From an uncultured Clostridia bacterium (GTDB lineage Bacteria; Bacillota; Clostridia; Christensenellales; Borkfalkiaceae), in NCBI GenBank assembly GCA_905235785.1, contig CAJOMP010000003.1:16578-59376 (forward strand): a stretch of DNA of 42,799 nt, read 5' to 3'. Within the stretch, counting starts at the first letter, position 1, and each line of letters begins with the position of its first letter. The notes below the pieces were generated by a model that was not told the DNA's origin, searched no databases, and saw only the letters and a list, made by a program, of their open reading frames with translations. Positions 1 through 42,799 of this stretch are shown here, one piece after another. A program made the translations under genes and the position numbers.

Positions 1-35
1 AAATCGGCTGCCGCGCGGTTTTATATAAAATTTAA

Positions 36-626
36 TTACGACGATTTTTTAAGTTGAGACCAAAGCACGGTTGCAATCTGTAACGGAACGCCTATCGTAA
101 AAATGGCCCATAAATTATATGCTAAAGTTAAAAAAGTCAGGTATACGGTGGCGAGAGCCGTCCATATCAATACCGAAATAAGAATAAATGTAAATTTCCG
201 TTTTCCCCAGATACAGTTAAATATCAACAGTACGACCGCGGTAGAAGGCACTGCGGCAACGAATAATATCCATAACACTTCATCGATAAATATAATTCCG
301 TATGTAAACATAACAGTTGCTAAAATCCATACGAGCGAAACGGCAAGCAACGTTATTACGATTTTATTGCGTTTGTTTGTTCGGCTCGTATATTTTTTGT
401 CGTAAGAATCGTTTTCGACGTTCGTTACAAGATAGTCGAGACTTACTTCGTATAAATCGGCAAGGTCTTTTAATACGTCGATAGGCGGCGTTGCTTCGCC
501 GCGTTCCCATTTAGAAACCGACTTGTCGGTGTAATTCAGTTTTTCGGCAACTTCTATTTGCGTCATGTTGCGTTCCGTTCTTAATCTCGTGAGATTTTGC
601 GGAAGCGTTTCTTTAACAGTATTCAT
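36..626 (-). CDS. XRE-family HTH transcriptional regulator with C-terminal membrane segments
   Basis: N-terminal HTH (NLTRLRTERNMTQIEVAEKLNYTDKSVSKWERGEATPPIDVLKDLADLYEVSLDYL) followed by several hydrophobic segments. Confidence 0.9.
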   Translation of the reverse strand: MNTVKETLPQNLTRLRTERNMTQIEVAEKLNYTDKSVSKWERGEATPPIDVLKDLADLYEVSLDYLVTNVENDSYDKKYTSRTNKRNKIVITLLAVSLVWILATVMFTYGIIFIDEVLWILFVAAVPSTAVVLLIFNCIWGKRKFTFILISVLIWTALATVYLTFLTLAYNLWAIFTIGVPLQIATVLWSQLKKSS

Positions 627-879
627 ATAGCAATAATAGCATATTTTTTTGTTAAAATCAACGGTTTTTCGCTTGTTTTTTAGTCGATAGAATTAACTCT
701 CGTAAAAGTAGAATTGCAATTCTACGTATATTCTATGCCGCGGAAGAAAGGTTCTACCTTAAAAACTTGTAAAATCAAGCCGCTTGCAATACAATTTAAA
801 TATAAAAATTGCAAAACAGGGCGCGAAATGCCGTAATTAGAGACTTGCGTTTTGCGCGTAAATTTTAAGGAGAGAAAAA

Positions 880-1839
880 ATGACGAATATATATAATAAA
901 AAAGAAATGCCGTTGGTGTTTGCCGTCGACGACAATTACGCGCCGTTTTTGTGCGTTGCTTTAAGGTCGATAATAGACAACGCGTCGACTGACTATTATT
1001 ATAAGATTTACATTTTAAATACGGGGATATCCGAAAGCAACAAAGAAAGGATAACGAGTATAGCGGAAGAATTGACGGACGACCTTTCCGTCGAATATGT
1101 GGACGTTGCCGATCGTATGGACGCAATTAAGGACAAAACGGCGCTCCGCGATTATTATACGAACGCAATATATTACAGAATATTTATTCCGTCGCTTTTC
1201 CCGCAGTATGATAAAATACTGTATCTTGACAGCGATATGGTCTTTTTGGAAGATATTTCAAAGTTGTATGAAACCGATTTAGGGGATAATATTTTCGGCG
1301 CCGTACACGAAGAAGCGATGTCTTTTTTCGACGTGTTCGGCACTTATGCGGAAGAGTTTTTGGATGTTCCGCGTATGGAATATTTCAATTCGGGGCTTTT
1401 GCTTATAAATACCAAAGAATATATAAAGTCAGCCGTTGAACAAAGATTTATCGACCTTATGTTAAGGCATAAGTTTGAAGTCGCGCCCGATCAGGACTAT
1501 CTGAACGTTATTTGCAAAGGCAGAGTAAAGCATCTCGATATCGGTTGGAACAAAACCCCGATACCGGAAAAGAAATTTAAAGACAAAGATATTAAACTTA
1601 TACATTATAAACTTAATTTTAAACCTTGGCATTACGATAACGTGCGTTATCAGGACGCGTTCTGGAAATACGCTAAAAAGACGCCTTTTTACGACGATCT
1701 TTTAAAGATGCGCAACAATTATACGCAGGAAGAAAAGGATAAAGACAGTATTGCGTTTATCAATCTGCAAAAAATGGCGCACAGGCACACTGTCGGCATA
1801 AACAACTATAAACGTTTAATGATGAGAAGCGCAACGTAA
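880..1839 (+). CDS. Glycosyltransferase family 8 protein
   Basis: VFAVDDNYAPFLCVALRSI N-terminus, DSDM (DxD) motif, FNSGLLLIN and HY/KPW motifs typical of GT8; SD aaggag upstream. Confidence 0.9.
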   Translation: MTNIYNKKEMPLVFAVDDNYAPFLCVALRSIIDNASTDYYYKIYILNTGISESNKERITSIAEELTDDLSVEYVDVADRMDAIKDKTALRDYYTNAIYYRIFIPSLFPQYDKILYLDSDMVFLEDISKLYETDLGDNIFGAVHEEAMSFFDVFGTYAEEFLDVPRMEYFNSGLLLINTKEYIKSAVEQRFIDLMLRHKFEVAPDQDYLNVICKGRVKHLDIGWNKTPIPEKKFKDKDIKLIHYKLNFKPWHYDNVRYQDAFWKYAKKTPFYDDLLKMRNNYTQEEKDKDSIAFINLQKMAHRHTVGINNYKRLMMRSAT

Positions 1840-1900
1840 AATTATTAGAATAACAAATGAGAAAAGGCGTAACTTTGATGTTTAACTTTGGAGAATAGCC

Positions 1901-2518
1901 GTGATTTACGTGATGATCGTTTTATCAGCGTCCGTTTTTATCGGCGCAATGAATTGTCTGTTTGCGTTACCGACGTTTGACGGCGACGTGTGGCGAGTTG
2001 TTTTCAGCGTTGCTATGTCGGTTATCGCGGCTATTTTAATCGACGGCATTTTTGCCACGATAGTAAGGTGGATATTGCCGAAAAAATGGTTTTCACTCGA
2101 TAAAAAACGGTTTGCGGCGGGTAGGAGAGAGCGGCGTTTTTACGAAAGGCTCGGCATAAAAAAATGGAAAGACAAGGTAATAGAACTCGGTTGTTTTACC
2201 GGATTTCGCAAAAACAGGATAGCAGAACCCGCTAACAACGAGTATATAGGCAGGTATATTATCGAAGCGAATTACGGGATCGTCGTGCATATTGCGTGTA
2301 TGTTCTGCGGATATCTTGTATGCCTTTTATTTCCCGCGCATTGGTATTCCGTCGGTGTTCCCGTAGGATTTGTAAACATGATGCTTAATCTGTTTCCGCT
2401 TATGATACTCAGATATAATCTTCCTAAACTTCACTCGCTTTACCGTTTTAACCTTAAACGTGAAAAAGAGAATAAAACCGATATGCGCAAAGAAAAAGAG
2501 CCTTCTTTGATTGCATAA
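1901..2518 (+). CDS. Membrane protein resembling glycosyl-4,4'-diaponeurosporenoate acyltransferase (CrtO-like)
   Basis: GTG start with ggag SD; hydrophobic helices, FYERLGIKKWKDK motif and C-terminal NLFPLMILRYNLPKLHSLYR resembling CrtO-type acyltransferases. Confidence 0.6.
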   Translation: MIYVMIVLSASVFIGAMNCLFALPTFDGDVWRVVFSVAMSVIAAILIDGIFATIVRWILPKKWFSLDKKRFAAGRRERRFYERLGIKKWKDKVIELGCFTGFRKNRIAEPANNEYIGRYIIEANYGIVVHIACMFCGYLVCLLFPAHWYSVGVPVGFVNMMLNLFPLMILRYNLPKLHSLYRFNLKREKENKTDMRKEKEPSLIA

Positions 2519-2545
2519 GCACATACATATAGTTAATATAGCGAT

Positions 2546-2588
2546 AAAAAACCGAAAGTAATCGTTTACGTCGGTTTTTTTGTTTTTA
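2546..2588 (+). terminator. Rho-independent terminator
   Basis: aaaaaaccga...tcggttttttt hairpin followed by a T-tract. Confidence 0.7.
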
Positions 2589-2669
2589 CACGCTTTACTT
2601 ATTTTAAAAAAAGTAATAAAATAATAAAGTAACTGAAAGAAATAGAAATATTCTTATCGGAGATTAAAT

Positions 2670-3743
2670 ATGAAAATTATTCACACAGCGGATATGCATC
2701 TCGATTCCGTGATCGACACGTTGCCGTCAGATAAAAGCAAGATCCGCCGCGATGAGATTTTACATACTTTCGAGCGCCTTTGCGAATACGCGAAAGAGAA
2801 TAGCGTTAAAGTCGTGATAATAGCGGGCGACGCCTTTGACAGCCGGCGCGTTTCAAAGAAAACGACGGGGCGTTTTATAGAAGCGATTACAAACACCGAA
2901 GGCGTGGATTTTTTATATCTTTCGGGCAATCACGACGCCGCTTTTTTAGAAGAGCGTAAGGAAATGTTACCGCAGAATTTTAAAATCTTTGAAAACGAGT
3001 GGACGACTTTTAAGTATGATAATGTCGCTATAAGCGGCATAACTTTCGATAAATTCAACGCGCCGTTTGTTTACGACAACCTTAAACTCGACGCGGGCGA
3101 CGTCAATATCGTCTGTATGCACGGGCAAATTCTGGGGTATAAGTCGGAAGAAACGGCGGAAACCGTAAGTATTCCGATGCTTAAAAATAAAAACATCGAC
3201 TATCTCGCGCTCGGGCATATCCACTCGTATTCGGAAGGGAAAATCGACGAGCGTGGAACTTACGCTTATTGCGGTTGTCCCGACGGCAGGGGATTTGACG
3301 AAACGGGCGTAAAAGGATTTGTGTTGCTTAACGTCGAAGGGCGAAAAGTCGATAAAAAATTCGTACCGTTTTGCAGTAGGATTTTCGCCGAAAAAGAGTT
3401 TAACGTGGAAAACGAGAGTTCTTTTTATACTTTCCGCAATAAGGTTATCGAAGAATTGAAAGGCGAATATCCGCCTGAAAGCCTCGTAAAAGCGGTAATT
3501 ACGGGTTCGCACTCGGCGGAGTTTTTGGTCGATAGAGAAGATTTGTCGGCAAGATTAAACGAAAATTTCTTTTTTGCAAAAGTGTACGATAAAACCGTCA
3601 TAAAATTATCCGCGGATGATTACGCTCTTGATAAATCGGTGCGCGGCGAGTTTGTGCGGACGGTCTTAAACAGCGACCTTTCCGATGAAGATAAAAATGC
3701 CGTGATTCTGACGGGGCTGAACGCGTTAAAGGGGGAACTGTAA
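2670..3743 (+). CDS. Metallophosphoesterase / DNA repair exonuclease, SbcD/YhaO-like
   Basis: HTADMHLDS, GDAFDS, SGNHD, HGQ and GHIHS motifs of calcineurin-like nucleases; adjacent to an SbcC-like ATPase. Confidence 0.9.
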   Translation: MKIIHTADMHLDSVIDTLPSDKSKIRRDEILHTFERLCEYAKENSVKVVIIAGDAFDSRRVSKKTTGRFIEAITNTEGVDFLYLSGNHDAAFLEERKEMLPQNFKIFENEWTTFKYDNVAISGITFDKFNAPFVYDNLKLDAGDVNIVCMHGQILGYKSEETAETVSIPMLKNKNIDYLALGHIHSYSEGKIDERGTYAYCGCPDGRGFDETGVKGFVLLNVEGRKVDKKFVPFCSRIFAEKEFNVENESSFYTFRNKVIEELKGEYPPESLVKAVITGSHSAEFLVDREDLSARLNENFFFAKVYDKTVIKLSADDYALDKSVRGEFVRTVLNSDLSDEDKNAVILTGLNALKGEL

Positions 3744-3744
3744 T

Positions 3745-5766
3745 ATGAAAATAATTAACTGTTACGTTTCTTCTTTCGGGAAGTTGAAAGATTTTTCCTT
3801 TGATTTTACGGACGGGTTAAACACCGTAAAGCATGATAACGGCTGGGGGAAAAGCACCTTCGCGTCTTTTATTAAGTCGATGTTTTACGGACTTGACGAC
3901 TCTAAACGCGGGATAGACGACAACGAGCGAAAAAAGTTCGCGCCGTGGAATTCGACGGAAAAATTCGGCGGCAATCTGACTTTCGAGTGGAAGGGCGGAA
4001 AATATAAAATAGAGCGTTTTTTCGGAGCGAAATCGTCCGAAGATGCTGTAAAACTTTACGACCTTTCTACAAATAAAGTTTATACCGAAGGGAAAGCGGT
4101 GGAAAATCTCGGCAAGCGCGTGTTCAGTATAGACGAAGAAGGGTTTTTATCAACGACGTATTTTTCTCAAAAAGATTTTGAAATAAAAAGCAATACGAGC
4201 ATTACGGCAAAATTCAACGAAGTGTGCGAAATACAGGATTCGGACGCGTTCGATAATGCGCTTTTTAAGCTCGACGGAAAAATAAAAGAATTGAAATCTC
4301 GCGGAGATAAAGGCAGAATAGCCGATTTGAAACGTTCGCTTGTTGCGACGGAAGAAAATATAGAGCGCGCTAAACAATCGGTAAAAACAATCGAAAGTTT
4401 AAAAACCGATTTAGGGATAATAAAGGGCGAAAGCGAAACTCTCGGAGAGAAGATAAAATCGCTTACCGAACGCGTGGAAGCGGCGGGCAAAAGAGAAGCC
4501 GCTGCGGAGCGAAAAAAACGTTATGACGCTCTAAATGCGGAGATTGCGGAATTAAATGCCGAAAAATCGCGCGCGGAGAAAGTGTTAAACGATAAAACCG
4601 TTACGGAACAGCAGGTTGACGATTGCGAAAAGTGTATTCGCGATTTGTACGATATGAGCGTAAAAAAAGAAACGCTGAAAAAGGATCTCGAAGATTATGC
4701 GCCGCAAGCAAAGGTTGACAAAGCGCCGAAAATCCCGAAATTACTATTTATCGTTCTCGCTGTTGCGTGCGTTTTGTTTGCGTGCGGAATAATTCTTGCG
4801 TTTACCGCAGGGCTTTGGGGGCTTTCTTTTGCGGTAGCGGGGGTAATCGCCGCGTTGATTTCTTTTGCCTATATTGTTTCGTCAAGGAAGAAATATTTTG
4901 ACTTAAAAACGAGCGACGGCAAACTTGCGGAGATATACGAGCGTAAAAAACGCGCGTTTTCCGAGTGTGAAGAAAGCGAACGGAAACTCGAACGCGGGCT
5001 TGACGAGTATTTTTCGGCGTTCGGTTTTTCGGAAAACAATTTGTCATATCAACAAAAATTAAACCTTTTAAAAGACGCCGTGAAAATGCGTGATGAGTGC
5101 GACAGAGCGATAGAAAAAAGGTCTTCGGAACTTAAAAGTCTTTCGGATTTTGCCGCGGTAAATGGCGGTGATACGGAGAGCGTTTCGGAACTGAACGAAC
5201 AGCTGAAAATCGCCGCGGACTGGTATAAAAACAAGATAAGCGAAGCCGAACGGATAAAATCGAGAATAGACGCGCTTGAAAATGCATCCGACAGCCTTTT
5301 AGATATCGAAAACAGAGGGGCGGAACTTAAAGAGCAACTTAAAGAGTGCGAAAAAGAGTTAAAAATTCTGACTTTAACGGCGGAATTTTTGAATACAGCG
5401 GACGAAGCGCTTAAAATCAGATATAGAACGCCGTTGCAGGACAGCCTTAATAAGTATATCGGTAAGATTTCGGGCGCGGATATTTCCGTCGCTATCGATA
5501 CGGATATGAAAGTTTCGGTAAATGTAGCGGGGGCGGAAAGGGAAACGGAATTTTTCAGCAAGGGATACCGTAATTTATTTGAAATATGCAAGCGTTTTGC
5601 GCTTACGGATATTCTTTTTACCGTTGAAAAACCGTTTATAATACTTGACGACCCGTTCTATAATCTTGACGACGGAAAAACGGTCGCGGCGCTGGAACTT
5701 GTAAAACAACTGTCCGCGGAATATCAGATAATATATCTTGTATGCCACGAATCGCGGATAGCGTAA
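3745..5766 (+). CDS. SbcC/YhaN-like AAA ATPase with coiled coil and central transmembrane hairpin
   Basis: Walker A DNGWGKSTF, Walker B FIILDDPFYNLDD, long charged coiled coils, two hydrophobic helices LLFIVLAVACVLFACGIILAF / GLSFAVAGVIAALISFAYIV. Confidence 0.85.
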   Translation: MKIINCYVSSFGKLKDFSFDFTDGLNTVKHDNGWGKSTFASFIKSMFYGLDDSKRGIDDNERKKFAPWNSTEKFGGNLTFEWKGGKYKIERFFGAKSSEDAVKLYDLSTNKVYTEGKAVENLGKRVFSIDEEGFLSTTYFSQKDFEIKSNTSITAKFNEVCEIQDSDAFDNALFKLDGKIKELKSRGDKGRIADLKRSLVATEENIERAKQSVKTIESLKTDLGIIKGESETLGEKIKSLTERVEAAGKREAAAERKKRYDALNAEIAELNAEKSRAEKVLNDKTVTEQQVDDCEKCIRDLYDMSVKKETLKKDLEDYAPQAKVDKAPKIPKLLFIVLAVACVLFACGIILAFTAGLWGLSFAVAGVIAALISFAYIVSSRKKYFDLKTSDGKLAEIYERKKRAFSECEESERKLERGLDEYFSAFGFSENNLSYQQKLNLLKDAVKMRDECDRAIEKRSSELKSLSDFAAVNGGDTESVSELNEQLKIAADWYKNKISEAERIKSRIDALENASDSLLDIENRGAELKEQLKECEKELKILTLTAEFLNTADEALKIRYRTPLQDSLNKYIGKISGADISVAIDTDMKVSVNVAGAERETEFFSKGYRNLFEICKRFALTDILFTVEKPFIILDDPFYNLDDGKTVAALELVKQLSAEYQIIYLVCHESRIA

Positions 5767-5784
5767 CCGAAGCGGAAAAACTAA

Positions 5785-6249
5785 ATGGACAAAAAGATAC
5801 TTAAAATCGAACTTGTGCCCGACGGGTGTTGGTATTCTAATCTTCGCGCCGTGCTTTCCGCAAAAGAGTGGAATTACATTAAAGCGAAAGCCAAGGAAAG
5901 GGCGGGCGGCAAGTGCGCAATCTGCGGGAAAAAAACTAATTATCTCGACGCGCACGAGCAGTGGAGTTACGACGAGAAAAAAGGCGTCCAGAAACTTATC
6001 GGCATTATCGCCGTGTGTAAGGATTGCCACAGCGTTATACACATAGGCAGAACATCGCTTGTCGGCAATATCGAAAAAGCGGAAAATCATTATTTAAAAG
6101 TAAACGGCGCGACTTACGCGGAATACCGCGCGGCGCTTAAAAAGGCTAACGAAGAACATAGGCGGCGAAACGAAGTGTCCGAGTGGTCGCTCGACATTTC
6201 TTATCTTAAAGATTATTTAGACGAAGGAGATACAAGTGGAAATCATTGA
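5785..6249 (+). CDS. HNH-type zinc-containing protein / putative nuclease
   Basis: CAICGKKTNYLDAHEQW...VCKDCHSVIH pattern (CxxC, H, CxxCH). Confidence 0.65.
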   Translation: MDKKILKIELVPDGCWYSNLRAVLSAKEWNYIKAKAKERAGGKCAICGKKTNYLDAHEQWSYDEKKGVQKLIGIIAVCKDCHSVIHIGRTSLVGNIEKAENHYLKVNGATYAEYRAALKKANEEHRRRNEVSEWSLDISYLKDYLDEGDTSGNH

Positions 6250-7030
6250 CGCGCACGCGCATATTTATCCTGCGAAGATAGCGGCAAAAGCAACGGACGC
6301 GATAGGAGCGTTTTACGATATCAAAATGGCGATGCCTGCGGGAATTCCCGACAGACTTATCGAAGTCGGTAAAAAGGCGGGAATTTCTCGGTTTGTCGTG
6401 CACTCTTGCGCAACGAAAGCGGCGCAGGTCAGGTCGATAAACGAGTTCATCAAAAAGGAAATAGACGAGCATCCGGAATTTCTCGGATTTATGACTTTGC
6501 ATCAGGATCTTACGGAAGAACAGGTGGAAGAAGAGATCGAGTGGTGTTTAAAAAACGGGTTCAAAGGCATAAAGTTGCACCCCGATTTTCAGAAATTTTA
6601 TATCGACGGCGAAAACGCGGAAAAGTTTTACCGCGCGGCGGGCGATAAACTTCCTATATTGTTTCACACGGGCGACAACAGATACGAGTATTCTAAACCG
6701 CACAGACTTGCGAAAATTGCCGCAAAGTATAGAAACGTCAATTTTATCGGCGCGCATTTCGGCGGCTATCGCTGTTGGGACGAAGTGGATTGCTATATGG
6801 GGCTCGATAACGTGTATTTCGACACTTGTTCGTCGTTGCCGTTTATTTCGGCGGAAAAGGCGGAAGGTTTAATAAGAAAATTCGGCGCGGAAAAATTCTT
6901 TTTCGGTACGGATTTCCCGATGTGGGACGCAAGTGAAGAGATAGAGCGTTTCAATAAACTTTCGCTTTCCGATAATGAAAAAGAAAAGATTTTGGCGCTG
7001 AATATAAAAACGTTGCTTAAACTTGATTGA
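6236..7030 (+). CDS. Amidohydrolase family (amidohydrolase_2) TIM-barrel protein
   Basis: GTG start with aaggag SD; IIDAHAHIYP, GIKLHPDFQ, LFHTGDN, GAHFGG, FGTDFPMWD motifs. Confidence 0.85.
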   Translation: MEIIDAHAHIYPAKIAAKATDAIGAFYDIKMAMPAGIPDRLIEVGKKAGISRFVVHSCATKAAQVRSINEFIKKEIDEHPEFLGFMTLHQDLTEEQVEEEIEWCLKNGFKGIKLHPDFQKFYIDGENAEKFYRAAGDKLPILFHTGDNRYEYSKPHRLAKIAAKYRNVNFIGAHFGGYRCWDEVDCYMGLDNVYFDTCSSLPFISAEKAEGLIRKFGAEKFFFGTDFPMWDASEEIERFNKLSLSDNEKEKILALNIKTLLKLD

Positions 7031-7046
7031 AACGGATTTAAAACGC

Positions 7047-7075
7047 TTGACAAAGTCAGGCGTAATCGTTATAAT
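7047..7075 (+). promoter_or_regulatory. Sigma-A promoter upstream of T-box leader
   Basis: TTGACA (7047-7052), 17-bp spacer, TATAAT (7070-7075): full consensus. Confidence 0.85.
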
Positions 7076-7120
7076 TATAAAAAAAATATTTTGTTAAGAA
7101 ATATATTCAATAATATTCAA

Positions 7121-7380
7121 TGCGATAACGGAGATATTCCGTAGTTCGGGGCTTAAAGAGAGTCGGCGGGTGGTGTAAGCCGACGGAACCGATACGGTCG
7201 CTCACTCCGTTGCAGGCGTGGTGAAAGGGAAACCGAGTAATTGCGTTCGTAACCCCGCGTTAAGGGGAAATAGAGAGATTGCGCGGCTTAAAAACGTTAA
7301 ATTTAGCCAAGGCGCAGTAAAACGGGTGGTACCGCGGTTATTTCGTCCCGAACTGTTGTTCAGTTCGGGCGTTTTTTTAT
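7121..7380 (+). ncRNA. T-box leader riboswitch, putative CUC (Leu) specifier
   Basis: T-box sequence gggtggtaccgcg at 7324-7336; downstream terminator cccgaactgttgttcagttcggg + T7; AGAGAG motif; Stem I base aacggag (7127-7133) pairs with ctccgtt (7205-7211); specifier loop tcgCTCa places CTC at 7201-7203. Confidence 0.9.
7344..7378 (+). terminator. T-box leader intrinsic terminator
   Basis: cccgaactgttgttcagttcggg followed by gttttttt. Confidence 0.85.
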
Positions 7381-7405
7381 TCAATCACTAATAGAGGAGG
7401 GTATT

Positions 7406-8812
7406 ATGAAAAAAATATCGATATGCGACACGTCGCTGAAAGTAATCGGTACGGGCATGGCGAACGTACTGTCATTTAAAGAAAAACTGGAAATAGCGAA
7501 GCGACTTAGCGAACTGTGCGTTGACTGTATCGAAGTTAACCCTTCCAAAAGCGATAAAGCGGACGAGATTTTAATAAAAACGATTTGTAATTGCGTCGGT
7601 AAATCCGTAGTGTCCTGCGTTTCGGGCGATACGGCGGAACAGATCGAAGCGAATTATGCGCTGATAGCGGGCGCGAAAAGAAAACGGCTTAACGTTGTTA
7701 TTCCGGTTTCGCCCATACAAATGGAATATACGCTCGGTAAAAAACCCGCGTCGGTTTTGGAACAATTAAAAACGCTTATCTTAAAGGCGGTTTCCCTTTG
7801 CGAAGACGTTGAAGTTTCTTTGGTCGACGCGACGCGCGCCGAACCCGACTTTTTATACGGCGCTATCAAAACGGCGATAGAGTGCGGGGCAAAGACCGTA
7901 TCGGTGGACGATATCGCGGGCACAATGCTCCCCGAAGAGTTCACTGCGTTCGTCAAGGGTATAATCGATAACGTTCCGCAAATTGCAAGCGTAAATCTCG
8001 TTGTCGGAGCAAGCGACGTTCTCGGAATGGGGGTTGCGAACGCGCTTTCGGCAATCGCCGCGGGCGCCGACGGAATAAAGGTTTCTTCCGTTAAAACCGA
8101 CGCTTTGCCTTCTACCGAAAGAATTTCCGCCGCAATGGAAAATATCGGCGTAAAACGCGGTTACGACACTAATCTTAATAAAACGGCTATTAAACGCCTT
8201 GTTTCCGCTATCGCAGAACTTTCGACCGTTAAAAGCGAAAAATCCGCGACGAGCGTTTCGGAAGAGCAAGTCGAATCTCTTTCAAAAGAACTTTCGCTTT
8301 CCGCGCTGTCGAAAATCATAAAAAAACGCGGTTACGATTTGGGCGCCGACGACGTTAAAAAGGTTTATTCCGAGTTTATCAGACTTTCCGACAAGAAAGA
8401 AGTCAACACCAAAGAACTCGACGCGATAATCGCGGCTAACGCTTTGCAAGTGCAGGAAACTTATTCGCTTGAAAACTTTTCCGTGTACACGAGCAACGTT
8501 TTGCCGTCAACCGCAAGCATAACTCTCTTAAAAGACGGCAAGTCGCACAGCGGACTTTCGTACGGCAACGGTCCTGTTGACGCGGCGTTTCTTGCCATCG
8601 AGTCGGTAACCGGCAGACATATCGAACTCGACGATTTCGACCTGTCGGCGGTAACGGAAGGTAAAGAAGCTATGGGACAAGCGATAGTTAAACTGCGCCA
8701 TAACGGGGTAATATATTCGGGCAGGGGAATTTCTACCGATATAGTCGGCGCTTCTATCCGCGCTTATCTCGGCGCTATAAATAAAATAGTATACGAGGAG
8801 AGTAAAAAATGA
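7406..8812 (+). CDS. LeuA-like (2-isopropylmalate synthase family) protein with C-terminal LeuA dimer domain; catalytic motifs missing
   Basis: HMGL-like TIM barrel (SLVDATRAEPDFL, SVDDIAGTMLPEEF, DVLGMGVANALSAIAAGADGIKVS) and C-terminal regulatory-like domain (ITLLKDGKSHSGLSYGNGPVDAAFLAIESVTG); lacks DxTLRDGEQ and HxHND. Confidence 0.8.
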   Translation: MKKISICDTSLKVIGTGMANVLSFKEKLEIAKRLSELCVDCIEVNPSKSDKADEILIKTICNCVGKSVVSCVSGDTAEQIEANYALIAGAKRKRLNVVIPVSPIQMEYTLGKKPASVLEQLKTLILKAVSLCEDVEVSLVDATRAEPDFLYGAIKTAIECGAKTVSVDDIAGTMLPEEFTAFVKGIIDNVPQIASVNLVVGASDVLGMGVANALSAIAAGADGIKVSSVKTDALPSTERISAAMENIGVKRGYDTNLNKTAIKRLVSAIAELSTVKSEKSATSVSEEQVESLSKELSLSALSKIIKKRGYDLGADDVKKVYSEFIRLSDKKEVNTKELDAIIAANALQVQETYSLENFSVYTSNVLPSTASITLLKDGKSHSGLSYGNGPVDAAFLAIESVTGRHIELDDFDLSAVTEGKEAMGQAIVKLRHNGVIYSGRGISTDIVGASIRAYLGAINKIVYEESKK

Positions 8813-11316
8813 ACCTGTCATTTTCAACCAACGGCTGGAAACTCTCTTTCGACGTTTTGATGAAATTACTTAACGAAAATAAAATTTTCGGTCTTGAATT
8901 GCACGACGTTTCTTCGACCGTGTTCGGCGCGGAAAAACCGTTTGCGAAACAGAACTTATCTAAAACCAAAAAGAAACTGTTTGAAAACGGCGTAACTATT
9001 TCCTGTATAGACGCCGTCGGTAATCTTGCCGGCGATAGCGAAGATAAAAACGTAAAAGAAATTCTTTCGCTTATTTCGCTCGCGAAAGACCTTGATTGTA
9101 AGTACATACGCTTGCACGCGTTTGCGGCGGACGATAAAGACTTCGCTTACTGTGACGCTAACGTGAAATCGGTGGTAAAACGCGTTCTTTCGGACGCGGA
9201 GAAGTCGGGCGTTACTTTGCTTATCGAAACTATGGGTATATACGCCGACACTTCGCTCCTAGCGGAAACGCTCGGAGAATTTGCGTGCGACAATCTTTCC
9301 GCCGTATGGGACGTGTACCATACTTGCGCTCTTGCAGGCGAGAGCCCCGATAAGACGGTTAAAAATCTCGGCAAACATATAAAACATATTCATATTAAAG
9401 ACAGCGTTAAGACGGAAAACGGCGCTTGCTACCGTTTGCTCGGAGAAGGCGAGTTGCCGCTTAAAGCGGTTTTTGCTACCTTGCGTTCGGTCAATTACGA
9501 AGGCTTTATGTCGCTCGAACTCTATCCCGACGCTTTGGAAGGGCTTGGCGACGCGGAAATAGTATTGCCGCAGTTTGCGGGGTATATGTCGGGTTTTGAA
9601 TCCGTACCGTCGTGGCGTAGCGGGCTTTACGACAACAAAACTAAAACGGGCAAATATATTTGGGAAAAGGAAACGCTTATCGATTGCACTTTTCCGCAGG
9701 TTTTAGACCGTGTGGTAAAGGAGTTTCCCGATCAGATAGCATTTAAATATACAACGCTCGATTATACCCGTACGTATTCGGAATTCCGCGACGAAGTCGA
9801 CGTTGTCGCGCGCGCTTTAATGTCCGTGGGCGTTAAAAAGGGCGACCACGTTGCGGTGTGGGCGACCAACGTGCCCGAGTGGTATCTTACTTTTTGGGCA
9901 ACGATAAAAATCGGCGCTGTACTCGTTACAGTTAATACGGCATACAAAATTCACGAAGCGGAATACCTTTTAAAGCAGTCGGACACGCATACTCTCGTAC
10001 TCATTAAGGGGTACAGAGATTCCGACTACGCGGGCATAATCAACGAATTGTGTCCCGAACTCAAATCGGTCAAAAAGGGCGAACCGCTCCACTCTAAACG
10101 TCTGCCGTTTTTGCGCAACGTGATAACGGTCGGTTTTGAACAGGCAGGTTCGCTTACCTTTGCGGAATTTATGGACAGAGCGAAGACGGTTTCAAAAGAA
10201 GAACTCGCTGTTCTTGCTAACGCCGTCGACGTGCACGACGTATGCAATATGCAATACACTTCCGGCACGACGGGATTTCCGAAAGGGGTAATGCTCACTC
10301 ACTATAACGTAGTCAACAACGGCAAGTGTATAGGCGACAGGATGGATCTCTCTACCGCCGACCGTATGATGATACAAGTGCCTATGTTCCATTGTTTCGG
10401 AATGGTGCTCGCTATGACGGCGTCGATAACTCACGGCGTTACCATTTGCCCGTTACCGTATTATTCGCCGAAACCCGCTCTTGCCTGTATAAATCAGGAG
10501 CGGATAACCTGTTTCCACGGCGTTCCGACAATGTTTATCGGTATGCTTTCTCATCCCGATTTTGAAAGGACGGATTTTTCCTATATGAGAACGGGTATAA
10601 TGGCGGGCAGCCCCTGTCCCGTCGCAGTAATGCAGGAAGTTGTCGACAAAATGAATATGAAGGAAATAACTATCGTTTACGGACAGACGGAGGCGTCCCC
10701 CGGGTGCACAATGTCTTCTACCGACGACAGTTTGGAAGTCAGAGTGAATACAGTCGGCAGAAATCTTCCGAATATAGAGTGTAAGATAGTCGATCCCGAA
10801 ACGGGCGAAGAGTTGCCGTATAACACCGTGGGCGAATTTGTGGCGCGCGGGTATAACTTAATGAAGGGGTATTATAAAATGCCCTTGGAAACGGCGCAGG
10901 CGATTGACGCCGGCGGCTGGTTACACACTGGCGATTTGGCGCTTAAAATGCCCGACGGCAATTACAGGATAACGGGCAGGCTCAAAGATATGATAATCCG
11001 CGGCGGCGAGAACCTGTATCCCAAAGAGATAGAAGATTTCTTATACACACACCCGAAAGTCAGCGACGTGCAGGTGGTAGGCGTTCCGGACGAAAAGTAC
11101 GGCGAAGAAGCGTACGCTTTCGTTATAGTAAAGGAAGGCGAGAGCCTTACAGAAAAGGAGTTGCGCGATTTTTGCGTTGCGAATATAGCAAAGCACAAAG
11201 TTCCGAGATACTTTGATTTTGTGGACGCTTTCCCGATGAACGCCGCGGGTAAAATATTAAAGTATAAAATGCGCGAAGACGCGGCAAATAAGATAAAAAA
11301 TATTACGAAACAATAA
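8809..11316 (+). CDS. Fusion protein: N-terminal sugar-phosphate isomerase/epimerase-like TIM barrel + C-terminal AMP-forming acyl-CoA synthetase
   Basis: N-term LLIETMG, WDVYH, HIHIKD, SLELYPD (AP_endonuc_2-like); C-term YTSGTTGFPKGVMLTH, YGQTEASPG, WLHTGDLALKMPDGNYRITGRLKDMIIRGGENLYPKEIE. Confidence 0.9.
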   Translation: MNLSFSTNGWKLSFDVLMKLLNENKIFGLELHDVSSTVFGAEKPFAKQNLSKTKKKLFENGVTISCIDAVGNLAGDSEDKNVKEILSLISLAKDLDCKYIRLHAFAADDKDFAYCDANVKSVVKRVLSDAEKSGVTLLIETMGIYADTSLLAETLGEFACDNLSAVWDVYHTCALAGESPDKTVKNLGKHIKHIHIKDSVKTENGACYRLLGEGELPLKAVFATLRSVNYEGFMSLELYPDALEGLGDAEIVLPQFAGYMSGFESVPSWRSGLYDNKTKTGKYIWEKETLIDCTFPQVLDRVVKEFPDQIAFKYTTLDYTRTYSEFRDEVDVVARALMSVGVKKGDHVAVWATNVPEWYLTFWATIKIGAVLVTVNTAYKIHEAEYLLKQSDTHTLVLIKGYRDSDYAGIINELCPELKSVKKGEPLHSKRLPFLRNVITVGFEQAGSLTFAEFMDRAKTVSKEELAVLANAVDVHDVCNMQYTSGTTGFPKGVMLTHYNVVNNGKCIGDRMDLSTADRMMIQVPMFHCFGMVLAMTASITHGVTICPLPYYSPKPALACINQERITCFHGVPTMFIGMLSHPDFERTDFSYMRTGIMAGSPCPVAVMQEVVDKMNMKEITIVYGQTEASPGCTMSSTDDSLEVRVNTVGRNLPNIECKIVDPETGEELPYNTVGEFVARGYNLMKGYYKMPLETAQAIDAGGWLHTGDLALKMPDGNYRITGRLKDMIIRGGENLYPKEIEDFLYTHPKVSDVQVVGVPDEKYGEEAYAFVIVKEGESLTEKELRDFCVANIAKHKVPRYFDFVDAFPMNAAGKILKYKMREDAANKIKNITKQ

Positions 11317-11329
11317 AAGGAGCATTGTT

Positions 11330-12394
11330 ATGGAAATAAAAATCGAAAAAGCGAAAACGTTAAAAGACAAGCCGGATTCTAATAAACTCGGTTTCGGTAA
11401 ATATTTCACCGACCATATGTTTGTTGCAGATTTTGACGAAAAGAACGGCTGGCACGACGCGAGAATAGTTCCTTTCGGGTATATGCCTATACATCCCGCG
11501 TCAACCGTATTTCATTACGGCGCGGAAATTTTTGAAGGCATGAAGGCTTATAAAACATCGGACGGTTATCAAATGTTCCGCCCGTTTGAAAATCTCAAAC
11601 GTATGAATAATTCCGCGGAACGTCTTTGCCTTCCCGAAATTCCCGAAGATATGTGGATAGAAGGGCTTACTAAACTTATCGATCTCGACTACGAGTGGAT
11701 ACCCGAAAGCGCGGGAACGTCTTTATATATCCGCCCGTTTATGTTCGGCAACGACGAATCTTTGGGCGTACATGCCGTTCATAATGCGAGATTCGTTATA
11801 ATTCTCTCGCCCGTCGGAAACTATTACGCGGAAGGGCTTAATCCCGTAAAAATCAGCATAGAAAGCGAAGACGTAAGGGCGGTACGCGGCGGTACGGGGT
11901 ACGCTAAATGCGGCGGAAACTATGCGGCAAGTTTAAGAGCGGGAAAAAGAGCCGAATCGCAGGGTATTTCGCAGGTTTTGTGGCTCGACGGCGTCGAAAG
12001 AAAGTATATCGAAGAAGTCGGCTCTATGAACGTTATGTTTAAAATCGACGGCGAAGTGGTAACGCCCGCGCTCACGGGTTCGGTGCTCCCCGGTATAACC
12101 AGAAAATCCATAATAGAAATATTAAAAGAAAAAGGGTACAAAGTTTCCGAAAGGCTTATTTCGGTTGACGAATTAGCAAGCGCGGCAGAAAGCGGTAAAC
12201 TCGAAGAAGCGTGGGGCACGGGAACGGCGGCAGTCGTTTCTCCCATAGGACACCTGTATTATAAAGGTAAAGATTACGTTGTTTCCGATAATAAAATCGG
12301 TAAACTCACGCAAGAACTCTACGACGAACTTACGGGAATACAGTGGGGCAGAATCAAGGACGAACGCAACTGGTGCTATAAGGTGAAAATTTAA
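11330..12394 (+). CDS. ilvE: Branched-chain amino acid aminotransferase
   Basis: FEGMKAYKT, FRPFENLKRMNNSAERLCLP, RPFMFG, GTGYAKCGGNYAASL, LPGITRKSI. Confidence 0.92.
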   Translation: MEIKIEKAKTLKDKPDSNKLGFGKYFTDHMFVADFDEKNGWHDARIVPFGYMPIHPASTVFHYGAEIFEGMKAYKTSDGYQMFRPFENLKRMNNSAERLCLPEIPEDMWIEGLTKLIDLDYEWIPESAGTSLYIRPFMFGNDESLGVHAVHNARFVIILSPVGNYYAEGLNPVKISIESEDVRAVRGGTGYAKCGGNYAASLRAGKRAESQGISQVLWLDGVERKYIEEVGSMNVMFKIDGEVVTPALTGSVLPGITRKSIIEILKEKGYKVSERLISVDELASAAESGKLEEAWGTGTAAVVSPIGHLYYKGKDYVVSDNKIGKLTQELYDELTGIQWGRIKDERNWCYKVKI

Positions 12395-13062
12395 TGTTCG
12401 ATAAACGCGTTGCGCTTTTTATGGGGCATTACGGTAGCGGTAAAACTTTTTGCGCCGTAAATTACGCTCTTGCGCTCGCAAGAAAAGGCTTTCCCGTAAG
12501 TATTTACGATCTCGATATCGTAAACCCGTATTTCAGAACTGTAGACGCCTATAAAACGCTCGAAAAAGCGGGTGTGGAACTAATAGTTTCGCCGTATGCC
12601 GAAACAAACGTGGATATTCCCGCAATGAACGCGGCGTCATATAAAATGGTGGACGATAAGTCTCGGCGCGCGGTGCTGGACGTAGGCGGCGACGAACGCG
12701 GCGCGCTTGCGCTCGGCAGGTTTTACGAGAAAATCAACGAAGAAAACGATTTCGATTGTTTTTTAGTGGTAAATCCGTTTCGTCCCGAAACGCGCGACAT
12801 CGCGGGGGCGATTGACGTCAAAAACGAAATTGAAACAGTTTCGAGAATAAAGTTTACGGGAATAGTAAACAACGCTAATTTAGGCGAAGAAACGACGTTA
12901 GAGCATATATTTTACGGCAAAGAATTCTGCGAGAAGTTGGGCGAAAAATTAAATATTCCCGTCAAATTTTCCGCTGTTACGGGAAGACTTTGCGAAAAAG
13001 CGAAGGAAAAAACTGACAAGGTGTTGCCCGTCGAACCGATAAAGTACGGCGACTGGCTGTAA
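12394..13062 (+). CDS. P-loop ATPase (ParA/MinD-like) in 2-oxoacid oxidoreductase operon
   Basis: Walker A GHYGSGKTF; DLDIVNPYFR; LDVGGDERGA; TAATG overlap with preceding gene. Confidence 0.75.
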   Translation: MFDKRVALFMGHYGSGKTFCAVNYALALARKGFPVSIYDLDIVNPYFRTVDAYKTLEKAGVELIVSPYAETNVDIPAMNAASYKMVDDKSRRAVLDVGGDERGALALGRFYEKINEENDFDCFLVVNPFRPETRDIAGAIDVKNEIETVSRIKFTGIVNNANLGEETTLEHIFYGKEFCEKLGEKLNIPVKFSAVTGRLCEKAKEKTDKVLPVEPIKYGDWL

Positions 13063-13077
13063 TATAAGGAGTAAAAA

Positions 13078-13284
13078 ATGGCAAAGGTTATTTTTAACGA
13101 AGATCGTTGCAAAGGATGCGGATTGTGCGTTACGGCTTGTCCGAAAGGCATAGTTTCGCTGGAAAAAGACAAAATCAATGCAAAAGGGTATCACCCCGCC
13201 GGAGTCAAGGAACAGGATAAGTGTATAGGTTGCGCGAGTTGCGCGCTTATGTGTCCCGATACGGTCATAACGGTGGAAAGGTAG
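13078..13284 (+). CDS. 2-oxoacid:ferredoxin oxidoreductase, ferredoxin (delta) subunit, 2x[4Fe-4S]
   Basis: CKGCGLCVTACPKG and CIGCASCALMCPD. Confidence 0.92.
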   Translation: MAKVIFNEDRCKGCGLCVTACPKGIVSLEKDKINAKGYHPAGVKEQDKCIGCASCALMCPDTVITVER

Positions 13285-13291
13285 GTGTAAA

Positions 13292-14362
13292 ATGAGCGAA
13301 AAAGTTTTAATGAAAGGAAACGAAGCCTTGGCGGAAGCGGCAATAATGGCAGGATGTAAGCATTATTTCGGCTATCCGATAACGCCGCAGACGGAAGTTG
13401 CGGCATACATGGCAAAGCGTATGCCGAAAATCGGCGGTACGTTTTTACAAGCGGAATCGGAGATTGCCGCGATAAATATGGTTATCGGCGCGGCGTCTTG
13501 CGGCGTGAGAGCGATGACGAGCAGCAGCAGTCCCGGAATTTCTTTAAAGAGCGAAGGAATTTCTTATCTTGCCGGTTGCGAATTGCCCGCGCTTATAGTA
13601 AACGTTCAAAGGGGCGGCCCGGGGCTCGGCGGAATACAGCCTTCGCAGTCGGATTATTTTCAGGCGACGAAAGGCGGCGGACACGGCGACTATCACCTGA
13701 TAGTTTTAGCCCCCGCGTCTGTGCAGGAAATGTTTGATATGGCGTTTAAGGGCTTTAACCTTGCCGATAAATACCGTGTTCCCGCAATGATACTTGCGGA
13801 CGGAACGATGGGGCAAATGATGGAACCCGTAAGCCTTGACGCTAACGCTATTGAGACGTATGATAAACCTTGGGCGACCAAGGGTACGGGCAATCACGAA
13901 GGCAGAAACGTTATAAACTCGCTTTCTCTTTCACCCGCGCAACTCGAAGAGTGGAACGTTTCCCGTTACGAAAGATACGCGGCGATCGAGCGCGACGAAG
14001 TTATGTACGAAGAGTTTATGATGGACGATGCGGAAATATGCGTCGTGGCGTTCGGCATAGCGGCGCGCGTTTCAAAGAACGCAGTAGTGGCGGCGAGAAA
14101 ACAAGGGTTAAAAGTCGGTATGATTCGCCCGATAACTTTGTGGCCTTTCCCGAAGGAAGTTTTGAATAAGGCGGCAGACAAAGTAAAGGCTTTCCTTTCC
14201 GTGGAACTCAATATGGGGCAGATGGTCGACGACGTCAAACTTGCGACAGGGTGTAAAAAACCCGTATACTTCTACGGTAGAACGGGCGGCGTGATTATGA
14301 GCCCCGACGAAGTGCTTTCCGCAATTCAAAAAATCGAAAAAGGAGAAGCGAAACAATGGTAG
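13292..14362 (+). CDS. vorB: 2-oxoacid:ferredoxin oxidoreductase alpha subunit (VorB/KorA type)
   Basis: KGNEALAEAAIMAGCKHYFGYPITPQTE; SSSPGISLKSEGISYLAGCELP; RGGPGLGGIQPSQSDY. Confidence 0.92.
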   Translation: MSEKVLMKGNEALAEAAIMAGCKHYFGYPITPQTEVAAYMAKRMPKIGGTFLQAESEIAAINMVIGAASCGVRAMTSSSSPGISLKSEGISYLAGCELPALIVNVQRGGPGLGGIQPSQSDYFQATKGGGHGDYHLIVLAPASVQEMFDMAFKGFNLADKYRVPAMILADGTMGQMMEPVSLDANAIETYDKPWATKGTGNHEGRNVINSLSLSPAQLEEWNVSRYERYAAIERDEVMYEEFMMDDAEICVVAFGIAARVSKNAVVAARKQGLKVGMIRPITLWPFPKEVLNKAADKVKAFLSVELNMGQMVDDVKLATGCKKPVYFYGRTGGVIMSPDEVLSAIQKIEKGEAKQW

Positions 14363-15102
14363 TATTTGAAAAGACCAAAGGATTGACAGACGCTCCGCTC
14401 CATTATTGCCCGGGGTGTACTCACGGTATTATTCACAGACTTGTGGCGGAATCGCTCGAAGAACTCGGTGTTCTCGATAAGACGGTCGGCGTTGCGAGCG
14501 TCGGTTGTTCGGTGTTCTCATACAATTATTTTAATTGCGATATGATACAGGCGGCGCACGGAAGAGCGCCCGCGGTAGCGACCGGTGCAAAACGCGCAGA
14601 CCCCACGAAAGTCGTCTTTACATATCAGGGCGACGGCGACCTTGCGGCTATCGGCACGGCAGAAACTGTGCATGCGGCGGCGAGAAATGAAAATATTACA
14701 GTCATTTTCGTCAATAATGCTATTTACGGTATGACAGGCGGACAGATGGCGCCGACAACTCTTCCTAATCAGGTAACGCAAACGTCGCCTTACGGCAGAG
14801 ACGTAACCGTTGTGGGATATCCCGTGAAAGTGTGCGAAATGTTGTCGCAGGTAACGGGCGCGTCTTATCTTGAAAGAGTTGCGGTAAACAACGTCAAAAA
14901 CATCCGCGCGGCGAAGAAAGCGATAAAGCGTGCTTTCCAAAACCAGATAGAAGGCAAAGGTTTTTCACTTATTGAAGTGCTTTCTACATGCCCTACGAAC
15001 TGGGGATTATCGCCTAGCGAAGCGATAAAGTGGCTGGACGAAAATATGGAAACGTATTATCCGCTCGGCGTGTATAAAGACAAATACAAGGAGGAGAAAT
15101 AA
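14356..15102 (+). CDS. 2-oxoacid:ferredoxin oxidoreductase beta subunit (TPP-binding)
   Basis: CPGCTHGIIHRL; GDGDLAAIGTAETVHAAARNENITVIFVNNAIYGMTGGQMAPTT. Confidence 0.92.
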   Translation: MVVFEKTKGLTDAPLHYCPGCTHGIIHRLVAESLEELGVLDKTVGVASVGCSVFSYNYFNCDMIQAAHGRAPAVATGAKRADPTKVVFTYQGDGDLAAIGTAETVHAAARNENITVIFVNNAIYGMTGGQMAPTTLPNQVTQTSPYGRDVTVVGYPVKVCEMLSQVTGASYLERVAVNNVKNIRAAKKAIKRAFQNQIEGKGFSLIEVLSTCPTNWGLSPSEAIKWLDENMETYYPLGVYKDKYKEEK

Positions 15103-15636
15103 ATGGCGACAAAAATTCTGATAGCGGGATTCGGCGGACAGGGCATATTGTTCGCGGGAAAGGCGCTCGCGTATACGGGATTGAAATGCGGCAAAGAAGT
15201 ATCATGGCTACCGTCCTACGGCCCCGAAATGCGCGGCGGCACGGCGAATTGCAGCGTAACGATATCCGACGACCCGATAGGTTCGCCGATTGTCGATAAG
15301 CCCGACGTGCTTATCGCGATGAATTTGCCTTCGCTTGAAAAATATTATAACGAAACAGAACCGAAAGGTTATATCATATACGACAGTTCGCTGATTACCA
15401 AGCAGGATACCAGAGACGATGTTATCACCGTTGGTATACCTGCGACAAAACTTGCAAGTGATAACGGACTCGACGGACTTGCGAATATGATAATCTTGGG
15501 TAAGACCGTAAAAGAAACGGGTATACTTACTCTCGAACAGATTGAAAGCAGTCTATCGCAAATGGTTCCCGCAAAAAAAGCGGAACTTCTTAAAAACAAT
15601 ATAAAGGCGATAGAATTAGGTTATAATTTCCGTTAG
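15103..15636 (+). CDS. 2-oxoacid:ferredoxin oxidoreductase gamma subunit
   Basis: [52 protein letters not shown]. Confidence 0.92.
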
Positions 15637-15649
15637 GGGGGCAAGTCAA

Positions 15650-16201
15650 ATGGATAAACAGTTGATCGAAATGGGTATGCGGCTACGCGAACTTCGCGAA
15701 GTGCACGGCGTCTCGGTGGAAGAAATTGCCGAAAAATTAGGTAAAACCGTCAAAGAATACGAAGAGTACGAAGACGGAAAACAGGATTTTTCTTTCAGTT
15801 TTATGTTGAACGTCGCGACGTTTCTCGGGATAGACGTAGTTAATCTGCTTTCGGGGCAAACGCCCAAACTTTCCGATTGCGCCGTGGTGCGCAAAGGTCA
15901 GGAATTCTTTATCAAGAAAGAAGGCGCTTACGACTATAAACATTTGGCTTACACTTTCAAGAATAAAAAGGGCGAACCGTTTTTCGTTACCTGTATGGCA
16001 GGGGAAGAAGATAAAGTATTCCACTCTCACGAAGGGCAGGAATTTAATTTCGTGCTTTCGGGCAGTATGCGTCTGACGGTCGATAACGTTACTTACGATC
16101 TCAACAAGGGCGACAGTGCTTATTTTAATTCAAACTTGCCGCACGGTATAAAGGTGTTGGGAGACGTGCCCGTAAAATTTCTTGCGGTTGTTATGAAGTG
16201 A
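15650..16201 (+). CDS. XRE-family HTH regulator with C-terminal cupin domain
   Basis: HTH (LRELREVHGVSVEEIAEKLGKTVKEYEEYEDG) plus cupin (FHSHEGQEFNFVLSGSMRLTVDNVTYDLNKGDSAYFNSNLPHGI). Confidence 0.9.
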   Translation: MDKQLIEMGMRLRELREVHGVSVEEIAEKLGKTVKEYEEYEDGKQDFSFSFMLNVATFLGIDVVNLLSGQTPKLSDCAVVRKGQEFFIKKEGAYDYKHLAYTFKNKKGEPFFVTCMAGEEDKVFHSHEGQEFNFVLSGSMRLTVDNVTYDLNKGDSAYFNSNLPHGIKVLGDVPVKFLAVVMK

Positions 16202-16228
16202 TTTTTTACGCCACAAAAGGAGTAAAAA

Positions 16229-17923
16229 ATGGTTTTATACGAAAAATATACAGGAAGAAACAGAGATTCATATAAAGATTTACAGGATTTAAGGGATAAT
16301 TATAAAATAACTTATCCTAAGACGTTTAATTTTGCTTACGACGTCATAGACGAACTTGCAAAAACAAAACCGGACGCTACGGCAATGGTGTGGCTTTCAA
16401 ACACAAAGGAAGAAAAGATATTTACCTTCCGCGATATGAAAGTTTGGTCGGACAAGGCGGCAAACTATTTAAAAAGTCAGGGAATAGGCAAAGGCGACAG
16501 AGTATTGCTTGTTCTAAAAAGAAATTATTATTTCTGGTTTTTAATGCTTGCCCTTCATAAAATAGGCGCAATCGCCGTTCAGGCAACTAATATGCTGGTC
16601 GGAAAAGACTACACATACCGTTGTAACAAAGGCGAGATTAAAGCGGTGTTTATAACGGGCGACGGTGATTGTACGGAACACTTCGACGACGTTGCCAAAG
16701 AGTGCGGTACGGTTAAACTGAAATTTGTCGGAAAGCATAAAAAACCTGTCGGCGGCGGTTGGATAGATTTTGAAACGGGCATAGAAGCGGCGAGCGAGAT
16801 TTGGGAAAGACCGCAAGGTAAAGACGCGGTTAAAGCCGACGATATAATGCTTATGTCCTTTTCTTCGGGAACTACGGGCTATCCCAAAATGATATTGCAT
16901 AGCCATACTTATCCTTTGGGGCATATAGTAACCGGCGTTTTCTGGCACAGGGTAGTTGAAGGCGGATTGCATTTTACCATATCAGATACAGGATGGCTCA
17001 AATCGCTTTGGGGTAAGTTTTACGGTCAATGGTTCGGAGAGTCTGCGGTACTCGTTTACGATTTCGATAAATTCGACGGCGCGGATATCTTGGAAGTACT
17101 TGCAAAATACAAGGTTACGACTTTCTGCGTTCCGCCGACAATGTACCGCTTTATGTTGCAAAACGACGTAAGCAAGTACGACCTATCGTCTCTTACGCAT
17201 TGCTGCGCGGCGGGCGAAGCGTTAAATCCCGATATTTTTAATAAATGGAAAGAATATACGGGACTGTCGATACACGAAGGATTCGGTCAGACCGAAACCA
17301 CTTGTTGTCTCGGTACTTTGGGACGTTATGCCACGCCGCTGTCGGGATTTATCGGCAAATCTATGCCGGGCTACGACGTGCATATACTCGACGCGGAAGG
17401 GCGTGAAAGTCTACCCGGAGAATCCGGCGAGATATGCATTAAAGCCACGCTTAAAAACAAGCCTTGCGGTATAATGTGCGGTTATTATCACGACGAAGAA
17501 GCGACCGAATACAGTTTCCGCGGCGGTTATTTCCATACGGGCGACACGGCATATGCGGACGAACACGGCTTTATAAAGTATATCGGCAGAAACGACGACG
17601 TTATTAAGTCTTCCGGCTACCGTATCGGACCGTTTGAAGTTGAAAGCGTTTTAATGGAACATCCCGCCGTGCTGGAAGTTGCGGTTACGGGCGTTCCCGA
17701 TGCTAAACGCGGCTTTAAAGTAAAAGCGACTATCGTACTTCGTGGCGACTATACTCCGTCCGACGAACTCGTAAAAGAATTGCAGGAATACGTTAAAACG
17801 CATACCGCGCCGTATAAATATCCGCGCGTTATCGAGTTTGTTGACAGCCTTCCGAAAACGATAAGCGGTAAGATTCGCCGTACCGAAATACGCGAAAACG
17901 ACAGTAAAAAATATTCGTTATAA
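16229..17923 (+). CDS. AMP-forming acyl-CoA synthetase (medium-chain acyl-CoA ligase-like)
   Basis: MSFSSGTTGYPKMILHSH; GFGQTETT; YFHTGDTAYADEHGFIKYIGRNDDVIKSSGYRIGPFEVE; ISGKIRR. Confidence 0.92.
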   Translation: MVLYEKYTGRNRDSYKDLQDLRDNYKITYPKTFNFAYDVIDELAKTKPDATAMVWLSNTKEEKIFTFRDMKVWSDKAANYLKSQGIGKGDRVLLVLKRNYYFWFLMLALHKIGAIAVQATNMLVGKDYTYRCNKGEIKAVFITGDGDCTEHFDDVAKECGTVKLKFVGKHKKPVGGGWIDFETGIEAASEIWERPQGKDAVKADDIMLMSFSSGTTGYPKMILHSHTYPLGHIVTGVFWHRVVEGGLHFTISDTGWLKSLWGKFYGQWFGESAVLVYDFDKFDGADILEVLAKYKVTTFCVPPTMYRFMLQNDVSKYDLSSLTHCCAAGEALNPDIFNKWKEYTGLSIHEGFGQTETTCCLGTLGRYATPLSGFIGKSMPGYDVHILDAEGRESLPGESGEICIKATLKNKPCGIMCGYYHDEEATEYSFRGGYFHTGDTAYADEHGFIKYIGRNDDVIKSSGYRIGPFEVESVLMEHPAVLEVAVTGVPDAKRGFKVKATIVLRGDYTPSDELVKELQEYVKTHTAPYKYPRVIEFVDSLPKTISGKIRRTEIRENDSKKYSL

Positions 17924-17958
17924 TTTGATTTATATAATAAAAGATAAAAACAGTTTTA

Positions 17959-17991
17959 TTAGCGCCGCCGAAATTCTTTCGGCGGCGCTAA
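17959..17991. repeat. Perfect GC-rich inverted repeat (15-bp arms, 3-nt loop) at operon end; possible terminator/3'-end hairpin
   Basis: ttagcgccgccgaaa ttc tttcggcggcgctaa; no T-tract on + side. Confidence 0.7.
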
Positions 17992-18037
17992 ATATACGGC
18001 GAAACCGAAAAAACTTTTCAATGCGCCGTTATTTTTA

Positions 18038-18066
18038 TTGACTTTATTGCTTTAACGTGGTAAAAT
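18038..18066 (+). promoter_or_regulatory. Sigma-A promoter of yerC-his operon
   Basis: TTGACT (18038-18043), 17 bp, TAAAAT (18061-18066). Confidence 0.75.
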
Positions 18067-18092
18067 GATAATGTGTTAAAGGAGAAAAAGAT

Positions 18093-18386
18093 ATGTCGGA
18101 TTATCACAATAAGTCGATTGACAATTTGTTCAATGTTATAACGGAACTCGGCACGGTAGAAGATTGTCGCGCGTTTTTTGAAGATTTGTGCACCATAAAA
18201 GAAATTCAGGATATGGCGCAAAGGCTGGAAACGGCGATATTGTTACAGCAGGGCGAAAACTATCAGAATATTTCCTCAAAAGTAGGAGTGTCGAGCGCTA
18301 CGATAAGCAGGGTCAACCGTTGCTTGAATTACGGTAGCGGCGGGTACAAGTCGGCTATCAAAAAAATAACATCAAAGGAAAACTGA
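18093..18386 (+). CDS. YerC/YecD (TrpR-like) HTH regulator, candidate his operon regulator
   Basis: DLCTIKEIQDMAQRLETAILLQQGENYQNISSKVGVSSATISRVNRCLNYGSGGY: characteristic TrpR/YerC fold motif; first gene of his operon. Confidence 0.9.
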   Translation: MSDYHNKSIDNLFNVITELGTVEDCRAFFEDLCTIKEIQDMAQRLETAILLQQGENYQNISSKVGVSSATISRVNRCLNYGSGGYKSAIKKITSKEN

Positions 18387-18387
18387 A

Positions 18388-19977
18388 ATGACGATAAAAG
18401 ATAACGTGCTGTTCGGCGGTGAAAAAATAATACTTACTCTTCGCGGGCTGTATTCGGAATACGGGTACGCGCCTTATCATATGAGTAAATTTGAAGAATA
18501 CGATTTGTACGCCAAAAATAAGGAGTTTTTGGTATCGGACAGCGTTATAACTTTTACCGACGCGGACGGCAAACTGATGGCGTTAAAGCCTGACGTTACT
18601 CTGTCTATTATTAAAAACAGCAGAATATCCGACGGAGATATAAGAAAAGTCTATTACAGCGAAAACGTATACAGACCCGCCGACGGTACGGATACATTTA
18701 AAGAGATTATGCAGACGGGGTTAGAGTGTTTCGGCGCGATAACGCAGTCGGAGATTACGGAAGTTATACTTCTTGCGGCGAAAAGTCTTAAACTTCTTTC
18801 AGATGACTGTGTGCTCGACGTGTCCGATATCGGGGCGCTAAATGCAATCACCGCAGATTTTCCGCTTTCCGATTCGGCAAAAAAGACGCTTTATAAAGCG
18901 ATAAGCGAAAAAAACGCGCACGAAATAGAAAAAATCTGTTCGGAAAGCGGAGTAAAGCAAGAAGATACAAAGTTTTTGACGGAATTGTTGAAAATCGGAG
19001 GCAGTGTTAAAACTGCAACGGCTGAACTGTTAAAAATCGCCGATAAATTCGGAAAACGCGCGCTTTTCTATGACGTTAAAACCATACTTGAAACACTTGC
19101 GGAAAGCGAACTCGCAGACGTTATCAGACTTGATTTTTCGGTAACGGGCGACGTAAATTATTATAACGGAATAGTTTTTAAAGGTTTTATAAGCGGAGTG
19201 CCGACGGCGGTGCTTTCGGGCGGGCAGTACGACAATCTTATGCGTCAAATGCATAAAAAGTCGAAAGCGATAGGTTTTGCGGTATACACCGACGCGCTTG
19301 AAAATGCCGAAACTTCCGATTCGGCAAAATCTGATGAAAAAGACGACGGTTTTTTAAATATCGCTCTTCCGAAAGGTCGGCTCGGCGAAAAGGTTTACGC
19401 GCTTTTTGCAAAAGCGGGATATGAGTGTCCTTCGGTTCTCGAACAGAACAGAAAACTCATTTTTGAAAACGCTGAAAAAAAGGTAAGATATTTTTGGGTA
19501 AAGCCTTCTGACGTTGCGATTTACGTGGAACGCGGCGCGGCGGACGTCGGCGTTGCGGGGAAAGACATTTTGCTCGAATATAGACCCGACGTTTACGAAT
19601 TGCTCGATTTAAAAGCGGGAAAATGTAAAATGGCAGTCGCGGCTAAAAACGGATTTAACGATAATCCGGCGAAAACTTTGCGCGTAGCGACCAAGTTTAC
19701 GCATATCGCCAAAGAGTTTTACAGAGCGCAAGGCAGAGATATAGACATAATAAAACTGAACGGGTCGATAGAACTTGCGCCTATTTTGGGGCTGTCCGAC
19801 GTGATAGTAGACATTGTTGAAACGGGTGAAACGTTAAAGGAAAACAACCTTTCGGTTATAGAAACGGTTGTGCCGATAAGCGCGCGGCTTATCGCAAACA
19901 AGTCGGCGAGTAAGTTTAAAGATAAAATTATCGGGACGGCGGTTGAAAAAATCGCCGCGGCGGTGAACGGTTTATGA
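18388..19977 (+). CDS. hisG: HisZ-HisG fusion: ATP phosphoribosyltransferase regulatory + catalytic domains
   Basis: HisZ-like N-term (FTDADGKLMALKPDVTLSIIKN; YYNGIVFKGF; SGGQYDNL) followed in the same ORF by short-form HisG (LNIALPKGRLGEKVYALF; DVAIYVERGAADVGVAGKDIL; DVIVDIVETGETLKENNL). Confidence 0.92.
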   Translation: MTIKDNVLFGGEKIILTLRGLYSEYGYAPYHMSKFEEYDLYAKNKEFLVSDSVITFTDADGKLMALKPDVTLSIIKNSRISDGDIRKVYYSENVYRPADGTDTFKEIMQTGLECFGAITQSEITEVILLAAKSLKLLSDDCVLDVSDIGALNAITADFPLSDSAKKTLYKAISEKNAHEIEKICSESGVKQEDTKFLTELLKIGGSVKTATAELLKIADKFGKRALFYDVKTILETLAESELADVIRLDFSVTGDVNYYNGIVFKGFISGVPTAVLSGGQYDNLMRQMHKKSKAIGFAVYTDALENAETSDSAKSDEKDDGFLNIALPKGRLGEKVYALFAKAGYECPSVLEQNRKLIFENAEKKVRYFWVKPSDVAIYVERGAADVGVAGKDILLEYRPDVYELLDLKAGKCKMAVAAKNGFNDNPAKTLRVATKFTHIAKEFYRAQGRDIDIIKLNGSIELAPILGLSDVIVDIVETGETLKENNLSVIETVVPISARLIANKSASKFKDKIIGTAVEKIAAAVNGL

Positions 19978-21248
19978 TAAAAATATTAAAATGCGGCGAA
20001 CAAAAACCGGAAGAGATTTTCGCGCGCGGAGCAAACGTTAAAGACGTATCGAAAGCGGTTTCGGAGATTATACAAAGAGTAAAAAGCGCGGGCGACGCGG
20101 CGCTTAAAGAATATACCGAAAAATTCGACGGCGCGAAACTCGACTTTCTTTCTGTTACGGAACAGGAATTTCGCGAAGGGATAAACTGCGTAGAACCCGA
20201 ATTTCTCCGTATATTAAAACAAGCGGCGAGAAATATCGTGCGGTTTCATAAAAAGCAAAAACGCAAGGGGTTTTCGCTTACCAAAAAGGACGGCACGGTT
20301 ATCGGGCAGAAGATAACCCCGATAGAAAATGTGGGGCTTTACGTTCCGGGCGGCACGGCGGCGTATCCGTCGACGGTTTTAATGAACGCTATTCCCGCAA
20401 AGATAGCGGGGTCAAAGCGTATAATTATTGCTACACCGCCCGACAGTGACGGAAAAATAAATCCCGCAATTCTTGCGGCGGCTTACGTCGCCGGCGTAAC
20501 CGAAATATATAAAGTCGGCGGAGCGCAGGCGATTGCGGCAATGGCTTTCGGCACGGAGAGTATTCCGAAAGTCGATAAAATAGTAGGACCCGGTAACGCT
20601 TACGTTGCCGAAGCGAAAAAGCAAGTTTTCGGCGTTGTTAATATCGATATGATAGCGGGGCCGAGCGAAATTCTTATTGTTGCGGACAAAAAGTCCGAGC
20701 CGTCTTTTATCGCCGCCGACCTGTTGTCGCAAGCCGAACACGATAAAATGGCGAGCGCGGTTTTAGTTACCGATTCCGAAGATTTCGCGTTAAAAGTACA
20801 GGCAGAAATCGAAAAACAGTTGCCCGCGCTTTCCCGCGAACCGATAGCGCGCGCGTCAATAGACGGAAACGGCAAAATAATAGTTGCGGAAAATATCGGT
20901 AAAGCGATAGAAATTGCAAACGTTCTTGCGCCCGAACATTTGGAACTTTGCGTCGACGAGCCGTTTAAGTATCTCGACAAAGTGATAAACGCGGGTTCGG
21001 TGTTTCTCGGAAGAAACTGTCCGGAAGCGCTCGGCGATTATTTTGCGGGAACTAATCACACGTTGCCAACAAGCGGAACGGCGAGATTTTCCAGTCCGCT
21101 GTCAGTCGACGATTTTATAAAGAAAACGCAGTTTACTTATTATACGAAAGACGCGCTCGATAAGGTTGCCGATAAAATAGCGTATTTTGCGAACAAAGAA
21201 GGGCTTACGGCCCACGCGAAGAGCGCGACTATCAGGAGCGAAAAATAA
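19974..21248 (+). CDS. hisD: Histidinol dehydrogenase
   Basis: GLYVPGGTAAYPSTVLMNAIPAKIAGS; GGAQAIAAMAFGT; GPGNAYVAEAKKQVFG; ATGA overlap with hisZG. Confidence 0.95.
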   Translation: MIKILKCGEQKPEEIFARGANVKDVSKAVSEIIQRVKSAGDAALKEYTEKFDGAKLDFLSVTEQEFREGINCVEPEFLRILKQAARNIVRFHKKQKRKGFSLTKKDGTVIGQKITPIENVGLYVPGGTAAYPSTVLMNAIPAKIAGSKRIIIATPPDSDGKINPAILAAAYVAGVTEIYKVGGAQAIAAMAFGTESIPKVDKIVGPGNAYVAEAKKQVFGVVNIDMIAGPSEILIVADKKSEPSFIAADLLSQAEHDKMASAVLVTDSEDFALKVQAEIEKQLPALSREPIARASIDGNGKIIVAENIGKAIEIANVLAPEHLELCVDEPFKYLDKVINAGSVFLGRNCPEALGDYFAGTNHTLPTSGTARFSSPLSVDDFIKKTQFTYYTKDALDKVADKIAYFANKEGLTAHAKSATIRSEK

Positions 21249-21249
21249 A

Positions 21250-22314
21250 ATGAGTAAGTTTTTCAGTCAAAAATTCAAAAACATATCGCCTTATTGCGCA
21301 GGCGAGCAACCTCAGGACAAAAAATATATTAAGTTAAATACCAACGAGTCGCCGTTTCCGCCTTCGCCGTATGCGCAAAGACTTGCGAGAGAAAGCGCGG
21401 GGGATATGTTATTATATCCCGATCCGGAATATTCCGCTCTCGTTAATATAGCGGCGGAAAAATTCGGAGTAAAAACGAGTGAAATTCTCTTTACAAACGG
21501 TTCTGACGAAGCGCTCGATTATGCTTTTACCGCGTTTTGCGACGATAGCGCGCCCGCTGTTTTTCCCGATATTACATACGGGTTTTATCCCGTATTTGCG
21601 AGAATTAACCGCGTTCCGTTCAAAGAAATACCGCTTAAAGATGATTTTACCATAGATATAAACGATTATTTAAATGCGGGCGGCACGGTGTTTATAGCAA
21701 ACCCTAATGCTCCGACGGGAATTGCGCTCAAATTGTCTGAAATTGAAAAAATTATAGCAAACAATCCGAAAAATATTGTGGTTATCGACGAAGCGTACGT
21801 AGATTTCGGAGCGGAAAGTTGCGTACAACTTATACAAAAATATAATAATCTTATAGTTACGCAAACGTTTTCCAAATCCCGCTCGCTTGCGGGCGCAAGG
21901 CTCGGTATGGCTTTTGCCTGCGAAGACATTATAAACGACCTTAAAACGGTCAAGTTTTCAAGAAATCCGTATAACGTGAGCCGTATGACCGCGGCTGCCG
22001 GAATAGGCGCGCTTTGCGACGAAGAATACTTTTTGGGTAACTGCGAAAAAATCGTTAAAACGCGCGGCGAATTTACCGAAAAACTTGCGAAAATCGGTTT
22101 TTCGGTTTTGCCGTCAAAGGCTAATTTTGTTTTTGCAAAGCATAACGTCATAGACGGAAAAACTATGTATACGGAACTTAAAAACCGCGGCGTACTCGTT
22201 CGGTTTTTTGAAAAGCCGCGGATAAACGGATACGTTCGCATAACTATCGGCAGCGACGAGCAAATGGAAAAAGCGTTTAAGGTTATTTCGGAAATAGTAA
22301 AGGGGATAAAATGA
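21250..22314 (+). CDS. hisC: Histidinol-phosphate aminotransferase
   Basis: IKLNTNESPFPPSP; NGSDEALDYAF; NPNAPTGI; VIDEAYVDF; TFSKSRSLAGARLGMAF. ORF track begins at 21187, but the ATG at 21250 immediately after hisD fits the family N-terminus. Confidence 0.92.
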   Translation: MSKFFSQKFKNISPYCAGEQPQDKKYIKLNTNESPFPPSPYAQRLARESAGDMLLYPDPEYSALVNIAAEKFGVKTSEILFTNGSDEALDYAFTAFCDDSAPAVFPDITYGFYPVFARINRVPFKEIPLKDDFTIDINDYLNAGGTVFIANPNAPTGIALKLSEIEKIIANNPKNIVVIDEAYVDFGAESCVQLIQKYNNLIVTQTFSKSRSLAGARLGMAFACEDIINDLKTVKFSRNPYNVSRMTAAAGIGALCDEEYFLGNCEKIVKTRGEFTEKLAKIGFSVLPSKANFVFAKHNVIDGKTMYTELKNRGVLVRFFEKPRINGYVRITIGSDEQMEKAFKVISEIVKGIK

Positions 22315-22898
22315 GAACGGCGGAAATAAAGAGAAAAACGGCGGAAACGGATATATATCTTTATATCGATCTCGACGGAACAGGTAAAAACACCATAGAA
22401 ACGGGCTGCGGGTTTTTGGATCATATGCTCACGCTTTTTTCTGCGCACTCTAAATTCGACCTTACCGTAAAATGTAAGGGCGACACCTACGTCGATTATC
22501 ATCATACGGTAGAAGATATCGGCATCGCTTTGGGTTCGGCGATCTTTTCGGCGCTCGGCGATAAGAAGGGAATAACCCGTTACGGTGATTTTATTCTTGC
22601 TATGGACGAAGCGCTTATACTCACTTCGGTGGATTTTTCGGGTAGAACCTATTTAGGATATTCGCTCAAAATACCCACGGAAAAAGTCGGAGATTTTGAT
22701 ACCGAACTCGTGGAAGAGTTCTGGTACGGGTTTGTAAGAAAAGCGGAGTGCGCGTTGCATATAAGAAAGATAGCGGGCTCGAATTCGCATCACATAATCG
22801 AAGGCGCTTTTAAATCGGCGGCGCGAAGTTTAAGACAGGCGGTAAGTTTGGACGCGCGGAGCGCGGGCGAAATCCCGTCTACCAAAGGAGTGCTTTAA
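22311..22898 (+). CDS. hisB: Imidazoleglycerol-phosphate dehydratase
   Basis: TGCGFLDHMLTLFSAHSKFDL; DYHHTVEDIGIALG; GSNSHHIIEGAFKSAARSLRQAV. Confidence 0.95.
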   Translation: MRTAEIKRKTAETDIYLYIDLDGTGKNTIETGCGFLDHMLTLFSAHSKFDLTVKCKGDTYVDYHHTVEDIGIALGSAIFSALGDKKGITRYGDFILAMDEALILTSVDFSGRTYLGYSLKIPTEKVGDFDTELVEEFWYGFVRKAECALHIRKIAGSNSHHIIEGAFKSAARSLRQAVSLDARSAGEIPSTKGVL

Positions 22899-23524
22899 TG
22901 ACGGCTATAATAGATTACGGGGTCGGCAATCTTTTTTCGCTTAACTCGTCTTTCGGCGCTATCGGCGAAAAGGTTTTCGTTTCTTCAAACAGCGATGAAA
23001 TTTTAAATGCCGAAAGAATTGTTCTGCCCGGTGTCGGCGCGTTCGGCGACGCGGCTGATAAACTAAAAAAAACGGGGCTTTACGAAACGGTTTTACGCGC
23101 GGCAAAATTCGGAACGCCTATTCTCGGCGTTTGTTTGGGGATGCAACTTTTATTTGATAAAAGTTACGAGTACGGCGAACATGAAGGGCTGGGACTTGTT
23201 TCCGGAATAGTACGCCCTATATCCGATTTTATACCGAAGGACCTTAAAATTCCGCATATAGGTTGGAATAAACTTCGCATAATAAAAAAGCATCCGCTTT
23301 TAAAATACGTTGCCGATAACGATTACGCGTATTTCGTTCACTCGTATTGCGCTGTTAATTGTGCTGAAAGCATAATAGCGGACACCGAATACGGCGCGGA
23401 TATCACGGCGGTCGTTGCGAACGCGAACGTGATGGGCTGTCAGTTTCACCCCGAAAAAAGCGGCGATGTCGGACTTAAAATATTAAAGGCGTTTTGCGAA
23501 CTTAAAAAGGGGGATTTATGCTGA
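22898..23524 (+). CDS. hisH: Imidazole glycerol phosphate synthase glutaminase subunit
   Basis: IDYGVGNLFSL; LPGVGAFGDA; LGVCLGMQLLF; CQFHPEKSGDVGLKIL. Confidence 0.95.
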   Translation: MTAIIDYGVGNLFSLNSSFGAIGEKVFVSSNSDEILNAERIVLPGVGAFGDAADKLKKTGLYETVLRAAKFGTPILGVCLGMQLLFDKSYEYGEHEGLGLVSGIVRPISDFIPKDLKIPHIGWNKLRIIKKHPLLKYVADNDYAYFVHSYCAVNCAESIIADTEYGADITAVVANANVMGCQFHPEKSGDVGLKILKAFCELKKGDLC

Positions 23525-24231
23525 TTTTTCCCGCGATAGATTTATACGAAGGCAATGCGGTAAGGCTTTTTAAAGGCGACTATGCTCAAAAAACGGTTTA
23601 CAGCGACGACCCTGTTTCGGTTGCGAAAGATTTTCAATCTTTGGGCGCGACGCATATTCACATAGTTGATTTGGAAGGCGCAAAGACCGGTGAAACGCCG
23701 AATTTCGATATTATCCGAAAAATCAAATCGGCTACGGGACTTTTTGCGGAAGTCGGCGGTGGCATAAGAGACGTAAAAACGGTTGAAAAATATCTTACTT
23801 CGGGTATCGATAGGGTGATACTCGGCACGGCGGCGATAGCCGATAAAGAATTCGTTAAAAACGCGATAAAAAAATACGGCGATAAAATAGCGGTCGGAGC
23901 GGATGTTAAAGACGGGTTTGTCGCGATAAAAGGCTGGACGGAAAATTCCGATAAAAACGTTTTTGACTTTTGCTCGGAAATGTCCGATATCGGCGTTAAA
24001 ACGATAATTTGTACTGATATTTCAAAAGACGGCGCGCTAAAAGGCGCGAACGCTGAACTGTACAGAGAACTTTCCGCAAAATTTCCTGTAAACTTTACCG
24101 CGTCGGGCGGTGTTTCTTCGCTTGACGATATAAAAGCGCTTAAAAGTATAGGATTATACGGCGCGATAATAGGAAAAGCATATTATACGGGCGATATAGA
24201 TTTGAAAAAGGCGATAGAGATTGCAAAATGA
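23518..24231 (+). CDS. hisA: ProFAR isomerase
   Basis: FPAIDLYEGNAVRLFKGDY; VGGGIRD; GWTE; TDISKDGALKG; ASGGVSSLDDI. Confidence 0.95.
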   Translation: MLIFPAIDLYEGNAVRLFKGDYAQKTVYSDDPVSVAKDFQSLGATHIHIVDLEGAKTGETPNFDIIRKIKSATGLFAEVGGGIRDVKTVEKYLTSGIDRVILGTAAIADKEFVKNAIKKYGDKIAVGADVKDGFVAIKGWTENSDKNVFDFCSEMSDIGVKTIICTDISKDGALKGANAELYRELSAKFPVNFTASGGVSSLDDIKALKSIGLYGAIIGKAYYTGDIDLKKAIEIAK

Positions 24232-24986
24232 TTACTAAAAGAATAATACCGTGTTTAGACGTCAGGGACGGTAAAGTTGTAAAAGGCGTAAATTTTACAG
24301 GACTTAAAGAGATATCGTCGCCCGTGGAACTTGCTAAAATTTACAGCGAAAGCGGCGCTGACGAACTCGTTTTTTACGATATAACGGCGTCCAGCGACGG
24401 AAGAAAGATTTTTACCGATATACTTTGCGAAACGGCGAAAAACGTTTTTATTCCGCTTACCGTCGGCGGCGGTATAAATACTCTCGACGACTTCGACAGA
24501 GTGCTTAAATGCGGCGCGGATAAGGTTAGTGTGAATTCGGGCGCGATTAAAAACCCGGAACTTATAGAAAAAGCCGCCAAACTTTACGGCAATCAATGCG
24601 TGGTGCTTTCCGTGGATATAAAAAGAGTAAACGGCGAGTTTAAAGTATTCGCAAAAGGCGGCAGAGAAAACACGGGAATAAACGCGATAGAGTGGATAAA
24701 ACGCGGCGTCGACTTTGGCGCGGGCGAAATCGTCGTCAATTCGATCGATACGGACGGCGTTAAAAACGGTTTCGATATTCCCATGTTAAAAGCGGTTTGC
24801 GACGCCGTAAACGTGCCCGTTATAGCGTCCGGCGGCGCGGGAAAGGTTGGAGACTTTATAACGCTTTTTAAAACCCTTCCGAAAGTGGACGCAGGGCTTG
24901 CCGCGTCGGTTTTTCATTTCGGCGAAATAAAAATAAAGGATTTAAAAGAAGAAATGCGCAAAAACGGAATTTGCGCAAGAATTTAA
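24228..24986 (+). CDS. hisF: Imidazole glycerol phosphate synthase cyclase subunit
   Basis: [57 protein letters not shown]. Confidence 0.95.
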
Positions 24987-24996
24987 AGGAGTAAAG

Positions 24997-25644
24997 ATGT
25001 TCGATATAAAAACGCTTAAATTTGACGAAAAAGGGCTTATTCCCGCAATAGTGGTCGATAACGTAACCAAAAAGGTATTGACGCTCGCATATATGAACGA
25101 AGAGAGCCTTAAATTGACAGTGGAAAAGGGGCTTACGTGTTTTTGGAGCAGGTCGAGAAACGAACTGTGGACAAAGGGCGAAACGAGCGGGAATTATCAG
25201 CACGTCGTTTCAATTTGCGCCGATTGCGATAAAGACGCGCTTGTCGTTACCGTTGAAAAGGACGGCCCTGCCTGTCATCTCGGCACGGATTCCTGTTTTA
25301 ACGATAAAGTTTACGTAAGCGAAGAGTTAAAGGAATTTTCTTACGAAGATCTTATGACTCTTATCAAGGGCAGAAAGACGGAAAAGAAGGAAGGTTCTTA
25401 TACCACATATTTGTTTGAAAAGGGCAGGGATAAGATTCTGAAAAAAGTAGGCGAAGAGAGTACGGAAGTTATAATCGCGGGTAAAGCGGACGATAAGAAA
25501 GAAACGGTGTACGAGATAGCCGATCTTGCGTATCACGTAATGGTGCTTATGATAGATATGGGCATTTCGCTCGAAGATATTTTCAGAGAGTTGTCGAAAC
25601 GGCACGTTATCGATAAAAAAGTAAAGCAGGAGAAAATGGTATGA
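24997..25644 (+). CDS. hisI: Bifunctional phosphoribosyl-AMP cyclohydrolase / phosphoribosyl-ATP pyrophosphatase
   Basis: [61 protein letters not shown]. Confidence 0.95.
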
Positions 25645-26393
25645 AACCGCTTTGCGATTATCATATCCATACTACGTTCAGCGACGGGAAGAATACGCCG
25701 GAAGAAATGGTTTTAGCGGCGATAGAAAAGGGCGTTCGCGAGATGGGGTTTTCAGACCACTCGTATACTTTTTTTGACGACAGTTATACTATTCAACTTG
25801 ATAAAATAGCGGAGTATAAACGTGAGATCGCGCGGTTAAAAGAAAAGTATAAGGGAAAAATAAAAATTCTTTGCGGTATTGAGCAGGATTTTTATTCAAG
25901 AACCGACGCTCGCGGTTACGATTACGCGATAGGCTCTGTGCATTCTTTAAAAATAGGCGGGCAATATTTGTCCGTGGACGAAAAAGAAGAGAAGTTCGTA
26001 AAAATAGCGGAAGATTTTTTCGGCGGAGATTATATTGCGTTTGCTAAAACGTACTTTGACAGAATAGCGAAATTTGCCAAGAGAAAAGAGATTACAATAA
26101 TCGGACATTTCGACCTTATCGCAAAATACAATAAAAACGGTAAATATTTTAGCGAAAAAGACGAAGGATATATTGCGGCGTGGAAAAAAGCGGTTGATAA
26201 ACTCATCGCCGCAAATAAGACTTTCGAGATAAATACGGGCTCGATTTCAAGGGGATGGCGCAACGAACCGTATCCGTCCGACGATATAAGAGCGTATATT
26301 AAAGAAAAAGGCGGTAAATTTGTGCTTTCAAGCGACTGCCACAGGGCGGAAATTCTTTGTTTCGGTTTTGAAAAATACCTTAACGAAATTTGA
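25641..26393 (+). CDS. hisK: PHP-family histidinol phosphatase
   Basis: [45 protein letters not shown]; last gene of his operon. Confidence 0.88.
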
Positions 26394-26413
26394 TTTTTGA
26401 AACTGTTACAGTA

Positions 26414-26454
26414 ATTCTTGCGCCCGCGGAAAAATTTTCCGCGGGCGCAAGAAT
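26414..26454. repeat. Perfect 20-bp inverted repeat downstream of his operon (terminator/3'-end hairpin candidate)
   Basis: attcttgcgcccgcggaaaa a ttttccgcgggcgcaagaat. Confidence 0.75.
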
Positions 26455-26523
26455 ATTTTAAATTGTGGCATAAAGGCGTTAAAACGGCATATATTGAAGT
26501 AGAACTATAAAAGGAGGAAGAAA

Positions 26524-27156
26524 ATGTCGTTTTTCTGTAATTTTCAATCGGACAAATGTCCGGGACAAATAACCGGCAACCCGCTCTCCGGCTTATGCGA
26601 AAAAGTTTGTATCGAAGTGAAAAAGGTTTTCGACGCCTGTATGCAACAGAGTCAGTTGAACGGCTTGGTTTTAAATATTACCGACCTTACGCCCGCTAAT
26701 CCTACATATCCTTTGACTTTCGTTTCCGCAAGGAGCACGGCAAGCAAGGGCGTGATCAGTAATCTTCTCGTCGAACCGCTCACGGAGCGTGAGAACGCGG
26801 CACGAGTAAAGGCGGATATAACTATTCCCGTATCGGTTGCGTATACTGACGCGAACGGTGTAGAAGGAGTTGCGGTTTCATCGGTAACGGTAACCAAAGA
26901 CGTAATTCTTAACATCCCCGCGGCGTCGATTATGCCTTACAGCGTAGAAGCGGTCGTATCGCTTGTATCAACGCAAGGCGCGTATACGGGCGAAAATCAA
27001 TTTACTATCGACTGTTGTGTTTCGATAATCTTAAAAATCGTTATGGAAGTGGAACTTCTCGTTCCGTCCTACGGCTACGCGCAGATACCGCCCTGTCAGG
27101 AATATACGCAGGAAGTTTGCGCGGGATTTTTCGAACTTCCCATGTATCCGCAGTAA
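26524..27156 (+). CDS. Cys-containing hypothetical protein (possible spore-associated family)
   Basis: Intact ORF with strong SD (aaaggagg); recurrent Cys motifs (CNFQSDKCPG, CEKVCIEVKKVFDACMQQ, DCC, CQEYTQEVC); family not firmly recognised. Confidence 0.75.
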   Translation: MSFFCNFQSDKCPGQITGNPLSGLCEKVCIEVKKVFDACMQQSQLNGLVLNITDLTPANPTYPLTFVSARSTASKGVISNLLVEPLTERENAARVKADITIPVSVAYTDANGVEGVAVSSVTVTKDVILNIPAASIMPYSVEAVVSLVSTQGAYTGENQFTIDCCVSIILKIVMEVELLVPSYGYAQIPPCQEYTQEVCAGFFELPMYPQ

Positions 27157-27173
27157 ATTTTTCGCTACAATTC

Positions 27174-27211
27174 AAAAACGGAACAAAACTTTGTTCCGTT
27201 TTTGTTTTTTA
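27174..27211 (+). terminator. Rho-independent terminator
   Basis: aaaaacggaacaaa act ttgttccgttttt gtttttt. Confidence 0.8.
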
Positions 27212-27241
27212 AATAAATTACGCAATTAAAAGCGATTTGAT

Positions 27242-27270
27242 TTGTCATTTTAAGTAAAAAAGTGTATAAT
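27242..27270 (+). promoter_or_regulatory. Sigma-A promoter of phosphoesterase gene
   Basis: TTGTCA (27242-27247), 17 bp, TATAAT (27265-27270). Confidence 0.75.
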
Positions 27271-27278
27271 AAAACCAT

Positions 27279-27977
27279 ATGAAAATTTACGCTATAAGCG
27301 ACTTTCACATTTCAACTAATACCGATAAGCCGATGGACGTGTTCGGCGCAAGTTGGGTGGGCTATCTCGATAAGATAAAGGCCGACTGGGAAGAAAAGGT
27401 ATCGGCTGAAGATATCGTGCTTATTGCGGGCGACATCAGTTGGGCAATGAATATAGAAGACGCCAAACCCGACCTTGAATTTTTCAGGAATTTAAAAGGT
27501 AAAAAGGTCTTTATAAAAGGCAATCACGATTACTGGTGGAGCGGAATAGGCAAGGTAAGGGATGTTATGCCCGAAAACTGTTTTGCCCTTCAAAACGACA
27601 GTATGAAATTCGGCGACGTTGTGATATGCGGCTCACGCGGGTGGAGCGTACCCGGCAGTCCCGATTTCGACGAGAAAGACGAAAAAATCTATCTGCGTGA
27701 GACAGAACGGTTCAGATTGTCGCTTAAATCCGCCGAAAACTTGATGGAAGAAGGCGATAAACTCGTCGCAATGATACATTATCCGCCGTTTAACGTTAAA
27801 AGGGAAAATTCGGCTTTTACGGATTTATTTGAAGAGTTTAACGTACACTCGGTAATTTACGGGCATTTGCACGGTAAAAACGTTCGCGCGGACAAGATAG
27901 TTGTAAAAAACGGCGTAAAATATTATCTTACGTCGTGCGATATGGTGGATAATAAATTAACGGAGATAGTTTTATGA
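27279..27977 (+). CDS. Calcineurin-like metallophosphoesterase
   Basis: ISDFHIS; AGDISWAMN; KGNHDYWW; IHYPPFN; YGHLHG. Confidence 0.92.
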   Translation: MKIYAISDFHISTNTDKPMDVFGASWVGYLDKIKADWEEKVSAEDIVLIAGDISWAMNIEDAKPDLEFFRNLKGKKVFIKGNHDYWWSGIGKVRDVMPENCFALQNDSMKFGDVVICGSRGWSVPGSPDFDEKDEKIYLRETERFRLSLKSAENLMEEGDKLVAMIHYPPFNVKRENSAFTDLFEEFNVHSVIYGHLHGKNVRADKIVVKNGVKYYLTSCDMVDNKLTEIVL

Positions 27978-29101
27978 GCGAAGAAACGGCGAAACAAGAA
28001 AGCAAGGTAACAAATTATTTTAAAACTTTGCCGAAACGCTATTTTATAACGGCTTTTTCGGGCATGGCGCAGGGGTTGTTCGTTACGCTTATTGCGGGAA
28101 CGATACTCGCGCAAATAGCGGGGTGGATCGGCGATAACTATATCGGCAATACGCTACTTTATATAGCGAATATCGCTAAATTTTTAATGGGTGCAGGCAT
28201 CGGCGTAGGTATTGCTCACGCGCTCGGAAAGAACAAATTACTGATCTTTTCCGCCGCGGTTGTTGGTATGATAGGTTCTTTTGCGGGTAATCTTATGCCA
28301 AACGCGGAAAATCCCTTGCAAGGAATATCCGCATTGATTGTAAAAGGTCTTCCAGGTAATCCTATCGGCGCATACGTGGTCGTTATGCTTGTCGTCGAAG
28401 TTGTTGGTCTATATGCCGGTAAAACCAAACTCGATATTTTAATCGTTCCGCTCGGCGCGCTTATCTTATCGTTTGCGGGAGTGTTTGTTGCTTATCCGTT
28501 TATATGGCTCGTAAATCAGTTGGGCGATTTGATTGCTATTTCAACGAACGCAGTTCCGTTTATTATGGGCGTCGTAATTGCGGTTATTATGGGTGTACTG
28601 CTCACTATGCCGACGTCTTCCGCGGCTATTTGGGTAGCCGTTGCAGCTAACGTGGCGTCCGGTAATGAAGACGCGATTTTACTTGCGGGCGGCGCAGCGA
28701 CCGTAGGTTGCGCCTGTCATATGATAGGTTTTGCCGTTGCGAGTTTCCGCGAAAACGGTTGGGGCGGGCTTGTCGCGCAGGGGCTCGGAACTTCGATGTT
28801 GCAGATACCGAATATTATGAAAAAACCCGTTATAATGTTACCTATGGTAATATCGAGCGCGATTTGCGGACCGCTTGCTACATGTGTATTCGGATTAAAA
28901 TGCGGCGCGGCGGGCGGCGGCATGGGAACGAGCGGACTGGTCGGCGTTTTCGGGCTGTTTGATGCAACGAGCGGCGTGCTCGGAGTTATAGGGATAGTGC
29001 TTTTAATGTTTATTCTTCCCGCGATTTTAAATCTTGTTATTTCTGAACTGTTCCGCAAAAAAGGCCGGATAAAGTTCGGCGATATGAAATTACCGGATTA
29101 A
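27974..29101 (+). CDS. PTS EIIC-like integral membrane protein (PTS_EIIC_2/PfoR-like)
   Basis: Multiple TM helices; YFITAFSGMAQGLFVTLIAGTIL; GAAGGGMGTSGLVG; SSAICGPLAT. Confidence 0.8.
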   Translation: MSEETAKQESKVTNYFKTLPKRYFITAFSGMAQGLFVTLIAGTILAQIAGWIGDNYIGNTLLYIANIAKFLMGAGIGVGIAHALGKNKLLIFSAAVVGMIGSFAGNLMPNAENPLQGISALIVKGLPGNPIGAYVVVMLVVEVVGLYAGKTKLDILIVPLGALILSFAGVFVAYPFIWLVNQLGDLIAISTNAVPFIMGVVIAVIMGVLLTMPTSSAAIWVAVAANVASGNEDAILLAGGAATVGCACHMIGFAVASFRENGWGGLVAQGLGTSMLQIPNIMKKPVIMLPMVISSAICGPLATCVFGLKCGAAGGGMGTSGLVGVFGLFDATSGVLGVIGIVLLMFILPAILNLVISELFRKKGRIKFGDMKLPD

Positions 29102-29116
29102 GTAGTATATGGTACC

Positions 29117-29147
29117 GAAAAACGGCTTTGAGCCGTTTTTCTTTTTT
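29117..29147 (+). terminator. Rho-independent terminator
   Basis: aaaaacggct ttg agccgttttt cttttttt-type hairpin. Confidence 0.8.
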
Positions 29148-29195
29148 AGTCCTATTTTGCGTAAGAAACGCATAATCTTTTAACGGGAGATTATT

Positions 29196-29456
29196 ATGCA
29201 AAATCAGGAATTAACGGATAAATTAGAACTAATGGGCAGACGTCGACTCGCAATGAGTGGCGTGGAAGCGGTCGACGGCTTTTCGGAGCAGGCGCTAAAT
29301 CTTACCGTGTCGGGCGTGAAAGTCAGAATTACGGGGGAAAAAATCAAAATAACCGCGTTCAATAAGGCGACGGGAACGTTAATGGCTGACGGTGTTTTCA
29401 ACGAAATCAGATACAACGCTAAAAAAACGCCGTTATTGAAACGGATATTCAAATAA
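29196..29456 (+). CDS. yabP: Sporulation protein YabP
   Basis: LELMGRRRLAMSGVEAVDGFSEQALNLTVSGVKVRITGEKIKITAFNKATGTLMADG. Confidence 0.92.
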   Translation: MQNQELTDKLELMGRRRLAMSGVEAVDGFSEQALNLTVSGVKVRITGEKIKITAFNKATGTLMADGVFNEIRYNAKKTPLLKRIFK

Positions 29457-29879
29457 ATGTTAGTAACTAAAAATCAGATTTTCGTGCTTTTAGCCTGCGT
29501 CGCTTTCGGCGCGGCAAGCGGTGTTCTTTTCAGCGCTTCCGGCGTGTTAAAGTTTTTTATAAAGAATAAGCGTTTGAAAATTTTACCCGATATTGCGGCG
29601 TTTTCTGTTTTTTCGGGCTTATACGTTTGGTTTGCGTATTCGCTCGGGTTTCCTTCGTATCGATTATATATGACGACGGGGGCGCTTGTCGGACTTTTAC
29701 TGTATATGAAAAGTTTTAACATTATGCTTGCTTTCCGCGCGGAAAAATTATATAATATAACAGTAAAAAGATTTGCGCAACATAAAATAAAAAAAGAAAC
29801 GAGCGGGAAAAAGGATGTCTCAAATAACGAAAGACGAAAACGTAGCGGAAAACGCGAAAAACGCAAAAAAGCCGTTTGA
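29457..29879 (+). CDS. yabQ: Spore cortex biosynthesis protein YabQ
   Basis: Position directly after yabP; hydrophobic segments, YRLYMTTGALVGLLLYMKSF. Confidence 0.75.
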   Translation: MLVTKNQIFVLLACVAFGAASGVLFSASGVLKFFIKNKRLKILPDIAAFSVFSGLYVWFAYSLGFPSYRLYMTTGALVGLLLYMKSFNIMLAFRAEKLYNITVKRFAQHKIKKETSGKKDVSNNERRKRSGKREKRKKAV

Positions 29880-30150
29880 AAACGGCGCGACTGACGCCGT
29901 ATTTAAAAGAAGGGTTGTGGCGATAACCGTAGGCGCGGTGGTTTTGCTCGCCGTGCTTATTATTCTTATGTGTTATCAACTCATAAAAATCGGCGTTGAG
30001 AGAAACAGGGTAAATCAGCTTAAAGCCGATATTGCAACGTTAGAGCAAGAACTTGAAAACGGCGAAATTACTCTCGAAATACGCCGTCAATATAATTACA
30101 TTGAAAAACGCGCGCGTCAGATCGGATATCATTACGTTACCGATAAATAA
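29815..30150 (+). CDS. divIC: Septum formation initiator (DivIC/FtsB family)
   Basis: Single TM (VVAITVGAVVLLAVLIILMCYQLI) then coiled coil and RRQYNYIEKRARQIGYHY; position after yabPQ. Confidence 0.85.
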   Translation: MSQITKDENVAENAKNAKKPFENGATDAVFKRRVVAITVGAVVLLAVLIILMCYQLIKIGVERNRVNQLKADIATLEQELENGEITLEIRRQYNYIEKRARQIGYHYVTDK

Positions 30151-30156
30151 AATGCA

Positions 30157-31011
30157 ATGAAATACGGCGTAATAGACATAGGCTCTAATTCCGTAAGACT
30201 TTTGATAAGCGAAAACGGAAAAACTCTTTGTAAACAGATAAGAACGACGCGTCTTGCGGAAGGTAAAAAAGACGGTTTGCTTTGTGAGCAATCGTCTTTA
30301 CGTACTTTAAAAGCAATTTCCGAATTTGTCGGTATATCTCGGGAAATTTGTGTCGATAAATTATACGCGTTTGCGACTGCTGCCGTAAGAAACGCGGTAA
30401 ACGGTAAAGATTTTGTTGCCGCAGTAAAAAACGCGTGCGGAATAGACGTAGACGTTCTTTCGGGAAAAACGGAAGCGAGAATCGGTCTTTTCGGCGCGCT
30501 CGGCGGTAAAGACGGCGCAGTTCTCGATATCGGCGGCGGCAGTACGGAAATAGCCGTTTGCAAAAACGGTAAATGCGTTTATATGAAGAGTATTCCGATA
30601 GGCGCGGTCGTGCTTACAGACAAATTCGGTCAAAGCGGCGCAGTTCTCGATTATGCAAGACAGGCAGTCAAAGCGTTTGGCGACGTTCCGCAATCCGAAC
30701 TTTATTGTATAGGCGGAACTTGTACGTCCCTTGCCGCAGTAAGCCTTAAACTCGGCGTTTACGACCCCGAAAAAGTGAACAGGTATAAATTCACTATGAG
30801 CGAGATATCGAGCCTTACGGAGGAAATTGTTTCGCTTTCCGTTGACGAGAGAAAAAGCCTTGTCGGTATGCAGAAAGAAAGGGCTGATATAATCCATGCG
30901 GGCGCGTGTATTTTTTTAGCGGTGGCGGAATATTTGCGCGCGGAAATCGTTACGGTAAGCGAGAGCGACAATTTGGAAGGTTATTTAAAATATATAACGG
31001 AGAAAAAATGA
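30157..31011 (+). CDS. Ppx/GppA family phosphatase
   Basis: GVIDIGSNSVRLLI; TTRLAEG; ATAAVRNAVNG; LDIGGGSTEIAV. Confidence 0.92.
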   Translation: MKYGVIDIGSNSVRLLISENGKTLCKQIRTTRLAEGKKDGLLCEQSSLRTLKAISEFVGISREICVDKLYAFATAAVRNAVNGKDFVAAVKNACGIDVDVLSGKTEARIGLFGALGGKDGAVLDIGGGSTEIAVCKNGKCVYMKSIPIGAVVLTDKFGQSGAVLDYARQAVKAFGDVPQSELYCIGGTCTSLAAVSLKLGVYDPEKVNRYKFTMSEISSLTEEIVSLSVDERKSLVGMQKERADIIHAGACIFLAVAEYLRAEIVTVSESDNLEGYLKYITEKK

Positions 31012-32105
31012 GCAGAAGAACAAATTTTATCAATAATATTTTAGTTATGGCGTTTACGATAATAGGACTTATCGGCGTGGTTTTGGTTTCAAACAGTAAT
31101 TACAGCGCGAGTATGGGAGAAATTTTAGCGTTTTTTGCGGCTGGCGCATTGATTGCGGGACTTGTGTGTACGCTTTTTCACGAATTAGGACACCTTATTG
31201 CGGGCAAAAGAAACGGTTTTGCGTTTCTTTCAATGACAGTTTGGTTTTTTAAATGGAGCGTTGAACGTGGCAAAATAGTGTTCGATTTTGTAATGATAGG
31301 TAACGAAGCGGGGTATACCGAAATGGTTGCAAAGTCCACGGACGACCTGCCCGTTAGGCTAAAAAAAATGACTCTTGGCGGGCTTATCGCGACGGCAATT
31401 CCGATGCTTTTGGGAATAGTTCCGTTCTTTTTCGCGGGTAAAATGTCGCTTTTCGCGTTTGCGGCTTTGGCAATGTTTTTACCGATAGGTATTTATATGT
31501 TTTTCGGCAATGCTTTGCCTATGTCGACGGACGGCGCGGGCAACGACGGAAAGGTTTTATACGGCATAAAAAGGATGGACGACGATACGAAAGTTATTTT
31601 AAGCATGCTCGCCGTTCAGTCCGAACTTTTCAACGGCAAAACCCCGTCGGAAATTGATGAAAAATATTACTTTAATGTACCGCAACTTGCGGAAGACGAT
31701 CTTAATTTTGCTATGCTTTTATCGGCGCGGTATGATTATTATCTCGATAAAAAAGATTACGAAAACGCCGAAAAAACGTCCGACAGACTACTTTCGCTTT
31801 CAGACTATCTTCCCAAGGAATATATTTTAGTCGCAAAGACTAACGCGTTATACAATGCGTGCACTTTCGCAAAAGATGAAGAAAGGGCTGACGACCTTAT
31901 GTACGAACTCGAAAAATATTTAAATAAACGCAACGGCTCACTTGAAATACGCGCTAAAACGGCGTATTTGCTCTATATAAAGGGCGAAAAGGAGTTGCTC
32001 GACGCCTTTTACAAAAAAGGCGTAACAGAAGCGAATAGAGCGGGTTTACGCGGTTTAGGATTGTTTGAAAGAAAACTGCTCGAAGAAATGAAGAAAGATT
32101 TTTAA
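31008..32105 (+). CDS. M50-like membrane metalloprotease family protein
   Basis: TM segments and FHELGHLIAGKRNG (HExxH). ORF track start (30906) overlaps ppx; the ATG at 31008 with upstream ggag is preferred. Confidence 0.75.
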   Translation: MSRRTNFINNILVMAFTIIGLIGVVLVSNSNYSASMGEILAFFAAGALIAGLVCTLFHELGHLIAGKRNGFAFLSMTVWFFKWSVERGKIVFDFVMIGNEAGYTEMVAKSTDDLPVRLKKMTLGGLIATAIPMLLGIVPFFFAGKMSLFAFAALAMFLPIGIYMFFGNALPMSTDGAGNDGKVLYGIKRMDDDTKVILSMLAVQSELFNGKTPSEIDEKYYFNVPQLAEDDLNFAMLLSARYDYYLDKKDYENAEKTSDRLLSLSDYLPKEYILVAKTNALYNACTFAKDEERADDLMYELEKYLNKRNGSLEIRAKTAYLLYIKGEKELLDAFYKKGVTEANRAGLRGLGLFERKLLEEMKKDF

Positions 32106-32138
32106 ATTTTGCAATTTCAATTATTAGGTAAAATAAGC

Positions 32139-32171
32139 GTCAGGGCGGAGAAAAATTTTCTCCGCCCTGAC
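32139..32171. repeat. Perfect 16-bp inverted repeat (terminator/3'-end hairpin candidate)
   Basis: gtcagggcggagaaaa a ttttctccgccctgac; same aaaaatttt core as 26414-26454. Confidence 0.75.
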
Positions 32172-32186
32172 CTTTAAAAACAGTCG

Positions 32187-32336
32187 TTAAATAAAATAAT
32201 CGAGAGTGGAAAAGCAATACGGGCAAATCCTTTGCGTAAGATTTGCGCACGTAGGACATATTGTCGCTCCGCAGTTAGGGCAAGTGAGCATTATTCCGTC
32301 GTGAGATTGCTTTTTGCAATTTTTACATTCTTCCAT
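32187..32336 (-). CDS. 49-aa zinc-ribbon/double CxxC microprotein
   Basis: Translated from minus strand: MEECKNCKKQSHDGIMLTCPNCGATICPTCANLTQRICPYCFSTLDYFI*; SD GGAG 7 nt upstream of ATG; absent from supplied ORF track (below size cut-off). Confidence 0.8.
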   Translation of the reverse strand: MEECKNCKKQSHDGIMLTCPNCGATICPTCANLTQRICPYCFSTLDYFI

Positions 32337-32455
32337 AATTCGTCTCCGTTTTCCTTTGTAGTAACAGTATTTGCACGTTTTTAAGTATTATGCGCCTGAA
32401 TTTAAGGCAAACAATTCTTTTCTTCTTTAAATATATAATTATTTTAAATATATAG

Positions 32456-34430
<1,975 letters not shown>

Positions 34431-34443
34431 AGGAGAAATCAAA

Positions 34444-36963
34444 ATGAACAGAAAAGAAAACAGCGCGGAACTTACCGCCGAATTTCAGTCGACGCTCGAT
34501 AAAACAAAACTCATTAACGTAGAAGTCAACGCGGAAGTTAAAAAATCTTTTATCGCTTACGCAATGGCGGTCAATGTATCCCGCGCGATTCCCGATGTCA
34601 GGGACGGTATGAAACCTGTTCACAGGCGTATACTTTACGCTATGCACGAGGCGGGGCTTACGAGCGATAAAGCGTATAGAAAGTGCGCCAAAATCGTCGG
34701 TGACGTTTTAGGTAAATATCACCCGCACGGCGACAGTTCGGTTTACGACGCGCTCGTGCGTTTAGCGCAGGATTTTTCGATAAATTTCCCGCTCGTAGAC
34801 GGACACGGAAACTTCGGCTCGGTCGACGGCGACCCTGCGGCGGCTTACAGGTACACCGAAGCGCGTTTATCAAAACTTTCGGATGAAATGCTCCGCGAAA
34901 TCGATAAAGATACCGTCGATTTTTATCCCAACTTTGACGATACGGAAATGCAACCGGTCGTTTTGCCGTCGCGTTTTCCGAATATTCTCGTTAACGGTTC
35001 CGACGGTATCGCCGTCGGTATGGCGACGAATATTCCGCCGCATAATCTTGCAGAGTGTTTGAACGCCTGTATAGCGCTTATCGATAATCCCGATATAACC
35101 GTCGAAGAACTTATGGAATATATTCCCGCGCCTGATTATCCGACAGGCGGCGTTTTGATGGGCAGGGCGGGCATTAAGCAAGCCTATGCAACGGGCAGGG
35201 GCGGTTTTGTGTTGCGCGCAAAAACCGATATAGAAGAATTCAATAACGGCACGAGAGAACGCATTGTCGTTACGGAACTTCCGTATCAGGTCAATAAGGC
35301 GGTGCTTATCAAGACGATAGCCGACCTTGTTAAGGATAAGAGAATAGAAGGTATCAGCGATATTAAAGACGAATCCGACAGACACGGTATGCGCATGGTT
35401 ATCGACCTTAAAAAAGACGCTAACGCGCAAGTCGTTTTAAATACGTTGTTTAAGCACACTAACTTACAGGTAAAAGACGGTATAATTCTTCTCGCGCTCG
35501 TTGACGGCGAACCAAAAGTTTTAGGATTAAAAGAGATATTACAGCATTATATCGTGCACCAGAAAGCGGTAATTGTCAGAAGAACCAAATACGATCTTGC
35601 CAAAACCGAAGAACGCGAGCATATCGTAAAGGGTCTTGTTATCGCGCTTAACAATATCGACAGAGTAATAGAAATAATCAAACAGTCGGCGGATAAAAAC
35701 TCGGCGGCAAGCGCGCTTATGGAAGAATTTGAACTTTCGGACAAGCAGGCTAACGCTATACTTGAAATGAGATTACAGCGTTTAACGAGTATGGAAGTCG
35801 AGAAGTTAAAAGAAGAACTCGAAATGCTCGATAAAACGATAGCCGACTTAAAGGATATTCTCGCTAACGAGTGGCGCGTAAATGAGATAATAAAAGGCGA
35901 TATGGAAGAAATAAAATCAAAATATCCTTCGCCGAGAAAAACAGAACTTTCTTACGATTACGGAGATATCGATATAGCGGATATGATTCCCGTAGAAGAC
36001 GTCGTTGTAAGCCTTACGCATTTCGGCTATGTTAAACGTGTTCCTGTGTCCGAGTACAGAACGCAACGTCGCGGCGGCAGGGGCGTTACAGCGCATAAGC
36101 CCAAAGAAGAAGATTTTATAGAAAATATGTTCGTTACGTCCACGCACGACGATATTCTGTTCTTTACCGATAAAGGAAGAGTGTATAGCCTTAAATGTTT
36201 CTTTATTCCGGAAGCGCAAAGAATCGCGCGCGGCAGAGCGATCGTTAATCTTTTGCAACTTTCAGACGGCGAAAAAGTATGCGCTATGCTACCGCTTAAA
36301 AAGGATGCGCAAGGCTATATAGTTATGGCGACAAAGAGCGGACTTATCAAGAAGACTTCGCTCGAAGAGTACGCAAACATCAGAAAAGTCGGGAAAATTG
36401 CCATCAATATCCGTGAAAACGACGACCTTATATCCGTGGGTCTTACCAACGGTAATGATGAGATAATTATGGCGTCGAAAGAAGGTAAATGTATCAGGTT
36501 TAGCGAAAACGATGTTCGTGCGACGGGTAGGGATACAATGGGCGTCCGTGGTATGGATATAGCGGAAAGTGACGAACTTGTCGATATGTCGGTAATAAAG
36601 CCCGATTGCGTAGTGATTTCTATGACGGAAAACGGCTACGGCAAACGCTCTGATTTGGAAGATTACCGCTTGCAATCGCGCGGCGGCAAAGGCATAAAAG
36701 CGGGCGCGTTTACCGAAAAGACGGGCAAACTCGTAAGTCTTAAACTTGTTTCCGAAGACGAAGATCTTATGATTATATCCGAAAACGGCACGATTATAAA
36801 AGTCGCGTCCGACGACATCAGTAAGATAGGCAGGGCAACGCAGGGTGTTAAAGTAATGAGAATAGAAGATAGCAGAGTTTCAAGACTTGCTATTACGCCG
36901 AAATCCGAAGAAGAAATCGAAGAGAACGGCGAGAGTACAGAAGAACAAGAGCCTTCCGAATAA
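34444..36963 (+). CDS. gyrA: DNA gyrase subunit A
   Basis: [48 protein letters not shown]-terminal GyrA box QRRGGRG. ATG at 34444 preceded by aaaggag. Confidence 0.97.
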
Positions 36964-36985
36964 CAGTCATAAAAACAAATGGAAA

Positions 36986-37018
36986 AGCCGCCCCGCAACG
37001 TATTGTTGCGGGGCGGCT
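36986..37018. terminator. GC-rich hairpin between convergent gyrA and SIS gene (terminator candidate)
   Basis: agccgccccgcaac gtatt gttgcggggcggct; A-rich (ggaaaa) on the left, giving a weak T-run for the minus strand. Confidence 0.65.
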
Positions 37019-37033
37019 GTTACGTTTGGTAAA

Positions 37034-38116
37034 TTATTTTGTGATTGTAACTTTATTCAACGCTCTCGGACTGTCCGGATTGTTGCCGATGGAGCAAGAA
37101 ATTTTGCAAGCGAGCATTTGCGCAAACAATGCGAACGCAAACATTGTTATTTCTTCTCCGAAAGAGAAATCGAAATACGCAACGTTTGCCGATTTGTAAT
37201 CTTCGGCGATTTTTTTGTCGTTGGTAACTACGATAACGGGCGCGGTCAGTTCGAGCATTTTATCGATACATTTTTTCTGATCCGCATATAATAAATCGGC
37301 AGTTTCTTTTGACGCTGTATTTTTAGCGCAATATATAAATACCGGCGTTTGTTCGTTGACCATAGCCATAGGCCCGTGATAAAAATCACTACCGGCGTAA
37401 CCTTTCATTTGAATATAGCAGGTTTCTTGAAGTTTTAAAGTGGCTTCGAGCGCGATAGAATATGTAATGCCGCGCGAGAGTACGAAGCCGCTTTTCATCC
37501 AGTTGAATTTGTCGGCAAATTGTGTTGTAATGTTGTCGATAACAGGGAAAACTGCGTCTACGCTATTTCCCAAACCGTCAATATCTTTAAGAAGAGTTTG
37601 GTTATCGGAAATTTCGGCGGCAAGCCATAAAAGGTTGAAAAGTTCTGCGCTAAATGTTTTTGTCGCAGCAACGCTTTTTTCTTCTTCCGCCGCGCAGAAT
37701 AGGTGATATTTCGCTTCTTTTGCCATAGGACTGTTTTCGTCGTTTGTAACCGCAATTGTTATAGCTCCTTGTTTGTTGCCGCGTTTTAATACTTCCAAAA
37801 CATCGGCGGCTTTTCCGCTCTGACTGCAACCTATAACAATACTGTCAGAATAGTCGATTTTGCCGTTATAAAGCGTTATAACGCTGGGCGCGGAAAGCCC
37901 GACCGTATAACGCGAGTTGCTTTCGAGAACATATTTAAAATAAATAAGAGCATGATCGCTTGTCCCGCGTGCCGCCGCTACGAAATTTGTGGCTTTGCTT
38001 GCTTTGATTTCGGTAACAAGTTTTTGCATTATCGTGTTGTTGGCTTGCTTAATTCTTGCGAAAATTTTAGGCGTTTCGCTTATTTCTTTCCACATTAGTG
38101 TGTCTTTATAGAACAT
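37034..38116 (-). CDS. SIS-domain sugar isomerase/deglycase-like protein (GlmS isomerase-domain/FrlB-like)
   Basis: Two SIS domains: AAARGTSDHALIYFKY; GCSQSGKAADVLEVLK; EEKSVAATKTFSAEL; QMKGYAGSDFYHGPMAMV; no glutaminase domain. Confidence 0.85.
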   Translation of the reverse strand: MFYKDTLMWKEISETPKIFARIKQANNTIMQKLVTEIKASKATNFVAAARGTSDHALIYFKYVLESNSRYTVGLSAPSVITLYNGKIDYSDSIVIGCSQSGKAADVLEVLKRGNKQGAITIAVTNDENSPMAKEAKYHLFCAAEEEKSVAATKTFSAELFNLLWLAAEISDNQTLLKDIDGLGNSVDAVFPVIDNITTQFADKFNWMKSGFVLSRGITYSIALEATLKLQETCYIQMKGYAGSDFYHGPMAMVNEQTPVFIYCAKNTASKETADLLYADQKKCIDKMLELTAPVIVVTNDKKIAEDYKSANVAYFDFSFGEEITMFAFALFAQMLACKISCSIGNNPDSPRALNKVTITK

Positions 38117-38321
38117 ATTTTACAGAAAAACTCCTTTTTTTATATATTTTAACACCGTATAATTTTTTTGTCAACGAAAGCGATAACCGTAAAGCAATAA
38201 TATTGAATTTTAAAATCGTGTTTTTACTTTCTGCATCATTTTTAAAATTTTATATAATGATTAAATTGATAATACGTGATGCAAATACAATTAAACAATC
38301 AATAAAATGCTGTTATAACGC

Positions 38322-38350
38322 TTGATTAGATAATTTGTTTGTGATATAAT
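38322..38350 (+). promoter_or_regulatory. Sigma-A promoter of pfkB-manA operon
   Basis: TTGATT (38322-38327), 17 bp, TATAAT (38345-38350). Confidence 0.75.
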
Positions 38351-38449
38351 CAAAAAAGCGGTGTTCATTGACAAACTCATTAGAAAAGCGCCGCGCTTGA
38401 AAAGATTGTGAAAAGATTATTGATAAAAAATAAAATCGGGGCATAAAAA

Positions 38450-39331
38450 ATGATACTAAGTATAGGCGAAATACTCGCTGATATGGTCGGCGAGAGTAAT
38501 AAAGAAGGCTTAACCTTTAAGGCGTTCGTAGGTGGCGCGCCGTTTAACGTTGCGGTAAACGCCAAGCAGTCGGGCTCGAAAGTCGGGTTTATCAGTAGGA
38601 TAGGTAAAGATGTTATAGGGCGTTTTTGCTTATCGCAAGCGGAAAAATTCGGACTTGACAGCCTTAACCTGCAACAGGACGAAAATCGCAACACGACTAT
38701 AGCGTTTGTTACTCTTACCGACGGAGAAAGAGATTTTGCATTTAACCGCCACGATACTGCGGATTACAACATAGACTTTGACGAGATTGATTTCAAAAAA
38801 TACAATGACTTAAATATTATACAGTTAGGTTCTTTAATGTTGTCGGAAAACGCCGGTAAGGCTTTTGCCGAAAAGGTTGCTAAAAAGGCGAAAGAATTAA
38901 AAGTAAAACTATCTTTTGACCTTAATTTCAGGACGGATATATTCGGGGATTTTGAAAGCGCGAAAGCGGCGTATAAGCCGTATATAGAAAGCGCCGATAT
39001 ACTTAAATTTTCCGACGACGAACTGAAATTGTACACGGGCATAGAAGATATAAACGACGCGGTAAAGAGCATAGCGAGAGAAAATCAACTTATAACGATA
39101 ACTCTCGGTAGTCGCGGCAGTATGTATTACTATAACGGCAAAAGCGGTGTAGTACCTACCGAAAAAGTAAAACCCGTAGATACGACGGGCGCGGGCGACG
39201 CGTTTTTCGGAACTTTCCTTGCAAATATTGAAAACAAGGACTATACGGAAAATAATATTATAAGCGCAATGGAAAAAGCAAATAAAGCAGGAGCAAGGGC
39301 GACGCAGTTTTTAGGAGCGATTAAACTATGA
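38450..39331 (+). CDS. PfkB-family carbohydrate kinase (fructokinase-like)
   Basis: SIGEILADMV; GGAPFNVAVNAKQSG; DTTGAGDAFFGTFL. Confidence 0.92.
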   Translation: MILSIGEILADMVGESNKEGLTFKAFVGGAPFNVAVNAKQSGSKVGFISRIGKDVIGRFCLSQAEKFGLDSLNLQQDENRNTTIAFVTLTDGERDFAFNRHDTADYNIDFDEIDFKKYNDLNIIQLGSLMLSENAGKAFAEKVAKKAKELKVKLSFDLNFRTDIFGDFESAKAAYKPYIESADILKFSDDELKLYTGIEDINDAVKSIARENQLITITLGSRGSMYYYNGKSGVVPTEKVKPVDTTGAGDAFFGTFLANIENKDYTENNIISAMEKANKAGARATQFLGAIKL

Positions 39332-40401
39332 AAGATATAAAACAAATAGTAAAAGAGCCTATATTTTTTGAAAGGAACAGAGTTTACCGTATATATAAAG
39401 GCGGCAAACCGTATAAAGAGATATTTAACGACGGCTACGACGACGGAACTGACAATATGTTCCCCGAAGAGTGGGTAGCAAGTAAGGTTAAAGCGATAAA
39501 TCCCAAGTATTTCGGAAAAAGAGACGGGGTATCGGTAATAAAAGGTACTGACATATTTTTCGACGATTTACTCGCCGAGTATAAAGCCGAACTGTTAGGC
39601 GACAGAAAATACGACTGTCTAGTAAAGTTTTTGGACAGTGCGGTAAGACTACCGTTTCAAGTTCACCCGACGAAAGATTTTTCGAGAAAGTATTTTAACA
39701 GCGAATACGGAAAGACGGAAGCGTGGCTTGTGGTAGCAACACGCCCCAACGCAAAACTTTATTTCGGATTTAAGGATAAGATAACTAAAGAACAACTCTC
39801 CGAACTTGAAGAGCGTAGCGAAGTAGAAAAGGACATAATGGGCAATCTTTTGCAAGGGGTAGAAGTAAAGACGGGGGACGTGTGGATTATAAAGGCGGGA
39901 TTGATACACGCGATAGGCGCAGGGTGTACGATAATAGAGGTGCAAGAACCTACGGACTTTACCATACAACCGGAACGCTGGTGCAATGATTATCATATAT
40001 CTTATGAAGAAGAATACATAGGACTTGACAAAAACACGGCGCTTGACGCGATAAATTACGATATTTACGGAAACGCGGCGCAAGAGTTTGCAAAAGTAAG
40101 TCCGAAAGTGGAGATAGATACGGATAATTACAAAAAAGAAAATCTTATAACTTACGAAGATACTCCTTGTTTTGCGGAGAACAGACACATTTTAAGTAAG
40201 TGCGGAAAATTCGTAATGGACTACGCGCCCGCAGTATATATCTGCTTAAACGGGAACGCGAAGATAACGGGCGAAAATTACGAAAAGGAGATAAAACGCG
40301 GCGATTACTTCTATTTGCCTTATATAGCGGAAGGAAAGTTTACGATTTCAACCGACACGCAAGCGGAAATAATAGAGTGTTTGCCAAGTAAACAAAAATA
40401 A
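39328..40401 (+). CDS. manA: Class I mannose-6-phosphate isomerase-like protein
   Basis: LPFQVHPTKDFSRKYFNSEYGKTEAWLVV; GLIHAIGAGCTIIEVQEPTDFT; cupin-like C-terminus. Confidence 0.88.
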   Translation: MKDIKQIVKEPIFFERNRVYRIYKGGKPYKEIFNDGYDDGTDNMFPEEWVASKVKAINPKYFGKRDGVSVIKGTDIFFDDLLAEYKAELLGDRKYDCLVKFLDSAVRLPFQVHPTKDFSRKYFNSEYGKTEAWLVVATRPNAKLYFGFKDKITKEQLSELEERSEVEKDIMGNLLQGVEVKTGDVWIIKAGLIHAIGAGCTIIEVQEPTDFTIQPERWCNDYHISYEEEYIGLDKNTALDAINYDIYGNAAQEFAKVSPKVEIDTDNYKKENLITYEDTPCFAENRHILSKCGKFVMDYAPAVYICLNGNAKITGENYEKEIKRGDYFYLPYIAEGKFTISTDTQAEIIECLPSKQK

Positions 40402-40418
40402 ATATTTAAGAATTAACC

Positions 40419-40451
40419 AAAAAGCCATCAGAAAATTACTGATGGCTTTTT
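40419..40451 (+). terminator. Rho-independent terminator
   Basis: aaaaagccatca gaaaattac tgatggcttttt. Confidence 0.8.
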
Positions 40452-40453
40452 AA

Positions 40454-40599
40454 TTGGTGGAAGGGGTGGATGCTGCGCGTAAGGCGCAGGACTAAGCCCG
40501 TCAAGGATTGTCCGTCATATGACGACCGAAGCACCGAACGGTGTTTCTCACACATCCCCATACAAAATAACGCCGATATAAAAGTATCGACGTTATTTT
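40454..40599. repeat. Structured intergenic element beginning with a tRNA-Tyr-3'-end-like sequence and carrying several hairpins
   Basis: ttggtggaaggggtggat (near-copy of tRNA-Tyr 3' end) then hairpins ctgcgc/gcgcag, cgtcatatgacg, gaagcaccg/cggtgtttc, and aaaataacg...cgttatttt. Confidence 0.55.
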
Positions 40600-40616
40600 G
40601 GTGGAAGGGGGTGGAT
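40597..40616. repeat. Distal 20-bp direct repeat (att-like) of tRNA-Tyr 3' end
   Basis: tttggtggaagggggtggat, identical to 42511-42530. Confidence 0.85.
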
Positions 40617-40800
40617 ATTTAATAATACAATATATTGTATATTTATAAACCGTGCTAAGCACAATAACTTGTGGATTTTTGTTTTTTATAACATTTTTAT
40701 AATATTTTGACCTTAAAAATCCATAATTGAAGAACTGTTTTATTTAGTTATAGGTTATTTAAGTAGTTATAAAAATTTGCAAGCAGATAAAAAATAATTG

Positions 40801-40828
40801 TTGCAAGCGTATATTTTTGTGGTATAAT
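40801..40828 (+). promoter_or_regulatory. Promoter of island genes
   Basis: TTGCAA (40801-40806), 16 bp, TATAAT (40823-40828). Confidence 0.6.
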
Positions 40829-40867
40829 ATAGTTGCAGGAAATAAAATGAACTAATGAGGAAATAAA

Positions 40868-41104
40868 ATGTCAGTAGCATTAAAGAAAGGAGATCGTCAA
40901 ACATATTATAATGCTTTGGTAAAAATTATGTCTGAAAATAATAAAAATAATAATTTTTACGAATACAAGAAAAAAGTAATTGCGTGTATGATTGATATGG
41001 GTGCCACCGATAATGATTGTTCCTTATTAACGGATGAAATGATTTTAAATGGCATAAATAATAATTGGGAACCGGAGAGCGTGGCGTGGGCGATTTTACA
41101 GTAA
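40868..41104 (+). CDS. Small hypothetical protein (78 aa), island gene 1
   Basis: Intact ATG ORF with upstream gagga; AT-rich; no recognised family. Confidence 0.6.
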   Translation: MSVALKKGDRQTYYNALVKIMSENNKNNNFYEYKKKVIACMIDMGATDNDCSLLTDEMILNGINNNWEPESVAWAILQ

Positions 41105-41694
41105 GTGATTCTTTGCTTCGTGCATTTAAAGATAAAAAAATTGACTTTGTTGAATTACAAATTTCTGATGCTAATACATTTTATAATTCAATTTCCGAAG
41201 CCAAAAAAGTAAACATATTTGGTCCTTTTGTTGAACGACATACGAAGTCAGACTATGACAAAATGAAATTGTTTACTACATTGGACAATAGCGCGGGTAT
41301 AGCAATAACATTTGAAGGGAATATTGTCTCTGTGTTTAGTAAGGGCTTGCATAAAGGAGTATTAAAATCTTTAATGCCTATTGCTCTTTCTCAAGGTGGT
41401 ATAAAACTCGATAACTATAATAGCGAAAGATTATCTGCTATGTATGCTGATTTTGGCTTTATTCCAATATCTAAAACTGCTTTTGATAAGAATTTTGCCC
41501 CACAAGATTGGGATTATGAAAAATTTGGTTGTCCAGATATTGTTTTTTGGATTCACAATGGAGATAGTGCTGAGTCTGTAATTTATAAATTCGGTGAATA
41601 TAAAGTTGATATGAAAAGCGTTAAAGAATGTCCAACATATGAAGAGGCAGAGAGATTTAGAGACGATATATTAAAATTATTAAAGGAACGTTAA
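41086..41694 (+). CDS. Hypothetical protein, island gene 2; weak resemblance to C-terminal domains of phage/MuF-type polyvalent proteins
   Basis: Intact ORF; GTG at 41086 with ggag at 41074-41077 preferred over track TTG at 41065; overlaps gene 1; LSAMYADFGFIPISKTAFDKNFAPQDWDYEKFGCPDIVFWIHNGDS. Confidence 0.6.
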   Translation: MGDFTVSDSLLRAFKDKKIDFVELQISDANTFYNSISEAKKVNIFGPFVERHTKSDYDKMKLFTTLDNSAGIAITFEGNIVSVFSKGLHKGVLKSLMPIALSQGGIKLDNYNSERLSAMYADFGFIPISKTAFDKNFAPQDWDYEKFGCPDIVFWIHNGDSAESVIYKFGEYKVDMKSVKECPTYEEAERFRDDILKLLKER

Positions 41695-41988
41695 CTCGTT
41701 CCTTTTATTTCCGGCGAGATGTGATTATTTAATTTATCTGATTCTATGCAACGGTTATTATGGTGATAAAAGAAACTGACGGAAGAATATGCAAACGTTT
41801 TAGCCTTGCGTCTTAAAATACGGGATAAAACATACATAGAAGTGTATGAAGAAAATATCTAAATAGAGTTGACAATGAATAACTTAATATTAGAAGCACA
41901 AGTTTTCAAAGAAGGTGTCACACTTGCAGAAGTTTTAGAAAAAGGTAAGACGATTATCGAAAATTTTACATCTAAATAATGCAATAAT

Positions 41989-42302
41989 ATTTTTTCAAGT
42001 CGTTTACGCCGTCTGCGCTTTAACAAAGGGCTTAACGCTTCGGAATTGGCAAAAGGAACGGGGTTAAGCCTTACAGCAATTTTAGGCGCTATAAAGACGG
42101 CTCGCAAGTGCTGAAGATGGATTCACTTATAAAACTCGCTAATTTCTTTAATGTAAGTTTGGACTACTTGGCAGGCAGGACGGATTTACGCCGTTTGCCC
42201 GATAACGAACAATTATGTTTACTTGAAAATAAATTGCTTGAATTAGGCGGATTTGCCGAACAGTTCCGCCAAGAATTATCAACACGCGACAGCGACGACT
42301 AA
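41989..42302 (+). pseudogene. Frameshifted XRE-type HTH regulator remnant
   Basis: One frame reads SSRLRRLRFNKGLNASELAKGTGLSLTAI, then continuity moves to another frame as RRYKDGSQVLKMDSLIKLANFFNVSLDYLAGRTDLRRLPDNEQ; no ATG at the expected start (ATT). Confidence 0.75.
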
Positions 42303-42512
42303 AACTTTGCTTATACGCTTTTGTTTCTCCATATGTTCTTCTTTGGGGAAATCGCTCTTATGTAAGTAGGGGCGGTTTTTTATAAAATACAAATTTTTTA
42401 TAACAAAAAATATAACAAATTGCAAAAAACACAGCAAAATAGGGCATAATAAAACAATAAAAAACGCCACTTTTTAAGCGTTTTAGGCTAAAAAATAGCG
42501 TTTTTCTGTGTT

Positions 42513-42597
<85 letters not shown>

Positions 42598-42625
42598 GTA
42601 TATTAAGTTTAATAGGGGATACGAT

Positions 42626-42701
42626 TGGAGCTGGTGACTGGAATCGAACCCGCAACCTGCTGATTACAAATCAGCTGCTCTGCCAGTTGAGCTACACCAG
42701 C
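42626..42701 (-). tRNA. tRNA-Thr (TGT), CCA encoded
   Basis: Minus strand GCTGGTGTAGCTCAACTGGCAGAGCAGCTGATTTGTAATCAGCAGGTTGCGGGTTCGATTCCAGTCACCAGCTCCA; anticodon loop TTTGTAA. Confidence 0.95.
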
Positions 42702-42720
42702 AAAGGTGCGTAAAAACTTT

Positions 42721-42797
42721 TGGTGCCTCGGGGCGGAGTCGAACCACCGACACAGGGATTTTCAGTCCCTTGCTCTACCTGCTGAGCTACCGAGGCA
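42721..42797 (-). tRNA. tRNA-Phe (GAA), CCA encoded
   Basis: Minus strand TGCCTCGGTAGCTCAGCAGGTAGAGCAAGGGACTGAAAATCCCTGTGTCGGTGGTTCGACTCCGCCCCGAGGCACCA; anticodon loop CTGAAAA. Confidence 0.95.
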
Positions 42798-42799
42798 TT

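Follow-up and report, generated by a model that had tools for sequence, protein, structure and literature searches.

An operon of ten genes in an uncultured member of the Clostridia (family Borkfalkiaceae) stands behind a T-box leader with a leucine specifier, and very probably it is a leucine supply, induced by leucine starvation, in which isovalerate is converted to leucine. Its first gene, to judge from the encoded protein, is a former LeuA (pseudo-LeuA, or pLeuA) that has lost its active site and kept the leucine regulatory domain. The making of branched amino acids from branched volatile fatty acids in anaerobes is rumen biochemistry that is sixty years old: PMC7356843 cites both the formation of leucine from isovalerate in the rumen (Allison 1962/1966) and the carboxylation of isovalerate, isobutyrate and 2-methylbutyrate to leucine, valine and isoleucine by anaerobes of the rumen (Allison 1962, 1966; Allison and Peel 1971; Robinson and Allison). 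That pathway, from Allison's work of the 1960s, and T-boxes are each already known. The operon described here resembles the rumen routes in habitat, the relatives being rumen and gut MAGs, and in predicted overall chemistry, and it differs in that those routes were established by biochemical labelling, whereas here the route is represented by genes under an RNA switch that is specific for an amino acid. A search of the open-access literature brought up no account of this route being controlled by T-boxes, nor of the amino-acid-matched T-box partition or of the dead LeuA, and the T-box survey PMC2494555 contains no terms for the ligase, Vor and IlvE genes.

The leucine T-box and the genes behind it

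The window, i.e., the whole stretch of 42,799 nucleotides that was analysed, contains the following features at and around the operon:

6236..7030, + strand: PF04909 amidohydrolase, an associated gene just 5' of the promoter
7047..7075, + strand: sigma-70 type promoter, TTGACA-17-TATAAT, 12/12 match to consensus
7116..7353, + strand: T-box leader with Leu specifier CTC (RF00230, 95.9 bits, full length)
7347..7369, + strand: intrinsic terminator hairpin and T run, overlapping the 3' strand of the antiterminator (z -3.1)
7406..8812, + strand: pLeuA, an HMGL TIM barrel without RDGEQ and HxH, LeuA_dimer allosteric domain intact
8809..11316, + strand: TIM_ACS, a xylose-isomerase-like TIM barrel (AP_endonuc_2) fused to an AMP-forming acyl-CoA synthetase (AMP-binding), a predicted isovalerate--CoA ligase
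11330..12394, + strand: branched-chain aminotransferase IlvE (NF009897, 471.6 bits against a cut-off of 307)
12394..13062, + strand: P-loop ATPase (weak PF10609 match), conserved in position beside the Vor genes
13078..13284, + strand: 2x[4Fe-4S] ferredoxin or delta subunit (domain match)
13292..14362, + strand: VorB, 2-oxoacid:ferredoxin oxidoreductase alpha subunit (NF005507, 551.6 bits against a cut-off of 399)
14356..15102, + strand: VorA, TPP-binding beta subunit (Pfam)
15103..15636, + strand: VorC, gamma subunit (PF01558)
15650..16201, + strand: XRE-cupin protein, a stand-alone equivalent of the N-terminal region found in the Val/Ile synthetases
16229..17923, + strand: branched short-chain acyl-CoA synthetase, MbcS/Macs-like (best PDB match 3etc)

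A preliminary description, made from the letters alone, had proposed the consensus promoter, a Leu-type T-box with CTC at the specifier position and an operon of ten genes, and all three have held up, the last with ORFs as described and with domains that were borne out by profile matches. When the leader was compared with RF00230, as that description had advised, the covariance model aligned from position 1 to 219 with an E value of 5.7e-20 and a score above the gathering score of 93 bits, this being the only T-box in the window, and the alignment placed CTC at the specifier in the context GUCG-CUC-A-CUCCG. The antiterminator (GGGUGGUACCGCG) overlaps the terminator hairpin with its T run, and the leader has the full canonical set of specifier, antiterminator and terminator seen in RF00230 leaders; what sets it apart from them is the set of genes controlled, here ligase, Vor and IlvE. 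The reading of the specifier was validated by control leaders of the same genome, which gave TTC before pheST, ACC before thrS and TGG before a TrpB-like gene, and a specifier for a non-branched-chain amino acid was ruled out by the alignment together with these controls. A tRNA-Leu(GAG), cognate for the CTC specifier, is encoded in the same genome (G000:C15), and the homologous leaders of pLeuA operons had a Leu specifier in 50 of 50 cases (CTC in 44, CTG in 6). The change from CTC to CTG, a synonymous one, was seen in pLeuA leaders of distant families. The p value calculated from the leader counts takes no account of common descent.

The ten co-directional ORFs lie 3' of the terminator and overlap or are separated by gaps of no more than 27 nt. 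Among them is a complete Vor-type oxidoreductase (alpha, TPP-beta, gamma and ferredoxin), with VorB over its cut-off and the rest recognized by Pfam. A search for conservation of the neighbourhood, also advised at the outset, recovered it at another 41 loci, of which some are truncated at contig edges. The PF04909 amidohydrolase is a frequent neighbour, located after TIM_ACS in other genera.

Direction of the pathway and the missing de novo genes

In the scheme that we favour, uncharged tRNA-Leu(GAG) would bring about antitermination at the T-box and hence transcription of the operon, TIM_ACS would activate isovalerate from the environment, and the MbcS/Macs-like synthetase would do the same for a related branched acid. 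VorABC and ferredoxin would then carry out reductive carboxylation of the acyl-CoA to a 2-oxoacid, which IlvE would transaminate. The valine branch of this genome has an XRE-cupin::acyl-CoA synthetase of its own with a Val T-box in front, and would depend on the same Vor and IlvE.

The gene set for such a route, i.e., activation, carboxylation and transamination, is present without the de novo route. The search for de novo genes elsewhere in the genome, which had been suggested along with the original proposal, produced no ilvB, ilvC or ilvD over cut-off in the assembly that contains the window (81.6% complete), in agreement with the absence of these genes from 38 of the 41 genomes of the genus (ilvC was over cut-off in 2/41, ilvD in 3/41 and ilvB in 3/41). 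For leuC, the TIGR00170 cut-off was dropped as proof of absence, since LeuC-sized proteins beside canonical LeuAs also fell below it, and absence was therefore judged by protein length and score; by this measure, the genus genomes searched had no LeuC-sized match except in one (G133), and among the wider pLeuA genomes a LeuC-sized homolog was present in 8 of 38. One genome (G109) has ilvBCD and no LeuC-type gene, and has kept the operon. The only other HMGL protein of the window's own genome is like NifV or Re-citrate synthase and scored under all cut-offs.

The genes by themselves leave the direction unfixed, and the IlvE and Vor families are capable of working in the fermentative (oxidative) direction, in which the branched 2-oxoacids that derive from leucine, valine and isoleucine would be decarboxylated by Vor, and the resulting acyl-CoAs would yield ATP, along with reduced ferredoxin. 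An amino-acid fermentation of this kind is nevertheless very unlikely here, as leucine would be wasted by a system induced on leucine starvation, AMP-forming ligases are costly for energy harvest, and a fermentation is at odds with both the missing de novo genes and the ligase paralogs, which track Val, Ile and Leu specifiers. The biosynthetic direction, which the preliminary description had preferred on the grounds of starvation control, is supported by the uniformly leucine-specific leaders, the loss of the de novo genes, the AMP-forming branched-acid ligases and the matching of their paralogs to Val and Ile specifiers.

Acyl-CoA synthetases and the valine and isoleucine branches

The ligase half of TIM_ACS has only a distant likeness to solved enzymes, and its predicted substrate, isovalerate, was taken from the linkage to the Leu T-box. 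The last gene of the operon, on the other hand, aligned with Macs of Methanosarcina acetivorans (3etc) over 547 residues (E 1.6e-196), and its top NCBIfam match was MbcS (NF047394), at 429 bits against a cut-off of 850, which it did not reach. It also differs from Macs and the Staphylococcus aureus MbcS in adjoining an XRE-cupin protein, a partner that is part of the same polypeptide in the synthetases under Val and Ile T-boxes. MbcS in S. aureus serves branched-chain fatty-acid synthesis, and the match to it would fit synthetases that chiefly feed lipid synthesis, with amino-acid supply secondary; the co-transcription of Vor and IlvE and the amino-acid-specific T-box control make this highly improbable. 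For Macs, 2-methylbutyrate is the preferred substrate (PMC10455477). A firm assignment of the MbcS-like gene in the window to isoleucine was dropped, as one genome (G031) has both a member of its clade and an Ile-T-box synthetase.

Val (GTA) T-boxes were found before 9 XRE-cupin::acyl-CoA synthetase genes and Ile (ATC) T-boxes before 6, the latter genes forming a single clade at 99/99. One of the Val-T-box fusions is in the window's own genome (L068 5408-7696), and its residues 5-190 are 34% identical to the XRE-cupin protein of the window. Of the initial proposal that a whole carboxylation route had been placed under one leucine T-box, the ten-gene set behind the Leu T-box stands; because separate synthetase genes are under Val and Ile T-boxes, however, the route is modular rather than all under one Leu switch. 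The specifiers serve as labels for which ligase serves which amino acid, and substrate predictions for each synthetase therefore follow directly from the RNA and are testable.

A LeuA without its catalytic residues

The gene at the head of the operon had been called LeuA-like, which was correct as to its HMGL and LeuA_dimer domains and not as to its catalytic residues, which are gone. The window protein has KVIGT in place of RDGEQ and GAS in place of the HxH metal ligands, and it has no GERxGN motif; RDGEQ and HxH are missing in 57 of 57 homologs (39 + 18 proteins), and a working LeuA was ruled out by these losses. The canonical LeuAs of two genomes (G343 and G471), by comparison, retain both RDGEQ and HxH. 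Although pLeuA shares with 2-isopropylmalate synthase the barrel, the LeuA_dimer domain and a predicted fold that matches 3fig and 3rmj (its domain arrangement is unsure because the model had a pTM of 0.58), every score is under the curated LeuA cut-offs (289.8 against 532 bits, and 269 against 598.7 bits). LeuA_dimer (PF08502), in contrast, was matched at 113 bits against 24.9, and this domain has kept its motif and its fold. A canonical LeuA had no match in 53 of the 54 pLeuA genomes.

With its catalytic motifs gone, pLeuA might be a relic awaiting loss, which is extremely unlikely given that at least 54 genomes, from 13 families, retain it at full length and almost without exception in frame, with a C-terminal domain that is strongly conserved and a fixed linkage to TIM_ACS. 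That linkage, pLeuA always followed by TIM_ACS and adjacent to it in every locus examined, could also be taken to mean that both pLeuA and the TIM portion of TIM_ACS catalyse reactions of a new kind, e.g., the release or modification of a branched acid before its activation, the more so as the window-type TIM half still carries E, D/H, HxH and E where they are expected and an amidohydrolase often adjoins. We consider this unlikely, in view of the loss of RDGEQ and HxH in all 57 pLeuA homologs; and since many relatives have lost the metal ligands of the TIM half, the system can probably do without catalysis by that half.

An allosteric role seems a better guess from the retention of the LeuA_dimer domain and the linkage: pLeuA may be a feedback subunit that binds leucine and restrains TIM_ACS, which would add post-translational feedback to the control by the T-box. 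More broadly, and as a tentative proposal that may well prove wrong, a LeuA stripped of catalysis would have been kept upon pathway replacement as the leucine-binding regulatory subunit of an unrelated TIM::isovaleryl-CoA synthetase, and the feedback by leucine that is classical for LeuA would thereby have shifted onto the opening reaction of the carboxylation route, in a system with one T-box-switched acyl-CoA ligase for each branched amino acid. If pLeuA does bind leucine and control TIM_ACS, it would clearly exemplify how an allosteric domain can outlive its enzyme and be reused in the replacement pathway. The pair of pLeuA and TIM_ACS could also be a marker with which to predict isovalerate dependence in uncultured gut and rumen bacteria. 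In some pLeuA genomes with Leu T-boxes, Vor is encoded at a distance from this pair.

The leader and its transcription unit

All parts of the operon lie where the preliminary description had placed them, with the ten co-directional genes ending at 17923:

7047-7075: promoter
7116-7353: T-box leader
7347-7369: terminator
7406-8812: pseudo-LeuA (pLeuA)
8809-11316: TIM barrel::acyl-CoA synthetase fusion (TIM_ACS)
15650-16201: unfused XRE-cupin gene
16229-17923: last ligase, an acyl-CoA synthetase

The promoter matches the consensus at 12 of 12 positions. The full-length leader scored over the Rfam threshold, and its antiterminator shares 3'-strand sequence with the terminator hairpin. The CTC specifier, first read from the sequence alone, was confirmed by the Rfam T-box alignment, and the genome encodes a tRNA-Leu with anticodon GAG. 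To control the specifier reading, T-boxes elsewhere in this genome and in related ones were read too, giving TTC before pheST, ACC before thrS and TGG before a TrpB-like gene. Close gene spacing and the absence of a clear terminator within the operon fit a single transcript of the ten genes.

A conserved pair of decayed barrels

The neighbourhood proved to be conserved among the compared assemblies, which are MAGs. When 151 family genomes were searched and named genomes scanned, full-length pLeuA relatives turned up, several of them in MAGs from rumen, reticulum and horse faeces. TIM_ACS directly followed pLeuA in 41 of 41 loci examined, often with IlvE, the P-loop ATPase, ferredoxin and VorBAC next; contig ends truncate several of these loci. 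Across 396 genomes of the order, a profile search detected pLeuA in 54, spread over 13 families and separated from true LeuA by a clear gap in score; in 18 of the 54, from distant families, it likewise adjoins TIM_ACS. A PF04909 amidohydrolase (window 6236-7030) is a frequent neighbour, upstream in the window's genus and downstream of TIM_ACS in other genera.

All 39 pLeuA proteins of the first set and the 18 of the second have other residues in place of the DTTLRDGEQ motif and the HxHND metal ligands; the Asp of RD is retained by identity in two and HxH in none. Two lower-scoring matches with both motifs (G343, G471) are true LeuA and served as the negative control. Conservation is strong in the C-terminal LeuA_dimer domain; the best matches of the AlphaFold model (pLDDT 87.5) include leucine-bound Mycobacterium tuberculosis LeuA (3fig), and the barrel alone superposes on 3rmj with an rmsd of 2.2. 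The TIM half of TIM_ACS has a sugar-epimerase-like fold whose metal ligands are gone in many relatives. Adjoining decayed barrels, one with a domain of the leucine-sensing type and the other fused to a ligase, suggest that the two are a candidate regulatory pair.

Specifiers and amino-acid-specific modules

That leucine is the amino acid of this T-box was borne out by homologous leaders 5' of the pair, which read CTC in 36 near-set cases and CTC or CTG in eight and six distant ones. All 50 share ancestry and are not independent, and leucine specifiers throughout, despite a synonymous codon switch, are the pattern that selection on the amino acid rather than the letters would leave. At four distant loci the pair is not immediately preceded by a T-box, and in three of them pLeuA comes after IlvE within a longer operon. 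Ten loci (L018, L021, L022, L026, L027, L028, L029, L030, L032 and L033) carry a second T-box-like element between the Leu T-box and pLeuA, in most with its own promoter. In L033 this element is a complete T-box with an ATC (Ile) specifier; the other nine keep antiterminator and terminator, and their Stem I is not recognisable.

The proposal that a whole carboxylation route stands under one leucine T-box was contradicted by the synthetases. A Val T-box (GTA) stands before nine XRE-cupin::acyl-CoA synthetase fusions, and an Ile T-box (ATC) before the six synthetases of a second set. The Ile set forms one clade (support 99/99) that excludes the Val set, and synthetases of the unfused window type make up a third clade (98/100). 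One Val-type copy is in the window's own genome:

L068, 5104-7696 (G000:C28): Val T-box leader and ORF (5408-7696), joining XRE helix-turn-helix, cupin and AMP-forming acyl-CoA synthetase in a single polypeptide of 762 aa that shares 51% identity with the window synthetase

At L085 a Val T-box governs the Vor operon, and pLeuA and TIM_ACS are under a separate Leu T-box. From these ligase genes and the split at L085, the route is one of amino-acid-specific activation modules around a common Vor and IlvE, not a single leucine-controlled block. There is also an aromatic counterpart:

L171, 1218-7154 (G065:C19): T-box read as TAC (Tyr), then acyl-CoA synthetase, IorA, IorB, a 224-aa protein that matched no family and a PaaK-like phenylacetate-CoA ligase

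Leucine supply and the proposed route

A search for the de novo pathway elsewhere found no ilvC, ilvD or ilvB over cut-off in the own assembly, and matches in only two, three and three, respectively, of 41 genomes of the genus. The sole other HMGL protein of the own genome is NifV- or Re-citrate-synthase-like. Within the genus a LeuC-sized protein occurs in G133 only; this genome also carries a true LeuA that scores high for HMGL and itself follows a CTC T-box. In the wider order a LeuC-sized protein was counted, by reading table rows, in 21 of 23 true-LeuA genomes versus 8 of 38 pLeuA genomes. One genome, G109, should make the Val and Ile precursors, having ilvBCD, yet it keeps the operon and has no LeuC-type gene, a content that fits a leucine role for the operon.

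T-boxes act by antitermination upon binding uncharged cognate tRNA. Here uncharged tRNA-Leu would antiterminate the operon, TIM_ACS would activate isovalerate, Vor with reduced ferredoxin would carboxylate the product to 2-oxoisocaproate, and IlvE would aminate it. The nearest relative of the last ligase is M. acetivorans Macs, an enzyme with a preference for 2-methylbutyrate (PMC10455477). In the rumen, incorporation of isovalerate into leucine is established (PMC7356843).

Two further loci were recorded:

L066, 7281-8951 (G000:C1): TrpB-like gene (above the TIGR01415 cut-off) preceded by a TGG (Trp) T-box, with a possible role in indole salvage
Window 18388-19977: single 529-aa HisZ-HisG-fusion-like ORF followed by HisD (by eye)

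The latter ORF lies downstream of a TrpR-like YerC gene, likewise recognised by eye.
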